This document shows, piece by piece, positions 1 through 64,000 of a DNA stretch of 64,000 nucleotides. Within the stretch, counting starts at the first letter, position 1, and each line of letters starts with the position of its first letter. The position numbers and the translations under genes are program-made. The DNA is from Sulfurospirillum halorespirans DSM 13726 (GTDB taxonomy: Bacteria > Campylobacterota > Campylobacteria > Campylobacterales > Sulfurospirillaceae), in contig NZ_CP017111.1 of assembly GCF_001723605.1 (NCBI RefSeq), positions 2,356,001 to 2,420,000 on the forward strand, given 5' to 3'. Below the pieces are notes generated by a model, which saw nothing but the letters and a program-made list of their open reading frames with translations, had not been told where the DNA came from and searched no databases.

Positions 1-605
1 GGTTGAGCGATGTCTCTTCTGGACTCTCTTCTGATATTTTGCTTAACCGCCCCGATGTGCTTGAAGCTGAACACAATCTCAAATCCGCCAATGCCAACAT
101 CGGCGTAGCGAGAGCGGCGTATTTTCCTTCGATCACGTTAACGGGAGCCGCAGGCGTTGGCTCCAACGCGCTTCGAGGGTTGTTTGATGGCGGAACATCG
201 ACCATCTGGTCGTTTGCTCCGAATGTGAGTTTACCGCTTTTTGATGCAGGAGAGCGTGATGCAACGCTGGATTATGCCAAAGCCAACCGCGATGTGTATG
301 TTGCAAGTTATGAGCTTGCCATTCAAACTGCGTTTAAAGAGGCACGTTCAGCCCTTGCCAGACGTGCAACAATGAATGACCAACTCCAAGCACAAAATGC
401 CTTGGTGGACGTGAGCACAAAAAGTTATGAAATCTACGATGCGCGCTACCAAAATGGGGTCGATACCTTCTTAAATGCCCTTATAGCGCAGCGTTCCATG
501 TATGCAGGCGAGCAAAATTTGATCAGCGTGCGTTTAGAAGCACTGCTCAATCGTGTCACCTTGTACCAAGTTTTGGGTGGTGGATTAGCGCAAAAAAGCG
601 AATAA
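1..605 (+). CDS. Outer-membrane efflux protein (TolC/OprM-NodT family), C-terminal part
   Basis: This is the last ~201 codons of an outer-membrane channel of a tripartite efflux pump; the reading frame is open at the left edge of the window. The segment begins in the repeat region with LLNRPDVLEAEHNL, the hallmark RPD motif of the OprM/CusC/NodT family. It continues through ANIGVARAAYFPSITLTG and a second long helical hairpin to the end. Such channels dock onto a periplasmic adaptor and an inner-membrane pump. The DHA2 transporter just downstream is convergent and is now broken, so the partner pump is probably encoded upstream of the window. The stop is six bases before the convergent gene's stop. 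Confidence 0.9.
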   Translation, partial: LSDVSSGLSSDILLNRPDVLEAEHNLKSANANIGVARAAYFPSITLTGAAGVGSNALRGLFDGGTSTIWSFAPNVSLPLFDAGERDATLDYAKANRDVYVASYELAIQTAFKEARSALARRATMNDQLQAQNALVDVSTKSYEIYDARYQNGVDTFLNALIAQRSMYAGEQNLISVRLEALLNRVTLYQVLGGGLAQKSE

Positions 606-611
606 TCTCTT

Positions 612-2131
612 TTACATGTAAAGCAAACCGTGCTGGCTCTTACGCGTTTTTGGGTAAGAGCCATAGGGTAAAATCCCACTCAACACCGAGAGAACACATC
701 CTAAAATCATCGTGTGATACATACCATCAATAAAGGCGCGATCCACAAGGTTCAAAAAGTTTTCATGCAGCGAAACATTGGGAAGTGACGCTATCGCCTG
801 ATGGGCGGTTTGGATAGAGGTTTGAAGTGCTTTTAAAAGCGTGGGATCTGCCTCAATCTCTTTTACATGTAAAAGGTAAATGCGGTTGACATAACTGCCT
901 AAGATCGCAATGCTCATCGCGGCGGAGAGTTGAATGGTGGTATCATTGAGCGCACTTCCCACACCTGCTTTGGCTTTGGGAATCGAGCCCATAATCGAAT
1001 CCGTCGAAGGCGGCATGGAGATTCCCATCCCAAACCCCTGAATTAAAAACCCCACAAGAATCGCCCAAAGCGGCATGTGTACATCCATCGTAACGACAAA
1101 AATCGCCATCCCAAGAGCAGAGATAATAATGCCTCCGCCAATGCTCAACGGTGCGCCATACCTTTTGACACCATTGGATGAAAACAGAGAGCCTAGCGCA
1201 ATGCCCAGAGTCATAGGCATCAGTAATAAACCCGCTTCCAAAGCATTGTATCCTTCCACGGTTTGGAAGAGTTGTGAGAAGAAAAACATTGAGCCTACCA
1301 TCCCAAAGACAATGAGCGCGATCGCAAAAGAGGGAATCGTGAAGGTGCGTTTTTCAAAAAGCTCAAAAGGAATCATCGCATACGAACAGCGTCTTTCCCA
1401 AAGGACAAAAAGAGCACAAACGATCAATCCTATAGCAAGGCTGATTTGAACCGCTGGATCACTCCAGCTTTTGACCCCTGCTTCGATAATACCATACGTC
1501 AGAGCAAATAAAAAGAGCACGCAGAGCACCATGCCGACAAGATCTGCTTTAGCGCTTTTGTTGTGCGATTCGGGGAGGATCCACGACGCATAGACAAAGG
1601 CGATCACACCAATGGGCAGGTTGATAAAAAAGACCCAGTGCCACGAGGTGTATTCGATGATAAAACCGCCAATTAACGGTCCCAAGCCCTGACTCAGTCC
1701 AAAGATCATCGACCAAAGTCCAATGGCTTTCATGCGCTCATTTGGGTCTGTAAACATGTGCGTGATGATGGAGAGTGTGGAAGGCATCATAAACGCCGCG
1801 CCAAAACCGCTCAGGCTACGAAAGAGGATCAGCTCTGTGGTTGACGTGGAGAGTCCCGCGCCCAAAGAGGCAAGACTAAAGAGCACAATGCCAATTTTGA
1901 GAAAGCGCTTTCTCAAAATTGATGGCCAAGTGCTCCAATCGTAATTAAAATTGAGGCAAAAAAGAGGATATAAATATCGACAATCCATTGAAGTTCACTC
2001 ATGCTCGCTTTTAAATCATTGGAAATGGAGGGGAGGGCGACATCAAGGACAGTATTGTCCAGCGTGATGATGGACATAGCAACGCAAAGTGCGCCAAGAC
2101 CCGCCCATCTTTTTTCGTAGGTGTATGACAT
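612..2131 (-). pseudogene. DHA2-type MFS drug exporter (EmrB/QacA-like), frameshifted
   Basis: Two overlapping frames together make one drug:H+ antiporter. Codons from 2131 encode the first ~72 residues (TM1, TM2, with DNTVLDVALPSI typical of the DHA2 group) and stop at a TGA at 1913-1915. The remainder, from RKRFLKIGIVLFSLASLGAG to the end at 612, continues in another frame through about 12 more helices. The break falls in the conserved loop 2-3 motif (G-x-L-G-x-x-x-G-R-K), where one base is missing. It lies inside a perfect 30-bp palindrome (1892-1921). The stop codon at 612 is provided by a TTTACATGTAAA copy. Either a genuine pseudogene or, less likely, a sequencing error in a hairpin. Confidence 0.85.
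1892..1921. repeat. Perfect 30-bp palindrome at the frameshift
   Basis: The sequence from CAATTTTGAGAAAGC to GCTTTCTCAAAATTG is a perfect inverted repeat without spacer. One arm contains the premature TGA of the drug exporter. The arm that encodes KRFLKIG in the intact frame looks original, while the other arm looks overwritten by its reverse complement. Confidence 0.95.
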
Positions 2132-2175
2132 GAAAGTATTCCTAAAGTGTAATGAGTGTTACAAAAAAGGATGAT

Positions 2176-2207
2176 ACCAAAGATCAGCTTAGGCACTGAT
2201 CTTTGGT
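2176..2207 (-). terminator. Terminator of the MFS gene at 2248-3420
   Basis: A 12-bp stem (ACCAAAGATCAG / CTGATCTTTGGT) with an 8-nt loop lies 40 bases after the stop of the minus-strand MFS gene. On that strand a run of six T follows a few bases later, as in an intrinsic terminator. Confidence 0.8.
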
Positions 2208-2247
2208 GTCCGAAAAAGGGGTTTGGCGTCTTTACATGTAAACGAAA

Positions 2248-3420
2248 CTACACTGCTTCTGTCACTTTTTGAGAGAGTGCCGTATAGATAATGATGGCTA
2301 ACGAAGCAACGCTTAAGATCAAGAGTTGCAACGTCACAAGCTCCCAACCACCATGCTCCCAACAATAAACCCCGATAAATGTTCCAAGCGCACCTCCCAG
2401 AAACATGGAGCTCATGTACGCGGTGTTGATACGGCTGTGGGCACTCTCATCTAGGGTGTAAATTTGTGCCAAGTTATTGATCTGCACGGCTTGAAAGCCG
2501 ATGTCAAGCAGCAAGGGTGCTACGATAAACGCCGCAAGGCTGGTATCAAACCATTTCATCAGAAGAATGCTAAGAACGATCATGCCGACAGAGAGCATCT
2601 TCGTAAACGTCGAGTTGATTTTATCAGCGATTTTACCAATGTAGGGTGCTAGCAAAGCGCCTGCAACGGCAAGCACACCAAAAAGACCGATGACATCGCT
2701 TTCAAAATTGAACGGTGCCATGGAAAGTTTAAAGGTAAGTGTTGTCCAAAAGGAGCAAAAAACACCAAATAAAACGGTAATCAACAGCGCATTGGTGCGT
2801 AAAAGTGAAAAGCGTTTGAGCTGATACAACGAAGAGTACAAGAGTGATGCGTAGCTTTTGGAAAAGTTAGGCTCAATGCTTGGAAGCGTTTTAGCCACCA
2901 TCACCATACAGCCAAACACCAGCACAGCAGAAAGGGCAAAAACGACATGCCAGTTTCCGAACCAGTCGGTGATGTAGCCGCTGAGTGTTCGCGCAAGCAA
3001 GATGCCTGTAAGCAAACCGCTAAAGATGGAACCAACGACCCTGCCTTTGTCTTTGCCACTCATTGCCGCTGCCATCGGAATGACGATTTGCGCAGAGACG
3101 GCAAAAAGACCAACAAGAAGGCTAAGGGCGTAGAGCAGATAAATGTTTTCGACAAAGGAGAGTCCAATGAGTGAAAGCCCCAATAAGAAATGAGAGAGCA
3201 ACAGAAGCTTTTTGCGATCCATTTTATCGCCAAGGGGGCTTACGAAAAAGAGCCCCAAGCCGTAGCCGATTTGCGCAAATGTAGGCAGATTTCCCACCGC
3301 AAGAGCGCTTACATGTAAATCTTGGGCGATGATATTTAAAATGGGTTGATTGTAGTAAATATTGGCGACATTAATGCCAGCAACGGCTGACATTACGTAG
3401 ATCTGTTTGGATGAGATCAT
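2248..3420 (-). CDS. MFS transporter, 12-helix exporter of the sugar-efflux/YnfM-like type
   Basis: 390-residue inner-membrane permease of the major facilitator superfamily. The N-terminal NIYYNQPIL after TM1 and the loop motif GDKMDRKKLLL after TM2 are typical of drug or metabolite exporters of this subgroup. The start at 3420 (MISSKQIYVMSA) is preferred over an in-frame ATG 39 bases upstream because AAGGAAA lies just before it. The gene lies 88 bases downstream of an AraC regulator on the same strand and ends in its own terminator, so the pair probably forms a small inducible efflux unit. The substrate cannot be told from sequence. Confidence 0.85.
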   Translation of the reverse strand: MISSKQIYVMSAVAGINVANIYYNQPILNIIAQDLHVSALAVGNLPTFAQIGYGLGLFFVSPLGDKMDRKKLLLLSHFLLGLSLIGLSFVENIYLLYALSLLVGLFAVSAQIVIPMAAAMSGKDKGRVVGSIFSGLLTGILLARTLSGYITDWFGNWHVVFALSAVLVFGCMVMVAKTLPSIEPNFSKSYASLLYSSLYQLKRFSLLRTNALLITVLFGVFCSFWTTLTFKLSMAPFNFESDVIGLFGVLAVAGALLAPYIGKIADKINSTFTKMLSVGMIVLSILLMKWFDTSLAAFIVAPLLLDIGFQAVQINNLAQIYTLDESAHSRINTAYMSSMFLGGALGTFIGVYCWEHGGWELVTLQLLILSVASLAIIIYTALSQKVTEAV

Positions 3421-3508
3421 GATGTTTCCTTCGTGTTGAAATCTAGTGAAATCATACACAATAAGGAAGGTTTCTTTCGTGCCTCATTCAAACGAATCAT
3501 TGCGCAAA

Positions 3509-4393
3509 TCAAATATTTTGGGTTTGTCGATAGATTTGCGGTGTTTGATTGAGCTTTTTTTTGAAAAAATGGATGAAATGTGCCGACTCTTCGTAGCCTA
3601 AAGCGAAGGCGATGTCACTGATGCTCCACGAAGAGTGTTTGAGTAAAATCTTCGCCTCTTCCAAAACACGTTCTGCAATGCGTTGCGTGGTCGTTTTTTC
3701 GCTGACTTCTTTGAGCGTTCGGTTGAGATGATTGGGGTGAATGTTTAAAAGTCTGGCAAAATCGCTTGGATTTTTAAGGACGAGTCGTTCATACGGCGAT
3801 GTGATGGGAAATTGGCGCTCCAAGAGTTCATTAAAAAGCGAATCGATTTTACGCTTTTTATCGCTTTGCGCATCCACTGTGATGATGGCAGGTTCCATTT
3901 TAAGGGCGATATGAATCAGCTCCAACGTCCAGTTGCGCAAAAGATCGTCTTTGTAAGCGTAGTTGGAGCTTATTTCTGCGAGCATCTTCTCATACAGCGC
4001 TTCAACCTTTTGTGCTGTTTCCTCACCCAGTAAAAAGAGTTTAGGATGCTCTGGTTTGTAGATAGGGTAGCTTCGAATCGCTCCATAATTGTAGAAAAAC
4101 GCTTCGGTGAAAATGCAAAAATAGCCCTCTTTCTTGCCATCGAGTGACTCCCAACTGTACGGCACAAGTGGGTCTGAGAACATCAGCGCAAAATGCTCAC
4201 TCTGGACCGTTTTATCGGCGTAATGCACTTTATGTTTTCCCTTTAGCAGGGTGATTTTAAAGTAGTTCTTGCGACTGTAGGGGATGTCAATGCACGCTTG
4301 TCTTGTGAAGACATTAAAATGCCCTAGTTCCTTTTCGACATTTGCGGGCAAGGGATGACAGATGCGTTTGTAAAATGCTTCAAGTGTTTCCAT
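3509..4393 (-). CDS. AraC-family transcriptional regulator
   Basis: 294 residues: an N-terminal sensing half of about 180 residues with AraC-type cupin character, and a C-terminal double helix-turn-helix DNA-binding domain. The latter shows FARLLNIHPNHLNRTLKEVSEKTTTQ for the first HTH and SSWSISDIAFALGYEESAHFIHFFKKKLNQTP for the second, the family signature. It lies directly upstream of and in line with the MFS exporter, its likely target. A TATAAT box ends only five bases before the ATG, so the mRNA is probably leaderless. The inducer is unknown. Confidence 0.9.
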   Translation of the reverse strand: METLEAFYKRICHPLPANVEKELGHFNVFTRQACIDIPYSRKNYFKITLLKGKHKVHYADKTVQSEHFALMFSDPLVPYSWESLDGKKEGYFCIFTEAFFYNYGAIRSYPIYKPEHPKLFLLGEETAQKVEALYEKMLAEISSNYAYKDDLLRNWTLELIHIALKMEPAIITVDAQSDKKRKIDSLFNELLERQFPITSPYERLVLKNPSDFARLLNIHPNHLNRTLKEVSEKTTTQRIAERVLEEAKILLKHSSWSISDIAFALGYEESAHFIHFFKKKLNQTPQIYRQTQNI

Positions 4394-4398
4394 GGCTC

Positions 4399-4404
4399 AT
4401 TATA
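4399..4404 (-). promoter_or_regulatory. -10 box of the AraC regulator, implying a leaderless mRNA
   Basis: TATAAT on the minus strand is followed by only GAGCC before the ATG at 4393. Transcription from this box would begin at or next to the A of the start codon. No Shine-Dalgarno sequence is possible in that space. A -35 element is not clear. Confidence 0.6.
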
Positions 4405-4414
4405 CTCAAAAAAT

Positions 4415-4448
4415 GCGTACAGAGCCGTGTGTGAACGACCCTGTACGC
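4415..4448 (-). terminator. Terminator downstream of the cation/proton antiporter
   Basis: An 8-bp stem (GCGTACAG / CTGTACGC) is followed on the minus strand by A and six T. It separates the antiporter from the AraC gene, whose promoter starts immediately afterwards. Confidence 0.75.
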
Positions 4449-4474
4449 GGGGTTTCAATCTTTACATGTAAAGA

Positions 4475-5872
4475 TCACTGCTTCTTAAATCCTAAGTCGA
4501 TAAGGTATAAAAGCGGTCCCGTCATAAAGGTCGTGACAAGTGCCATAATGACAAACATCGTAAATAAAATAGGCGATAAAATGCCCAGTTCATAACCGAT
4601 ATTGAGCACAACGAGCTCCATCAAACCTCTTGTGTTCATGAGTGCGCCAATGGCAAGTGAATCACGCCATGAAATGCCCATCAAACGACTGGCTACGGCA
4701 CTTCCGATAAATTTACCAACAACGGCTACGACAATGATCGCCAGACAGATGATCCAGTGTTGGGATTCAAGCAAATTGATTTGCGTGCGAAGCCCTGTAA
4801 GCGCAAAAAAGAGTGGCAGTAAGACCAAAAGGCTTACATACTCCAAGCGAGGGGCAATGCGCTCTTTAAGCTCACTCTCACTGGTAGAAGGCATCATAAC
4901 GCCTGCCATAAAGGCGCCAAAGAGGGCGTGAATGCCTAAAAGTTCGGTTGTGAGTGAACTAAAGAGTAAAATGACCAAGACAATCGTCGTCACTTTCATA
5001 TCGAGTGATTGGTTCTGAATTGGTGAGCCAAGGGAGCGTAAAAATGGCTTCACTACAAAAAGCATCACGGTAATGTAGATGACGATAGGAATGAGCATCA
5101 GCACGGACATCAAAAGATTGGTGGAAGTGGAGACCGCAATGACGATCGCCAAAATATACCATGCGGTGGCATCATCAGCCGCAGCGCACGTCAGTGACAT
5201 CGCACCATACGATGTTTTGGTAAGGTTTCGATCTTTGAGGATGCGTGCGAGTACAGGAAACGCGGTAATACTCATCGCAATACCTATAAAAAGGGAAAAA
5301 GCGGTAAACGTAACGGTTGTGGACGCAAACGAAGGGTAAATGACGTAGGCAAGGATCGTACCCAAAAAGAAGGGAAAGATGATGCTAATGTGGCTGATGA
5401 CCACAGAGGCTTTACTCTGCTGTTTGAGTTTGTCAAAATCCAGCTCCATTCCTACCACAAACATAAACAGAAGCAGACCAATCTGACTTAAAAAATGCAG
5501 GTTTTGAAAAGAGCTTTTAGGAAACAAAAGGGCAGAGATTTCGGGAAAGAAAAGCCCTAAAAGCGAAGGTCCCAAGAGTACACCTGCAAAAATCTCACCG
5601 ATAACGGGCGGTTGAGAAAACTTAGAAATTAAGATTCCAAAGGTACGAGCGGCTGTCATAATGACAATAATCTGTACCAACAAAAGAGCGAGTGGATGCG
5701 AAAGTTGTGTGAGAAACGTCGTGCGCAGATTATCCCAAAAACTTCCAACAGAAACGGGCTCAGAAGAGAGCTGAGCGCCTACGTAAAGCGCATTACCATA
5801 GTGTATAGATAAAAAGATACCACCACCAAAAATGAGCAGCGTAAGCAGATAGATTTTTGTCGAACGATCCAT
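4475..5872 (-). CDS. Cation:proton antiporter (CPA2, KefB/NhaS3-like)
   Basis: 465-residue membrane protein with 12-13 predicted helices. After an N-terminal signal-anchor and a second short hydrophobic stretch, the Na+/H+ exchanger core starts at about residue 70 with KFSQPPVIGEIFAGVLLGPSLLG. It continues with FMVGMELDFDKLKQ, the AFPVLARIL motif and TCAAADDATAW, which carries the paired aspartates for ion exchange. No C-terminal TrkA-N domain is present, unlike full KefB. It probably exchanges Na+ or K+ for H+ across the inner membrane. A single-gene unit with its own terminator; an iterated palindrome lies right after the stop. Confidence 0.88.
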   Translation of the reverse strand: MDRSTKIYLLTLLIFGGGIFLSIHYGNALYVGAQLSSEPVSVGSFWDNLRTTFLTQLSHPLALLLVQIIVIMTAARTFGILISKFSQPPVIGEIFAGVLLGPSLLGLFFPEISALLFPKSSFQNLHFLSQIGLLLFMFVVGMELDFDKLKQQSKASVVISHISIIFPFFLGTILAYVIYPSFASTTVTFTAFSLFIGIAMSITAFPVLARILKDRNLTKTSYGAMSLTCAAADDATAWYILAIVIAVSTSTNLLMSVLMLIPIVIYITVMLFVVKPFLRSLGSPIQNQSLDMKVTTIVLVILLFSSLTTELLGIHALFGAFMAGVMMPSTSESELKERIAPRLEYVSLLVLLPLFFALTGLRTQINLLESQHWIICLAIIVVAVVGKFIGSAVASRLMGISWRDSLAIGALMNTRGLMELVVLNIGYELGILSPILFTMFVIMALVTTFMTGPLLYLIDLGFKKQ

Positions 5873-6015
5873 TTTAACCTCCTATTTCTAAGAGAGACTC
5901 TTAGAGTAAGATTCAATTATACCATATTGGTTTTTTTGCTATTCTGAAGCGTTCTGAAACGATTACATGTAAAGGTTTGTGCAAGAAAAGATCAATCTTT
6001 TTGTTACCAAGTTGA

Positions 6016-6021
6016 TATAAT
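6016..6021 (+). promoter_or_regulatory. -10 box (TATAAT) for the PIN-PhoH gene
   Basis: TGATATAATG 35 bases upstream of the chosen start at 6056 is a good extended -10. The preceding region is AT-rich and contains one iterated palindrome copy at 5963. Confidence 0.5.
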
Positions 6022-6055
6022 GTTTCATTACAATCATGGGATGAAAGGAAGTGGG

Positions 6056-7453
6056 ATGTCAGTCAACAAAGTTTATGTGCTCGATACCAACATCATCTTG
6101 CACAATACCAATTTTATCAAAGAGTTGTGTGATGGTGGAAACAACATCATTGTTATTCCTGAAACGGTGCTCATTGAGCTGGAAGATTTTAAAAAGAACT
6201 TCACGGAACTGGGTTATCAAGCCAGAAGTTTTGCCAGAATGTTGGCGTCATGTACCGTGGTCGAGGTCGACAGCGGAGAGCCATATCGCGTTGTCAAGAT
6301 GCGTTATGAAGAGAACACGGCGATCCATCTTTTCTCTAAAACGCTCTATTCTTCAGACATTGACTCGCAATTTATCAACGAATCCAATGATAAACGCATC
6401 CTCGAAGTCGCTTCAGGTGCACAAGAATACTACCCTGATTACAAAGTCATTTTTCTCTCTTTAGATGTCTACGCGCGTATGTTTGGACTTTTCTACAATG
6501 TCACGGTTGAGTCGTTGCGTGAAGATCGAAGCGATGTGCCTGAGTTTCAGTTTGTCAAACAGCTTCCTGTTGACTCAGCACTGTTTAATACCCTCGATAA
6601 AAAGTTGATCAGCGAGTACGACCCTGAGTACAAAAGTGGAAACTACTGCTACGAATTTATCAGTTCGGATGGCAATTCGGATCATGCGATTATCTCTCCT
6701 GGTGGCATCATTCACATGCTCAGCGAAGAGCTTGATTTTAGAGGCTTGGAGATTAAACCCATCAATCTCAAACAAAAATTCTTTATGAAAGCGCTTCTTT
6801 CAAATATGTACGACATTCACGTCATCGATGCGCGCGCAGGAAGTGGAAAAACCTTGATGGCGTTTGTTGCGGCGATGCGTTTGGTGACCAAAGGCAGTTA
6901 CGAGAAGATCGTCTACGTGCGAAACTCCATCGAAAGTGTCGACAAGGGTGCCGATGTCGGTTATCTCTCTGGAAATGATGAAAAATTTAGGATTTACAAT
7001 ATGGCGCTGTATGACACGCTTGAATTTATCGCTAAAAAACGTATCAAAAAACGTGATAATTCGCAAGAACCGCAAGTAGCGATCGAGAAGAAAGTGCAAG
7101 AGCTCATTACGAAATACAACATTGAAAAGCTCTGGCCGGGTGAGGCGAGGGGGCGAACGCTCAGTAATGCCATCGTCATACTGGATGAGTGGCAAAACAG
7201 CTCGAACAACACGACACAGCTGATTTTATCGCGTTTGGATAACAACTGTAAAGCGATCGTCATCGGCTCCAACCGCCAAATTGACAACATGTACCTTAAC
7301 CGCTTTAACAACGGTTTGACTTCGCTTTTAAAGCAGACCAAAAAAGAGCAGACGCACATCTCACTCTTTGCCATTGAGCTGGATAAGTCGGTACGCGGTA
7401 AGTTTTCACACTTTGCCGATGAAATTTTTGGGGACGTGGACAAACACAAATGA
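6056..7453 (+). CDS. PIN domain-PhoH family ATPase/ribonuclease
   Basis: 465 residues. The N-terminal PIN nuclease domain starts with KVYVLDTNIILHN and keeps acidic residues along ~130 residues. The C-terminal PhoH P-loop domain starts near residue 250 and contains the Walker A sequence DARAGSGKTLMA and a Walker B AIVILDEWQN. PIN-PhoH proteins (PhoH2 type) act as ATP-driven RNA nucleases or helicases in toxin-antitoxin-like or RNA-processing roles. The start at 6056 is chosen for the AAGGAAG 8 bases before it. The stop overlaps the next gene's start (ATGA). Confidence 0.88.
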   Translation: MSVNKVYVLDTNIILHNTNFIKELCDGGNNIIVIPETVLIELEDFKKNFTELGYQARSFARMLASCTVVEVDSGEPYRVVKMRYEENTAIHLFSKTLYSSDIDSQFINESNDKRILEVASGAQEYYPDYKVIFLSLDVYARMFGLFYNVTVESLREDRSDVPEFQFVKQLPVDSALFNTLDKKLISEYDPEYKSGNYCYEFISSDGNSDHAIISPGGIIHMLSEELDFRGLEIKPINLKQKFFMKALLSNMYDIHVIDARAGSGKTLMAFVAAMRLVTKGSYEKIVYVRNSIESVDKGADVGYLSGNDEKFRIYNMALYDTLEFIAKKRIKKRDNSQEPQVAIEKKVQELITKYNIEKLWPGEARGRTLSNAIVILDEWQNSSNNTTQLILSRLDNNCKAIVIGSNRQIDNMYLNRFNNGLTSLLKQTKKEQTHISLFAIELDKSVRGKFSHFADEIFGDVDKHK

Positions 7454-8223
7454 CGAAATATTCGTTTGCCCATGAAGACGATGTGATGGCTTTTCGTTCG
7501 ATTTTTATCTCCGATCTTCACTTGGGCACACGTTTTTCACAAGCAGAGGAGCTTTTGGAGTTTTTACGAAGAACGCAGTGTGAAAATCTCTATCTGGTCG
7601 GTGATGTCATCGATGGTTGGGCGATGAAACGTAAACTCAAATGGGCACAGTCGCACTCCGACGTGATCCAAAAAGTGCTCAGGAAAGCTCGAAAAGGCAC
7701 CAATGTCTTTTACATTACGGGCAACCACGATGACTTTTTACGCTCATTTTTGCCGCTGGGTTTGGGCGATTCGCTTATTGTAGTCGATGAGTGTGAGTAC
7801 GTGAGTTTGAACCATGAGCGTTTCTACATCACGCACGGTGATTTTTTTGACTCGGTCACGATGACCAAGCGGTGGCTCGCTGTTTTGGGAGACATGGGGT
7901 ATGATCTTTTGCTGAATGTCAACCAAATCCTCAACTGGTGGCGTAAAACACTGCGCTACCAAAGTCACTGGTCACTCTCTAAATACGTCAAAGATCACGT
8001 GAAAAGCTCGGTTTCGTTTGTGACCGATTTTGAGTCGATTTTGAGCGAACATGCCAAGCGACACCACTTTGATGGGGTCATTTGCGGGCATATTCACAAA
8101 GCGGAGATGCGGGAAATTGATGGCATCAAGTACCTAAACTGCGGGGACTGGGTCGAGTCGTGTACGGCGATTGTGGAGACGTATGAAGGTGAATTTAGGA
8201 TTATACGATGGCTGGGACATTGA
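7450..8223 (+). CDS. Metallophosphoesterase, UDP-2,3-diacylglucosamine diphosphatase-like (COG2908)
   Basis: 257 residues in the calcineurin-like phosphoesterase fold. The metal-binding motifs are all visible: ISDLHLG, GDVIDGW, GNHDDF, THGD and GHIH. This subgroup is often annotated as LpxH-like and would hydrolyse UDP-2,3-diacylglucosamine to lipid X in lipid A synthesis, but many members have unproven substrates. The 7450 ATG overlaps the preceding stop; MAFRSIFISD at 7486 is an equally plausible start that matches the usual family N-terminus. Overlap with a patatin lipase downstream suggests a joint role in membrane lipids. Confidence 0.8.
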   Translation: MTKYSFAHEDDVMAFRSIFISDLHLGTRFSQAEELLEFLRRTQCENLYLVGDVIDGWAMKRKLKWAQSHSDVIQKVLRKARKGTNVFYITGNHDDFLRSFLPLGLGDSLIVVDECEYVSLNHERFYITHGDFFDSVTMTKRWLAVLGDMGYDLLLNVNQILNWWRKTLRYQSHWSLSKYVKDHVKSSVSFVTDFESILSEHAKRHHFDGVICGHIHKAEMREIDGIKYLNCGDWVESCTAIVETYEGEFRIIRWLGH

Positions 8224-8981
8224 CAATATCCTTGGCGCTCTCAGGTGGTGCAGCCAGAGGGGCGTTTCATCTGGGTGTTATTGCAGCAATGGAGAAAAAT
8301 GGGGTTGAAATTGGTGCGATTTCAGGAACCAGCATCGGTGCGGTGATCGCGACAGGTGTGGGCTCAGGTGTGAGTGCGTTTGATATGGTGCGCATCTTTC
8401 AAAGCAAAGCATTCCAAAAAGCTTTTGGGTTTAATTACTTCAAAAAAGGGCTGTTGCGCATCAATGAAAAAGCGGCCGTTTTGCGAGATATTGCGCCCAT
8501 TTCGCGCTTGGAGGCGATGAAAATCCCCACATTTATCACTTGTGTCGATCTGCTCAGCGGCGAGATTGTGCGTTTTAGTGAGGGTGATACGGTCAAACTT
8601 GCCATTGCAAGCTCCGCGCTCATTCCTGTTTTTCGCCCCATTGTGTATGAAAATTACCTCCTCATTGATGGAGGATTCATGGACAATCTTCCGGTATCAC
8701 CTCTGTTGGAGTTTCCGTATCCTGTGGTGAGTGTCAATCTTCACCCTTTACATGTAAAGCAAAAACACGACCTCACTTCCGTGATCAAACGTGCTCTTTA
8801 TCTTCTATTTATCGCCTCTTCACAGTCACAAATTGCCAAAAGTGATCTTTACATTACCGATCCCAAGCTCTCCTCTTTTGGATTGTTTACTTTTGGTGAA
8901 ATAATGCGTTGTTTTGAGCTCGGATACCGCAGAGGGAGCGAATCCATTTTGACATTTATGGAGCAACAAAGTATAATCTAG
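8208..8981 (+). CDS. Patatin-like phospholipase (RssA/NTE type)
   Basis: 257-residue serine lipase. The oxyanion loop GGAARG (near residue 13), the nucleophile elbow GTSIG and the catalytic aspartate in DGGFMDN are in the patatin order. It would act on membrane glycerolipids in the cytoplasm or at the inner-membrane face. The start overlaps the 3' end of the phosphoesterase by 16 bases, so the two are translationally coupled. An iterated palindrome is read here as LHVK at 8747. Confidence 0.87.
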   Translation: MAGTLTISLALSGGAARGAFHLGVIAAMEKNGVEIGAISGTSIGAVIATGVGSGVSAFDMVRIFQSKAFQKAFGFNYFKKGLLRINEKAAVLRDIAPISRLEAMKIPTFITCVDLLSGEIVRFSEGDTVKLAIASSALIPVFRPIVYENYLLIDGGFMDNLPVSPLLEFPYPVVSVNLHPLHVKQKHDLTSVIKRALYLLFIASSQSQIAKSDLYITDPKLSSFGLFTFGEIMRCFELGYRRGSESILTFMEQQSII

Positions 8982-9003
8982 CGTTTTAAGAGAAGGAAAT
9001 AGT

Positions 9004-9702
9004 ATGACAAGCAAAGATTATTTAACCCAAATGTTCTCCCTTCAGCAAAAGCTGAACGATGAAACTAATGGCATCGGCTGGGAAAATGGGTACACCAAAA
9101 ACAATCGAATGATTAACTGGAAACGATGTATTTATATGGAGTGTGCAGAGCTCATCGATAGCTTTAGTTGGAAACATTGGAAAAATATTAATAAACCGAC
9201 CGACTGGGACAATGTCACGGTTGAGATCGTTGATATTTGGCATTTTATTATGAGTCTGCTCTTGGAAGATTACAAAACAAATACCAGAGGCGATCTTGAA
9301 AAACTCGTCTTGGATGTCTTGGATGTTCAAGGGTTTGAAGCCTTTACCAAAGAGCCTCTTTCAAACGGATCGGCTGATCCGATGGAGCTCATTAACGATA
9401 TTGAGAGCATCATTCACGATACCACAGGCTTTGAGATCGATCTGTTTGATGGTCTGCTTCGTGAGTATTTTACCTTGTCTCGCAAATGTGGCATTAACCT
9501 CAAAGTGCTGTACAAATTCTACGTGGCAAAAAATGTTTTGAACCAGTTCAGACAAGATCATGGCTACAAAGAGGGTCACTATATCAAAGTGTGGAATGGC
9601 AAAGAGGACAACGAAGTGATGCTTTCGTTTTTACAAGGTGAAGCGGCTCCAACGGTGGATGCACTCTACAAAAAGCTCGAAAAAGCCTATCCAAAGGCGT
9701 AA
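9004..9702 (+). CDS. dut: Dimeric dUTPase (MazG-like all-alpha dUTP diphosphatase)
   Basis: 232 residues with the pattern of the dimeric dUTPase known from Campylobacter and trypanosomatids, not the trimeric beta-fold enzyme. The metal site is seen in NWKRCIYMECAELIDSFSWKHWK (ExxE helix) and NVTVEIVDIWHFIMSLLL (ExxD helix). It hydrolyses dUTP to dUMP, preventing uracil incorporation and feeding dTMP synthesis. Good RBS (AAGGAA). The stop codon lies in a strong convergent terminator shared with queD. Confidence 0.9.
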   Translation: MTSKDYLTQMFSLQQKLNDETNGIGWENGYTKNNRMINWKRCIYMECAELIDSFSWKHWKNINKPTDWDNVTVEIVDIWHFIMSLLLEDYKTNTRGDLEKLVLDVLDVQGFEAFTKEPLSNGSADPMELINDIESIIHDTTGFEIDLFDGLLREYFTLSRKCGINLKVLYKFYVAKNVLNQFRQDHGYKEGHYIKVWNGKEDNEVMLSFLQGEAAPTVDALYKKLEKAYPKA

Positions 9703-9731
9703 TAAACAGTAGGAAAATCCTACTGTTTATT
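9701..9731. terminator. Bidirectional terminator between dut and queD
   Basis: A perfect 14-bp stem (AATAAACAGTAGGA / TCCTACTGTTTATT) with an AAA loop overlaps the stop codons of both convergent genes. Its arms carry A and T runs in both directions. Confidence 0.85.
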
Positions 9732-10262
9732 GTAAACGATACTTCTGCTTTTAGGCGTTTCTAAAAACTCCACGTGTGACACTTCCACTCCCAAACGACT
9801 CATCTTTTTCGCAATGATCTCAAGTAACCATGTCGAGATATTTTCACTCGTGGGTACAAAATCAACGATAATGTAGCCATCGTACATCTCAAGAATATGG
9901 CTAGGTTCGTCTTTCACACGGTTAAGGTCGGGAATTTTATAGCCTGCTTCGTTTTCGATGAGATGCGCTTTGTCGGCAAAATGCGGAAGCAAAGTCTCAA
10001 AAAGCGGATCGTGAATATCGATGATAAACTTATGATCCAGCGTCGTGTCTAAAAACTGCTTAAACCAGTTGAGATGATGAAAGTCCGTCACCATGCCATC
10101 TTTGAGTTGTGCGCTTTGCAGATAAACGATGACTTTGCCCTGATGCCCGTGCAAGTGACGGCACGCCAAACAGCCCGTAAGCGAAAATTCACTGTCCAGC
10201 TGCTGCGACCAAACACGGTGCCCATAACAAAAATCGAACTCTTTACTTATTTGCCAAATCAT
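9720..10262 (-). CDS. queD: 6-carboxytetrahydropterin synthase QueD
   Basis: 180 residues of the PTPS/QueD fold. It converts 7,8-dihydroneopterin triphosphate to 6-carboxy-tetrahydropterin, the second step of queuosine precursor synthesis. Zinc-binding histidines are visible in CYGHRVW and HLHGHQGKV, and the catalytic cysteine lies in the CLACRH loop. DFHHLN and DHKFI are further family motifs. The protein is longer than the ~120-residue E. coli enzyme by internal loops. It is divergent from queE-queC, whose promoter region it shares. Confidence 0.9.
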   Translation of the reverse strand: MIWQISKEFDFCYGHRVWSQQLDSEFSLTGCLACRHLHGHQGKVIVYLQSAQLKDGMVTDFHHLNWFKQFLDTTLDHKFIIDIHDPLFETLLPHFADKAHLIENEAGYKIPDLNRVKDEPSHILEMYDGYIIVDFVPTSENISTWLLEIIAKKMSRLGVEVSHVEFLETPKSRSIVYNKQ

Positions 10263-10382
10263 TCTTATACCTTCATCTTTTTATCCTTTAATGATACCCA
10301 AAAAGAGATATAAAAAAAATTCTTGACGTCTTTTTTAGTGAAACTATATTATGATAAAACAATCACATATAAGAAGAGCGTT

Positions 10383-10961
10383 ATGTTAAAAATCGTTGAA
10401 ATATTTTATTCTATCCAAGGCGAAGGCACGCAGGTCGGGGTTCCTTCTATTTTTATTCGCTTGCATGGGTGCAATCTCGCCTGTAATTTTTGCGATGAAT
10501 TGTTGCACAAAGGTGAGTATGCAAGCCTCAGTTTTGATGAGGTTTTGGAGCGCATCAAGGTGTTTCCTTCGATGCACGTTATCATCACGGGTGGTGAGCC
10601 TACGATTTACAATCTCAATGGGTTTATTGAGTATTTGCAAGCGTACATGTACTCGGTGGCGGTGGAGACCAATGGGTATAATTTCTCGAACATTTCCAAT
10701 GCAAACTGGGTGACGTACAGCCCAAAAGCGTGGGATGTGATCGAAAAGTATGGCTACGATGAGGTCAAATTTGTGGTGAGCAAAGACTCTGATGTTGAAA
10801 AAATACTGGCGTTTAAAAGCTATAAACCCATTTTTATTCAACCCCAAAATGAGATCGATCGCCCCAATAAAGAGAACGTGAATTTCTGTGTGGAGTTTGT
10901 TAAAGCACATCCCCAATTTATCTTAAGTGTGCAGTTGCACAAGTTTTTAGGAGTGGAATAA
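10383..10961 (+). CDS. queE: 7-carboxy-7-deazaguanine synthase QueE (radical SAM)
   Basis: 192 residues. The radical SAM cluster motif CNLACNFC (C-x3-C-x2-C) sits near residue 30, preceded by the family string IFYSIQGEGTQVGVPSIFIRLHGC. It performs the SAM-dependent ring contraction of 6-carboxytetrahydropterin to 7-carboxy-7-deazaguanine. The ATG at 10383 with AAGAAG upstream is preferred to an ATG 60 bases earlier. The stop TAA overlaps the queC ATG (TAATG). Confidence 0.93.
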   Translation: MLKIVEIFYSIQGEGTQVGVPSIFIRLHGCNLACNFCDELLHKGEYASLSFDEVLERIKVFPSMHVIITGGEPTIYNLNGFIEYLQAYMYSVAVETNGYNFSNISNANWVTYSPKAWDVIEKYGYDEVKFVVSKDSDVEKILAFKSYKPIFIQPQNEIDRPNKENVNFCVEFVKAHPQFILSVQLHKFLGVE

Positions 10962-11641
10962 TGGCTAAAATTGCTTCCAAAGCGTTAGTGGTGTTTAGTG
11001 GTGGGCAAGACAGTACGACCTGCCTTGGTTGGGCGAAGAACCGTTTTGATTTTGTGGAGAGCATTACGTTTGATTACGGGCAAAAGCATCGTGTGGAGAT
11101 CGCGCAGGCGGAAAAGATCGCGAAGGCTTTACATGTAAAGAACACGCTTTTAAGTTTAGACGCCTTTTCTCAGCTCAATGACTCAGCGCTCATCGATGGA
11201 ACGCAAGACATTGGCGCGCACCACAAAACCCATACCAATCTTCCAGCCTCGTTTGTTCCCAATCGCAACGCGATCTTTTTTACCCTTGCTCACGCCTTTG
11301 CACAAAAACAAGGGATAGAACACATCATCATTGGGGTCAATCAGACCGATTATTCTGGGTATCCTGATTGCAGGGAACCCTTTGTAAAAGCTCTTGAACT
11401 TGCCCTCAATTTGGGTAGCGAAGCGACCATCACGTTTCACTCCCCTTTGATGCACCTCACCAAAGCTGAAACCTTTGCGCTTTCAGACAAAGAGGGGGTT
11501 TTGGGGCTTGTCATTGATGAGTCGCATACATGCTATAATGGTGACCACAGTGAAAAACATGACTGGGGTTATGGCTGTGGAAAATGCCCTGCTTGTGTGC
11601 TGCGAAAAGCAGGATGGGAAGCCTACACACAATCGATCTAA
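10961..11641 (+). CDS. queC: 7-cyano-7-deazaguanine synthase QueC
   Basis: 226 residues. The N-type ATP pyrophosphatase P-loop VVFSGGQDSTTCL is at the N-terminus, and four zinc cysteines are at the C-terminus (CYNGD...CGKCPAC). It turns 7-carboxy-7-deazaguanine into preQ0 with ATP and ammonia. It is coupled to queE by a one-base overlap. Together with divergent queD it gives the window nearly the whole preQ0 pathway; FolE and QueF are not here. Confidence 0.95.
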   Translation: MAKIASKALVVFSGGQDSTTCLGWAKNRFDFVESITFDYGQKHRVEIAQAEKIAKALHVKNTLLSLDAFSQLNDSALIDGTQDIGAHHKTHTNLPASFVPNRNAIFFTLAHAFAQKQGIEHIIIGVNQTDYSGYPDCREPFVKALELALNLGSEATITFHSPLMHLTKAETFALSDKEGVLGLVIDESHTCYNGDHSEKHDWGYGCGKCPACVLRKAGWEAYTQSI

Positions 11642-11675
11642 ATCTTTACATGTAAACATCTGCAAGGAGCAGTCC

Positions 11676-13379
11676 ATGAGCGTCAAAGCCTCCTTTTTTA
11701 GCTTAACCATGTTGGTTTTGCTCTCGATGATCGCCTTTGAGTTTTACAACTGGAAAGAGGACCGCGAAGAGGTTGAAGCGCTCTCACAACACTACGCACA
11801 AGAGATGAGTGAAAACTTTAAACAGCTTATGCTGGACAAAGCAGAGCCTTATCGCAAGCAAACCTTAGATATTTCCCTCGCAAAACAAGTCATTTATGCC
11901 GTAAAAAATCGTGATGAAATGTGGTTTGAAGAAAACTTTGGTGGTGCCATCGTGCAACTCAATGTCGATGGTTTTTTTCTTCTTGATCAAACGAAAACTC
12001 CTTTTTTCAACGAAACCAGCCAACCTTTTTTAAGTGATCTTTCATCTTTGGTTGCGTTGGATCAGCTCTCCTTGAGCGATGGTGAAATGAAGCACTTTTT
12101 TGTTAAGCGAGATGAAGGATTGGTAGAGTTTTTTGCCGCTCCCATTCACGACCTCAATTCGCCCATTGATGCCACGCACCCTGCGCATGGCTTCTTGATC
12201 ATTGCCAAACTATGGGACGCGGCATGGATGCAAAAACTCAATAGCTACGGCATCGCTGAGATCAATTTTGGTAAAAAAATAGCCGAACCTTACACACTCA
12301 TTCAAGATCTTCCGCTGCTAGGCATAGAAGGAAAACCTGCGATAACGCTCTATTTGAGCTCAAAAAATCAGATGGGAAAATTTCTGGATGAGTACGCCAT
12401 CCAAGATTTAAAGCTCAGTTTTGCAATTACCGCTTTGATGATGGTTATTTTCATCTTTTTGATTATGAAGTTTATCTCCCTTCCGTTGCGCGACATTATG
12501 CTGGCACTTGAACACAAAGACAAAACGATTTTACGAAAATACCTCCTTAAAGAGAACGAATACGGAGCCATCGCGACGGAGTTGTGCGAATCCTTTGATA
12601 CCAAAAACAAACTCGAAGAGCTTAATGCCCATTTGGAGCAAAAGGTTGCACAAGAGGTTGACAAAAGCAGACTCAAAGACAGAGTGCTGTTTCAACAAGC
12701 CAAGTTTGCAGCCCTTGGAGAGATGCTTAGCAGCATCGCGCATCAATGGCGACAACCGCTCAGTACCATCAGCGTGGTGATCAACAAGATTTACCTAGAG
12801 AGCAAGATGGAAAAGTTGACGAAAGAGGGGCTTGAAGAGGAGATCATCAAGCTTCGAGAGCACATCGCACTGATGTCCTCTTTGATCGAGGAGTTCAAAG
12901 ACTTTTTTACGCAAGAGGGTTCCAAAGTGGACTTTATGCTGCATAAGTCGATTGAAGAGAGCATCAAGATCACCGATGGAGGACTCGCCAATAAGGACAT
13001 GACGTTTTCTATCGAGTGTCCCGAAGAAATCGTCATTCATAACTTCAAAAAAGAGTTTTCGCATGTCCTTTTGGTGCTCATCAACAACGCAAAAGATGCC
13101 ATTTTAGGGCGTAAAATTGCTCATGGAACGATTGCGATCAAAGGCTTTGTAAAAGAGTCGAGCATTGTCATTGAAGTTTTGGATAACGCTGGTGGGGTGG
13201 AAGCCTCTAAACTTCCGCACCTTTTCGATCCATTTTTCACGACCAAAGACCCTGCTAGTGGAAGTGGAACGGGGCTTTACATCGCAAAGCAGATCATCGA
13301 GCAGAACATGCAAGGCTCCATCAGTGCGCGCAATGAACAAAGCGGGCTGTGCATGAGCATCGTTTTGCCTCAGGCGTAG
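11676..13379 (+). CDS. Sensor histidine kinase, membrane-bound, HAMP-less CHASE-like sensor
   Basis: 567 residues. TM1 is at residues ~5-25, a periplasmic domain extends to about 245, TM2 (AITALMMVIFIFLIMKF) follows. After a coiled coil (LEELNAHLEQKVAQEVDKSR) come the H-box SSIAHQWRQPLSTIS and the HATPase_c domain (NNAKDAI, DNAGGV, GTGLYIAKQI). No linked response regulator is visible, so it is an orphan kinase. The start at 11676 follows AAGGAG; a TTTACATGTAAA copy lies between queC and this gene. The signal is unknown. Confidence 0.85.
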   Translation: MSVKASFFSLTMLVLLSMIAFEFYNWKEDREEVEALSQHYAQEMSENFKQLMLDKAEPYRKQTLDISLAKQVIYAVKNRDEMWFEENFGGAIVQLNVDGFFLLDQTKTPFFNETSQPFLSDLSSLVALDQLSLSDGEMKHFFVKRDEGLVEFFAAPIHDLNSPIDATHPAHGFLIIAKLWDAAWMQKLNSYGIAEINFGKKIAEPYTLIQDLPLLGIEGKPAITLYLSSKNQMGKFLDEYAIQDLKLSFAITALMMVIFIFLIMKFISLPLRDIMLALEHKDKTILRKYLLKENEYGAIATELCESFDTKNKLEELNAHLEQKVAQEVDKSRLKDRVLFQQAKFAALGEMLSSIAHQWRQPLSTISVVINKIYLESKMEKLTKEGLEEEIIKLREHIALMSSLIEEFKDFFTQEGSKVDFMLHKSIEESIKITDGGLANKDMTFSIECPEEIVIHNFKKEFSHVLLVLINNAKDAILGRKIAHGTIAIKGFVKESSIVIEVLDNAGGVEASKLPHLFDPFFTTKDPASGSGTGLYIAKQIIEQNMQGSISARNEQSGLCMSIVLPQA

Positions 13380-13381
13380 AG

Positions 13382-13405
13382 GAGGGTTTAAAACCCTCTT
13401 TTTTA
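13382..13405 (+). terminator. Terminator after the orphan histidine kinase
   Basis: GAGGGTTT/AAACCCTC stem followed by six T, three bases after the kinase stop codon. The T tract reaches the stop of the convergent reductase gene. Confidence 0.88.
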
Positions 13406-13966
13406 GCTCGCAAGAAATTTAAAAAGCGAACTGCTCCAGTCATCTGTTTTTAGAACGGTTTGGTATGTTTTCACATCTTTTTCAAGTGCTTCAGCGCTGA
13501 GTTTCATCGCCCCATACGCCGCAAAAATCCCTTTAAAATCCATGCCCGTAAACAGAATCGTTGACTGCAAAGGTCTTAGGTATTCGCTGAGGGTAAAGTT
13601 GTTGTAAAAGCCCGATTGGTAAGCGTATTCGGGAGATCCTGTACTGAGCACGATCTTGCTCTCTTTGCCTACTAATTTACTGCCTTCAGGTCCATACGCA
13701 AAGCCATAACTTAATACTTTGTCTTGCCACTCTTTTAACATGGCAGGTGCGCTGTACCAGTAGAGTGGAAATTGAAAGACGATGCGGTCAAACTGAACAA
13801 GAAGCGCTTGCTCTTTCGCCACATCAATGGCTTCTACGGTTTTATAGGTCGCATACAAGTCATGCACGGTGATGTTGGGTTCGTTTTGAATGCTCTGTAT
13901 CAGCGCTTTGTTGACGTTTGATTCTGCCATATTGGGATGGGCTAAGAGTATCAGTGTTTTTTTCAT
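13403..13966 (-). CDS. NAD(P)H:quinone-type flavodoxin-fold oxidoreductase (KefF/MdaB-like)
   Basis: 187 residues with the flavodoxin-like fold of NQO1/KefF/MdaB enzymes. The FMN-phosphate loop LLAHPNMAESNVNKAL is at the N-terminus, and FQFPLYWYSAPAMLKEWQDKVL is the family core motif. It probably performs two-electron reduction of quinones or electrophiles with NAD(P)H in the cytoplasm. It is divergent from an HxlR regulator, a common pairing for redox or electrophile defence. The 125-bp shared spacer holds both promoters. Confidence 0.85.
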   Translation of the reverse strand: MKKTLILLAHPNMAESNVNKALIQSIQNEPNITVHDLYATYKTVEAIDVAKEQALLVQFDRIVFQFPLYWYSAPAMLKEWQDKVLSYGFAYGPEGSKLVGKESKIVLSTGSPEYAYQSGFYNNFTLSEYLRPLQSTILFTGMDFKGIFAAYGAMKLSAEALEKDVKTYQTVLKTDDWSSSLFKFLAS

Positions 13967-14064
13967 GGGCTCTCCTTAAAGTGTTTTGGAAAATATATAC
14001 CTAAATAACTTATAATTACCTTACAGAAAAAAAAGTAAGTAAAGAACAAAAATAGGTATTATGG

Positions 14065-14070
14065 TATAAT
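14065..14070 (+). promoter_or_regulatory. -10 box of the HxlR regulator gene
   Basis: GGTATAATTC 22 bases before the ATG. The spacer also contains TACCTA (13999) and its complement TAGGTA (14053) and the CTTAC/GTAAG pair near 14020-14038. These are possible but unproven HxlR operator parts. Confidence 0.45.
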
Positions 14071-14091
14071 TCAAAACAAGAGGTGACCATT

Positions 14092-14445
14092 ATGATAACA
14101 ATCAACGAAAAAGAGTTCCACTGTCCTGTCGAGTTGACACTGGGAATAATTAACGACAAGAGTAAGATCTTTATCGTCTACATTTTATTAGGCGGTCAAA
14201 AGCGGTTTAAAGACATCTGTGAAGCGTTTTCGCAAGTCACACAAAAAACCGTAACCCAAAAGCTCAAAGAGCTTGAAGCCGACCACATAATAGAACGAAC
14301 CGTATTTGCAGAAGTACCCCCACGCGTCGAATACGCACTCAGCCCCATCGGCTTAGAGCTTAAAAAAGTTCTAGACTCGATGTACGTTTTTGGTGAATCG
14401 TATGCCGTAAAATACGGTGCTAAAGACAATATACCATGCAAATGA
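14092..14445 (+). CDS. HxlR-family winged-helix transcriptional regulator
   Basis: 117 residues, the whole of a single HxlR domain: a Cys near residue 9 (FHCPVELTL), then the winged helix GGQKRFKDICEAFSQVTQKTVTQKLKELEADHIIER and PPRVEYALSPIGLEL, the characteristic end. Members bind DNA as dimers and often sense electrophiles or oxidants by cysteine. Divergent reductase and overlapping cupin gene are likely targets. ATG 14092 with AAGAGG at good spacing is preferred to the upstream GTG. Confidence 0.88.
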   Translation: MITINEKEFHCPVELTLGIINDKSKIFIVYILLGGQKRFKDICEAFSQVTQKTVTQKLKELEADHIIERTVFAEVPPRVEYALSPIGLELKKVLDSMYVFGESYAVKYGAKDNIPCK

Positions 14446-14765
14446 CCCACATTCCTTTTGGTACAACCGATTGGGAAAGTATCGCAAAAGTAGAGCACAA
14501 GGGCGAAACTGGCAGTGCGTTTTGGCGAACGAAACAGTGTGGAAGCATACGTGTGCGCATGGTCGAGTATACCGCAGGGTATAAAGCCGATCATTGGTGC
14601 CAAAAAGGGCATATTCTTTTATGTTTAGAGGGTGAACTTTACACGGAGCTTGAAAACGGTGAAGTGCATTTGCTTCAAGCGGGCATGAGTTACGAAGTGG
14701 CGGATGAAACGATGGCGCATCGTTCGTATACGCCAAGTGGAGCGAAGCTTTTTATTGTCGATTGA
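14442..14765 (+). CDS. DHCW-motif cupin protein
   Basis: 107 residues, a small single-domain cupin. It shows ADHWCQKGHILLCLEGEL, the motif that names the family, and VADETMAHRSYTPSGAKLFIVD at the end. Function in the family is not established. The ATG at 14442 overlaps the HxlR stop (ATGA); an ATG six bases earlier is also possible. It is probably co-expressed with the HxlR gene. Confidence 0.8.
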   Translation: MTHIPFGTTDWESIAKVEHKGETGSAFWRTKQCGSIRVRMVEYTAGYKADHWCQKGHILLCLEGELYTELENGEVHLLQAGMSYEVADETMAHRSYTPSGAKLFIVD

Positions 14766-14781
14766 TCTTTACATGTAAAGC

Positions 14782-15192
14782 TTATTCATCGAGTGTATTG
14801 GTGTCGATGCCCCCTTTTGCGAGTGCTTTTCGTGCTTTTTCGGCGAGCATTTCGTAATGCTTACGAAACTGTTCAATCTGATCTTCTTCGAGCTCTTCTA
14901 AATCAAGCAAAGCGTTGTGTGCTCCTTGCGTGACGCGAATCAGCTCATCGAGTTTGACCTGCATTGCTTCTGTGTCGCGATTTTGAGTGTTTTGAATGAC
15001 AAAAACCATCATAAACGTGATAATCGTCGTTGTCGTGTTAATCACGAGTTGCCATGTATCGCTGTAGTGAAAAAAAGGTCCACTGATGAGCCAGACAACG
15101 ATGAGCAAAATGGAGAGGGTAAAAGTACTTGATTTACCCGTAAGTTTGGCAAGATACTTTGTAAAATTGGCATACCATGTTTTTGACTGCAT
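14782..15192 (-). CDS. Low-affinity iron permease-family membrane protein
   Basis: 136 residues with two membrane helices near residues 22-40 (FTLSILLIVVWLISGPFF) and 50-66 (INTTTTIITFMMVFVIQNTQNRD). The NTQNRD end and a charged C-terminal helix fit the low-affinity Fe2+ permease family named after yeast Fet4. Bacterial members are short and their transport role is not proven. An iterated palindrome lies right after the stop. Confidence 0.7.
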   Translation of the reverse strand: MQSKTWYANFTKYLAKLTGKSSTFTLSILLIVVWLISGPFFHYSDTWQLVINTTTTIITFMMVFVIQNTQNRDTEAMQVKLDELIRVTQGAHNALLDLEELEEDQIEQFRKHYEMLAEKARKALAKGGIDTNTLDE

Positions 15193-15249
15193 GTGCGTAT
15201 CCTTTGCGCGGTAGTGTATGATACTCTTTGTATCAAGCAGTATAGCAGA

Positions 15250-15669
15250 CTACGCTTTTACTTCAATACCCAGTGCAACCAATTCGTTTTCCGTGTAGGG
15301 AATCGGCATTTTTTTACCATCCGTTGAGACGTTTACGTAGGTGATGACAGCACTCGTTACATGTAAACAGCGGTGAGTGCCTTCGATGGAGCGTTCGGCG
15401 TTAACTTCGATGCGCACGGTCAGTGAAGTTTTACCCACTTTGATAATTTTGGCGTAACAGCTTAGTACATCGCCCACTTTAACGGCTTCGCGAAATTCCA
15501 TGGATTGTACCGCAACGGTTACGACACGTCCCACGTTGAGATCACGCACGGCGAGACTTCCTGCGATGTCCATTTGCGACATGATCCAGCCTCCGAAGAT
15601 GTTGCCAGAGGGGTTGGTGTCTTTTGGCATAGCGACGATTTTGATGCGAGGTTCACCCATTTGATACAT
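15250..15669 (-). CDS. Acyl-CoA thioesterase YciA-type (hotdog fold)
   Basis: 139 residues. MPKDTNPSGNIFGGWIMSQMDIAGSLAV is the catalytic hotdog signature of the YciA/BACH group, with the conserved Asn-Gly-Gly and the helix Asp. It hydrolyses acyl-CoA thioesters in the cytoplasm. Either Met1 or Met4 (MGEPRIK) may start translation. It lies between unrelated genes. Confidence 0.88.
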   Translation of the reverse strand: MYQMGEPRIKIVAMPKDTNPSGNIFGGWIMSQMDIAGSLAVRDLNVGRVVTVAVQSMEFREAVKVGDVLSCYAKIIKVGKTSLTVRIEVNAERSIEGTHRCLHVTSAVITYVNVSTDGKKMPIPYTENELVALGIEVKA

Positions 15670-15714
15670 ATAAAACCTTTGTAAATGTCTAAAAGCTACG
15701 CTTTGTTCTGCGTA

Positions 15715-17115
15715 TCATAATACAACATTGTTTGAAGGTAATTTAAATGAAAAATCAGATCCAACGCCTAAGCTACTTTGTATTTCAAGCATGGAGTTGT
15801 GCATCTTGAGAATGTAATTGACCAATGCAAGCCCAAGTCCCATCGAATTGTCCCACGAATGCGAGTTGGAGCGGTAGAACTTTTGGGTCACTTTTTCGAT
15901 CTCTTCTTCCTTAATGCCAACGCCATTATCTTTTACATGTAAAGATCCCTCTGTGAGGTAAATCTCGATGGTATCGTCGGAGTATTTGAGTGCGTTGTCG
16001 ATGAGATTGGAGATGACGATTTCGATCATCGTGCGATCTGCTGTAATGGGAAACGTCTCAGGAAGGGTGCAGACAATGGGACGATTGTGGTGTTTTTCCC
16101 TAAAGCTTTGCGCGATGTCTTGCGTCATTTTGACGACATCAAATGTGCTGTTTTGTGTGTTGAAGTCGCCATTTTCAAACTTGGTTGTAAGCGTTAGCCG
16201 GTCGATCATTCCAGAGATTTTTTGTCCATTTTGAACGATTTTACCTAAAAAGCGCTCCCTAATTTGTGGGTTTGCAAGTGGATCATCCAAAAGTGTTTGC
16301 GCATACCCCATAATGGACGCAATAGGGTTTTTAAACTCATGGCTAATAGCAGAGATGACATCGCTTCTTTGTTGGCTTATTAGCTTGATTTTGGCAGTGT
16401 ATTTACGTTTTTGCTTGGCACGTTTTTCCAATTTCGCGGCTAGTTTTTTGAGGTAATTGGCAATCTCAAAAAACTCCAAACAGAAGTGAGACGAGAGGCT
16501 GATTTTGTAGTCTTTGTCGGCAATTTGTTGGAGGTTTTCGATGATTTTATCGATTTCGTGACGCACTTTTTGACTGAAAATATACGCGCCATACAGTCCC
16601 GCTAAGATGTTGAGACCGAAGATAATGGTCAGTTTGAGCCACAAGTCATAAAAGGTGTGCATAATGGTGTCAATGTTCGTGGCAAGGCGTAAAAAAAGAA
16701 TACGATCGTCTAGTTTAACACGGTGCGCCACATACAAAAAGTTACTGTGCACCGAATCAGAAAAGCGCACTGCATGGGCAAATTCCACCTTTTGGGCTTT
16801 GATGATCTCTTCACGGTGTGAGTGGTTGTCCATCGTTTCATTGTCTTTGTCGCTATCGACAAGGACGACACCTGCTTCATTAATAAGGGTAAAACGAATG
16901 TTCGAACTCTCTTTGATCATCTTTGCAAAAGCTTCAAGATCTTCGATGTTTGGAAGTTGGTGTTTGATGATCTTGATGTGTGATTCAAGCTCTATTTGGT
17001 AGCGCTCTATGTTGTCGCTTTTGATCGTAAAATAACTGACCAAGCCCGAAAGACACAAGGTGCCAAGAAAAAGAGTGAGAAGGGCTCTGGTAACATGTTG
17101 ATGAAGCATTAGCAT
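15715..17115 (-). CDS. phoR: Phosphate-regulon type sensor histidine kinase
   Basis: 466 residues. A TM helix at ~10-30, a periplasmic sensor of ~130 residues and TM2 near 165-185 precede the kinase core: SAISHEFKNPIASIMGYAQTLL (H-box), NLIDNALKYS (N), DNGVGI (G1) and GLGLALV (G2). It overlaps the upstream response-regulator gene by 7 bases; GTG/ATG alternatives are close. With phoB and phoU upstream and Pho boxes around, it is the best candidate for the phosphate-sensing kinase, equivalent to Campylobacter PhosS. Unlike E. coli PhoR it has a substantial periplasmic domain. Confidence 0.8.
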   Translation of the reverse strand: MLMLHQHVTRALLTLFLGTLCLSGLVSYFTIKSDNIERYQIELESHIKIIKHQLPNIEDLEAFAKMIKESSNIRFTLINEAGVVLVDSDKDNETMDNHSHREEIIKAQKVEFAHAVRFSDSVHSNFLYVAHRVKLDDRILFLRLATNIDTIMHTFYDLWLKLTIIFGLNILAGLYGAYIFSQKVRHEIDKIIENLQQIADKDYKISLSSHFCLEFFEIANYLKKLAAKLEKRAKQKRKYTAKIKLISQQRSDVISAISHEFKNPIASIMGYAQTLLDDPLANPQIRERFLGKIVQNGQKISGMIDRLTLTTKFENGDFNTQNSTFDVVKMTQDIAQSFREKHHNRPIVCTLPETFPITADRTMIEIVISNLIDNALKYSDDTIEIYLTEGSLHVKDNGVGIKEEEIEKVTQKFYRSNSHSWDNSMGLGLALVNYILKMHNSMLEIQSSLGVGSDFSFKLPSNNVVL

Positions 17116-17780
17116 AAGATATATCCTACTCCCCAGATGGATTTGATGTACTCTTTTTCTTTGGTTGGGTCTATCTTTTGTTTGAGACGATTAATAGCGA
17201 CATTAACCGTTTTATCTTGAAAAAATTCATCGTTTTTCCAGACATGTTCGAGCAAAAATTCGCGGCTTAAAACGGCGTTTTTATTTTCTATCATCGTTTT
17301 GAGCAGATCAAACTCCAGCTTTGTAAGCTCCACATCTTTGTCATTGACAGACAAGCGGTGTGCTTCAAGGTCTAAGATGAGATCGCGATACGAGAGCGTG
17401 TTTTTGCTCTCAGGCGCGGTGCGTGCTAAGATAGCTTTGATGCGAAGCAACAGCTCTTTCATATTGTAAGGCTTTGTGACGTAGTCATCGCACCCTCTTA
17501 AAAAGCCCTCTTCAATGTGGGTGTCACTGTTTTTTGCAGTCACAAAAATGACCGCTTGAGAGAACCCTTTTTTACGCAAGTTCTCTACAAATTCACTTCC
17601 TTCAACCCCAGGGAGATTGCGATCCACAATTAAAAGATCGATGGGCTCTTCTTGCAGACATTTTTCAACATTTCTACTGCTTAAAAAGCCCAGTGTTTCG
17701 TAACCCTCTTTTTGAAGATGATACTCTAAGAGTTCAAGTAAATCTTCTTCATCTTCAATAATCAAAATAGTCTGTTTCAT
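17109..17780 (-). CDS. phoB: OmpR/PhoB-family response regulator
   Basis: 223 residues. The receiver has acidic residues EDEED at the N-terminus, phospho-acceptor Asp in LIVDRNLPG and Lys in VTKPYN. A winged-helix DNA-binding domain occupies 125-223 (LTKLEFDLLKTMIENKNAVLSREFLLEHVW...SIWGVGYIL). PhoB-type regulators bind direct 7-bp repeats spaced 4 bp, exactly the element found before phoU, olsF and pstS. It sits between phoU and phoR in one transcription unit. Confidence 0.85.
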   Translation of the reverse strand: MKQTILIIEDEEDLLELLEYHLQKEGYETLGFLSSRNVEKCLQEEPIDLLIVDRNLPGVEGSEFVENLRKKGFSQAVIFVTAKNSDTHIEEGFLRGCDDYVTKPYNMKELLLRIKAILARTAPESKNTLSYRDLILDLEAHRLSVNDKDVELTKLEFDLLKTMIENKNAVLSREFLLEHVWKNDEFFQDKTVNVAINRLKQKIDPTKEKEYIKSIWGVGYILC

Positions 17781-17830
17781 TTTACCTCATACTACACGAA
17801 AAATTCAAAGCGCTTGAAATGCGTGTTAAC

Positions 17831-18499
17831 TTAATACGTCTTCATCTCTCCACCCACACGTGCGAAGATCATTAATTGTACAATATTTACACTGCGATCT
17901 GCCATACGTTCTAACTTTCGCATGGTGCTAAGAATTTGGATAAAATCAGCCGATTGGTCGATCATTTTGGCGATGTCACTGAGGATGTTTTTCTCCAAAA
18001 TCGAGTAAAGATCATCGCTTTTGCTCTCTTCAACTTTAACCCTTCGGTAGATGTCTTCCAGTGTTTCAGGGTCAGCGATTTCGATCGTGCTGATGGCTAA
18101 TGTCACTGCTTTGATGGATGTTTTACATAAATGTATTGAGTATTCATGCAACGAAGCAAATGGTAAATCACTTTGGAGATGTTGCGCCATGCGTTTACTA
18201 AACCCACGAATATTTTCAGCAATCTTGACCAGTTCATTGGTGATTTTAAGATACGCAACCATCTTACGTAAATCTTTTGCTTCCGGTCCAAAAAGGGCGA
18301 GTGCGACAACGATTTCATTATCAATAGCATTAGCTCTGTTTTCAATATTTTTAAGAAGGGTTTTTGCCGAGTCAAAACGAGATATATCTAAACTTTCCAT
18401 ACCGCAAAGAGCTTTTTCACCTGCCATAGAGATTTCAGAACCTAAATCAATCAACATTCGCTTGATCTCAATAAGTCTCTCTTCATATTTTTGAAGCAT
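17831..18499 (-). CDS. phoU: PhoU phosphate-signalling protein
   Basis: 222 residues, two PhoU three-helix repeats. ALFGPEAKDLRKMVAYLKITNELVKIAENIRGFSKR is the first-domain signature and IQILSTMRKLERMADRSVNIVQLMIF the second. PhoU links the Pst transporter to the kinase and restrains the Pho response when phosphate is plentiful. It is first in a phoU-phoB-phoR unit and is preceded by a Pho box, giving autoregulation. In many bacteria phoU ends the pst operon; here it is 8 kb from pst. Confidence 0.93.
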   Translation of the reverse strand: MLQKYEERLIEIKRMLIDLGSEISMAGEKALCGMESLDISRFDSAKTLLKNIENRANAIDNEIVVALALFGPEAKDLRKMVAYLKITNELVKIAENIRGFSKRMAQHLQSDLPFASLHEYSIHLCKTSIKAVTLAISTIEIADPETLEDIYRRVKVEESKSDDLYSILEKNILSDIAKMIDQSADFIQILSTMRKLERMADRSVNIVQLMIFARVGGEMKTY

Positions 18500-18526
18500 A
18501 CGTTTTCCTTATAATAGTTTGCCATC

Positions 18527-18558
18527 ATTGTAGTTTGAAATCATTACAATATGGTAAC
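18527..18558 (-). promoter_or_regulatory. Pho box and -10 of phoU-phoB-phoR
   Basis: On the minus strand GTTACCA-TATT-GTAATGA (18558 to 18541) is a 7-bp direct repeat with a 4-bp gap. Exactly 8 bp later comes TACAAT (18532-18527). The same geometry and the same TACAATGA are present before pstS. As in E. coli Pho promoters the Pho box takes the place of the -35. Confidence 0.85.
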
Positions 18559-18575
18559 ATAAAAACCCTCCTAGC

Positions 18576-18607
18576 GTTACCACATCGTAATCAGCTCACC
18601 ATATAAT
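18576..18607 (+). promoter_or_regulatory. Pho box and -10 of the olsF-like gene
   Basis: GTTACCA-CATC-GTAATCA (18576-18593), then 8 bp, then a perfect TATAAT (18602-18607). It faces the acyltransferase gene, whose ATG lies 32 bases downstream after AAAGGAG. It is back to back with the phoU Pho box, with 17 bp between the two. Confidence 0.85.
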
Positions 18608-18639
18608 CAGTCCAAAATAATAAACGTAAAGGAGCATTC

Positions 18640-20355
18640 ATGGTAGATGTAGAAAAAACGTTAAGCCTCAAGTACCCTAGCATTGTCTATTATCCGAGTA
18701 TTGTGAGAAATTTCGTTGTTTATCTCCTGAAAAAGCTACTTCATCAAGATGAGATTAACGATTTTTTAATGCACGGAGAGGCGTATCGTGGGTTTGATTT
18801 TGTCGAAGCGGTGCTGGAGTATTTCAACTTTGGCTACACCATCTCTAATAAAGATAAAACCAATATCCCTTCCTCTGGGCGCATTATCATCATCGCAAAC
18901 CACCCATTAGGCGCACTGGACGCTTTGGCACTTATCTCGCTTATTAAAGAGATACGAAGTGATGTGAAAGTACTGGCAAATGACGTGTTGATGCAGATTG
19001 AACCGCTCAGTGGACTGCTCATTCCCATCGATAATCTTACAGGTGCAACGGCGAAAGAGTCGATCAAAAAAGTTTACGATGCGCTTGAGCGTGATGAAGC
19101 GCTTATTGTCTTTCCCTCAGGTGAAGTCTCACGGGCTCAGCCAACAGGCATTAAAGATACGAAATGGAAAAAAGGCTTTTTAAAGTTTGCGCAAAAGACC
19201 AATTCACCTCTTTTACCTGTGTTCATTGATGCCAAAAATTCGCCACTTTTTTACACACTTTCGATGATCAACAAAAAAATCTCGACCTTTTTACTCGCCA
19301 GTGAGATGTTTAAAAAACGCTCCAAAGTGATTAACTTTAAAATTGGCGAGATGATCACCTATAAAACGCTTCAAAGCTCAGGCTTTAGCGACACAACCTT
19401 GATTACGCTTTTGAAAAAACATCTTTATAAGATCAGTAAAGGTAAAAAGGGAATTTTTGCAACGCAAAGAGCGATTGCGCATCCTGAAGAGCGCAAAGCC
19501 ATACGCGCAGAGCTTAAAAAATCCACCCTTTTAGGTCAAACGAGTGATGGCAAGAAAATCTATCTGTATGAGTATGAAGCAGGTTCCATTTTGATGAAAG
19601 AGATAGGACGCTTGCGAGAGTTTACATTTCGTAAAGTGGAAGAGGGAACGGGTGGAAAACGCGATGTAGACGCATTTGATAAGCACTACAAACATATCGT
19701 GCTGTGGGACGATGATGAGCTTGAAGTCGTGGGAGCGTACCGCATTGGCGAAGCCAATTATATCAGTGAGTATTTTGGAATGGAAGGGTTTTATTCACAC
19801 AGCCTTTTTGAATTTGCCCCCGAGTTTGAGCCTTATTTACACAACTCCATTGAGCTAGGACGAAGTTTTGTTCAGCCACGCTATTGGGGCACACGTGCCC
19901 TTGATTATCTCTGGCAAGGCATTGGGGCGTACTTGTTTAAAAATCCGCATATTCGTTACATGTACGGTCCTGTGAGTCTGAGCGATGTTTATCCCAAAAT
20001 CGCCAAAAATCTCATCATCACCTTCTATTCCCTCTATTTTGGTTCAGCACAATCCTTGGTTCTCGCACGAAACTCTTTTTTTATGAGTAAATTAGAGAAA
20101 GAAGAAGCACTCTCTTTTTTCAAAGGCGATGATTATAAAGAGGATTTTGCCGTTTTAAAAGAGCAACTTTCTCACATGGATCTTAGCGTGCCAACACTGT
20201 ATAAACAGTACACCGAACTCTGCGAAGAGGGTGGCATCTCATTTTTAGATTTTAACATCGACAAAGAGTTTGCCAACTGTGTGGATAGCTTTATTTTAGT
20301 GGATATCACCAAAGTCAAAGAAGCGAAAAAGACGCGCTATATCAAAGGGGCGTAA
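18640..20355 (+). CDS. olsF: Bifunctional ornithine-lipid acyltransferase (OlsF-like: PlsC + OlsB-type GNAT)
   Basis: 571 residues with two acyltransferase halves. Residues ~75-260 form a PlsC-type domain with NHPLGALD (87-94, catalytic His and Asp) and FPSGEVSR (158-165). Residues ~300-520 resemble OlsB-type N-acyltransferases: VVGAYRIGEANYISEYFG, ELGRSFVQPRYW, LWQGIGAYL and MYGPVSLSDVYP. In Serratia and Flavobacterium such fusions (OlsF) make ornithine lipid: the C-terminal half acylates ornithine, the N-terminal half adds the second chain. The Pho box in front means it should be induced when phosphate is scarce, when phosphorus-free lipid replaces phospholipid. Activity is inferred from family resemblance. 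Confidence 0.82.
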   Translation: MVDVEKTLSLKYPSIVYYPSIVRNFVVYLLKKLLHQDEINDFLMHGEAYRGFDFVEAVLEYFNFGYTISNKDKTNIPSSGRIIIIANHPLGALDALALISLIKEIRSDVKVLANDVLMQIEPLSGLLIPIDNLTGATAKESIKKVYDALERDEALIVFPSGEVSRAQPTGIKDTKWKKGFLKFAQKTNSPLLPVFIDAKNSPLFYTLSMINKKISTFLLASEMFKKRSKVINFKIGEMITYKTLQSSGFSDTTLITLLKKHLYKISKGKKGIFATQRAIAHPEERKAIRAELKKSTLLGQTSDGKKIYLYEYEAGSILMKEIGRLREFTFRKVEEGTGGKRDVDAFDKHYKHIVLWDDDELEVVGAYRIGEANYISEYFGMEGFYSHSLFEFAPEFEPYLHNSIELGRSFVQPRYWGTRALDYLWQGIGAYLFKNPHIRYMYGPVSLSDVYPKIAKNLIITFYSLYFGSAQSLVLARNSFFMSKLEKEEALSFFKGDDYKEDFAVLKEQLSHMDLSVPTLYKQYTELCEEGGISFLDFNIDKEFANCVDSFILVDITKVKEAKKTRYIKGA

Positions 20356-20415
20356 TTCAATCCTTTACAAAGAGAACTAAAATCTATATAATTATACTTA
20401 TATAAAAGGATGATT

Positions 20416-21714
20416 ATGAAAGAGATATTTAAAAAAATCCTCACCGATTTTATGGATAAAGAGATTGCAGGCATTTTGCCACGAACGCAGAGCATTCCTT
20501 TAGAGAGTAAAAAAATTATTTCGCTCATTGGAGTGCGACGCAGTGGCAAAAGCTCCATTTTGTTTGACGCTATACGCGCACTAAGACTCACACATCCTAG
20601 AGAAAATGTACTGTATCTCAACTTTGAAGATGACAGGCTTTTTCCGCTCAAACTGGAACATCTGGATTTAATCCTTGAAGCCTACTTTGAAATGTACCCC
20701 ACTAAAAGAGATGAAAAGATTTATCTCTTTTTAGATGAAGTGCAAGTGGTTGATGGCTGGGAGTTGTATGTCAGGCGCATTTACGATACGCTCAATCTCT
20801 CTATTTTTATAACAGGATCTAGCGCAAAACTCCTTTCCAGTGAGATCGCTACAAGCCTTCGGGGCAGAACACTAAGCTTTGAAATCTTTCCTTTTTCTTT
20901 TCGTGAATACCTTACATGTAAAGGTATAGAAGTCAATCTCAATGCTTCAAAATCGCTCAGTTTTATCAAAAATGCACTGGATAGCTATCTTGCAGATGGT
21001 GGTTTTGCCGAGACAATTGGAGAAGATGCTTTCATCGCACGAAAGATTTTGAGCGATTATCTTGAGCTGATTGTTTACAAAGACATCGCTCAGAGGCACA
21101 ACATCACTAATGGAAGTTTACTCAAGCACCTCACGAAGTACTGCTTTACGAACATTGCTACTTTGCTCAGTTTTACAAAACTTTACAATGAGTTTAAATC
21201 GCAAGGGTTCAAGCTCTCCAAAGATACGATTTTTAATTATATGTCGTACCTTGAAGATGCCTATGCGCTTTTTACCGTGCCAATTTACCGAAATTCTATC
21301 AAAGAAGAGCAACGCAATCCCAAGAAAATCTATGCCGTGGACAGCGGTTTTAAAAAGATTTACGATTATGTGTTCAGCCACGATAAGAGCAAACTGTATG
21401 AAAACGCCGTTTTTTTAGAACTTAGGCGTCAGAGTAAAGATGTTTATTATTTTAAAGCGCATCATGAAGTTGATTTTTATGCCAAGATCGAAGGTAAAGA
21501 GCTACTTCTAAATGTGAGTTATGAGCTCAAAGATGAAAAAACGCGCAAGAGAGAATACGATGGGCTTTTAGAAGCAATGACCTATTTTGGTCTAAATGAG
21601 GGTTATCTCATTACTAAAGATGAAAAAAATGATGTGCTCTTTGATGACAAAACAATCCATATCCTTCCTCTGTATGAGTGGTTGCTGATGGCGCATGATC
21701 AGGATAAAGTATAG
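20416..21714 (+). CDS. AAA_14/DUF4143-type ATP-binding protein
   Basis: 432 residues. The Walker A motif LIGVRRSGKSSILFD is near residue 40, Walker B YLFLDEVQVVDGWE near 105, and ITGSSAKLLSSEIATSLRGRTLSFEIFPFSFREYL follows, the standard string of this family. The C-terminal DUF4143 half resembles a nuclease-like fold (HEVDFYAKIEGKELLLNVSYEL). Cellular role is unknown; the genes are often mobile and patchily distributed. The second ATG (20416) suits the AAGG better than that at 20410. An iterated palindrome is read as YLTCKG. Confidence 0.85.
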   Translation: MKEIFKKILTDFMDKEIAGILPRTQSIPLESKKIISLIGVRRSGKSSILFDAIRALRLTHPRENVLYLNFEDDRLFPLKLEHLDLILEAYFEMYPTKRDEKIYLFLDEVQVVDGWELYVRRIYDTLNLSIFITGSSAKLLSSEIATSLRGRTLSFEIFPFSFREYLTCKGIEVNLNASKSLSFIKNALDSYLADGGFAETIGEDAFIARKILSDYLELIVYKDIAQRHNITNGSLLKHLTKYCFTNIATLLSFTKLYNEFKSQGFKLSKDTIFNYMSYLEDAYALFTVPIYRNSIKEEQRNPKKIYAVDSGFKKIYDYVFSHDKSKLYENAVFLELRRQSKDVYYFKAHHEVDFYAKIEGKELLLNVSYELKDEKTRKREYDGLLEAMTYFGLNEGYLITKDEKNDVLFDDKTIHILPLYEWLLMAHDQDKV

Positions 21715-21723
21715 CTTTCTATA

Positions 21724-21757
21724 AAGAGACCAAACCCTGAAGTGGGCTTGGTCTCTT
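21724..21757. terminator. Convergent terminator between the ATPase and an MCP gene
   Basis: A 10-bp stem (AAGAGACCAA / TTGGTCTCTT) extended by CCC/GGG lies between the two stop codons. On the minus strand it is followed by TTTATAG. Confidence 0.65.
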
Positions 21758-21763
21758 GTAGGG

Positions 21764-23365
21764 TTACGCTGTTTTAAATGCGGAGAGGGCGTTGCTGAGA
21801 TTGGTGGAGAGTTTGGCGAGGTGTTCTGCCGCACTGGCGATCTCTTCGACGCTTCTGGCGTTGGTTGAGGTGAGTTTGTGGATGGTGTTGACACGCTCCA
21901 GCATAACGTTGGCTTCGACACTTCCATGTTTGGCTTCTTGCGCAGCGCCTTCTGCAACGGTCGCGGTTTCATTCATGCTGCTCACTGTTTTAAGCATCAA
22001 TTGTTGCGTATTTTCGGCGCGATGTCCGAGGGATTGAATCTCTTTGGCATTTTTCTTCATGAGATCGGATGTTGTATTGACCGATTGGGTGATGACCGCT
22101 ACGGTAGAGTTACTCTCCACAAGACTTTTTTGGGTGCGTTCAGCCAGTTTACGCACTTCATCGGCGACAACGGCAAATCCACGACCGTGCTCACCTGCGC
22201 GTGCAGCTTCAATAGCGGCATTGAGGGCTAAAAGGTTGGTCTGTTCGGCAATGTCAGAGATGACTAAGAGCACTTGTTGCACTTGGGATACCTCTTGATC
22301 GAGCTGTTCCAAACGAGCAGAAAGATCGGTTTGATTGACAACGACAGTTTGAAGATCGGATGAGACGGCAAGGACTTCATTGGAAGCGTTATTGAGCTCA
22401 TTGGCGACACCTTGCATCACGGTGCCTGCATGCTCCGCATTCTTTTCACTGTCGTGTAAAATGCTGGCAACTTTTTTGGTGGTATTGACTGCATGATCGA
22501 CCTCTTGATCGGTCTCTTCGGTGCGCTTTCCGATTTGGAGCGATGTTGAAGAGAGCTCTTCGGCAACGGCCGCATTTTCCATCGCAGTACGTTTAGCATC
22601 ATCGATGGCGATGCGTAACTGCTCGAAAAGCGTGTTGACGGTGCGCATGATGTTTGCGATCTCGTCATTGCCTGTGATTGCAATAGGGTGGCTAAGGTCT
22701 TTATTTTTTCCGATATAGTCACACTCTTTGGCAGCGTTGGAAAGTGAGTTTTTAATTTTAGTCGCAATGACCCAGAAAAGAAACGCTGTGACGCCTGAAA
22801 CAAGCAGTGCCATGAGCATCCCAATTTTTTTGGCACCGTCGAGGAGTTCGTGCTCTTCTTGTTCAATATCTTGAGAGAGGGCATCGGAATTTTTAGAGAT
22901 GGAGATAAACGCGTCGCGTCCTTTATTGGTCAGCTCCATAAATTTCGCTCCCTCAGGTGTGGCAAGAAATTCGGCCGAATTGGTTTCGTTTTTATACTGC
23001 TTAAGCATCTCAAAACGAGGCATGGCACTGACTCTAAAATCATCCGCTCCTTTTTGGATTAGATTTAAAAGAGCGATATCTTTTTCCGCACTCAGCAGGG
23101 GTCGAAGTTCGTTAATATGCTCATCAAGCTTCTTTTGCGATTGGACATAGCTTTCGATAAAGTGTTGTGCATACGAGATTTGATACCCTCTAGAATACAT
23201 CAAGAGCTCTGAGGTGTAGCGAGGGAGTTTCCCGATGTGTTGCACTTTTTTAACGGCTATTTCGGCGTCCCCTGCATGGGAAATCAGCAGGTAACTGAGC
23301 CCCACAGTGCCGATCAAAATAATAACCAATAAAAACATGAGTTTAGCGCGAATTGTCTGTAACAT
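21764..23365 (-). CDS. Methyl-accepting chemotaxis protein with 4HB-like sensor domain
   Basis: 533 residues. TM1 ([21 protein letters not shown]) is near residues 8-28, a helical periplasmic domain of ~160 residues fits a four-helix bundle, and TM2 lies near 187-205. The signalling tip reads [36 protein letters not shown], the universal MCP hairpin. No C-terminal receptor pentapeptide is seen. It is a paralogue, of identical length, of the MCP at 24316-25917. The ligand is unknown. Confidence 0.93.
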
Positions 23366-23480
23366 AAAATGTCCCTTATAAATAACTTTTAATTTTTATA
23401 TTATAGCTTTAATTGTAGTTTTTTCATGTGAGATTTTGCGTGAGATATGAGAAATAGAGACTTTTACATGTAAGGTAAAT

Positions 23481-23512
23481 CACCCTTATTACGCAGGTTT
23501 GTGATAAGGGTG
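23481..23512 (-). terminator. Hairpin downstream of the dioxygenase-like gene
   Basis: CACCCTTAT / ATAAGGGTG (9-bp stem) lies 18 bases after the stop of the minus-strand gene. The T tract is weak, so this is a probable rather than certain terminator. An iterated palindrome follows at 23464. Confidence 0.55.
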
Positions 23513-23529
23513 GCAAAAAATGACATAGA

Positions 23530-24306
23530 TTAGGAGAGCATAAAACCTCGCATCGAGAGGCTGGCATTTTGGAAGAAAGGGGTCAGAATTTTCAGTTCAT
23601 CCTCTTTTTTCCTCGTTCCTGCGATGTATAAAAGTGGCAGATAGTGGTCGATGCTTGGGTGCGCTGTTTTAAAATCAGGGCATCGCTCTTCAATGCGCAC
23701 TAAGCTTTCGACATCGTTACATGTAAAGGCTTGATGGACAAAATCATCCACATTTTGAGCCCATTGCACGGCGGGGGCATTGATGTTGTAAAAATCGACC
23801 ATGCCAAGATTGTGCGTGATGTTACCGCTTCCGATGATCATAATGCCTTCATCTCTGAGCACTTGGAGTTGCTCACCGATCTTTACATGTAAAGACAGGG
23901 GCAGGTTTTTATTGAGGCTGAGTTGAATGATCGGAATGCTCGCTTTGGGAAAGAGAAAATGCAGTGGCATCCACGCGCCATGGTCTAATCCTCGCTCGAC
24001 TAAAGGGGCATCTAAAAGTGTGGCGATGCGTTTTGAGAGCGTATTGTTGCTGGGTGATGGGTAGCTCATCTCATACAGCGTGGGTGGAAAGCCGTAAAAA
24101 TCATACAGCGTCTCATACGCAATGCCTGAGCTGATACTCACGGCTGTTTGGTTTGTGTACCAGTGTGCTGAAATGACCAGAATGGCTTTGGGCGTTGGAA
24201 GCTCTTTACAGAGCGCTTCAAGCGCTTCGGTAAAACTATTTTCTAACACAAGATTCATCGGTGAACCATGCCCCAAAAAGAGGCAAGGCATCGTAGTGTT
24301 TGACAT
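23530..24306 (-). CDS. 4,5-DOPA dioxygenase extradiol-like protein (YgiD family)
   Basis: 258 residues of the LigB-type extradiol dioxygenase fold. Metal ligands are visible in LFLGHGSPMN and VISAHWY, with LDHGAWMPLHFLFPKA and GSGNITHNLG further on. The best studied relatives open the ring of DOPA or other catechols; in YgiD the physiological substrate is unsettled. The start ATG 24306 follows AAGGAAA. It lies between two paralogous MCP genes, only 10 bases after the end of the second on the same strand, so it may be co-transcribed with it. Two iterated palindromes are in the gene. Confidence 0.85.
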   Translation of the reverse strand: MSNTTMPCLFLGHGSPMNLVLENSFTEALEALCKELPTPKAILVISAHWYTNQTAVSISSGIAYETLYDFYGFPPTLYEMSYPSPSNNTLSKRIATLLDAPLVERGLDHGAWMPLHFLFPKASIPIIQLSLNKNLPLSLHVKIGEQLQVLRDEGIMIIGSGNITHNLGMVDFYNINAPAVQWAQNVDDFVHQAFTCNDVESLVRIEERCPDFKTAHPSIDHYLPLLYIAGTRKKEDELKILTPFFQNASLSMRGFMLS

Positions 24307-24315
24307 CACGTTTCC

Positions 24316-25917
24316 TTAGACTGTTTTAAAGGCTGCAAGCGCAAGGCTTAGGGTATTGGAGAGTTTTGAAAGATGCTCTGCCGCACTCGCGATCTCTTCG
24401 ACACTTCTGGCATTGGTCGCAGAAATGTGATGAATCGCATCAATGCGACCTAACATTTCAGAAGCTTGAGCGCTTCCCTCTTTGGCATCTTTGGCGCTGT
24501 TTTGTGCCAATGTTTTGGCTTCATTCATCGTGGAGACGGTTTTGAGCATTATTTTTTGCGTCTCTTCGGCTCGTTGCCCCAGTGCTTGAATCTCTTGCGC
24601 ATTGCTTTTCATGAGCTCGGATGAGGTAGCAACCGATTGGGTGATGACAGCGACGGTTGCATTGCTCTCTACCAAACTTTTTTGGGTGCGTTCTGCCAAT
24701 TTTCGTACTTCATCGGCAACGACGGCAAATCCACGACCGTGTTCGCCTGCGCGTGCTGCTTCAATGGCGGCATTGAGGGCTAGCAAATTGGTCTGTTCTG
24801 CAATGTCTGCAATGACGGAGAGAACTTGCTGGACTTGGGTCACTTCTTGATCAAGATGCTCAATGCGACTTGAAAGATCGGTTTGGTTGACCACAATGGT
24901 TTGCAGATCGTTGGAGACACTAAGAACCTCTTGAGAAGCGTTGCTGAGCTCATCGGACACATTTTGAATGACCGACTCAGAACGGTTTGAACTCTCTTCA
25001 CTCGTATGCAAGATACTCGCCACTTTTTTCGTAGAATCCAGTGCATGATCGACCTCTTTAGCGGCCTCTTCGGTTCGTTTTCCGATTTGAAGTGAGGTGG
25101 ATGAGAGCTCTTCGGCAACTGCAGCATTTTCTAACGCCGTACGTTTTGCCCCGTCAATGGCACTGCACAGTTTCGTAAGCAGGGCGTTAACCGTCGCCAT
25201 CATTGAGGCAATTTCATCCTGACCTTTCGTGTCAATGCTATGGCTTAAATCTTGGCTATTGCCGATGTAGTCGCACTCTTTGGACGCAGTTTGTATGGAG
25301 TTTTTGATCTGACCTGAGGTGTACCAAAAGATAAAACTTGACACAACTAAGACCAACAACGCCATAATAACACCAACTATATTGGCTTGATCTAAGACCT
25401 GATCTTCATACGCTTCGATGGATTTTGTCAGCTTTTTAGAAGAATCTAAGAGGGTAATAAAGCTCGTACGCCCTTCATTGGTGACCACTGTAAATCGCTT
25501 GCCCTCGGGAGTGTTTAGAAACTCAGGTGAATTAATCGCTTCTTTGTATTTATCGACTAAAACAAAGCGCTCATCACTGGAGAGTTTCACCTCGGCAGCT
25601 ACTTTTTTAATCTGCTCAAGGAGCGCACTATTTTCCTTATTTAACAGTGTTGGTTCAAGTTCTTGCGCGGCTTTGAGAAGATTATCATAGGCTTTATAGT
25701 ACGCCTCTGTCATTTTAGGATTGAAAGTGATTTGGTGCCCTCTTGCTTGGACGAGCAGTTCATTCGTGTACGTAGCAATGGCACCTGCATATTGCACTTT
25801 TTCGACGGCCATTTGAGCTTTGGTCGTATTTGAAACAAGTAAATAGCCTAGTCCTGACGTCCCTATAACAATAACAACAAAGAGAAACAAGAGTTTAGCA
25901 CGGATAGATTGAAGCAT
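24316..25917 (-). CDS. Methyl-accepting chemotaxis protein, paralogue of the 21764 MCP
   Basis: 533 residues with the same layout as its neighbour: [30 protein letters not shown] at the start, a helical periplasmic domain, TM2 near 190, then a signalling domain with [35 protein letters not shown]. The start at 25917 has AGAAGGA before it; an ATG 18 bases upstream overlaps that RBS and is rejected. The sensor domains diverge more than the signalling halves, so the pair likely arose by duplication followed by change of ligand. Confidence 0.93.
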
Positions 25918-26015
25918 AAAAATTCCTTCTAGCAAGTTAGTTTAGAATTATAACGGGCTATTCCCAAAAAAATGATAATAACGAAGCATTTTAATCCTCT
26001 ATTTAGAAACAATTC

Positions 26016-26047
26016 GTAACCAAGTTGTAATCAAATTCCCTTACAAT
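26016..26047 (+). promoter_or_regulatory. Pho box and -10 of pstSCAB
   Basis: GTAACCA-AGTT-GTAATCA (26016-26033) is an almost perfect 7-bp direct repeat with a 4-bp gap. After 8 bp comes TACAAT (26042-26047). The pstS ATG is 34 bases downstream. Confidence 0.88.
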
Positions 26048-26080
26048 GACATTACCAAATTTTAGAAATGGAGTATACCA

Positions 26081-27121
26081 ATGACTATCAAAACATGTGC
26101 AATTGCACTTTTAAGTGTTGCTGCTTTGAGTACAACGGCAAGTGCAAGAGATCAGATTAAAATTGTTGGATCATCAACCGTGTATCCTTTTACCAGCTAT
26201 GTCGCTGAAGAGTTTAAAGCAACAACAGGCAATGCGACACCTGTCGTTGAATCAACAGGAACCGGTGGTGGTATGAAGATTTTTTGTTCAGGCGATGGTC
26301 TTGATACACCTGATTTTACCAATGCTTCACGTCCTATGAAATCGGCTGAATACAAAGCATGTTTAGAAAATGGCGTCACAGATATTACCGGTATGATGGT
26401 AGGATTTGACGGTATTGCGTTTGCTCAATCTAAAACGAATGGCAAAATCAACTTTACACGTGAGCAAATGTTCTTAGCACTTGCTGAAGAAGTTCCAAGT
26501 AAAGATGGCAAGTCACTCATTAAAAACCCATACAAAACATGGAATGAGATCGATGCGGCTCTTCCAAATAGAAAAATCACCGTTTACGGTCCTCCAACCA
26601 CATCAGGTACACGTGACTCTTTTGATGAGATGGTTATGGAGCACAGTTCAGCAAAATTTGAAGCGTATGGCGACAAAAAAGGCAAATACAAAGCGGTACG
26701 TCAAGACGGTGTGTTTGTTCCAGCAGGTGAAAATGACAACCTAATCGTTCAAAAACTCACCAAAGACACTGCTGCATTTGGTATCTTTGGTTACAGCTTC
26801 CTTGAAGAGAATGGCGATAAAATCAATGGCGCATCTGTGGATAGCGTTGAACCAGCATTTGATACGATTTCATCTGCAAAATACCCAATCTCAAGAAGCC
26901 TTTATATCTACGCTAAAAACTCACACCGTTCTCAAGTTAAAGGGATGGATGAATTCTTGAAATTGTATGTTGATGCAAAAATGATCGGTACAAAAGGTGT
27001 ACTTAAAACAATCGGTTTGGTTCCAATGACCGAGGGAGATCTTAAAAAAGTACAAGCAGCTGTTTTAGCTAAGACTAAACTCACTGAAGAGATGGTTAAG
27101 AAAAATACCATTCTTCCATAA
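26081..27121 (+). CDS. pstS: Phosphate ABC transporter, periplasmic binding protein PstS
   Basis: 346 residues. A signal peptide ends near SASA/RDQIK (residues 1-23). KIVGSSTVYPFTSYVAEEF and STGTGGGMKIFCSG are the phosphate-contact regions; PTTSGTRDSFDEMVM is the third. It captures phosphate in the periplasm and delivers it to PstCA. First gene of pstSCAB behind a Pho box. A hairpin after the gene probably lowers read-through so that PstS exceeds the membrane parts. Confidence 0.93.
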   Translation: MTIKTCAIALLSVAALSTTASARDQIKIVGSSTVYPFTSYVAEEFKATTGNATPVVESTGTGGGMKIFCSGDGLDTPDFTNASRPMKSAEYKACLENGVTDITGMMVGFDGIAFAQSKTNGKINFTREQMFLALAEEVPSKDGKSLIKNPYKTWNEIDAALPNRKITVYGPPTTSGTRDSFDEMVMEHSSAKFEAYGDKKGKYKAVRQDGVFVPAGENDNLIVQKLTKDTAAFGIFGYSFLEENGDKINGASVDSVEPAFDTISSAKYPISRSLYIYAKNSHRSQVKGMDEFLKLYVDAKMIGTKGVLKTIGLVPMTEGDLKKVQAAVLAKTKLTEEMVKKNTILP

Positions 27122-27140
27122 GTTTACATGTAAGACCGAT

Positions 27141-27161
27141 GAGAGGCGTTTAGAGCCTCTC
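27141..27161 (+). terminator. Attenuating hairpin between pstS and pstC
   Basis: GAGAGGC / GCCTCTC stem with a 7-nt loop, followed after seven bases by a T run (CTCTTTTT). It lies in the only sizeable gap of the operon, as is common after binding-protein genes. Confidence 0.65.
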
Positions 27162-27184
27162 GCACCTCTTTTTAAAGGACTCTG

Positions 27185-28441
27185 GTGAGTACGCAAACAC
27201 TCTATCTTATCTTTTTTGGTGGACTTGTTCCACTAATGTTTCTAGGCTATGTTTTAGGCCGACAAAAAGCCATCACGATTCGTTCACAAGGTATTAAAAT
27301 GCATTCTCAACCTGACCAATACGGTTGGTTTGGAGCTCTTTATACAGGACTTCCGATCATTACGATTGGGGTTTGTGGAGTATTTTTATATCTTTTTGGC
27401 GTTCACGCCATTCCCCCAACGATGCTTTTAGCAGCAGCCCTTGGTGTGGGAGCACTCACCCTTGGACTCTTGATTAAAAATATCCAAGGTACGACCAAAG
27501 CGCGTGACTTGGTAGAAGATTTGATTAAGGGAATGCTCTTCACCGCTTCATTGGTTTCGGTGCTAACAACCTTTGGTATCTTGCTTTCTATCATCTTTGA
27601 AGCGCTTCATTTCTTCCAAATGCAAAGTTTCTTTCACTTCATCTTTGGCTTAGAGTGGTCGCCTGATACCGCCTTTTTAGAAGGTGCTGGTAGAGCAGAT
27701 GCGAACGCGGCGGAAGCTAAATTTGGCGCCGTGCCTATTTTTGCAGGAACTTTTTACATCACCGCTATTGCGATGGTGGTTGCCATTCCGATGGGACTGC
27801 TGTCTGCGATTTTTATGTCTGAGTATGCCAGTTCAAGTGTTAGATCTCAAGTGAAGCCTTTTTTAGAGATTTTAGCGGGTATCCCAACCGTTGTGTATGG
27901 ATTCTTTGCTGCCCTTACGGTCGCTCCGCTTGTGGTTAAATTTTTTGCGGTCTTTGGCATCGAAGCACAGTACCAAAACGCACTCTCTTCAGGTATTATC
28001 ATGGGGATTATGATTATCCCGTTTATCTCTTCCCTCTCCGATGATGTTATCAGCTCTGTACCTCAAAATATGCGCAATGGTGCGTATGCACTTGGTATGA
28101 ACAAAGCAGAGACGATTCGTTTTGTGGTTCTCCCTTCTGCGATGCCAGGTATCATCGCTTCGATCCTCCTTGGTGTCTCACGAGCCCTTGGAGAGACCAT
28201 GATCGTTGTTATGGCAGCAGGTTTAAGACCAAACTTAACGTGGAATCCACTGGAAGATATGACCACCGTCACGGTTAAAATCGTTGAATCGCTTACGGGT
28301 GATCAAGAGTTTAACAACCCACTCACCCTCTCAGCCTTTGCGCTGGGTTTGGTGCTTTTTGTGGTGACGTTGGTGATTAACATTATCTCGGTCAGTACCA
28401 TTCGTAAGTTCCATAGAAAATACAAAGTTTCAACGCTTTAA
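27185..28441 (+). CDS. pstC: Phosphate ABC transporter permease PstC
   Basis: 418 residues, GTG start after AAAGGA. Six or more membrane helices; the ABC permease loop SSVPQNMRNGAYALGMNKAETIRFVVLPSAMPGI is near residue 290-325 and the core begins at VPIFAGTFYITAIAMVVAIPMGLL. An N-terminal region of ~150 residues with three helices extends beyond the E. coli protein. It forms the channel with PstA. Confidence 0.92.
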   Translation: MSTQTLYLIFFGGLVPLMFLGYVLGRQKAITIRSQGIKMHSQPDQYGWFGALYTGLPIITIGVCGVFLYLFGVHAIPPTMLLAAALGVGALTLGLLIKNIQGTTKARDLVEDLIKGMLFTASLVSVLTTFGILLSIIFEALHFFQMQSFFHFIFGLEWSPDTAFLEGAGRADANAAEAKFGAVPIFAGTFYITAIAMVVAIPMGLLSAIFMSEYASSSVRSQVKPFLEILAGIPTVVYGFFAALTVAPLVVKFFAVFGIEAQYQNALSSGIIMGIMIIPFISSLSDDVISSVPQNMRNGAYALGMNKAETIRFVVLPSAMPGIIASILLGVSRALGETMIVVMAAGLRPNLTWNPLEDMTTVTVKIVESLTGDQEFNNPLTLSAFALGLVLFVVTLVINIISVSTIRKFHRKYKVSTL

Positions 28442-28450
28442 AGGGCAGAT

Positions 28451-29623
28451 ATGAAAGAGCAAAACGACAACTATTTTTACATACCACAGATCAAAAGACG
28501 TAACCAAAAAGCAGCTCTTTTTAAAGGGGCTACGATTATGGCGATTGTCTTCTCTGTCTCTTTTTTGATCTTCTTTTTGGTGGATTTAGGAAGATCCGGC
28601 TATCCCGCTTTTTTTCAAACCTATGTCAAAATGGAAGTCACCATCAATGAAGAGGTTTTGGAAAATCCTTATGTTGCGGTTAAAGGTAAAAACCTTAAAA
28701 TTATCAGTCGCGCATGGCTAAGAGACATTCCCAATCAAGTCAAACAAAATCCAACATGGATGAATACGACACAAGAACACTGGGTACTCGCCAACTCTGA
28801 GGTTGACCAATATGTCAAAGGCAAAGAGTCACGAACCAAGCCAAATGAACGTGCCTATGTGGATGAACTCAAAGAAAAAGGGCTGGTTGAACTGAAGTTT
28901 AACACCATTTTTCTCACCACCGGCGATTCTAAAATTCCTGAAAATTCGGGCATCTACTCTTCCATCATTGGAACGGTGATGACCATTATCGTTACGATGC
29001 TGATCGCATTTCCGATCGGTGTTATGACAGCCATTTATCTCGAAGAGTTTGCTCCTGATAATCGTTGGACGCAGATCATTGAGGTGAATATCAACAACCT
29101 TGCCGCGATTCCTTCCATTTTGTTTGGTCTTTTAGGCTTGGCAATTTTTATCAACTTCTTTGGGGTTCCTAGGAGTTCACCGTTGGTAGGCGGTATGACC
29201 TTGTCACTTATGTGTCTGCCTGTTATCATTGTAAGCTCTAAAGCATCCCTCAAATCGGTTCCTGCAAGCATACGCCAAGCGGGTTTTGGTCTGGGACTGA
29301 CCAAGTGGCAGATCGTGCGTGATCATGTTTTACCTTTGGCAATGCCAGGCATTATGACAGGTTCCATCATCTCCATTGCACATGCTTTGGGTGAGACAGC
29401 GCCTTTGATTATTGTCGGTATGATCGCGTTTGTGCCTGATGCGGCGACGAATTTTACCGACGCTGCAACTGTGCTTCCTGCACAAATCTTTACATGGGCA
29501 GGTATGCCTGAAAAAGCCTACTTGGAGCGTACTGCTGCAGGTATTATCGTTCTTTTAGCGGTACTTCTTTCCATGAATGCCGGCGCCGTGTACCTTAGAA
29601 AAAAATTTGAAAGAAAGTGGTAA
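28451..29623 (+). CDS. pstA: Phosphate ABC transporter permease PstA
   Basis: 390 residues. After TM1 there is a long periplasmic segment (~120 residues). The permease core then starts at [35 protein letters not shown], with the EAA loop [33 protein letters not shown]. It pairs with PstC. The stop TAA overlaps the pstB ATG (TAATG). Confidence 0.92.
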
Positions 29624-30447
29624 TGACAATGGAAAATGGTTTTATTCACACAACCTTTAACGATCGTGATGAGACTCCTGAGATTGCAGAGAGTATCAAA
29701 ATAGAGGTCAAAAACCTTGATCTTTTTTACGGCGATAAACAGGCTCTCAATAGCATCAATATGGATGTTTATACGAAAAAAATCACAGCACTCATAGGAC
29801 CGAGTGGTTGCGGAAAGTCTACTTTTTTACGTTGCATCAACCGCATGAACGATCTCGTTCCAAACTGTAGAGTAGAGGGTTTCGTTGGCATTGATGGACA
29901 CGATGTATACGATAAAGACATCGACGTCGTTGCAGTTCGAAAACGCGTTGGTATGGTGTTTCAACAACCTAATCCTTTCCCAAAAAGCATCTATGAAAAC
30001 ATCGCGTATGCTCCTTTGATGCACGACATCGTGAAAAAAGGTAAAGAGTGTGACGAGTTGGTCGAGCGAGCACTCAAAGGTGCCAATCTTTGGGAAGAGG
30101 TTAAAGATAAACTCAAAGACCCAGGCACGGCACTCTCAGGCGGACAGCAACAACGTTTGTGTATCGCGCGTGCTATTGCGGTTGAGCCTGATGTTATTTT
30201 GATGGATGAGCCAACAAGTGCGCTTGATCCAATTTCAACCGAGAAAATTGAGAACTTGATGTTGGACTTGAAGAAAAACTACACCATCGTTATCGTCACA
30301 CACAATATGCAGCAAGCTGCTCGTATCGCAGACTACACCGCATTTTTCCATTTAGGAAATCTCATCGAATACAGCGATGCTAAAACACTCTTCGTTAACC
30401 CAAAAGAGAAGAAAACCGAAGATTACATCACAGGACGTTTTGGTTGA
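29623..30447 (+). CDS. pstB: Phosphate ABC transporter ATPase PstB
   Basis: 274 residues. Walker [11 protein letters not shown]-loop [16 protein letters not shown], signature LSGGQQQR, Walker [14 protein letters not shown] and switch His (VTHNMQQ) are all intact. The start is taken at the ATG overlapping the pstA stop. Last gene of the pst operon; phoU does not follow. Confidence 0.95.
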
Positions 30448-30454
30448 TCTTATC

Positions 30455-30490
30455 TTTTACATGTAAAGCGAAAAAGCTTTACATGTAAAA
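30455..30490 (+). terminator. Terminator-like hairpin built from two iterated palindromes
   Basis: TTTTACATGTAAAGC and GCTTTACATGTAAAA form a perfect 15-bp stem around a GAAAAA loop, 8 bases after the pstB stop. Each arm is itself a 12-bp palindrome. There is no T tract after the stem, so the termination role is inferred. Confidence 0.6.
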
Positions 30491-30600
30491 CCCTTTCAAA
30501 TAATATGGAATTGAAAATGCTTTATTTGGCTTTGCATAGAGTACAATGTTCTTAAAAAAGTTCGATTTTACACTGCACATCTTTAAAATAAAGCGAATGT

Positions 30601-31230
30601 ATGGAAAACATAGGCAGTTTTGTCAATATCAAGAGTCATAATTTTCATTTTCACGGCTGTTCTACCTGTGAGGGTGATTGTTGTAATGGGGCTAAAGGCT
30701 TTGCTGCATCACCTCTAATTTTAGAAGATTTTGAAGCGGTGTATCAAAATTTTCCTATTTTGTTTAGTATGAAAGAGCAAAAATTAGTCGCCTATGTGCT
30801 TCTCAATGATGGCAAAAATTATTGCAAATATTATGTCAATCAACAATGCAGCATCTACTTACAAAGACCACCTGCATGTAAACTTTACCCTGTTAGTCCC
30901 TATTTTGAGCATCTCCTTGTCGATACTGCTTGTCCTTCTATCAATCAAGAGTCTGGATATTCGGTCTGCAGTGATGGAAAATTAAACAGTGCATTTGCAA
31001 CGAAAAGATTGGAAAATTTTGATGAGAAGTTAGAAGCAACCCATGCTTTTTTTGAAAGCATTAACACGCTAGAAGATTTTGAACACGTGGGCAATTTGTT
31101 GGGCATACCGTTATTTCGATACATCAAACCAAGCGATAACCCATACATTAAAATGCATTTAGAATCACTCAAACACTCATGGTTTTATATGTCAGTTCAT
31201 TCATTAATCCTTACACGTGAAGTCTCTTAA
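30601..31230 (+). CDS. YkgJ-type cysteine-cluster protein
   Basis: 209 residues. Cysteines in CSTCEGDCCNGAKG, CKYYVNQQCSIYLQRPPACKLYPVSP and ACPSI form the CxxCxxxCC...C...C...C pattern of the YkgJ/Fe-S or zinc cluster family (formerly UPF0153). Function unknown; a metal cluster is likely. It stands alone, divergent in sense from the respiratory islet; weak TACAAT about 55 bases upstream could serve as its -10. Confidence 0.8.
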   Translation: MENIGSFVNIKSHNFHFHGCSTCEGDCCNGAKGFAASPLILEDFEAVYQNFPILFSMKEQKLVAYVLLNDGKNYCKYYVNQQCSIYLQRPPACKLYPVSPYFEHLLVDTACPSINQESGYSVCSDGKLNSAFATKRLENFDEKLEATHAFFESINTLEDFEHVGNLLGIPLFRYIKPSDNPYIKMHLESLKHSWFYMSVHSLILTREVS

Positions 31231-31257
31231 GATACTCATGGTATAAATACATAAACT

Positions 31258-31992
31258 TTAGTCATCAAACCTCAATTTAGTTAGACACTTTGTATTATAT
31301 TCATTCAGAGAAGTTAATATTGTAAGATCTCCTCGAATTTTATATCCATGAAATTTAACCGATTCAATAAGATTTATAGGAAGTTTTTTTCTAATGATTT
31401 TTATTAATGCTCGAATTTTTTCATTATTTGTCAGTTCATCTTGATACACAAAATGAGCTATTTCATTATGCGTAACATAGTGAGGTGATTTAATACACAA
31501 AAGTTTTAACAACAAAGTTTCTTTTTTACCTAATTTGATTAACGATTCATTAAAAACAAAAAGAGAATTTTTGAAATCAAAATAAATACTTTTAGATATA
31601 AAAAATATATCATCATTCCAAATATTGCATAATTTAAAAATTCGATGAACAACAGGCTCTATTAAGCTATCTTTGATAGTGATATCGTGGTATCGATCTA
31701 TGTAATGAAGTGTTCTAAAAAGCTCAAAACTTACTAAAGCCTTTTCCAATAAAAGTAAGATGGGTGCATTATAGCCTCCATTTTCTCTAATAAAAAGCTC
31801 AATGCGTACATCAAGAGGATTGGCTAAATTAAGAATGAAAAGAGCAATCGTATTAAAATGAGATTTATGCGAATATACTTCTTGCATATTATGAATATGT
31901 AGAACATTAAATTTAGTACGTGTTGAATTTAAGCCTTCTATAATTCTATTTGCAAAATCTTGATCAGGTTCAAGAAGTAAAAGATTCACCAT
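31258..31992 (-). CDS. OmpR-like regulator with degenerate receiver
   Basis: 244 residues. The N-terminal half has receiver-like spacing (LLLEPDQDF acidic pocket), but the usual phospho-acceptor Asp is replaced by Asn55 in LFILNLANPLD. The C-terminal half (residues ~135-235) is a winged helix of the OmpR type (LGKKETLLLKLLCIKSPHYVTHNEIAHFVY...IKIIRKKLPINLIESVKFHGYKI). It therefore probably works without phosphorylation or through another input. It lies 21 bases after the MCP stop and is probably co-transcribed. AT-rich; a likely regulator of the reductase islet. Confidence 0.75.
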   Translation of the reverse strand: MVNLLLLEPDQDFANRIIEGLNSTRTKFNVLHIHNMQEVYSHKSHFNTIALFILNLANPLDVRIELFIRENGGYNAPILLLLEKALVSFELFRTLHYIDRYHDITIKDSLIEPVVHRIFKLCNIWNDDIFFISKSIYFDFKNSLFVFNESLIKLGKKETLLLKLLCIKSPHYVTHNEIAHFVYQDELTNNEKIRALIKIIRKKLPINLIESVKFHGYKIRGDLTILTSLNEYNTKCLTKLRFDD

Positions 31993-32013
31993 TTCATTTC
32001 CTTTGATACATAA

Positions 32014-33903
32014 TTAATGGATTTTAAATTGCTCTAATTCGTTATCTAACTTAGCTGCCATTATTGAAAGATCTTCACTAGCTTTTTCAACTTCTTGAAT
32101 ACTTGTAGTATTGGTTTTTATAATAGCTTCTATCTCTTGTATTGTTTCGATAATTTTTTGAATAGACATATTGACATTTAAAGCATTTTTTAGATTGAAC
32201 TGATTACTCTGAATACTGTTTTGTAAAATATCAGCATTTTCTTTAAAGACACTTTCAATAGTTGAGAATATTTTCGAAAGGGAAAAGATTTCTTTGGAAT
32301 TAATATCTATTTGTTCAGAAGCATCAGTTGTGGATTGAACAATAACGCTAATTGTTGTATTGATTTCAGATAAACTTTCTTGAGTCCTTTCTGCTAATTT
32401 ACGAACTTCATCAGCAACAACGGCAAAGCCTCTTCCATGTTCACCTGCTCTTGCTGCTTCAATAGCAGCATTAAGAGCTAGTAAATTTGTTTGATCTGCT
32501 ATGTCAGAAATTACATTTAAAATATTTTTTACTTCATCGGTACTTTCTCGACTATGTTGTAATTTAGAAGCCATTTCAAGTTCTTTTTCTGAGCTGTTTT
32601 GTAATTTTTTATTAAGTTGATCCATCTGTATTTGTATTTTTTGAAAATTTGTATTTACAATACCAAGCTGCTCGCTGTTCCTTTGCGTCTCGTCAATTGA
32701 TGATTTTACTTCATTTAAAACTATCTTGCCATTTTCGACAGTATTTGAAACAATCATATTCTCTTCAGTAGAACGTTCTTCAAGTATTAAAAAAATTGCT
32801 TTGAGTTTTTTTGTAATAGTAAGGTTTTCCCTACTAGTTTCTTTTGCTCGAATAATTAATTCCTGAATTTTTTCAATGAATACGTTGATTGATTTTGCAA
32901 TCTCTCCCAATTCATCATGACTTTTAATAGCTAATCTTTGCGTTAAATCGCCTTCGCCTGAAGCTAAATTTTTGATCATCTCTTGAAGTAAATGAAGAGG
33001 TTTAAATTGTAATGAAAGCAACATGTAAATTCCAAAGAATCCTAAAATAAGAAATACTAAACTAATCAATAAAAGCTTATTCGTTTGCTCATAAAGACTT
33101 GAAAAAGCTATTTTCTTGTCAAAATTAATCAGTATTTTCCATCCAGTCTCCTCGACTGTATTGAAGACTAAAATTTTTTCAGATCCATTAATTGAAAATT
33201 CTAAAATACCAGATTTTTTAGAAAATATTGCATCTTCAACCCATTTTAATTCGGGATTCAAGTCACTTAAACGCTTTCCTTGATATTCTGCAATAGGATG
33301 AAAAATACTTTTATGATCAATGCCTGTAATTGATGCGAAACCTCCATTAAATTGCGTCTCCAAAACTTTCTTTTTAATGTTTTCTAAGGGCAAAACAATA
33401 AAACCTATACTCTTTTCTTCAATGGGAGCAGAAATCGTTATAATTGGCATTCCTGGTCTCATAGGATTATCATGAGGAATAGAAAAAGCGGGTTGGAAGT
33501 TATTAGATTTGGCTGTTTTATAAACGAGTTCTTTTTCAGCATCTTCTGCACTCATGTAGGGTGCTGATGGTGATATATGAATTAAAGGTTTTCCTTCAAG
33601 ATAGGCAATGCTTACATTTACATTAGCCGCCTGTGCTGTCTGTATTAAATGTTCACGAATACGCTCTGGTGTTTTTTCTTGAAGTTTATGGATACTTTTA
33701 CCTAAGGCAATGACAATGTCTTGCTTATTGTACAACCATTCGCTAACGGTTTGTGTAAGCGATAGTGCTTTTTCTTCCAGCATTGAATGAATTTCTTGCT
33801 TTGTTGTTTGTTGCATCATAAAATGATTGATAGTAAGAAATGTAGTAAAGCCAAAGATCATGCCGCACATAATTGAGAGGATAATTTTTTGTTGTAATTT
33901 CAT
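32014..33903 (-). CDS. Methyl-accepting chemotaxis protein with dCache sensor
   Basis: 629 residues. TM1 ([19 protein letters not shown]) is at 6-24, a ~250-residue dCache-type periplasmic domain follows ([41 protein letters not shown]), then TM2 near 275, HAMP, and the hairpin [38 protein letters not shown] 33903 with AGGA upstream is favoured over an ATG 30 bases earlier. Clearly more AT-rich than the other four MCPs. Its place beside a porin and a periplasmic reductase suggests it senses the reductase substrate. Confidence 0.9.
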
Positions 33904-33987
33904 TTTATAGTCCTGATTTTCCAAAAGAATCATATAAGTAATAATTGTTAATTTAATTTATTTTTTTATGGAAAATAATAAACAAAA

Positions 33988-34021
33988 AGCAAAGCCTCAT
34001 AATGATACCTACGGCTTTGCT
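33988..34021 (-). terminator. Terminator after the porin gene
   Basis: AGCAAAGCC / GGCTTTGCT 9-bp stem, followed on the minus strand by TTTTTGTTTATT. It ends the reductase-porin unit before the MCP gene. Confidence 0.8.
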
Positions 34022-34046
34022 CTTAAATAGTTAAAATTAATCCATA

Positions 34047-35366
34047 CTAGAATTTATAATTTATGTAAAAGCGTCCATAAAGAAAATCATCATTTCCTGA
34101 TGGCATAGCAAGCGCATCATACGTACTATAACCAGCCCATAGACGAGTATGAAAACCTTTTAATACCCCACTAAAGGCATATTTAAGGTCAATTGTAATT
34201 TCTTTTGTGCCATCCATATTCATATTACCTGAGTTAATAATACCTTGAGCACTTTGTGTAAAATATCCATATTTCAGTGCTGAGCTAAAACCAGGGATAC
34301 CAAAGTCATAAATCGCTTCGATAGAATAAGCATCAACACCTGCAAAGATAGCATTGTTCGTGAGCATATCTGTATAAGCAACCGCATCAGGTACATGTCC
34401 AAATGTACCAGGGAAATTTGCTTCATCATCCATAGTAGTATAGGCTAGATTAAGCTTTATGCCTGTAACTTCTGTTGCGACTTTAAAGCCAAGCAATTGT
34501 GCGTGGTCACCACCAACTGTGTTTGGCCCAGGATTAGCATAATTGCCTGTTTCATAATTGGCTCCTGCATAGGTTACAGCCAAAGAGAGGGGATAACTAA
34601 TAGGAAGCTTATATTCAGCTTGAAGGTAATATTCATCATATCCACCTGCTCCAATAAAGACAGGTGCATCATACAATCGTTTATTCTCATTGGTTGTCAA
34701 GTATTGACCATCAAGCGTTAATCCTGAGATTGTTTTGTTGATAAAAAATACAGAGTACATGCCATCAGAGAAGTGTTCATCTTGTTGAGTTGCACCAACG
34801 GCTTCACTGCTATAACGCATTTTCCAATCTTGAATGTACATCAATTTAACCATGGTATCTGGAATTTCATTGAAGTTTAAGACTGCAGCATCAAACGAGT
34901 CTTCAAGTGCAAATACTGAGCTGGTCATAATCAAAGGTGTTTTGATTTTTTGACGACCAACAGCAATGTTTGATTTTAAGAAATTATATTGGAGATATGC
35001 TTCTGAGAGTAAAGTTGTACTAACGGAGTTACGTGCATCGTCTTCACTAGTATAATCATTAGCATTGAGTGCATCTCTTTTTTGAAAGTCTAAATCATGA
35101 GCTGATTGAAAACCAAGTCCTAATTTAAAGTTATTAAAACTATCAGTAACATATCTTAGTTCTGCGGCAACAGAACCAACATTAACATTATTTGTAGGAG
35201 CTGTTTGCACGGTTGCACCTGTTTGACTACCCGCAGTATAAACAAATCGCAAATCGCCTGTTACTTTGCCATTTTTAAAAGCTTCTTCGAGAGTATCTGC
35301 AGCATACGCATGACCGCCAAGCCCTAAAACTGCAATTGCAACCATACTTAATTTAGCAAGTTTCAT
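34047..35366 (-). CDS. Outer-membrane porin (OprD/Campylobacter major porin-like)
   Basis: 439 residues with a signal peptide ending near AYA/ADTLEEAF. Alternating aromatic and polar beta strands run throughout and it ends in NYKF, the terminal Phe recognised by the BAM complex. AVGRQKIKTPLI is a conserved segment of the Campylobacterota porin family. It sits downstream of the reductase genes and probably supplies the substrate or releases product across the outer membrane. A leader hairpin containing an iterated palindrome precedes it. Confidence 0.85.
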   Translation of the reverse strand: MKLAKLSMVAIAVLGLGGHAYAADTLEEAFKNGKVTGDLRFVYTAGSQTGATVQTAPTNNVNVGSVAAELRYVTDSFNNFKLGLGFQSAHDLDFQKRDALNANDYTSEDDARNSVSTTLLSEAYLQYNFLKSNIAVGRQKIKTPLIMTSSVFALEDSFDAAVLNFNEIPDTMVKLMYIQDWKMRYSSEAVGATQQDEHFSDGMYSVFFINKTISGLTLDGQYLTTNENKRLYDAPVFIGAGGYDEYYLQAEYKLPISYPLSLAVTYAGANYETGNYANPGPNTVGGDHAQLLGFKVATEVTGIKLNLAYTTMDDEANFPGTFGHVPDAVAYTDMLTNNAIFAGVDAYSIEAIYDFGIPGFSSALKYGYFTQSAQGIINSGNMNMDGTKEITIDLKYAFSGVLKGFHTRLWAGYSTYDALAMPSGNDDFLYGRFYINYKF

Positions 35367-35385
35367 ATTATCTCCTTTTTTTTAA

Positions 35386-35419
35386 GAGTTCAATGCTTTA
35401 CATGTAAACCATTGAACTC
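35386..35419 (-). repeat. Leader hairpin with an iterated palindrome in its centre
   Basis: GAGTTCAATG and CATTGAACTC (10-bp arms) flank C-TTTACATGTAAA-C, giving a 34-nt inverted repeat with one C/C mismatch. It lies 20-53 bases upstream of the porin start and just after the NapC gene. A run of eight A follows on the minus strand. It may be an RNA stabiliser or processing site for the porin message. Confidence 0.7.
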
Positions 35420-35447
35420 CATTTATAGCGTTATACAACTTCTTTAA

Positions 35448-36083
35448 TTATTTCTTCAAATCTTCAGCTAATTGTTTCTCAGCCTCTTCTTTTTTCTTAT
35501 CTAACTTACCTTTGTAGAAGTCATACTCAGGTTTATAGTAATTGAGCATACTTCTAAGCCCTTTATGCCCTACTTCTACGTGACATGAAGCACATCCAAT
35601 TTCGTTCTTAGTGCCCTCAAGGCTTGCATAATGCTCATGCATTTTACGACCTTGCTCACTAATAGATTCATTGGTTCTGTAGTTCGTATGACAGCCAGAA
35701 CACGCTTCATCTTTAACAAAGTGTTGTCTGTTGGCACGATTTGCTTGCCAATCAATTTTATCTGGATTACCAAAGAAGTGAATTGCTCCTTCAACAACGC
35801 CATTTCTAGCTTTTGTTGCAATATACGCAAAAACATTTTCGTGAGGTAAATGGCATGTTCCACAGGTGACTTTGATACCTGTTTTACCCGCCCCTCCATG
35901 AACGTCATTTTGATATGCTGCAACCATTGGTTTCATTTCATGACACACAACACAAAACCTATCACCGCTCGTTCTATGAAGTCCTTCATAAAGAATCCAT
36001 GAACAAAGCAAACCAATGAAGATACCCACTAATCCTGTCAAAAGAATATTATTCTTTATCATCTCTAAGATTTTCTTCATCAT
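35448..36083 (-). CDS. NapC/NirT/NrfH-type tetraheme quinol dehydrogenase
   Basis: 211 residues: an N-terminal membrane anchor (LLTGLVGIFIGLLCSWILY, ~13-32) and four c-type haem sites, CVVCHEMKP, CGTCH, CSGCH and CASCH. Such proteins oxidise menaquinol and pass electrons to periplasmic reductases. Together with the tetraheme and flavoprotein genes it matches the FccABC layout of Wolinella. The start ATG overlaps the stop of the tetraheme gene (ATGA). The C-terminus is lysine-rich. Confidence 0.9.
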   Translation of the reverse strand: MMKKILEMIKNNILLTGLVGIFIGLLCSWILYEGLHRTSGDRFCVVCHEMKPMVAAYQNDVHGGAGKTGIKVTCGTCHLPHENVFAYIATKARNGVVEGAIHFFGNPDKIDWQANRANRQHFVKDEACSGCHTNYRTNESISEQGRKMHEHYASLEGTKNEIGCASCHVEVGHKGLRSMLNYYKPEYDFYKGKLDKKKEEAEKQLAEDLKK

Positions 36084-36517
36084 GGTGTCGGCCTCATCCA
36101 TATTTTCACATCGTTACTGTGACAGCTTAAACACATATTGTCTGACTTTTTGTGTTCAAAGTGGCACTCATCACAATAGAGTTTTGGACCATCGTGAATT
36201 GAATTATGTGGATTTACATGTAATGCATCCATAAATTTAAGTCTGTCTGCCAAATACTGTTTTGTTTTATGACACGACAAACACCCTTTATCGTCGATTG
36301 CTTTAAAATTTTCTGGGTCATCCCCTTGTTCTGCATGACAGTCAACACATTTAAATGATAACTTTTCATGATGAGGCTTAAGAGGAAATTTTTCTTTAAG
36401 TTCTGGTGTTATTTTTACCACAGGGGAAGGAGGCGTCGCCTCACTTCCAATCAGTAGTGACATCACACCAAAGATAAGAAAAAACCCTAATGCTAAAAGA
36501 GTTTTTTTGTTACCCAT
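36080..36517 (-). CDS. Periplasmic tetraheme cytochrome c (flavocytochrome c haem subunit)
   Basis: 145 residues with a signal peptide (LLALGFFLIFGVMSLL) and four CxxCH sites, CVDCH, CLSCH, CDECH and CLSCH. It resembles the haem domain of Shewanella fumarate reductase Fcc3 as a separate protein. It would carry electrons from the NapC-type anchor to the flavoprotein. ATG 36517 lies two bases after the flavoprotein stop, with AGGAG inside that gene. Confidence 0.9.
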   Translation of the reverse strand: MGNKKTLLALGFFLIFGVMSLLIGSEATPPSPVVKITPELKEKFPLKPHHEKLSFKCVDCHAEQGDDPENFKAIDDKGCLSCHKTKQYLADRLKFMDALHVNPHNSIHDGPKLYCDECHFEHKKSDNMCLSCHSNDVKIWMRPTP

Positions 36518-36519
36518 GA

Positions 36520-38088
36520 TTAGATGTTTTCTCCTGCGACCATACCACATACTAGACAATCTGTAATCGCACAACTACCTAAACGACTCGCACCGTGTGT
36601 TCCACCTGTGACTTCGCCTGCAGCGAAGAAACCTGGGATTGGTTTGTTGGTGTTAGCTGAAATAACTTGAGCTTTGGTATTGATTTTTAAACCACCCATT
36701 GTATGGTGAGGTTTTGGCATCTGGCGACTTGCGTAGAAAGGTCCTTTCATCTCAATCGCTTCTTTACCATAGATTTCAGGAAGTGTTTGTTTCTTGAATT
36801 CATCTACTACGCTATTTTTTACATCTTCGTTGTATTTTTTAACAGTTGCTTTAAGTGCATCCGCTGGAATTTTGTAATTTGCAGCTAGTGCATCAAGGGT
36901 ATCAAATTTTTTCATAACACCTGATGCTAAAGCTTTATCCAATGTTTCAATAACATTTTGATCAAACGAATTATATGTACCAAGTGACACTGGATATGCT
37001 TTTGGGTCTTGTCTAAGAATAACATACTGAGCGTCCGCTCTGGTTTTTCTATCTGCCATTTCGTTCATAAAGCGTTTACCATTTCTAACATCAACGGAAA
37101 TACCGTATTTGAATGTGCCACCTTGTGTTACATGTGGAGATGTACCAAAACCTCTCTCATCCGGGCTTGCCCATGGTCCTTGTTGAATCCAGTCAATATG
37201 CACGGGGAGTGCACCGATTTGGAAAGCTTTTAAAAGTGCGCCTGCGGTTGCACCATCATGATTTGTTGTATCAGCGTCATCGGGAATACGTGGGTCTTGC
37301 ATTTTTCTAAACATTTTATCCATTGCAAAACCACCGCTTGCTAAAATAACACCTTTTTTAGCACGGTAAACTTTTTTCTCACCTGTTTTGTTTTCGATAT
37401 CATCACTGTAAAGTTTGTTGTCAAAACGGTAGTTGATACGAGCTGTTACACCGATAACCGTTGTACCATCATTGCTCATAACAAAATCATCCATTTTAGC
37501 GCGTGTTACAAGTTTACAACCAGGAAGTTTTTCTACAAATGCTGCCATTGGTTGAATAATTCCAGAGCCGCTTGCATTTTTTGTAACTACGGAACGTGCA
37601 ACACTATGACCACCGAATTGAAGAGGTGGTTTGTCATCTTGAAATTGTGCACCACATTTAACGGCAAAATCAAAAGCGTCAAATGCTCTTTTAGCAATCA
37701 ATTCAAGCATTTCTACGTGGTTAATACCAAGACCTGCTTTTAAGCAGTCTGCATAAAATTTTTCGTTGGAATCTTCAATGCCATATTTTTTCTGTAAAGG
37801 ATTGTTTGGTATAGCCATACCACCACCGTTGATAACAGAGTTGCCACCAACGCGACCCATTTTTTCAAGGATTAATACTTTATAACCACGCTCTGCTGAT
37901 TTAGCTGCTGCTGCAAGACCTGCAAAACCTGAACCAATAACGATAACATCGTACTCTTCATCAAACTTAACATCTTTCTCTGTTGGTGCTGCTGCCATTG
38001 CTTGACTTGCGCTTAACATTGCGGCACCCGCTCCAACGAAACCTAATTTTAGAGCGTCCCTTCTGGACATTATTGTCTCTTGACTCAT
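36520..38088 (-). CDS. Periplasmic FAD-dependent reductase of the flavocytochrome c / fumarate reductase family, substrate unknown
   Basis: 522 residues. A Tat signal (SRRDALKLGFVGAGAAML) is followed by the FAD-binding GSGFAGLAAAAKSAERG. Of the fumarate-reductase catalytic set, the Arg proton donor (in GKRFMNEMADRK), HHTMGG and the Arg in HGASRLGS are present. The substrate-binding HPT...TE segment is replaced by QQGPWASP...HVTQGG. It should therefore reduce an alkene other than fumarate, perhaps an acrylate, urocanate or similar enoate. Exported folded through Tat. First gene of a unit with both cytochromes and porin. AAGGAG lies before the ATG. Confidence 0.88.
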   Translation of the reverse strand: MSQETIMSRRDALKLGFVGAGAAMLSASQAMAAAPTEKDVKFDEEYDVIVIGSGFAGLAAAAKSAERGYKVLILEKMGRVGGNSVINGGGMAIPNNPLQKKYGIEDSNEKFYADCLKAGLGINHVEMLELIAKRAFDAFDFAVKCGAQFQDDKPPLQFGGHSVARSVVTKNASGSGIIQPMAAFVEKLPGCKLVTRAKMDDFVMSNDGTTVIGVTARINYRFDNKLYSDDIENKTGEKKVYRAKKGVILASGGFAMDKMFRKMQDPRIPDDADTTNHDGATAGALLKAFQIGALPVHIDWIQQGPWASPDERGFGTSPHVTQGGTFKYGISVDVRNGKRFMNEMADRKTRADAQYVILRQDPKAYPVSLGTYNSFDQNVIETLDKALASGVMKKFDTLDALAANYKIPADALKATVKKYNEDVKNSVVDEFKKQTLPEIYGKEAIEMKGPFYASRQMPKPHHTMGGLKINTKAQVISANTNKPIPGFFAAGEVTGGTHGASRLGSCAITDCLVCGMVAGENI

Positions 38089-38140
38089 TTGTAACTCCTT
38101 AAATATTTTTTCAACTAAATATTTATATGAAATATTTAAT

Positions 38141-38186
38141 TTTATAAGTGAAGTCTAACACTCATGAGTGAATTATCAAGTGAAGT
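38141..38186 (-). promoter_or_regulatory. Repeat-rich control region of the reductase operon
   Basis: AAGTGAAGT occurs at 38146-38154 and 38178-38186 in direct orientation, 32 bp apart (about three helix turns). Between them is the palindrome CACTCATGAGTG (38159-38170). On the minus strand TATAAA follows at 38147-38142 as a candidate -10. Direct repeats are what OmpR-type regulators bind. The IS element begins 15 bp beyond the distal repeat. Confidence 0.6.
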
Positions 38187-38200
38187 TTTTTTAATTTATG

Positions 38201-39136
38201 TAACCCAAACTGCTAGTTGAGAAGATGGTTTGAAAGTTGCTTTAAACTCCATAAAAAGCCGTGGGAGGCGAGATTATGGAGCGAGATATTATAACCGTTT
38301 ATTGTTTAATTGATGAGTATTTGAAGGTATCAGGGATAAAAGATGATGTTAGAGCTGAGATTAGTAATGCAGAAGTGCTGCTTATCGGGTATATGGCAGT
38401 GAATGATTTTAATGGCAACTATTTCAAAGCACATCAGTATGTTAAGATGATGCACTTGGTGAAAGAGATTGACTACACGAGATTTTTGCGCCGCTTAGTA
38501 AAAATCAATGACGTGTTGTCCACACTTTTTTTGTTTTTAGGCTCATTGTTTCAGCGATTAAACGGTGCCAAGATTTACTCCGTAGATTCTTTTCCTGTTG
38601 AATTGTGTCAGATAACGAGGCAAAGCAGAGTCAGATTGTGGAGTGATCCATCTTTGAAAGGTTACAATGCATCCAAAGGGAGATTCTTTTATGGGCTTAA
38701 AGTCCATATGGTGGTGACGACAGATAAAGAACCTGTGATGGTTCATATCTCACAAGGCTCTATACACGATGTTACGGCTGGGTATCAATTCATGCACAAT
38801 CTCCCCAAAGAATCGATTACGATTGGAGATAAAGGTTATATTTCATCAAAGTTAGAAGCTTTTTTAAAACGATTTGATATTGTACTATCGCCTATTGGAC
38901 GTAGCAATATGCCAAGAGAAGATTTTAATGAGTATTGTACCAAGCGTAGAATTAGAAAAGGTGTAGAAACTGCCTTTTCTATGATAACTGCTAAATTTGG
39001 TAAAGTAATCAAGGCTACAACCATTGGTGGCTTTTTAACAAAGCTTAGACTCTTCATCACTGCTTATGCTATCAACTGCTTTTTGAAGCTTAGTGATCAC
39101 AAAAAAGCCCTTCTGTTTAACTAGCAGTTTGGGTTA
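38201..39136 (+). mobile_element. IS982-family insertion sequence
   Basis: A 936-bp element bounded by perfect 18-bp terminal inverted repeats, TAACCCAAACTGCTAGTT at 38201-38218 and its complement at 39119-39136. It contains one transposase gene that fills it. I find no convincing target duplication. It sits between the reductase operon control region and a small ORF/higBA. Confidence 0.9.
38276..39124 (+). CDS. IS982-family transposase
   Basis: 282 residues, intact. The start VYCLIDEYLKVSG and the order of catalytic residues fit IS982: Asp in YSVDSFPVELC, Asp in IGDKGYIS, Glu in KGVETAFSMI. The C-terminus ITAYAINCFLKL is also typical. ATG 38276 follows GGAGGCG; a GTG 15 bases upstream is rejected. 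The stop codon lies inside the right inverted repeat. Confidence 0.92.
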   Translation: MERDIITVYCLIDEYLKVSGIKDDVRAEISNAEVLLIGYMAVNDFNGNYFKAHQYVKMMHLVKEIDYTRFLRRLVKINDVLSTLFLFLGSLFQRLNGAKIYSVDSFPVELCQITRQSRVRLWSDPSLKGYNASKGRFFYGLKVHMVVTTDKEPVMVHISQGSIHDVTAGYQFMHNLPKESITIGDKGYISSKLEAFLKRFDIVLSPIGRSNMPREDFNEYCTKRRIRKGVETAFSMITAKFGKVIKATTIGGFLTKLRLFITAYAINCFLKLSDHKKALLFN

Positions 39137-39141
39137 AATAA

Positions 39142-39258
39142 TTATATTTTGCTTATCATATCTTGATCTAAAAAAATATAGTTGTTGCTTATTAATACAG
39201 ATACTAATGTAGGGAGTATTTCTATAATTTTTTTTAAAAGATCAACAAATATATCCAT
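39142..39258 (-). CDS. Possible 38-residue hydrophobic peptide
   Basis: An ATG at 39258 after AAGGA with 6 bases spacing opens a 38-codon frame: MDIFVDLLKKIIEILPTLVS and then VLISNNYIFLDQDMISKI. The first half could form one amphipathic or membrane helix. It ends six bases before the right end of the IS. I do not recognise it. It might be a small membrane peptide, a remnant of a gene cut by the IS, or chance; the good RBS is the main support. Confidence 0.4.
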   Translation of the reverse strand: MDIFVDLLKKIIEILPTLVSVLISNNYIFLDQDMISKI

Positions 39259-39290
39259 TTCAATTCCTTACTTAAAATAATTAGGTTTAT

Positions 39291-39659
39291 TTACACAAAA
39301 ACCTTAGGAACCAACACCTCAAGCGGAATATGAAGTCGTGCTGAGAGTTGCGCTATCATTGATAAAGAGAGTCCGATTTTGCGGTTTAATACTTCAGAGA
39401 CTTTGCTTTTACTCCCAATCATCGGAACCAAATCTTTTTGTTTAAGTCCCAACTCTTCCATGCGATATTTGATGGCTTCGATGGGGTCTGGAGTAGCGAT
39501 TACCCAGTGGTTTTCTTCGTATTTTTCGATTAAGAGGGCTAAGATTTCAAGCTCATCACTCTGTGGTGTGCCCACCTCTGGATTCATTTCCATCAAAACA
39601 TCAACACGTTCAAGTGCTTTTTCATAATCCATTTCGGTTTTTATAGGTTGAATGTTCAT
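39291..39659 (-). CDS. higA: HigA-type antitoxin (HTH)
   Basis: 122 residues. Residues ~60-120 form an XRE helix-turn-helix (AIKYRMEELGLKQKDLVPMIGSKSKVSEVLNRKIGLSLSMIAQLSARLHIPLEVLV), preceded by an acidic N-terminal region that would bind the toxin. It lies one base after the higB stop and the pair is one unit in toxin-first order, as is usual for higBA. It should repress its own promoter. Confidence 0.88.
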   Translation of the reverse strand: MNIQPIKTEMDYEKALERVDVLMEMNPEVGTPQSDELEILALLIEKYEENHWVIATPDPIEAIKYRMEELGLKQKDLVPMIGSKSKVSEVLNRKIGLSLSMIAQLSARLHIPLEVLVPKVFV

Positions 39660-39660
39660 T

Positions 39661-39954
39661 TTAAATTTCCTCTGCATTAATTTTACTGTATTCACTGTGT
39701 GTTCCAACAAATTTAACACGTACGATTTTTCGCTTATAGTCGATATGCACGATCAAGCGGAAGTCATTGCCTTTGATGTTAAACACAACACGATTATCAT
39801 GCAAAAAAGAGGCACTCGCATAATCACGCTTGATCTGCTCGCTATTTTCCCATTGAGCCTTACGCACATCTGCATGCCAAACTTCCAGAGGAATTTTTGC
39901 TTGTGCATGTTTTTCATAAAAATGAACCAATGTTTTTTTGCTAATGATATTCAT
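39661..39954 (-). CDS. higB: HigB-type mRNA interferase toxin
   Basis: 97 residues of the HigB/RelE-like fold. VHFYEKHAQAKIPLEVWHADVRKAQWENSEQIKRDYASASFLHDNRVVFNIKGNDFRLIVHIDYKRKIVRVKFVGTHSEYSKI shows the family core, including the basic and histidine residues (THSEY) close to the active site. It would cut mRNA at the ribosome and be neutralised by HigA. Confidence 0.9.
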   Translation of the reverse strand: MNIISKKTLVHFYEKHAQAKIPLEVWHADVRKAQWENSEQIKRDYASASFLHDNRVVFNIKGNDFRLIVHIDYKRKIVRVKFVGTHSEYSKINAEEI

Positions 39955-39960
39955 GGAGTG

Positions 39961-39989
39961 AGTATAATGTTTGTTCCTTTAAAAGGAAC
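39961..39989 (-). promoter_or_regulatory. higBA promoter and palindromic operator
   Basis: GTTCCTTT-A-AAAGGAAC (39973-39989) is a perfect 8-bp inverted repeat around a central A. On the minus strand TATACT (39966-39961) follows, 7 bases before the higB ATG. The palindrome covers the place of the -35, ideal for repression by HigA. Confidence 0.7.
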
Positions 39990-40020
39990 TTAATGGAGGA
40001 TTTGAAATCTAAAAGAAGAA

Positions 40021-40043
40021 ATGCAAGGGAAAATCCCTTGCAT
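40021..40043 (-). terminator. Terminator of rplM-rpsI
   Basis: A 10-bp stem (ATGCAAGGGA / TCCCTTGCAT) with a 3-nt loop, followed on the minus strand by TTCTTCTTTT. It is the last of three tandem hairpins after rpsI. Confidence 0.85.
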
Positions 40044-40049
40044 AAAGTA

Positions 40050-40130
40050 CAAAAGTCTGAGTGACTTTTGCAAAGAAACAATTAACGTTTTCAAGGAAGC
40101 TTTTAATAGCTCCTCTTGAGGAACTATTAA
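40050..40130 (-). other. Two further hairpins in the rpsI 3' region
   Basis: CAAAAGTC / GACTTTTG (40050-40070, 8 bp, 5-nt loop), and TTAATAG-c-TCCTC / GAGGA-a-CTATTAA (40103-40130, with one mismatch), the latter overlapping the rpsI stop. With the terminator they form a three-hairpin 3' tail of over 100 bases. Confidence 0.65.
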
Positions 40131-40519
40131 CGCTTTGAAAATTGTGGACTACGACGTGCTTTTTTGCGACCGTATTTTTTACGCTCAACAATTCTTGAGT
40201 CACGTGTCAATAAACCATAAGGTTTAAGGATTGTTCTAAAATCAGCGTCCATTGCTGCAAGTGCTTTGGAGATACCATGACGAACGGCATCCGCTTGAGC
40301 TGAATAACCGCCACCTTGAGTAGAAGCTACGATGTCAAAGCTTGCTTCTTGTTTTGTAAGAGCAAGGGGTTGACGAACACGTTTTTTAATGGTCTCATGA
40401 CCACCAAGCCACGCTTCAAAATCAACGCCATTGACCGTAATTGACCCTTTACCAGGTGCGCTTACCCATACTTTAGCGATAGCTGTTTTTCTTTTACCAG
40501 TTGCGTATACTTTTGCCAT
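40127..40519 (-). CDS. rpsI: 30S ribosomal protein S9
   Basis: 130 residues. [15 protein letters not shown] at the start, [19 protein letters not shown] in the middle and [18 protein letters not shown] at the basic C-terminus are diagnostic. The tail reaches the decoding site in the small subunit. It is one base after rplM, in the universal rplM-rpsI order. Confidence 0.98.
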
Positions 40520-40520
40520 A

Positions 40521-40949
40521 TTACTTTACCTCTACTTTAACTTGCGCTGTATGTGGATGCTCATTACCAGCATAAACTTTTAGCTTTTTGATCATCTCTT
40601 TAGCAAGATTTGTTTTAGGTAACATGCCTCTTACCGCAAGTCTGTACAATTTCGCTGGGTTGTTGTTCAAAAGATCACCCAATTTTTCAGTTTTAACGCC
40701 ACCGAAATATCCTGTGTGTCTGTGATACAATTTTGTGTCTAATTTTGTTCCACTAAACTCTACTTTTTCCGCATTGATGATGATAACGAAATCGCCACAA
40801 TCAACATTTGGAGTAAAATAAGGTTTATGTTTGCCTCTGAGTAGTGTTGCTACTTCTGTAAGGAGTTTACCAAATCTCTTACCAGCAGCATCCACTACGA
40901 TCCAGTCGCGTTTAACTTCGCTTGGCTTAATCGCTTGTGTAGCTTTCAT
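40521..40949 (-). CDS. rplM: 50S ribosomal protein L13
   Basis: 142 residues. [49 protein letters not shown] and [29 protein letters not shown] are the family core. It begins the rplM-rpsI unit. Confidence 0.98.
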
Positions 40950-41030
40950 CTGTCATAACCTTTGACGTATTTATTTAACGAAGTGCAAGTTTAATCAAAA
41001 TATACTTAAATACTGCTTAAATTAAGTGTA

Positions 41031-43754
41031 CTATAAGCTTTTAAGAAGTTCGATTCCATCGTTTTGCAAATAGCAAATATACGCTTCCACAGGCAGACCA
41101 TAGATCGAAGAAAGGGCGTCTTGATAGAGCTTGACTTGCACTTGGTGTTTCGCACTCTGCTTTTTCGAACTCTTGTAATCAATGACAATGATTTTATCGG
41201 GAAATTCAAGCAACAGATCGATCTGTTTACGCTCTTTTTGGTAAATAAGCGGTTGCTCTTTATAGACTTTCGCCCCCTCTATCAAATCCAAAAAGGCTTT
41301 ACATGTAATCAATTTTTCACCTCTTTGATAGATGGCTTGTAAGGTGTGCTCATCCAAAAGCGGTGCAAAACGGTTTTGCAGTGCGATGTAAGCCCTCTTT
41401 AGCGAAGATTCATCAAAACTGTCTAACATCTCCAACAAATAGTGTTGTGCAATTCCAAAGGTAATAGAAGCAATCTCAGCACTCTCGCCCTCTTCCTCAG
41501 GCGCACTTGCCACCTCTTGCGCACCATAACGTTTAGGCTGGTAGACATTCATCGCGCTTGGCATAATCGGTGTCTCTTTGGTAGAAACACCGATCACGCC
41601 TCGCTCTGTTGTGCTCAGATCCAACATCTCAAACGCACTGTTTTGCGCTTTTGCACAGACAAAGAGTGAACGCTTCTCTCTGGTAAAAGCGACATAAAGC
41701 GCGTTAAGCCTGTCTTCGTACATCAAGACGCTCTCTTGTTCTTTGGCTTTGGCATACACTGTATCGACCGATTCTCTGCCACCCATCGTGAGATAAAGCC
41801 CTTTGATGTCCACTTCATCGTAGCTAAATAAAATCGTATCACTTCGATTGTTGTCGCGACTGAGGCGATCACACACGATGACATGCTCAAACTCCAAACC
41901 TTTGGATTTGTGAACGGTGAGGACACGCAAACCATCCACATCTTCACTTTTGGCTTCATCGCTCAGTTCATCCAACGCAAATAAAAAGCTTTCGATCTCT
42001 TCATAACGACTCGCAACTTCAAGGAAACTGAGCAGATCAGCACTTCCATCAAACAGTCCATAGGTTTTAATGATTTTTTCAACCAAAACGAGTGGCGTCG
42101 CATCTAAATCCCACCCGCTTTTTGAAAGCGGAGTATCCCACGCCATGCCACACTGCACAAGAAACGCTGCTTTATAGAGTTCATCGCCAAAGTAGAGGTA
42201 TTTAAGTAGTGCAATGATGGCTTTGATGGAGCGCACTTCAATGAGTTTCAATGTCGCCTCAAGCCTTACATGTAAAGAGGGAAACTGCTCTTGCACCAAT
42301 GCTTTAAAAACTTTGGCATCTTTGTTGGTATGTACCAAAAGCGCAATGTCCTTTGGCTTTACACCCTCTTTTAAAAGTATTCCAATCGCCTCTAAAACTG
42401 AAGGCTCAATCGCTTCTTCAATGCGCACATTGATGTACCCCTCACCCGTGGCTTTGGCAACCTTTTGTGGCTCATAGCCTTTGATTTTACATGTAAAGAT
42501 TTCATTGACAAAATTAACGATCTGTTCGGTACTTCGATAGTTGGTATCGAGCGCATTCACGTCTAAATGCAAACTCTTTTTAGCGTACCCAAACAGCTCT
42601 TTAGCCCCACCTCGGAAGCGATAAATAGACTGCTTCACATCACCCACGAAAAAGAGTGTTTTAAAGTCTTTCACTCCCTGCCCTGCGCGTATCTCTTCAA
42701 TGAGCGGTAGAAGAATCTGGTACTGCACGATGCTCGTGTCTTGGAACTCATCGATCAAAAGATGTTCTATCACCCCATCAAGACGAAAATAGAGAAAATC
42801 TTTGCTGATCTCTTGACGCAAAAGGGTGTAAAGCAGATTGGTCACGTCATCAAAACGAAGCTCGCCATACTCGCCCATCAGAGCTCTGAGGCTCTCATCG
42901 TAGATGGCAAAGAGTTTGCCCAATTGCCCTAAAAAGTACGCCTCTTTGTCATTGACATAAATATTTAAAGCCTGCTTGAGTTCTCGCAAAAGTGCATCGG
43001 TTGTCTCGTTAGCGTACTTTTTATAGTCCCAATAGCCAAAGTCTTCACGCTCCAAATATTTCTTAGAAAGCAGATCACTCAGTGTGTCCGCCTTGAGCGT
43101 CGCAAGCCCACGTGCAGAGAGTCCACTTTGTTCAAAATAGTCCCTGATACGCTCTAAAATGTCTAAACACGGTTTTAATGTTGGGTAATGCCTCTCATCC
43201 AACGTGCTGATGTCAAGCTCTGATTTTTTTTGATACAGCATATCCAGCAGACTAAAAAGATCGCCTAACTTCTTATCTTCGTTAATGCTAAAGGCAATTA
43301 AAGCATTGTAAAGATTTTTGCTTTTGCACCCTTTGATGAAACGCTCCACCAACTCCTCATCAAGTCCATTTTGCCCTACTTTGAAGTCGGGTTGCAACCC
43401 TACATGTAATGCAAAATGGCGTAAAATAAGGGAGAAAAAAGAGTCCAGTGTCGAAATCTTGATGTCTGCTTGAAGCAAGGTTTGCATCACACGCTCTTTC
43501 TCAAAAAGTAACGTCTCTTTAGACTTGCCCGTTTGCACGCAAATCGCTTCTAACTCGTCTTTGTCTTCCAGATGTTTGAGCGTCTCAAAAATGCGTGTTT
43601 TCATCTCCGCCGCAGATTTGTTCGTAAAAGTGAGCGCGACGATCTTTTGCGGATTCGCGCCCATAAACAACAATGAAAGGTAACGCACACTCAGAGCAAA
43701 GGTTTTACCACTGCCTGCACTGGCTTCGAGTGCTAAATAAGGACTTAGATTCAT
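41031..43754 (-). CDS. addA: AddA-type helicase-nuclease subunit (RecB-like)
   Basis: 907 residues. Walker A LEASAGSGKTFALS at 9-22, SF1 helicase motifs FTNKSAAEMK, DEFQDTS, DTNYRS and VLTVHKSKGLEF, and a C-terminal PD-(D/E)XK nuclease (LLLEFPDKIIVIDYKSSKK). With AddB it resects double-strand ends and loads RecA. The four-base overlap with addB ties their translation. Three iterated palindromes fall inside the gene (41299, 42266, 42486). Confidence 0.92.
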   Translation of the reverse strand: MNLSPYLALEASAGSGKTFALSVRYLSLLFMGANPQKIVALTFTNKSAAEMKTRIFETLKHLEDKDELEAICVQTGKSKETLLFEKERVMQTLLQADIKISTLDSFFSLILRHFALHVGLQPDFKVGQNGLDEELVERFIKGCKSKNLYNALIAFSINEDKKLGDLFSLLDMLYQKKSELDISTLDERHYPTLKPCLDILERIRDYFEQSGLSARGLATLKADTLSDLLSKKYLEREDFGYWDYKKYANETTDALLRELKQALNIYVNDKEAYFLGQLGKLFAIYDESLRALMGEYGELRFDDVTNLLYTLLRQEISKDFLYFRLDGVIEHLLIDEFQDTSIVQYQILLPLIEEIRAGQGVKDFKTLFFVGDVKQSIYRFRGGAKELFGYAKKSLHLDVNALDTNYRSTEQIVNFVNEIFTCKIKGYEPQKVAKATGEGYINVRIEEAIEPSVLEAIGILLKEGVKPKDIALLVHTNKDAKVFKALVQEQFPSLHVRLEATLKLIEVRSIKAIIALLKYLYFGDELYKAAFLVQCGMAWDTPLSKSGWDLDATPLVLVEKIIKTYGLFDGSADLLSFLEVASRYEEIESFLFALDELSDEAKSEDVDGLRVLTVHKSKGLEFEHVIVCDRLSRDNNRSDTILFSYDEVDIKGLYLTMGGRESVDTVYAKAKEQESVLMYEDRLNALYVAFTREKRSLFVCAKAQNSAFEMLDLSTTERGVIGVSTKETPIMPSAMNVYQPKRYGAQEVASAPEEEGESAEIASITFGIAQHYLLEMLDSFDESSLKRAYIALQNRFAPLLDEHTLQAIYQRGEKLITCKAFLDLIEGAKVYKEQPLIYQKERKQIDLLLEFPDKIIVIDYKSSKKQSAKHQVQVKLYQDALSSIYGLPVEAYICYLQNDGIELLKSL

Positions 43755-46099
43755 ATCTGCTCCTCACGTCCACACAACTGCACATACGGGCAAAGCCTGC
43801 AATGCTTTATCTCCTCGCAAAATTCATACCCGTTGATCGGTTTTGAAAGCTCTTGTAGCTTTACATGTAAAAGCGCTTTCTTCTCTTCAAGGAAGTTTTC
43901 GCTCACTAAAACACCCTCTTTTAGATCGTAATAATAAACGCCTCCAACCTTGCCCAAAGAGCTTGCGATAAACGCGTAAAAGACCAGTTGAAAATCAACC
44001 GTGCTTTCTAGTGAACGCTCCGTGGTCGTTGGCACTTTGCCGCTTTTATAGTCGATGACAAACAGCTCATCCCCTTTTTGATCGATACGGTCAATCTGCC
44101 CTTCTAACATAAAACCTTCATAGGGCACAGCATGTGAAAACTCTTTTTTGAAAACGCGAAAGCCCTCATCAAAGCGTGCTACTTCATTCTGCATAAAAGG
44201 TTTCAATTTTTGAAGCCACACATCGACAAAGTAACTCCACACTTCATGGTGATTGTGCTCTTTTAAAAGCGTTTCAAGTTTGATATAAAGGCTCTTTTTA
44301 TCCAAAAGTGATTCATCACAAATCGCATCTTCAAGGACTTTATGAAGTGCCAAGCCAATGACTTGCTCATCAATTTTAGTGCTTGGCATCTTCGCCTCTT
44401 TCAGCCTTTGGATGTAGCGAAAGTAAAATTGACGTTTACATGTAAGTAACGTCTTAAGCTTCGTTGCGGAGAGTGGAAATGCTTTAAGATCATACGGAGC
44501 GTCGATAAAAGGCTGATCGTACAGGTTTTTAGGAACATTGACATCAAAGAGAAGCAGTTGCAATACTTTTTCATCTGCCATAACAGTGGTATTGAACCCA
44601 AGCTCATCCAAAAAGCGTGAAGGCATACTTGTCTCATTTTTCACATAAGCAATGGCAATTTTCTGTGCGCGAGAAAAAAGCTGATGGTAGTAATAACGTT
44701 GTAAATTCTCTCGATCCCTTTTGGTGGGAAGTCCTGCGTGTGCGCGAACTGCAGAGGAGAGAAAGAGGTCTTTTTGACTTCGCTTTGGCACAAACTCATC
44801 GTTGAAATCTAAAACGATGACGCCTTTGTAGCTCACACCTCTGGTTTCCAGCACGCCTAAAACCGTCACTTTCCCACCGCGAACATCGTCTTGACTCAGT
44901 ACAGAGAGCCGGTTTAAAAAGAGTTTGGTGACTTGTTCAAAACGAAGAGCGGGAGCATGTTTTAAAAAATGTGTAAAAGCAAAGAAGACCTCTTGAAACA
45001 GAGGATTTTGCTGCTCTTTGGCATCACAGGAAAGCAATTTTTCAAAGAAACTCATGGCAACGTCTGCAACTACTTTTTGATGCCAAATCTCTTTACATGT
45101 AACCAATATTTCAGGCTCTATTTTTAAGCGAGCAACACGGAGATGATCTTCGATCTCGTCATTGCGCATTGCTTTTTCAATGCTACTTAGTTTTTGATAA
45201 AAATGGCTCTGCTTCAGGCTTATGCCCATTGCAAAGTTGAGATTGTGCCATGTATCAAACGGGCGTAGCACTTCAGCGAAACGCTCATCAGGTAAAATCA
45301 CCACGATCTCTTCTGGCTTTAAACCCTCTTCCACAAACTGAGCAATAGTACTTTGCACATAGCCCATTTGTGCGAGACGTGAGGAAAAGCCGTAAACTTG
45401 GATATCTTGTTTGGAAGTATTTTGAGGCTTTACATGTAAAATATCTTTTGTTGAAAGATTGATCTCATAGGTGTTGTCTTGTTCTAGCACAATACCAAAT
45501 TCGGCAAACAGTAACGCCATTTTTTGATTGTAAGCACTGATGGTAACGTTTACATGTAAAGGAATCAGTGTGGCTATTTGGCTCAGAAGTTCCACCTCAT
45601 AACGACTCAAAAAGCCTTCCAAATGAATGCGAACAGCACCTAGTGAGCGAATATACGCAACATTGAGTTCATAGCATTCGGGAAGCGTGATGCGATCGTA
45701 CAAAGCGTGTTTAGAAAGAATTGCTTTGTAGTGCTTAAGAAGCGTTTGAAGCACTTCCAAGTGCTCTGCATAGTGCTCATATGTATCAGCGCTCAACAAC
45801 GCGTCAAGTGCCACTTTTTCATGGCTAAGCTCTTCAAAAAAACGAAACAGATAGGTGGAGTTTTTCAAAAAGGTAAAAAATTCACGTTCAATATACAAGA
45901 GTTCAAATTTGGTAAAACGCGAAGCCTCTTGCATCAGAAGCACCCGCATATCTTCATCGACTAAAGCGTGATGTGGCACAAGAACCGCTTTTTGCTCTAG
46001 TTCGGCAATGGTAATGGCTTTGGGAAGAAGAGTGTTTGCGTCTAAAAAAGTATCGTAAAAAGAGCGTACGGCACGACTCGTTGCAAAAACTTCTAACAT
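43751..46099 (-). CDS. addB: AddB-type nuclease subunit
   Basis: 782 residues. The N-terminal helicase-like domain is degenerate, without a clear Walker A, which is usual for epsilonproteobacterial AddB. The C-terminal nuclease has LTCKRQFYFRYIQRLKEAK and LFVIDYKSGKVP, with the iron-sulphur cysteines in CRLCPYVQLC plus the earlier Cys. It works with AddA in recombinational repair. Five iterated palindromes are in the gene, the densest run of the window. Confidence 0.9.
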   Translation of the reverse strand: MLEVFATSRAVRSFYDTFLDANTLLPKAITIAELEQKAVLVPHHALVDEDMRVLLMQEASRFTKFELLYIEREFFTFLKNSTYLFRFFEELSHEKVALDALLSADTYEHYAEHLEVLQTLLKHYKAILSKHALYDRITLPECYELNVAYIRSLGAVRIHLEGFLSRYEVELLSQIATLIPLHVNVTISAYNQKMALLFAEFGIVLEQDNTYEINLSTKDILHVKPQNTSKQDIQVYGFSSRLAQMGYVQSTIAQFVEEGLKPEEIVVILPDERFAEVLRPFDTWHNLNFAMGISLKQSHFYQKLSSIEKAMRNDEIEDHLRVARLKIEPEILVTCKEIWHQKVVADVAMSFFEKLLSCDAKEQQNPLFQEVFFAFTHFLKHAPALRFEQVTKLFLNRLSVLSQDDVRGGKVTVLGVLETRGVSYKGVIVLDFNDEFVPKRSQKDLFLSSAVRAHAGLPTKRDRENLQRYYYHQLFSRAQKIAIAYVKNETSMPSRFLDELGFNTTVMADEKVLQLLLFDVNVPKNLYDQPFIDAPYDLKAFPLSATKLKTLLTCKRQFYFRYIQRLKEAKMPSTKIDEQVIGLALHKVLEDAICDESLLDKKSLYIKLETLLKEHNHHEVWSYFVDVWLQKLKPFMQNEVARFDEGFRVFKKEFSHAVPYEGFMLEGQIDRIDQKGDELFVIDYKSGKVPTTTERSLESTVDFQLVFYAFIASSLGKVGGVYYYDLKEGVLVSENFLEEKKALLHVKLQELSKPINGYEFCEEIKHCRLCPYVQLCGREEQI

Positions 46100-46175
46100 G
46101 TTCCCTCACATTTGTTTAATAAACCTATTATAACAAAGCAAAGATTTAAGATGGATTTTTATGTCAGAATGAAAT

Positions 46176-46207
46176 TGCGGTAAGATCACACAACTTATCT
46201 TACCGCA
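46176..46207 (-). terminator. Terminator of the cco operon
   Basis: TGCGGTAAGA / TCTTACCGCA 10-bp stem, 25 bases after the fixH-like stop, followed on the minus strand by ATTTCATT. Confidence 0.75.
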
Positions 46208-46231
46208 GGTTATTAAGGTAGAAAGGGGGAG

Positions 46232-46726
46232 CTATTGTGGTGCGTAGGCTTCGTTTTTATGATAGCCTTTAAATTCGCCTACGTCAATTTTACTCAGAAT
46301 TTGCCAACGACCTGGTTTGTTAATCTCAAAAGGTCCAAAAGTGTAATTGCCATTTTCTACGAGTGACGGTTTCATCTCTTTGTTCTCTTTATTGCTATCA
46401 GGACGTGAGAGCATCATCATGACATTGGCGTCATTGACGGGTTGACCGCTTTTATCACTCAATCGTATTGTAATGCTGTTTTGTCCCATTTCAAATTTTT
46501 CTGTTGAATACGCAAGATCAAATTTTGCATTGAATTTTTCTTGAAGCTCTAAAATCGTGTTGATGGAATGGTCTACTTGTTGGTATTTTGCCATGTAAAA
46601 GGTATCCATCTCAACAGGATTATCCATTGCAATTTTAATCGTAAAACCACATGAAATCACACAGCCAATAATCATTCCTATCACCACATGAGGGTAATAC
46701 GTGTGTTCACTTTTAACTTTGTCCAC
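46232..46726 (-). CDS. FixH-family protein
   Basis: 164 residues: a membrane helix at ~14-30 and a periplasmic beta-sandwich domain (ITIRLSDKSGQPVNDANVMMMLSRP...NYTFGPFEINKPGRWQILSKI). FixH/CcoG-H group proteins assist cbb3 oxidase assembly, possibly with copper. It overlaps the upstream TPM-like gene by 14 bases and is the last gene of the cco unit. Confidence 0.8.
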   Translation of the reverse strand: MDKVKSEHTYYPHVVIGMIIGCVISCGFTIKIAMDNPVEMDTFYMAKYQQVDHSINTILELQEKFNAKFDLAYSTEKFEMGQNSITIRLSDKSGQPVNDANVMMMLSRPDSNKENKEMKPSLVENGNYTFGPFEINKPGRWQILSKIDVGEFKGYHKNEAYAPQ

Positions 46727-47327
46727 GGTTTTTTATCCTTTTATAAATGATGAGTACGACAACAATGGCCATAAACCCATAAATCAGAAGTCTGACAAGA
46801 TTGATCGTTGTTTTATTCGCACTCCCAATCGCACTCTCTAACTCAATTTTGCGATACTGTGCGATCTCTTCAACAAGTTCCGCATAGCCATTGAGCAATG
46901 CAGGCCCTACACTGACATCATTTTTTTTAGAAGTCAATAAGGGAATAATCGTACCGCTCCATGGAAAAGGCGAAAGCAGTGCTTCTCTATCAAACTCTTT
47001 TTCTAATCCTGCAGAAGCATAAATATCGACCTTTTTTTCGGCTTGAAAAAGAGTCAAAAGCACATAAGGCGTGGTTAGATTTTTGACAAAGTTTTGCTCA
47101 TACGTGAGAATATTTTCACCTTCACCGCTTTTTTTAGCAATCAAGATGACTTTAACACCACTTTTTGCAAAGAGTTCGCTACCCATTTCTTCAATCTTTT
47201 GGGCTGTTCTCTCTTCTAAGATATCATCATAGACGACGAAATCCTTGGCAAAAATCAACACTGGGAAAAAAGCAATGAAGCAAAGAAGCCAAAGCTTCTT
47301 TGCCTTTACATGTAAGAAGGTCTTCAT
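46713..47327 (-). CDS. Membrane-anchored TPM/YgcG-like protein
   Basis: 204 residues. A signal or anchor helix (LWLLCFIAFFPVLIFA) is followed by a TPM-type domain (YDDILEERTAQKIEEMGSELFAKSGVKVILIAKKSGEGENILTYEQNFV) and a C-terminal TM helix (LLIYGFMAIVVVLIIYKRIKNR). The role in the family is unclear; here the operon suggests a part in oxidase assembly. The start ATG 47327 overlaps the stop of a 33-residue ORF (TAATG), which rules out the longer start. Confidence 0.75.
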   Translation of the reverse strand: MKTFLHVKAKKLWLLCFIAFFPVLIFAKDFVVYDDILEERTAQKIEEMGSELFAKSGVKVILIAKKSGEGENILTYEQNFVKNLTTPYVLLTLFQAEKKVDIYASAGLEKEFDREALLSPFPWSGTIIPLLTSKKNDVSVGPALLNGYAELVEEIAQYRKIELESAIGSANKTTINLVRLLIYGFMAIVVVLIIYKRIKNRGQS

Positions 47328-47428
47328 TAACCGATAAACAAATGGTTTGGAGTTAATACTGCCCACGCTGAGATTACAGCCATGAGAACCAATCCAAAAG
47401 TAATGATTTTATCCATATTTTCAGCCAT
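47327..47428 (-). CDS. 33-residue membrane peptide in the cco operon
   Basis: An ATG at 47428 after AAGGGG (spacing 6-7) opens MAENMDKIITFGLVLMAVIS then AWAVLTPNHLFIG. It is nearly all one membrane helix and the stop overlaps the next start as TAATG. It is the only explanation of the 111-base gap between DUF4006 and the TPM-like gene. Tight packing in an operon makes it likely real. It could be a small subunit of the oxidase, comparable to CcoM-like or CydX-like peptides. Confidence 0.7.
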   Translation of the reverse strand: MAENMDKIITFGLVLMAVISAWAVLTPNHLFIG

Positions 47429-47438
47429 GTTATGCCCC

Positions 47439-47651
47439 TTATTTTGCTATAACTTTTTGATTCGCATTAGCAGTATCTCTCATTTTAAGTGCTTGCGGAT
47501 CAGTAATCTTATAAGGTTTATCAGCAACAGCTTGTTGTGCTTTTAACCCAAAGAATGTTAACGCCCCAAGAATGGAAAGCAACAATACGGTTGCGATCAA
47601 CATTCCTGTAACACCATGAATTCCAAATACGCTTCTATTAGTATTTTCCAT
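47439..47651 (-). CDS. DUF4006 family membrane protein
   Basis: 70 residues with one TM helix (GVTGMLIATVLLLSILGALTFFGLKAQ). The family is found downstream of ccoP in Campylobacterota. Function is not known; an assembly or subunit role in the cbb3 complex is inferred from position. Confidence 0.85.
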   Translation of the reverse strand: MENTNRSVFGIHGVTGMLIATVLLLSILGALTFFGLKAQQAVADKPYKITDPQALKMRDTANANQKVIAK

Positions 47652-47661
47652 TGAGCTGTCC

Positions 47662-48510
47662 TTATTTTACTAAAGAGCTGACATACGTGCCAACCGCTGC
47701 TTTTTGAACATTGGTTAAGCGTCCATCGTTAAACTGTGGCATACTACCAATAGCGCCTTTTTTGCCAGTGCCTAGGACATTGACAACAAATTTAGCATTG
47801 CCATACACACTAAGATCGGGAGCACTTCCAGCCATACCTTTACCGTCGTCACCATGACATGCAGCACATGTAGCCCACAACGCTTTGCCACTCTCAACTA
47901 ATGCAGGGTTTTTGGTTTTCTTAACGGACGAAACTTCTTGCATAACATAGGCTGCAACCGCTTTTGCGCTTTCAGCATCCAAAAGCCCTGCTGGCATTTC
48001 GCCAAGAGGATAATTTGAACCTTTAGCTCCATTAAGAATTGAAGCAACCATCGCCTCTTCATTTCCCCATTTGCCAAGATTTGCAGCTTTGCCATTCATT
48101 CCATCACCTGTCACACCATGACAAGGAGCACATTGTACCAAGAAAACACCCTCGCCCATATTCATAAGGGTTGCTTGATCTGGATTCGCAAATTTTGTTT
48201 CAAATTTCGTTGCATGGCTTTGCACTTCTTCATTGTACTCACCAATTTGTGAATAGGCATTAAGAGGATACCCTGCAAGGAAATACCATGCTGACCATAC
48301 CATAACACCTATAAAGGAGAGTGCCCAACCAATAGGGAGTGGATTTTTATATTCGCCGATGCCATCCCAATTCTCTTTTGCTAATTCTCCAGTACTTTTG
48401 TCGGTTTTCATCTGTTTTACATATTTACCAACAACAAAACCAGTGAGAATTATAATTGCTGCTGCACCAAGCAATGATAACGCATTTACATTGTCATTCA
48501 GCCAATTCAT
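47662..48510 (-). CDS. ccoP: Cytochrome c oxidase cbb3 subunit III, di-haem
   Basis: 282 residues. TM1 at ~10-28 and TM2 at ~60-80 (PLPIGWALSFIGVMVWSAWYFLAGYP) come before two c-haem domains with CAPCHG and CAACHG. It hands electrons from periplasmic cytochrome c to CcoO. Good fit in length and gene order. Confidence 0.96.
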   Translation of the reverse strand: MNWLNDNVNALSLLGAAAIIILTGFVVGKYVKQMKTDKSTGELAKENWDGIGEYKNPLPIGWALSFIGVMVWSAWYFLAGYPLNAYSQIGEYNEEVQSHATKFETKFANPDQATLMNMGEGVFLVQCAPCHGVTGDGMNGKAANLGKWGNEEAMVASILNGAKGSNYPLGEMPAGLLDAESAKAVAAYVMQEVSSVKKTKNPALVESGKALWATCAACHGDDGKGMAGSAPDLSVYGNAKFVVNVLGTGKKGAIGSMPQFNDGRLTNVQKAAVGTYVSSLVK

Positions 48511-48523
48511 TTATTGCTCCTCT

Positions 48524-48733
48524 TTATTCTTTCTCTTTGTTTGATGGAGTACGGTCTTCAAGTGGAGCATCATCAATACGATCATGCAAGGCAAGATCGC
48601 CATATTTTTCGTAGTTTCGCGTACCCTTTTTTTCAGCCCTGTAAAGATGGTACAGATAACTGTACATAACAATGACCAAAAAAACTGTTGCTACCACATA
48701 CGCATATGCTTGAATCTCTCTAATGGTTTCCAT
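48524..48733 (-). CDS. ccoQ: Cytochrome c oxidase cbb3 subunit CcoQ
   Basis: 69 residues, METIREIQAYAYVVATVFLVIVMYSYLYHLYRAEKKG. One TM helix is followed by a charged cytoplasmic tail. CcoQ stabilises the complex. ATG 48733 is preferred; an in-frame GTG 15 bases earlier is too near the ccoO stop. Confidence 0.9.
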   Translation of the reverse strand: METIREIQAYAYVVATVFLVIVMYSYLYHLYRAEKKGTRNYEKYGDLALHDRIDDAPLEDRTPSNKEKE

Positions 48734-48749
48734 ACTCACCGTTAACACC

Positions 48750-49415
48750 TTATTTTAAGCTATTGAGATAGGCAATAAGTGCCACAATCTCTTTGATCTC
48801 ACCACGTTTAAATGCCTCTTTTACCTCTTGGCTTTTCATATCCGCAACAATGAGTGCTGCTTCTTCCATGACAGCTTTTTTAGCCTCTTCATGGGTACCA
48901 AGTTTAGGCATATCCGGTTGATCATAAGGCGCATTGAAAACTTTTTTGACCGTTAATGCTTCTGCATAGGCGGTATCAACATCTGCAACATTTTTAAACA
49001 TATGTTTATATGCTGGCATGATAGAGCCTGGCACAACATCAGTTGGTCTTGCCATATGGTATTCATGCCAATCACTGGTACGGTAGTTTCCAACCCTCAT
49101 CAAATCTGGTCCCGTTCTTTTAGAACCCCAAAGGAATGGTCTATCGTACGCATATTCGCCACTGAGTGAGTACATACCATAACGGTCTGTCTCAGATTTG
49201 AAAGGGCGAATCAGCTGTGAATGACATGCATTACAGCTATCTTTAATATAAACTTGACGACCCGCAAGCTCCAATACAGTATACGGTTTTGTTCCTGTTA
49301 CAGGACGCGCACTCTCCATAAAGTCTGGAAGAATGGTGACAACACCCGCATACGCAATCACTAAAAATACACCTACCGCAAAAAAGAATGGGTTTCTCTC
49401 TAACCAATGAAACAT
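48750..49415 (-). CDS. ccoO: Cytochrome c oxidase cbb3 subunit II, mono-haem
   Basis: 221 residues: an N-terminal TM (FFFAVGVFLVIAYAGVVTIL) and a periplasmic domain with the haem site CNACHSQLIRPF, then the ligand Met region (GSIMPAYKHMF). Second gene of ccoNOQP. Confidence 0.96.
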   Translation of the reverse strand: MFHWLERNPFFFAVGVFLVIAYAGVVTILPDFMESARPVTGTKPYTVLELAGRQVYIKDSCNACHSQLIRPFKSETDRYGMYSLSGEYAYDRPFLWGSKRTGPDLMRVGNYRTSDWHEYHMARPTDVVPGSIMPAYKHMFKNVADVDTAYAEALTVKKVFNAPYDQPDMPKLGTHEEAKKAVMEEAALIVADMKSQEVKEAFKRGEIKEIVALIAYLNSLK

Positions 49416-49430
49416 AATCCTGCCCTCCTT

Positions 49431-50897
49431 TTACGCTGACATAGGTGAAGCATTTTGAGGTTCAGACTCAATAGCTTTACTTGCAGTCATTGTTTTATAG
49501 ATATTGTACGTAAACATAAAGAAACCGATAAGGTACAATAAACCACCCGTTGCACGAATTGCATAATAAGGAATCAGTACGGTTACGGTATCGATAAATG
49601 AATAAGCAAGGTTACCAAATTGATCCGTTGCTCTCCACATCATACCTTGCGTAATACCTGCAATCCACATACTTGAGAAGTACAAGACGATACCGGTTGT
49701 TTGAATCCAGAATTGTGCCTCGATCAATTTTTTACTGTAAATTTCACGTTGGAACATGCGAGGTGCCATATGGTAAAGTGCAGCCATAATCATAAAACCA
49801 ACCCAGCCTAAGGTACCATCATGAACGTGTCCAGGAATCCAGTCTGTAAAGTGCGCAAGGGCATTCACAGATTTGATTGCCAAGATTGGACCTTCGAGTG
49901 TACTAAACATATAGAATGTTGAAGCAAAAATCATTAATTTAACCAATGGATTCTCTTTAAGTTGACCCCATTGTCCTTTCATCGTAAGGAGAATGTTAAT
50001 CGCACTACCCCATGATGGAAGAATTAAAATAATTGAGAAGATTGAACCCATGGTTTGAACCCAGTCAGGCACCGTTGAGTAAATAAGGTGGTGTCCACCT
50101 GCCCAAAGGTAAACGAACATCAAACCCCAGAAAGAGAGAAGGGAGAGTTTATAAGAGAAGACGGGTTGACCAGACTCTTTTGGTAAGAAATAATAGATCA
50201 TCGCAATAATAGGCACGGTGAAAATAAAGGCTACCGCATTGTGCCCATACCACCATTGAACCATTGCATCATTGGTTCCCGCATACATTGAAACAGAGTG
50301 ATACCATTTTCCTGTACCTGCAACAAAGTAGGTTGGAACCTCCATGTTATTGAAAAGATACAACATTGCAACACCTAAGAAGGTTGCAATAAAGTACCAC
50401 ATAGAGATATACAGTGTTTTTTCACGTCTGATTCCCACCAAACCAAAAATACTAACACCCCATAATACCCATACGACAACAACAAGAATGTCTAATGGCC
50501 ACTCTAATTCTGCATACTCTTTAGAGGTACCAATACCCATAAAAAGAGAAACAACTGCGATGGTCATTAAGATCATGTAAAGCCAAAAATGAAGCTTCGC
50601 AATGATCATAAGAAAGGGTGATTCTGCCATCGAAACCTTGAGTACTCTTTGCCCAATATAGTACCATGTTGCAAAGATTCCGCTTAGTAAGAATCCAAAA
50701 ATTACTCCTGAAGTATGAAGCGGTCTTAAACGACTAAAAGTACCGTATTCATCTGCTAAGTAATTCAACTCAGGGAAAGCCATCTGATAGGCGATAACCA
50801 CACCTATTAACATACCAACGATTCCAAAAAGGATCGCTGCGTAGGTAAAACATTTGGCTACTGAATAGTCATAGTTCAATGCATCTCTAGCCTGCAT
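49431..50897 (-). CDS. ccoN: Cytochrome c oxidase cbb3 subunit I
   Basis: 488 residues and 12 TM helices. Conserved haem/CuB region is visible in LHTSGVIFGF, WWYGHNAVAFIFTVPIIAMIYYFLP, GGHHLIYSTVPDWVQ and HFTDWIPGHVHDGTLGWVGF. It is the oxygen-reducing, proton-pumping subunit of a high-affinity oxidase, which fits microaerobic respiration. AGGAGG precedes the ATG. Confidence 0.97.
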   Translation of the reverse strand: MQARDALNYDYSVAKCFTYAAILFGIVGMLIGVVIAYQMAFPELNYLADEYGTFSRLRPLHTSGVIFGFLLSGIFATWYYIGQRVLKVSMAESPFLMIIAKLHFWLYMILMTIAVVSLFMGIGTSKEYAELEWPLDILVVVVWVLWGVSIFGLVGIRREKTLYISMWYFIATFLGVAMLYLFNNMEVPTYFVAGTGKWYHSVSMYAGTNDAMVQWWYGHNAVAFIFTVPIIAMIYYFLPKESGQPVFSYKLSLLSFWGLMFVYLWAGGHHLIYSTVPDWVQTMGSIFSIILILPSWGSAINILLTMKGQWGQLKENPLVKLMIFASTFYMFSTLEGPILAIKSVNALAHFTDWIPGHVHDGTLGWVGFMIMAALYHMAPRMFQREIYSKKLIEAQFWIQTTGIVLYFSSMWIAGITQGMMWRATDQFGNLAYSFIDTVTVLIPYYAIRATGGLLYLIGFFMFTYNIYKTMTASKAIESEPQNASPMSA

Positions 50898-50918
50898 TAA
50901 TTCCTCCTACTTGTGTTT

Positions 50919-50955
50919 TTATGTCACAAAAATATCACATAATGTAAGAATTATA
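50919..50955 (-). promoter_or_regulatory. ccoN promoter with an inverted/direct repeat near +1
   Basis: On the minus strand TATAAT is at 50955-50950, giving a start near 50943. Just downstream TTATGT-N12-ACATAA (50942-50919) also holds two direct TGTGA units 11 bp apart. It is not a standard FNR or CRP site, and could be the operator of the adjacent two-component system or another regulator. Confidence 0.5.
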
Positions 50956-51039
50956 GTGCAGCAAATCTACAACGAAGCTTAAGAAGATTAAATTTGTGTT
51001 AAATAAAAAAAGTTAAGGAAAAATTAAAAATTGAAGTGG

Positions 51040-51067
51040 GTAAGAACGATGGAGTGATCGTTCTTAC
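51040..51067 (-). terminator. Terminator between the response regulator and ccoN
   Basis: GTAAGAACGAT / ATCGTTCTTAC, 11-bp stem with a 6-nt loop, overlapping the regulator's stop codon. On the minus strand it is followed by CCACTTCAATTTTTAATTTTT. Confidence 0.85.
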
Positions 51068-51735
51068 GTGTTGATTTTGTAGCCAAGGCCTGGAATGTTC
51101 TTGATAAACTCTTTGTCGGTTTTCTCGCGTACACGCTTAATAAAGGTGCGAATAGCTGAGTCTGTTACTTTTTTGTTTGTCCAAACATACTTTTTGATCT
51201 CTTCATGCAGTACAAAGACACCTAAGTTTTTAACCAAGATTGAGATAAAAAGTAACTCTTTTTTCGTCAAGAAAATAGTTTGTCCCTCTTTAACAAGCAC
51301 TCTTCGGCTCTTATCAAACTGGTATCCAAAGCCAAGTTCCACAATATCACTTTGGTCGAGCATCTCTTTTGAGACCAATTGCAATGTTTTCATAAGCTCA
51401 TCTGGATCAATCGGTTTAATGAGGTATTTATCGATACCTACATCAATGGCTTCAAGAAGCCTCTCTTTTTCGCTGAAAGCACTCAACACAATAATAGGCG
51501 TATGTTTAGAGATATGTTTGATCTCTTTTGCCATCATTAAGCCATCCATAACGGGCATCATAATGTCGGTTATGACAATATCGGGCTTATATTTTTTAAA
51601 TTTCTTCAATCCATCATCGCCATCACGTGCGACAATAAACTTCGTAAATTCATCTCCAATGGCACTCTCTAAAGCCTCTCTTAGATCTTCTTCATCCTCG
51701 ACAAACAAAACCGTCAATTTTGACAATCCACTCAT
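51064..51735 (-). CDS. OmpR-family response regulator (BumR/Cj1491-like position)
   Basis: 223 residues: receiver with EDEED, phospho-Asp in VITDIMMPVMDG, and Lys in LIKPID; winged helix from ~125 (LTKKELLFISILVKNLGVFVLHEEIKKYVW...FIKNIPGLGYKI). It lies between the histidine kinase and ccoN, as Cj1491c does in Campylobacter jejuni. There the pair has, as I recall, been called BumSR and linked to butyrate response. That link is by position and likeness only. Confidence 0.85.
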   Translation of the reverse strand: MSGLSKLTVLFVEDEEDLREALESAIGDEFTKFIVARDGDDGLKKFKKYKPDIVITDIMMPVMDGLMMAKEIKHISKHTPIIVLSAFSEKERLLEAIDVGIDKYLIKPIDPDELMKTLQLVSKEMLDQSDIVELGFGYQFDKSRRVLVKEGQTIFLTKKELLFISILVKNLGVFVLHEEIKKYVWTNKKVTDSAIRTFIKRVREKTDKEFIKNIPGLGYKINT

Positions 51736-51747
51736 TACTCTTCCTTT

Positions 51748-52971
51748 TTACTCTTTAACTAAAGGGATCGTGATGGTAAAACAGACTCCATCATTGCAAT
51801 TAGCTGCAACGATAAATCCTTTCATGCTATTGTTGATAATCATTTTGCTCATATAAAGCCCCAAGCCTGTTCCCGCACTGGCATGCTTTGTTGTAAAATA
51901 CGGCTCAAAAATCTTATCTAAAATAGCTTCTTCAATTCCACCAGCATTATCGCAGACTTTAATTATAGCATCTCCAAGCGCAGATGTGTCAATTTCAATA
52001 TAAATTAATCTATTTTTTATGTTGTTGTGGCAAAAGGCATCAATTGTATTATTGATTAAATTAATCAATACTTGCGAAAACTCATTGAAATAACCCCTAA
52101 TATGCGCGTCACTTTTGACATTAAGGCGCATCTCTATCTCATTTTTTTCTAAGGTTCCTCGCATAATGTCCATCGCCTCTTGTGCCACAAGACTGAGTGC
52201 AAAATCTTCACTTTGACGATCAGGGCTAAAAAAATTACGAAAATCTTCAATGGTTTCAGACATTTTAGAGACAATTTTTTTAGCATGCGTGTAACTGTCC
52301 TCAAACTCCACCCCTTTACCTTCATTTTGAAGGCGATAGAGTTTATTCATCTTATACAGCGTGATATTAAGCTCCGAGAGCGGTTGTCTCCATTGATGTG
52401 CGATATTGGCGATCATCTCCCCCATTGAGGCAAGGCGGGACTGCTGAAACAAAAAACGGTCTTTTTCACGGTTCTTTTCAACCTCTTCTTTAATGCGCTC
52501 TTCTAATGTCTGATTGAGCTCCATTAAGGCTTTGGTTTGCTCTTGAACCCTTTGTTCAAGCGTGGCATTGAGCTCTTCAAGCTCTTCATCTTTGGTAATC
52601 AATGCTTCACTTAAGCGAACGCTCTCTGTCACATCATAACGAATCGCAATGAACTCTTCGATGTCGCCATTTTCATCCAAAATAGGAAAAACGGTTGTAT
52701 TGACATAAAAAGTACTGCCATCTTTTGCTAAGTTTTTCACCGTTGATTTATAGGTTTGCTTTTGAAGAATGGTTTGCCAGAGTTGTTTAAATGACGATGC
52801 AGGAACATCAGGGTGTCTTACAATGTTATGATTTTTCCCAACCAACTCTTCTTTGCTGTAGCCCGAAATTTTACAAAATTCATCATTAACAAAGGTGATG
52901 ATGCCAAAAATATCAGTTTTTGAGATGATATTACTGCTCTCAATAGCGCTTTGGTATTGTTCTAATTTCAT
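51748..52971 (-). CDS. PAS-domain sensor histidine kinase (soluble)
   Basis: 407 residues, no TM helix. The N-terminal PAS domain has the redox-sensor-like string TDIFGIITFVNDEFCKISGYSKEELVGKNHNIVRHPDVP, as in Aer. A coiled coil (LEELNATLEQRVQEQTKALMELNQTLEERIKEEVEK) comes before the H-box ANIAHQWRQPLSELN and an HATPase with NLINNTIDA, DNAGGI and GTGLGLYM. It is probably a cytoplasmic redox or metabolite sensor that partners the downstream regulator. It overlaps the previous gene by four bases. Confidence 0.87.
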   Translation of the reverse strand: MKLEQYQSAIESSNIISKTDIFGIITFVNDEFCKISGYSKEELVGKNHNIVRHPDVPASSFKQLWQTILQKQTYKSTVKNLAKDGSTFYVNTTVFPILDENGDIEEFIAIRYDVTESVRLSEALITKDEELEELNATLEQRVQEQTKALMELNQTLEERIKEEVEKNREKDRFLFQQSRLASMGEMIANIAHQWRQPLSELNITLYKMNKLYRLQNEGKGVEFEDSYTHAKKIVSKMSETIEDFRNFFSPDRQSEDFALSLVAQEAMDIMRGTLEKNEIEMRLNVKSDAHIRGYFNEFSQVLINLINNTIDAFCHNNIKNRLIYIEIDTSALGDAIIKVCDNAGGIEEAILDKIFEPYFTTKHASAGTGLGLYMSKMIINNSMKGFIVAANCNDGVCFTITIPLVKE

Positions 52972-53648
52972 GCGATGGCTGCTGTATATCCAAGATACGC
53001 CATGTAAATACCGTATCCCATAATAATCAAAGAGGCAATCTTAATCATCACTTCGCGAAAACCACTGCCTTTGAGAAAACCTACCACAAAACCAAGCCCT
53101 AGCATCGCTGGCATCGTGGCCAGGCCAAACAGCGCCATGATCAGTCCACCGCCAAGGAATGAACCTGAAGTGGCGGCCGCGGCTAAGAAGAAATAGACCA
53201 ATCCACACGGTAAAAAACCATTTAGCACACCTAACCCGTAAAAACTAGCCATGGTTTTAGAGTGAATTAGTTTGGAAAAGAGTGTTTTAATGAAGGGATT
53301 AAAGGCGATCGTTGCTTCAAGTGAGGTTAGAAATTTTATTTTTCCCATCATGGAAAGTCCCATCAACACCATCAAGATGCCAATAGCAAAGTAAAAATAG
53401 CCATTGAGGTGCGAGGAGAAGGTAAAAACACTGCCAATCCCACCAAAAATCATTCCTAAGAACGTGTACGAACTGATTCTGCCTAGATTGTAACTGAGGT
53501 GTGCGAAAAATTGGCGTAATGAAGAGGCAGAGGTATCAATCTTGGCGCTGCTGTACGCCATGACAAACCCGCCACACATACCAATGCAATGCCCCAAACT
53601 TCCTAAAAATGCAACGCTAATAATGGCGGTAATATCGATGGCGTTAAT
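52968..53648 (-). CDS. TauE/SafE-like membrane protein (COG2836), probable AUU start
   Basis: 226 residues and six TM helices. The N-terminal GSLGHCIGMCGGFVMAYSS with two cysteines is the UreH/COG2836 mark, and the C-terminal half repeats the pattern with PCGLVYFFLAAAATSG. Such genes often accompany cbb3 or copper genes and may handle copper, sulphite or electrons. No ATG, GTG or TTG exists between the upstream in-frame stop (53690-53688) and the conserved core except TTG 53597, which would cut TM1. AAGGAG 7 bases before ATT (53648) points to an AUU start. Confidence 0.75.
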   Translation of the reverse strand: MNAIDITAIISVAFLGSLGHCIGMCGGFVMAYSSAKIDTSASSLRQFFAHLSYNLGRISSYTFLGMIFGGIGSVFTFSSHLNGYFYFAIGILMVLMGLSMMGKIKFLTSLEATIAFNPFIKTLFSKLIHSKTMASFYGLGVLNGFLPCGLVYFFLAAAATSGSFLGGGLIMALFGLATMPAMLGLGFVVGFLKGSGFREVMIKIASLIIMGYGIYMAYLGYTAAIA

Positions 53649-53671
53649 GGCATGGCTCCTTAACTGATCTC

Positions 53672-53712
53672 GCGTACTTTTGTATGCTTACATGTAATGA
53701 TAAAAAGTACGC
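53672..53712 (-). terminator. carA terminator with an iterated palindrome in the loop
   Basis: GCGTACTTTT / AAAAGTACGC forms a 10-bp stem 14 bases after the carA stop. The 10-mer TTACATGTAA (53688-53697) lies in the loop and would form a second internal hairpin. No long T tract, so termination is inferred. Confidence 0.55.
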
Positions 53713-53725
53713 CCAGTGAGTTGGT

Positions 53726-54856
53726 TTAGAGTCTGTTGGCAAACTCTTGGAAAATGTATTTACTCTCGTGTGGCCCTGAGCTCGCTTCGGGGTGATGCTG
53801 CACAGAAAAGATCGGAGAATCATGGTATTCAAGACCTTCAATCGTATTGTCAAAAAGATTGACATGCGTAATGCGAGCAACCTTACAGATGGTATCAGGT
53901 ACATTGTAATTGTGGTTTTGCGTGGTAATTTCAACCACATTGTTTTTCATATTTTTAACCGGATGGTTGCCACCGTGTTGCCCAAATTTGAGTTTATACG
54001 TAGGATAACCATGCGCAATGGAGAGCAATTGATGTCCCAAACAAATGGCAAAAATAGGCACTTTCGCCTCAATCAATTTGCTAATCTCTGCTGCTTCATT
54101 TTTCAAAATCAGTGGATCGCCAGGACCATTGGATAAAAAGAGTCCGTGAATGTCACCTTTTTTATAGCGAGCGATCACATCGTCTGCACTAAAATCATGC
54201 GGTACAACCTCAACATCGAGTCCGACTTCACAAAGTTCATTTAAAATATTGCGCTTAATACCCAGATCAACGGCTAAGATTTTCTTACCAATGCGCTTTG
54301 GCGTGGCATTATACGTTTGTGCTTCTGGGTTCCAAACACCGTTTACATGTAAATAGGATTTTGGCGTGCTTACTTTTTCAATATAGTTCACATCTTCGAT
54401 GCGAGGACTTTTTTCAAGCATCGCTTTGAGTGTTGCAAGATCACTCACTTCTGTCGAAGCGATCATCATCTTAGGCCCAGAATCGCGAATCATTTTAGTC
54501 AAATAGCGTGTATCAATGTCGCAAATACCCATGCTCTTATATTCTTTCAAAAACTCAGGCAATGTCTCATGTGAGCGAAAGTTTGAAGGTGTCTCATTGA
54601 GGCTTCGCACCAACATACCACTCGCATAAATCGTCGAACTTTCCATATCATTTTCATTACAGCCAACAATGCCAATCTCAGGCATCGTAAAAACAACGAA
54701 TTGTCCCGCATAACTTGGATCACTCATAATCTCTTGATAACCGCTCATAGAGGTATTAAAAACGATCTCGCCTGTTTTTGAACCTTCAAAGCCAAAACTT
54801 TTTGCTTCTAAGAAAACGCCATTTTCAAGATAAATCCATACAGGTTTTAACATCAT
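53726..54856 (-). CDS. carA: Carbamoyl-phosphate synthase small subunit
   Basis: 376 residues. The N-terminal domain (YLENGVFLEAKSFGF...NTSMSGYQEIMSDPSYAGQ) precedes a class I glutamine amidotransferase with nucleophile Cys in FAICLGHQLLS and His-Pro-Glu in VQHHPEASSGP. It supplies ammonia for carbamoyl phosphate used in pyrimidine and arginine synthesis. ATGATG overlaps the DUF507 stop; either ATG may be used. Confidence 0.97.
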   Translation of the reverse strand: MMLKPVWIYLENGVFLEAKSFGFEGSKTGEIVFNTSMSGYQEIMSDPSYAGQFVVFTMPEIGIVGCNENDMESSTIYASGMLVRSLNETPSNFRSHETLPEFLKEYKSMGICDIDTRYLTKMIRDSGPKMMIASTEVSDLATLKAMLEKSPRIEDVNYIEKVSTPKSYLHVNGVWNPEAQTYNATPKRIGKKILAVDLGIKRNILNELCEVGLDVEVVPHDFSADDVIARYKKGDIHGLFLSNGPGDPLILKNEAAEISKLIEAKVPIFAICLGHQLLSIAHGYPTYKLKFGQHGGNHPVKNMKNNVVEITTQNHNYNVPDTICKVARITHVNLFDNTIEGLEYHDSPIFSVQHHPEASSGPHESKYIFQEFANRL

Positions 54857-55407
54857 ACTAACATCCCTCTTCTTCTGAGTTCTTCTTCATAGAGCTTTTC
54901 AAAAATCAGATCATACTCTTCAGAGCCTGGCACTAATTTTCGTTTATAATTGGAAATTTTCTCCGCCACATCATCTTCAATACCTTGAAAATTGGCAACA
55001 TAGGTCTCAATCGCCGTATACACAACGTTTTTAACGCGGTTTTCTGTCACGTTGTACTCAATTAATCCTGTTTTCCAACTGATCTCTAAAATTTTATGGG
55101 CAATTTCGTTGTATCGATCTTCGTACGACAAAATAACACCAAACTCATGGGCTAGTTTTTTCTTGATCAACCAAAACATACTTCTGCGGTCAACCCTTTG
55201 AAACTCCATCTCATCTTCATTTTGGTCTAAAATCTCTGTTACACGCTCTTCAAGCGCAGTCTCTTGTTTAATATCGGCAACAATCAAATCCTCTGCGACT
55301 TTTACAATAGGCTCTAAGCCCTTAAGCATGGTAACAAAACCACAATTTAAAATATCGATCGCTATTTTATTGGCAATATAAGGGGCATGAGGCAATCTGA
55401 TTTTCAT
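54853..55407 (-). CDS. DUF507 family protein
   Basis: 184 residues, mainly helical and charged; KIRLPHAPYIANKIAIDILNCG at the start is the family mark. Function unknown, conserved upstream of carA in Campylobacterota (Cj1495c position). It overlaps carA by four bases. Confidence 0.87.
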   Translation of the reverse strand: MKIRLPHAPYIANKIAIDILNCGFVTMLKGLEPIVKVAEDLIVADIKQETALEERVTEILDQNEDEMEFQRVDRRSMFWLIKKKLAHEFGVILSYEDRYNEIAHKILEISWKTGLIEYNVTENRVKNVVYTAIETYVANFQGIEDDVAEKISNYKRKLVPGSEEYDLIFEKLYEEELRRRGMLV

Positions 55408-55491
55408 CCATAAACCTTACTTCTGAATTTTGACATATTGTATCAAACGTAAGGTAAATATCTGTTTAGAGAAAGATCAAGGCAGGTTTTG

Positions 55492-56019
55492 TCACTCTTT
55501 TGTTTGGTTGTTCTCTACAAAAGGAGGCCCTTTTTTAAGCTGTTGTGTAATTTCTGAGGCAATTTGAGGATTCATCTTTGCCAGAATTTGTGAGACTTTT
55601 TTCGCCGGCAGTCCAAACATAATTGCAGCTCCCTCATGCACAGGAAGCTTCTCGACAATCGCCGCAGCCGCAGCGTCTTTCATCTTGATGTAGGTTTCAT
55701 CCAACTTATCATTTTTCTTTGCTTCTACCTGCTCTAAAAGCTTTTTATTCTCTTCCAACATTAAAGCGATCTGTTTCTCTTTGGCGTCGATCTGCTCTTT
55801 GGTTTTTGCGAGTGCACTCTCTTTTTCTTTAAGCGCACTTTTTTGTTTTTCAAACAGTGCATTCGTGGCAGCTTGCAAGGCTTCAAACGATTGGCGCGCC
55901 TCATCAATCTTCTCTACTTCGTGCAGTAATTCCACTTTTCGATTCTCAAAAATTTGTGTGCAATCAATCGTCTCTGCCCCTAACATCGTTGTTACCAACA
56001 CGATCCACACATGCTTCAT
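55492..56019 (-). CDS. MotE-type flagellar chaperone (PDP/MgtE-N like)
   Basis: 175 residues: signal peptide (WIVLVTTMLGAETI), a long coiled coil from ~20 to 110 and a C-terminal helical domain with LPVHEGAAIMFGLPAKKVSQILAKMNPQIASEITQQL, the MotE/FliG-like fold. In Campylobacterota such periplasmic proteins help MotB or stator assembly. Start overlaps the fliJ-like stop (ATGA). Confidence 0.8.
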   Translation of the reverse strand: MKHVWIVLVTTMLGAETIDCTQIFENRKVELLHEVEKIDEARQSFEALQAATNALFEKQKSALKEKESALAKTKEQIDAKEKQIALMLEENKKLLEQVEAKKNDKLDETYIKMKDAAAAAIVEKLPVHEGAAIMFGLPAKKVSQILAKMNPQIASEITQQLKKGPPFVENNQTKE

Positions 56020-56450
56020 TCGTGACCTTTTTTAGTGAGTTGACCTGCAAACAACATCGTTGATATTTCATCCAAATAGAGCTGTTCTTCACGTTTGATT
56101 TTATCCATTAACGCTTGCAACTCTTGCTCTTCGAGGTATTTAATTTTTTCATATTCAACGTGCGCTTTTTGGTATTCGATTTGAAGTTTTTTCGTTGCGC
56201 GCTGAACGGTGTAAAGCTCTTGCTCACACCGTTTTTTTTCACGACTTAAGATATTTTTTTGCTCATTGACCATCAAAAGCATGGTAACTAGCCCCTCTTT
56301 TGGCATCTGCACAGCAGCAATATCTTCATACAGCGTCGTGATTTTATGGGAAAGCATACGCTCTTTATTTTGGCTTTTCATCAGCTCTTTCTCAATCGTA
56401 TCGCGCTTTTGTTTACGAATTTTAGCGATCTTTGAGAACTGACTTTTCAT
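56016..56450 (-). CDS. FliJ-like flagellar export protein
   Basis: 144 residues, one continuous coiled coil (FSKIAKIRKQKRDTIEKELMKSQ...EEQELQALMDKIKREEQLYLDEIS). Length and the N-terminal basic helix fit FliJ/YscO, part of the flagellar ATPase stalk. Sequence conservation in this family is weak, so operon partner MotE is the main added support. Confidence 0.75.
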   Translation of the reverse strand: MKSQFSKIAKIRKQKRDTIEKELMKSQNKERMLSHKITTLYEDIAAVQMPKEGLVTMLLMVNEQKNILSREKKRCEQELYTVQRATKKLQIEYQKAHVEYEKIKYLEEQELQALMDKIKREEQLYLDEISTMLFAGQLTKKGHE

Positions 56451-56479
56451 CCATTATCACCTTTACATGTAAATCAGTG

Positions 56480-56500
56480 AAGAAGAGCTTCGCGCTCTTC

Positions 56501-56502
<2 letters not shown>
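56480..56502 (-). terminator. Terminator of purA
   Basis: AAGAAGAGC / GCTCTTCTT, 9-bp stem with a 5-nt loop. It begins within the stop codon of purA, and a TTTACATGTAAA copy follows at 56462. Confidence 0.75.
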
Positions 56503-58606
<2,104 letters not shown>

Positions 58607-58607
<1 letters not shown>

Positions 58608-59716
58608 TAACCTTGGTAAAATTCTTGGGAAAAGACCCGATTGGCAGTACCATCATACGCACGCTTTCCTAGTTCCGCAAGTGCAAGCTCCACCGCATTG
58701 AGCGTCCAAGCTGTCTCGTAAACGTTGATCAATCCCATATGGTTGATTCGAAAGAGGGTATCTTTGATGTGATCTTGTCCGCCTGCCATATTAACACCGT
58801 ACTTGGTTTTCAAAAGCTTACGGATTTGGCTCGCATCATCATGCAACACCGCACTCATCGCTTTTGCTGGCACTTTAGGATAGATGTGAAGTCCCAACGC
58901 TTGCAATGCTTTATTGGTCGCATCGGCTCTTTTTGCTGTATCGGCATAAAGTTTCTCCAAGCCACCCTCAGCATCAATCAGTTCAAACATTGCCACAAGA
59001 CCGATAACAAGCGTAGTTGCTGCCGTCCATGCCGTGGTGTTTTTGCGTTGATTTTTAAGTTCCGTTTTAAGGTTGAAGTAATACCCAACCCCTCCGTTTT
59101 CGATAATTTCTAACGCTTTGGCATTCAACCCAATAAACGCAAGTCCTGGAGGAAGCATCAACGCTTTTTGACTGCCAGAAATCAAGGCATCAACATTCGT
59201 CGTATCGACCTTTTCGACACCTACTGCTGTAATGCCATCGGCAATCACCATGATGTTAGGACGAATCGCTTTGACTGCTTTGGCAACTTCTTCAACCGGA
59301 TGACGAAGTCCGCCTGCACTCTCGCAGACTTGCATACACACCGCGTCAATACTGGCATCGTTTTTGACCAGCTCTACAATCGCATCGACACTTACAGGTG
59401 TGTCCCACTCATTTTTAATTTCGACAAACGGTTTGTTGTAGGCAGCACAAATTTTGCCAAAACGCTCGCCAAATTTTCCCGAATTGACAACAATTGCTTT
59501 GCTTTGACACAAATGAAGCACGCAGGCTTCCATCGCTCCTGTTCCGCTTGATGCAAGCATTAAAACTTCTTCCATATTAAAAAGCGTGCTTAAATAACCT
59601 CTTGCTTTTCCAAAAATAGCCTCAAATTCAGGTGTTCTATGGTGAATAGTGGGTGTGCTCATCGCCATACGAACCGCTTCAGGAACGGGAGTCGGTCCTG
59701 GTGTCAAAAGTAACAT
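58607..59716 (-). CDS. Class V aminotransferase (alanine/serine-glyoxylate type)
   Basis: 369 residues, PLP-dependent. LTPGPTPVPEAVRMAMSTPTIHHRTPEF at the N-terminus, SSGTGAMEA for the phosphate, VIADGITAVGVEKVD and the Schiff-base lysine in ISGSQKALMLPPGLAF are clear. Relatives are alanine-, serine- or purine-type glyoxylate aminotransferases; Campylobacterota homologues have been mislabelled as hydrogenase subunit. Substrate not settled. Confidence 0.88.
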
Positions 59717-59782
59717 ACGAGATCCTCATTGTGTATAGTTTTAGGAACCATTGTAACAAAATCTTGCTTGTTGTTTCTTTAG

Positions 59783-59887
59783 TAGAGTTCTCGCAGAACT
59801 CTACACACGCTTTTAAAGCAAAGCTCTGAAAGCTACGCTAACACTGGGTTTTCCTTGGCGGAATGCCCATGCACTTTTAGTGCTTTT
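59783..59887 (+). ncRNA. Structured repeat element A
   Basis: About 105 bases that recur, at roughly 75% identity, at 61926-62029. It starts with TAGAGTTC-TCGCA-GAACTCTA, has the conserved block CTAACACTGGG, then GGG-N3-TCC-TTGGC-GGA-N3-CCC (59846-59868), and ends in GCACT-TTT-AGTGC (59871-59883) plus TTTT. Compensatory changes against copy B (TCC/GGA to TCT/AGA, ACT/AGT to ACC/GGT) speak for a folded RNA. It fills most of the spacer between the divergent aminotransferase and the MCP. Confidence 0.6.
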
Positions 59888-60003
59888 AATAGTGGTGCAC
59901 CCTCTTTCCCTGCATCGCCTTTACATGTAAAAAGTCGTTTAAAAATCGTTTTAGTGCCTTAAACTTATACAGTAATCTGATTTCTCTTCTCAATAAAGAC
60001 TGT

Positions 60004-60009
60004 TATAAT
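60004..60009 (+). promoter_or_regulatory. -10 box of the MCP at 60056
   Basis: TGTTATAATG with TATAAT at 60004-60009, 47 bases upstream of the start codon. The region before it is AT-rich with no clear -35. One iterated palindrome lies at 59920. Confidence 0.5.
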
Positions 60010-60055
60010 GTGTTTGATTTTATACCATACTATCTGACACTTCAAGGAGTTTTCT

Positions 60056-61918
60056 GTGTCGTTTAAAGCCAAAATTATTCTCATCATTTCACTGTGTATG
60101 CTTTTTAGCTTAAGTATCTTTAGCCTTTTTAGTTATATCGATACAAAGAAAAACAGCACCATACAGGTCGAAAATAGCCTGCAAATGGCATCCAAATCGT
60201 TGAGCGATTATATTGACTTATGGTTGTCTACGAAAAAAAGTGCCGCGGAAAGTATGGCGCGTTCTCTCAAAGATGTTGATCTTTTAACCCCCGCCGATCT
60301 GACGGATAAACTCTCTGAAACCACTAAAATGCTAGGAGCCTTTGACTCGTATGTGGGATTGGAAGATGGTGCTATGACGTGGGGAAGCGATAAAAAACAA
60401 CCCAAAGAGTATGACCCAAGGCAGAGACCTTGGTACAAACAAGCCAAAGAGAGTGGAAAACTTGGGATCACCGATGTCTACATTGGCTCCACATCCAAGG
60501 TACAGATGATTACCATTATGGCACCCATTTATCGCGAAAAGAGCTTTATCGGCGTTTTTGGAATCGACATTACGCTCGATACCTTGGTGAAAACTATCAA
60601 TGATGTTAATTTCAACGGTGGGTATGGCATGTTGCTGGACAGTAAAAACAGCTACATTGTCCACCCCGATAAAGAAAAGCTGGGAAAAGAGTCCACCTTT
60701 GCTTCCCAATTGGGAAAAGCAGAAGATCTTGTGGAGTATGAACTGGGTGGTATTCATAAGATTTTTGCTTACCACGTTTCAAAAGAGGCAGGATGGACGC
60801 CGGGCATCACCTTTGATAAAGAGGTCGCCTACAGCTTCTTAACGAAACAGATGAGTGAGCTGTTTATCGCAGGCGTGGTGATGTTAGCCCTTTCGATTGC
60901 ACTGATGATCTTTTTTATCAAAACCCTTTTAAAACCACTGGATAACTTGAATGCCGTGGTTAAAGAGCTCTCCAGTAGCGAGGGAGATCTAAGGCAGAGA
61001 CTGGAAGCCTCTTCCAAAGATGAGTTTGCGCAAGTTTCAGGCAATATCAATATATTTATCGAAAAACTGCATGAAATCGTAAAAAAATCCAAAAGCATCA
61101 GTAATGAAAATGCTTCGATCTCTGAAGAGCTCTCACGGACTGCCGCAGAGGTTGTGAAAAATGTTGGTTCCGAATCCAAGATTGTGGAAACGACCAAAGA
61201 AGAGGGAATCGCTCTGGTAAAAAGTCTTGAAACCTCGGTGATCAAAGCTAAAAATTCCCAAGAAGCACTGAGTCAAACGCAACATGACATCGTCGAAGTC
61301 AAAAGCAAAGTTGAACAACTGGAATCCACGATGCAAGCCACCGCGATTAAAGAGCAGAGTTTAGCCCAAAGACTTGATAACGTCAGCCACAATGCCAATG
61401 AAGTGAAAGATGTCTTAGGCGTCATTCGCGATATTGCCGATCAAACCAATCTTTTAGCACTTAATGCGGCGATAGAAGCGGCACGTGCGGGAGAGCATGG
61501 ACGAGGGTTTGCCGTTGTTGCCGATGAAGTACGAAAACTAGCCGAACGTACCCAAAAAGGGCTGGTTGAGATCGATGCGACGATCAATGTTGTGGTACAA
61601 TCCATCATGGATGCCAATAATGACATCACTCAAAATGTCCAAGAGGTACAAGCCTTAGCGTCTATTACAGCAGACCTTCAAAAAGGGATGAACAATGTGG
61701 CGAACATCATTCACGCGACGATTGATGCCTCCAACTATACCGTCAATGACTTTATTGAGACCTCAACGAAGATTAAAAAAATTGTTGAAGAGATTGAGCA
61801 GATCAATGTAATCTCGAAAGAGAATGTTGGAAGCATTGACAACGTTTCTAAAGCATCCGAACATTTACATGTAATGACGGAAAACCTCAACAATGAGCTG
61901 GGAAAATTTAAGTCTTAA
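60056..61918 (+). CDS. Methyl-accepting chemotaxis protein with dCache_1 sensor
   Basis: 620 residues from a GTG after AAGGAG. TM1 (IILIISLCMLFSLSIFSLF) is at ~6-24. The dCache domain spans ~35-270 (GAMTWGSDKKQPKEYDPRQRPWYKQAKESGKLGITDVYIGSTSKVQMITIMAPIY is the family core), followed by TM2 near 280-298, HAMP and the hairpin [35 protein letters not shown]. The PRQRPWY string is found in amino-acid or small-acid binding dCache sensors. Paralogue of the next gene. Confidence 0.95.
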   Translation: MSFKAKIILIISLCMLFSLSIFSLFSYIDTKKNSTIQVENSLQMASKSLSDYIDLWLSTKKSAAESMARSLKDVDLLTPADLTDKLSETTKMLGAFDSYVGLEDGAMTWGSDKKQPKEYDPRQRPWYKQAKESGKLGITDVYIGSTSKVQMITIMAPIYREKSFIGVFGIDITLDTLVKTINDVNFNGGYGMLLDSKNSYIVHPDKEKLGKESTFASQLGKAEDLVEYELGGIHKIFAYHVSKEAGWTPGITFDKEVAYSFLTKQMSELFIAGVVMLALSIALMIFFIKTLLKPLDNLNAVVKELSSSEGDLRQRLEASSKDEFAQVSGNINIFIEKLHEIVKKSKSISNENASISEELSRTAAEVVKNVGSESKIVETTKEEGIALVKSLETSVIKAKNSQEALSQTQHDIVEVKSKVEQLESTMQATAIKEQSLAQRLDNVSHNANEVKDVLGVIRDIADQTNLLALNAAIEAARAGEHGRGFAVVADEVRKLAERTQKGLVEIDATINVVVQSIMDANNDITQNVQEVQALASITADLQKGMNNVANIIHATIDASNYTVNDFIETSTKIKKIVEEIEQINVISKENVGSIDNVSKASEHLHVMTENLNNELGKFKS

Positions 61919-61925
61919 TCTCATT

Positions 61926-62029
61926 AGAGTTCTTACAGAACTCTTGACACGTTTTCAAAGCCAAGCTTCAAAAACTACGTTAACACTGGGTAATCTTCGG
62001 CAGAAAGCCCACGCACCTTTGGTGCTTTT
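61926..62029 (+). ncRNA. Structured repeat element B
   Basis: Second copy of the element at 59783-59887, starting 8 bases after the MCP stop. It has AGAGTTC-TTACA-GAACTCT, the block TTAACACTGGG, GGG-N3-TCT-TCGGC-AGA-N3-CCC (61988-62010) and GCACC-TTT-GGTGC (62013-62025) plus TTTT. It could act as the 3' UTR terminator of the MCP gene or as a small RNA. Confidence 0.6.
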
Positions 62030-62099
62030 CTTCTTGCAAAATAAATTTTGCAAGAAGTCTATTATATAAACGTCCAATCACGCTTTGTCTTTGGACGTT
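62030..62099 (+). terminator. Two further hairpins after element B
   Basis: CTTCTTGCAAAA / TTTTGCAAGAAG (62030-62057, 12-bp stem, 4-nt loop) and AACGTCCAA / TTGGACGTT (62069-62099, 9 bp). The first could end transcription from the left with weak T-tracts. Between them they fill the first half of the 370-base spacer. Confidence 0.55.
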
Positions 62100-62113
62100 C
62101 GTTTGACATTTTA

Positions 62114-62145
62114 GTAACATATCCGTAATCCCAAGAGGCTATAAT
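62114..62145 (+). promoter_or_regulatory. Candidate Pho box and -10 before the last MCP
   Basis: GTAACAT-ATCC-GTAATCC (62114-62131), 8 bp, then TATAAT (62140-62145). The 7-4-7-8 geometry is the same as at phoU, olsF and pstS, though the first repeat matches GTWACCA at only 5 of 7 positions. A second TATAAT (62213-62218) may give a Pho-independent start closer to the gene. Confidence 0.6.
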
Positions 62146-62289
62146 CCTCCTATTTCAGCAAAAAAATGACTATTATCCTATTAAAGTCTCGTTTTCGTCA
62201 CAAAAGAGACGCTATAATTAAAAATTAATATTGAAAATACACTTTAAGTATTTTACATGTAAACACTCTCTCACACAAAGGAGTTCTTG

Positions 62290-64000
62290 ATGCAATTCAA
62301 AACAAAAGTAACCCTAATTATCGCTCTTCTTATCTGTATCAGTCTTAGCGCATTTGGCGTAGTAAGCTATATCGATACCAAGAAAAACAGCATTACGCAA
62401 GTTGAGGCAAATCTCAAGATGGCATCAAGCTCACTTACCGATTATATTGATCTTTGGATATTAGGGCAAAAAAATATTCTGAGTAGTTCGGCTAGAATGC
62501 TGAGTGATATGGAAGAGATGAGTGAAGAACAGATCAAGACAATTTTGAAAGAAACTACGAAAACAACGGGTGGAAAAGACAGCTTTTTAGGGTTTGAAAC
62601 AAGTGGTGTCATGATTTATGGTACCAATACTACGCCTAAAGTTGATCCTCGAAAACGTCCATGGTATACCCTTGCTATGGCAACGCAAAAAGTGAGTGTA
62701 ACCGATATTTATATAGGTTCGGCGGAACCTATCAATCTAATTGCAGTAACAGCACCGATTGTCAAAAATGGGAAAATTATTGGTGCAGTTGCGACCATGT
62801 TTGACTTAAGCCGTGTTGTCAAAGCGGTGAGTGATGTTAAAATAAACGGTGGCTATGGAATGCTTTTGGATACTAAAAAGACCATTATTGCCCATCCCAA
62901 AGCCGATCGCTTGGGCAAAGAATCAAATCTCAAACCTTATCTTACCGGTCAACCAGAAGGTTTGATTGAATATACACAAGATGGAGAAAATAAACTTTTT
63001 GCCTTTAAAGCTTCTGAAGAGACCAACTGGATTCCAGGCATCGCATTTGATAAAGAGACCGCGTATGCCTTTCTTAATAGCCAAATTAAAGAGCTTTTTG
63101 TCATGGGTCTGATTATGCTTGTTCTCTCTATTGCGATTATGGCATATCTAATTAAAATGCTTCTTCAACCACTTGAACGACTCAATAATGTGGTCAAAGA
63201 CCTCTCCAGTTCAGAAGGCGATCTCAGACAAAGGCTTGAAGCTAACAGCCACGATGAGTTTGGGCAAGTGTCAGGCAACATTAATCGTTTTATTGAAAAA
63301 CTACACGATATTGTGAAAAAATCCAAAGAGATTAGCAATGAAAATGCTTCCATCTCTGAAGAGCTTTCTCGTACAGCCTCTGAAGTGGTACGCAATGTGG
63401 ATGCCGAAGCAAAAATCGTCAGCAAAACCAAAGAGAGCGGCATTGCCCTTACCAACGCCATTGAAGCATCGGTTCAAAAAGCAACCACCTCACAAGAAGC
63501 ACTGCGTAAAACACAACAAGATATCAACACTGTTAAAAATCAAGCCGAGCATTTAGAGCGCACGATGCAAGAAACAGCGGTTAAAGAGCAAAGCTTGGCA
63601 GATAGGCTCAATACGGTTAGTCACAATGCCAATGAGGTCAAAGAGGTGCTCAGCATCATCCGCGATATTGCCGATCAGACCAATCTTCTTGCACTCAACG
63701 CGGCGATTGAAGCGGCACGTGCAGGTGAACATGGACGTGGTTTTGCTGTCGTTGCCGATGAAGTACGAAAACTCGCCGAACGTACCCAAAAAAGTTTGGT
63801 GGAGATTGATGCAACGATCAACGTCGTGGTGCAATCCATCATGGACGCCAACACCGACATCGCTCATAACGCAACCGAGGTCAACGCCCTTGCTGCCATC
63901 TCGATGGAGCTTCAAAATGGCATGAATACAATTGATACAACGGTTCAAAAAACAATTGAAGATGCCCATGCAACGGTGGATAATTTTGTGCATACCGCAG
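62290..64000 (+). CDS. Methyl-accepting chemotaxis protein with dCache_1 sensor, 3' end outside the window
   Basis: 570 codons from an ATG after AAAGGAG, still open at the window edge. TM1 ([19 protein letters not shown]) and a dCache domain of about 240 residues ([42 protein letters not shown]) lie before TM2, HAMP and the hairpin [35 protein letters not shown]. Clearly a tandem paralogue of the preceding MCP; signalling halves are closer than sensors. Only some 45-55 residues should be missing. Confidence 0.93.

Follow-up and report, generated by a model that had tools for sequence, protein, structure and literature searches.

Does the direct repeat in front of pstS in Sulfurospirillum halorespirans DSM 13726 represent a Pho box, and which genes would such a box control? 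A sequence-only reading of this DNA had described GTAACCA-AGTT-GTAATCA-AATTCCCT-TACAAT at positions 26016-26047 (+) of the window, that is, of the whole 64-kb stretch analysed, and direct reading confirmed both sequence and position. The two half-sites of the pstSCAB box, 11 bp apart, occupy 26016..26033 (+), and the pstS promoter has its -10 element, TACAAT, at 26042..26047 (+), 33 bp before the start codon. Similar sites were described at two other promoters. The site serving phoU-phosR-phosS, GTTACCA TATT GTAATGA TTTCAAAC TACAAT, lies at 18527-18558 (-), 27 bp before the start of phoU, and the olsF-side site, GTTACCA CATC GTAATCA GCTCACCA TATAAT, lies at 18576-18607 (+), 32 bp before the start of olsF. 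The three boxes, 27-33 bp ahead of the start codons, have the layout of a Pho box: a pair of direct repeats with an 11-bp period that covers the -35 position at a fixed distance from the -10 element and precedes phosphate-acquisition genes (pstSCAB, phoU-phosR-phosS and olsF). The spacing of eight nucleotides (N8) between the second half-site and the -10 does not vary among the three sites and recurs in relatives, in agreement with the placement over the -35 that had been proposed.

The genome-wide scan for the regulon combined pattern searches with individually retrieved loci. The consensus drawn from the three sites, GTWACCA-N4-GTAATSA-N8-TAYAAT, had exactly three exact matches in the whole 3,029,840-bp genome, all of them inside the 64-kb window, and the reversed pattern used as a control had none in the same genome. 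It is clear that the three sites are copies of a single direct-repeat motif set at a constant distance from the -10, and that the consensus, which was expected to permit a regulon search, picks out a small regulon with no exact off-targets; the scan for matches away from genes found all three exact matches before phosphate-linked genes. When up to three mismatches were allowed, there were 7 matches in the genome (1 in the control), and in the window alone 5 matches against the 0.03 expected from dinucleotide shuffles. The half-sites alone with 2 mismatches gave 40 genome matches and 41 in the control, so this shorter pattern yields no excess by itself.

The gene behind the first box, pstS (26081..27121, +), encodes a phosphate-binding protein with a PF12849 domain, which is 97% identical to PstS of Sulfurospirillum sp. 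SCADC and scores 160 bits against TIGR02136, below the cut-off of 206.6. It is followed by pstC, pstA and pstB (27185..30447, +), which score above the curated cut-offs of TIGR02138, TIGR00974 and TIGR00972. The second box precedes phoU (17831..18499, -; PF01895), an OmpR/PhoB-family response regulator, the presumed binder of the box (17109..17780, -; PF00072 and PF00486), and a sensor histidine kinase (15715..17115, -; PF00512 and PF02518), whose best NCBIfam profile is PhoR, under its cut-off. The names PhosR-like and PhosS-like for the last two are borrowed from Campylobacter as an analogy. With E. coli PhoB the regulator has 31% identity, and it scores 178.6 bits against the PhoB equivalog TIGR02154 (cut-off 296.2); the PhoB and PhoR profiles stand at or near the top of the lists for regulator and kinase, both under the equivalog cut-offs. 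The product of olsF (18640..20355, +) is a bifunctional ornithine lipid synthase and a full-length member of NF052615, with 836.9 bits (cut-off 620) over residues 1-569 of 571. We also noticed that a methyl-accepting chemotaxis protein gene (24316-25935, -) is divergent from pstS and borders the same intergenic region.

A separate observation concerns the palindrome TTACATGTAA, which is present in 37 copies in the 64 kb against 0.06 expected (for example at 5963-5972, 27124-27133, 30457-30466 and 62253-62262), with only about 4 single-mismatch variants in the window. Its density in other Sulfurospirillum loci was 0.67 per kb (L008) or about 0.4 per kb (L009, L011, L079), and it was absent from loci L012 and L076. 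The pattern suggests a repeated signal under active maintenance, either uptake-sequence-like or a methylation mark; a literature search for the string gave no bacterial explanation among the matches listed.

Since the consensus was derived from the same three sites, conservation provides an independent test. The 110 bp upstream of pstS from 17 relatives were aligned without selection for the motif. Identity was 0.89 both in the half-sites and in the -10 element, fell to 0.66 in the spacers and was 0.52 over the remainder of the aligned region, and the half-sites hold their 11-bp spacing while spacer and flank drift. In 41 related genomes, 75 matches with at most two mismatches were found, compared with 4 for the control; the majority precede orthologs of pstS, phoU or olsF at a near-constant distance from the start codon, and the boxes of phoU and olsF are arranged back to back, offset by a nearly invariable 49 bp (48 in genome G010). 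In G033 we observed that the olsF match (G033:C25:19479-20848, L161) is split in two pieces with internal stops, which may reflect decay of this copy or an error in the sequence. Among 249 genomes of the order, at most one mismatch gave 70 matches and 2 in the control, spread over 18 of 73 genera; the genes behind them include pstS types, a pst permease, a PHO4-family transporter, porin-like proteins and, in G091, olsF. A PhosR homolog was found in 29 of the 31 site-bearing genomes searched, including all 24 high-quality ones, and G002, a member of the genus, gave no PhosR hit, no PstS hit and no site. Four PhosR-bearing relatives among the 41 had no site at two mismatches (G025, G028, G030 and G032 among others), and weaker sites turned up in some of these PhosR-bearing genomes.

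A matrix built from 46 distinct Sulfurospirillum sites was used to compare the box with that of E. coli. The genus-wide set has a conserved T and pyrimidine ahead of the second GT, and the end of the second half-site is degenerate; the bases before the second GT make the unit an 11-bp repeat, TYGTWAYSANN. The motif of the three-site consensus was real, its wording too narrow for the genus. The earlier 7-mer frame was two bases off the CTGTCAT register. In register, TYGTWAY and CTGTCAT have about five of seven bases in common and differ in about two, so that the description of the box as different in bases from that of E. coli was overstated. With the Sulfurospirillum-only matrix, the best-scoring site of the E. 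coli phoA locus was the Pho box, and TATAGT occupied the place of the -10. The score itself was low (-6.9), and for E. coli phoB and pstS the known box did not come top of its locus; this shows that the layout is shared, not that the strength is equal. The gap between the second core and the -10, read by eye, is 10 bp in E. coli phoA and phoB and in Sulfurospirillum. The boxes of E. coli phoA, phoB and pstS likewise consist of an 11-bp direct repeat with a GTnAY core that replaces the -35, whereas Sulfurospirillum has GTWAY for GTCAT, S-A after the core and a less A-rich centre; its phoU is in the sensor operon and not in the pst operon, and olsF is added. We consider the box to be real and of a known kind, a Pho box whose sequence is specific to the lineage and whose core regulon is well defined.

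The strict three-site pattern recovered this core and missed candidate members outside it. A gene for a phnD-like phosphonate-binding protein (PF12974) has GTAATCA-tttt-GTAATGC and TAAAGT, 36 bp before the start; of its three orthologs, two have a similar box and one a weak one, and we regard the gene as a candidate. Another candidate encodes an EAL/CBS/GGDEF protein. In most Sulfurospirillum species examined (L305-L317), GTAAT-N6-GTAAT and a -10-like hexamer lie 31-33 bp before its start; in the source genome the gene is outside the window (L315, G000:C1:2311971-2313734) and its box is degenerate but conserved in position. The matrix scores are low, about -9 to 4, so the case rests on the constant geometry and position. 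In addition, relatives of this gene are found close to pstS, olsF or phosR in G032, G033 and G025. Chemoreceptor genes of five sister genomes (L038, L065, L066, L068 and L072) have a box 26-31 bp upstream, which suggests phosphate-controlled chemotaxis. These boxes bear on a question left open for C. jejuni, that of PhosR control of the tlp2 chemoreceptor promoter (PMC6250842).

We inspected the four extra genome sites that came in with up to three mismatches, and none was convincing. The site at window position 6003, before a phoH-like gene, is an ordinary promoter and not a Pho box: in phoH orthologs, the would-be second half-site is filled by the TATAAT of an extended -10 promoter that is conserved among them. 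The site at 62114, about 145 bp upstream of a dCache chemoreceptor gene and with a matrix score of -9.3, was judged a chance match. The matches at 889073 and 2825524 of the source genome (G000) have no suitable gene behind them, and the latter lies opposite a long ORF.

It seems very probable that the repeated signal is the docking site of the phosphate-starvation regulator, and we hold with high confidence that these sites act as Pho boxes in this Sulfurospirillum, controlled by PhosS-PhosR and activating pstSCAB, the sensor operon and olsF. When phosphate is scarce, the PhosS-like kinase would phosphorylate the PhosR-like regulator, two effector domains of which would bind the 11-bp direct repeat head to tail. 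The bound repeat would stand in for the -35 and help sigma-70 RNA polymerase to start at the -10 that follows. Phosphate import would be switched on through pstSCAB, the phoU-phosR-phosS operon would activate itself in a feedback, and olsF would be turned on to form phosphorus-free ornithine lipids that spare phosphate. Binding by PhosR, its phosphorylation, induction at low phosphate and lipid replacement are predictions.

The direct-repeat mode of binding is common to OmpR-family regulators and binding by PhosR is predicted here, so a different member of the family, not the PhosR encoded next to the boxes, might read the repeat and control the same genes. We find this quite improbable, as one of the sites is the phosR operon's own promoter, the base-reading residues of PhosR match those of PhoB, and PhosR is encoded in all high-quality site-bearing genomes. 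That the repeats are ordinary sigma-70 promoter sequence, kept for basal transcription and resembling a Pho box by chance, would fit their promoter position, and the phoH look-alike at 6003 is precisely such a conserved extended -10 promoter. However, the only exact matches are those at three phosphate-linked promoters, the half-sites keep their spacing where spacer and flank do not, and the pattern is found in other families before other phosphate genes, which makes this reading extremely improbable. The direction of control cannot be read from the sequence, but the box replaces the -35, with no TTGACA-like hexamer suitably spaced from the -10 of pstS, and this layout is usual for PhoB-activated promoters; repression is highly improbable.

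The residues of the regulator also speak for the Pho-box reading. PMC3973317, citing Blanco 2002, states for E. coli PhoB that Arg201 forms a bond with guanine, that thymines are contacted by Thr194 and Val197, and that Arg219 binds to bases between the half-sites. Arg201 and Val197 are kept in all aligned PhosR homologs and Thr194 in nearly all, and we take the PhosR-like regulator to work like PhoB although the profiles do not file it as PhoB. At position 219, in contrast, every Sulfurospirillum and G024 have Trp in place of Arg, as do three genomes of family f6, two of which carry PhosR paralogs; most other genera have Arg. Where the regulator has Arg, 25 of 29 sites carry AA or TT at the two central spacer positions; G+C at these two positions is 5%, against 28% in the N8 gaps of these sites (p = 1e-4), and for the three main promoters of Sulfurospirillum the values are 34% and 33%. 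On the Trp side, AA/TT was found in 0 of 37 sites in the three main promoter families and in 7 of 53 after further sites of Trp lineages were added by hand, so AA/TT is relaxed with Trp, not excluded. The comparison of Arg with Trp ignores ancestry, and its p-value was set aside. Our hypothesis of a link between the wing residue and the central dinucleotide is confounded by shared descent and genome composition. We offer only tentatively, as rather doubtful, the fuller reading that Arg219 changed to Trp in Sulfurospirillaceae, that the Pho box thereby lost its AA/TT centre while the core stayed fixed, and that the regulon also includes the EAL/CBS/GGDEF protein.

C. jejuni, of the same phylum, has a phosphate-responsive two-component system, PhosS/PhosR, that controls pst genes (Wosten 2006, cited in PMC4415409 and PMC3197622). 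The predicted Sulfurospirillum system is alike in its phosphate-responsive two-component proteins and pst genes; phoX is added in C. jejuni, olsF and phoU in Sulfurospirillum. The PhosR box of C. jejuni is said to be GTTTCNAAAANGTTTC, likewise an 11-bp repeat. Low-phosphate formation of ornithine lipids by a bifunctional OlsF is described in V. cholerae (PMC12186959); OlsF is bifunctional here as well, but in Sulfurospirillum the gene runs divergently from the phosphate-sensor operon, with a near-consensus box of its own. Our literature search found no paper joining Sulfurospirillum and ornithine lipids, and no description of a Sulfurospirillum Pho box.

With this box, there is an operator definition that can be put to use for phosphate control in Sulfurospirillum and in related Campylobacterota, and phosphate-controlled synthesis of ornithine lipids is predicted for Sulfurospirillum. 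The conserved core and variable centre of the box allow a test of whether one wing residue is linked to the operator sequence. If the fuller reading is true, regulator and operator would have changed together while the helix-read core was held, and membership of the EAL/CBS/GGDEF protein, through cyclic-di-GMP, would tie phosphate starvation to lifestyle switching.
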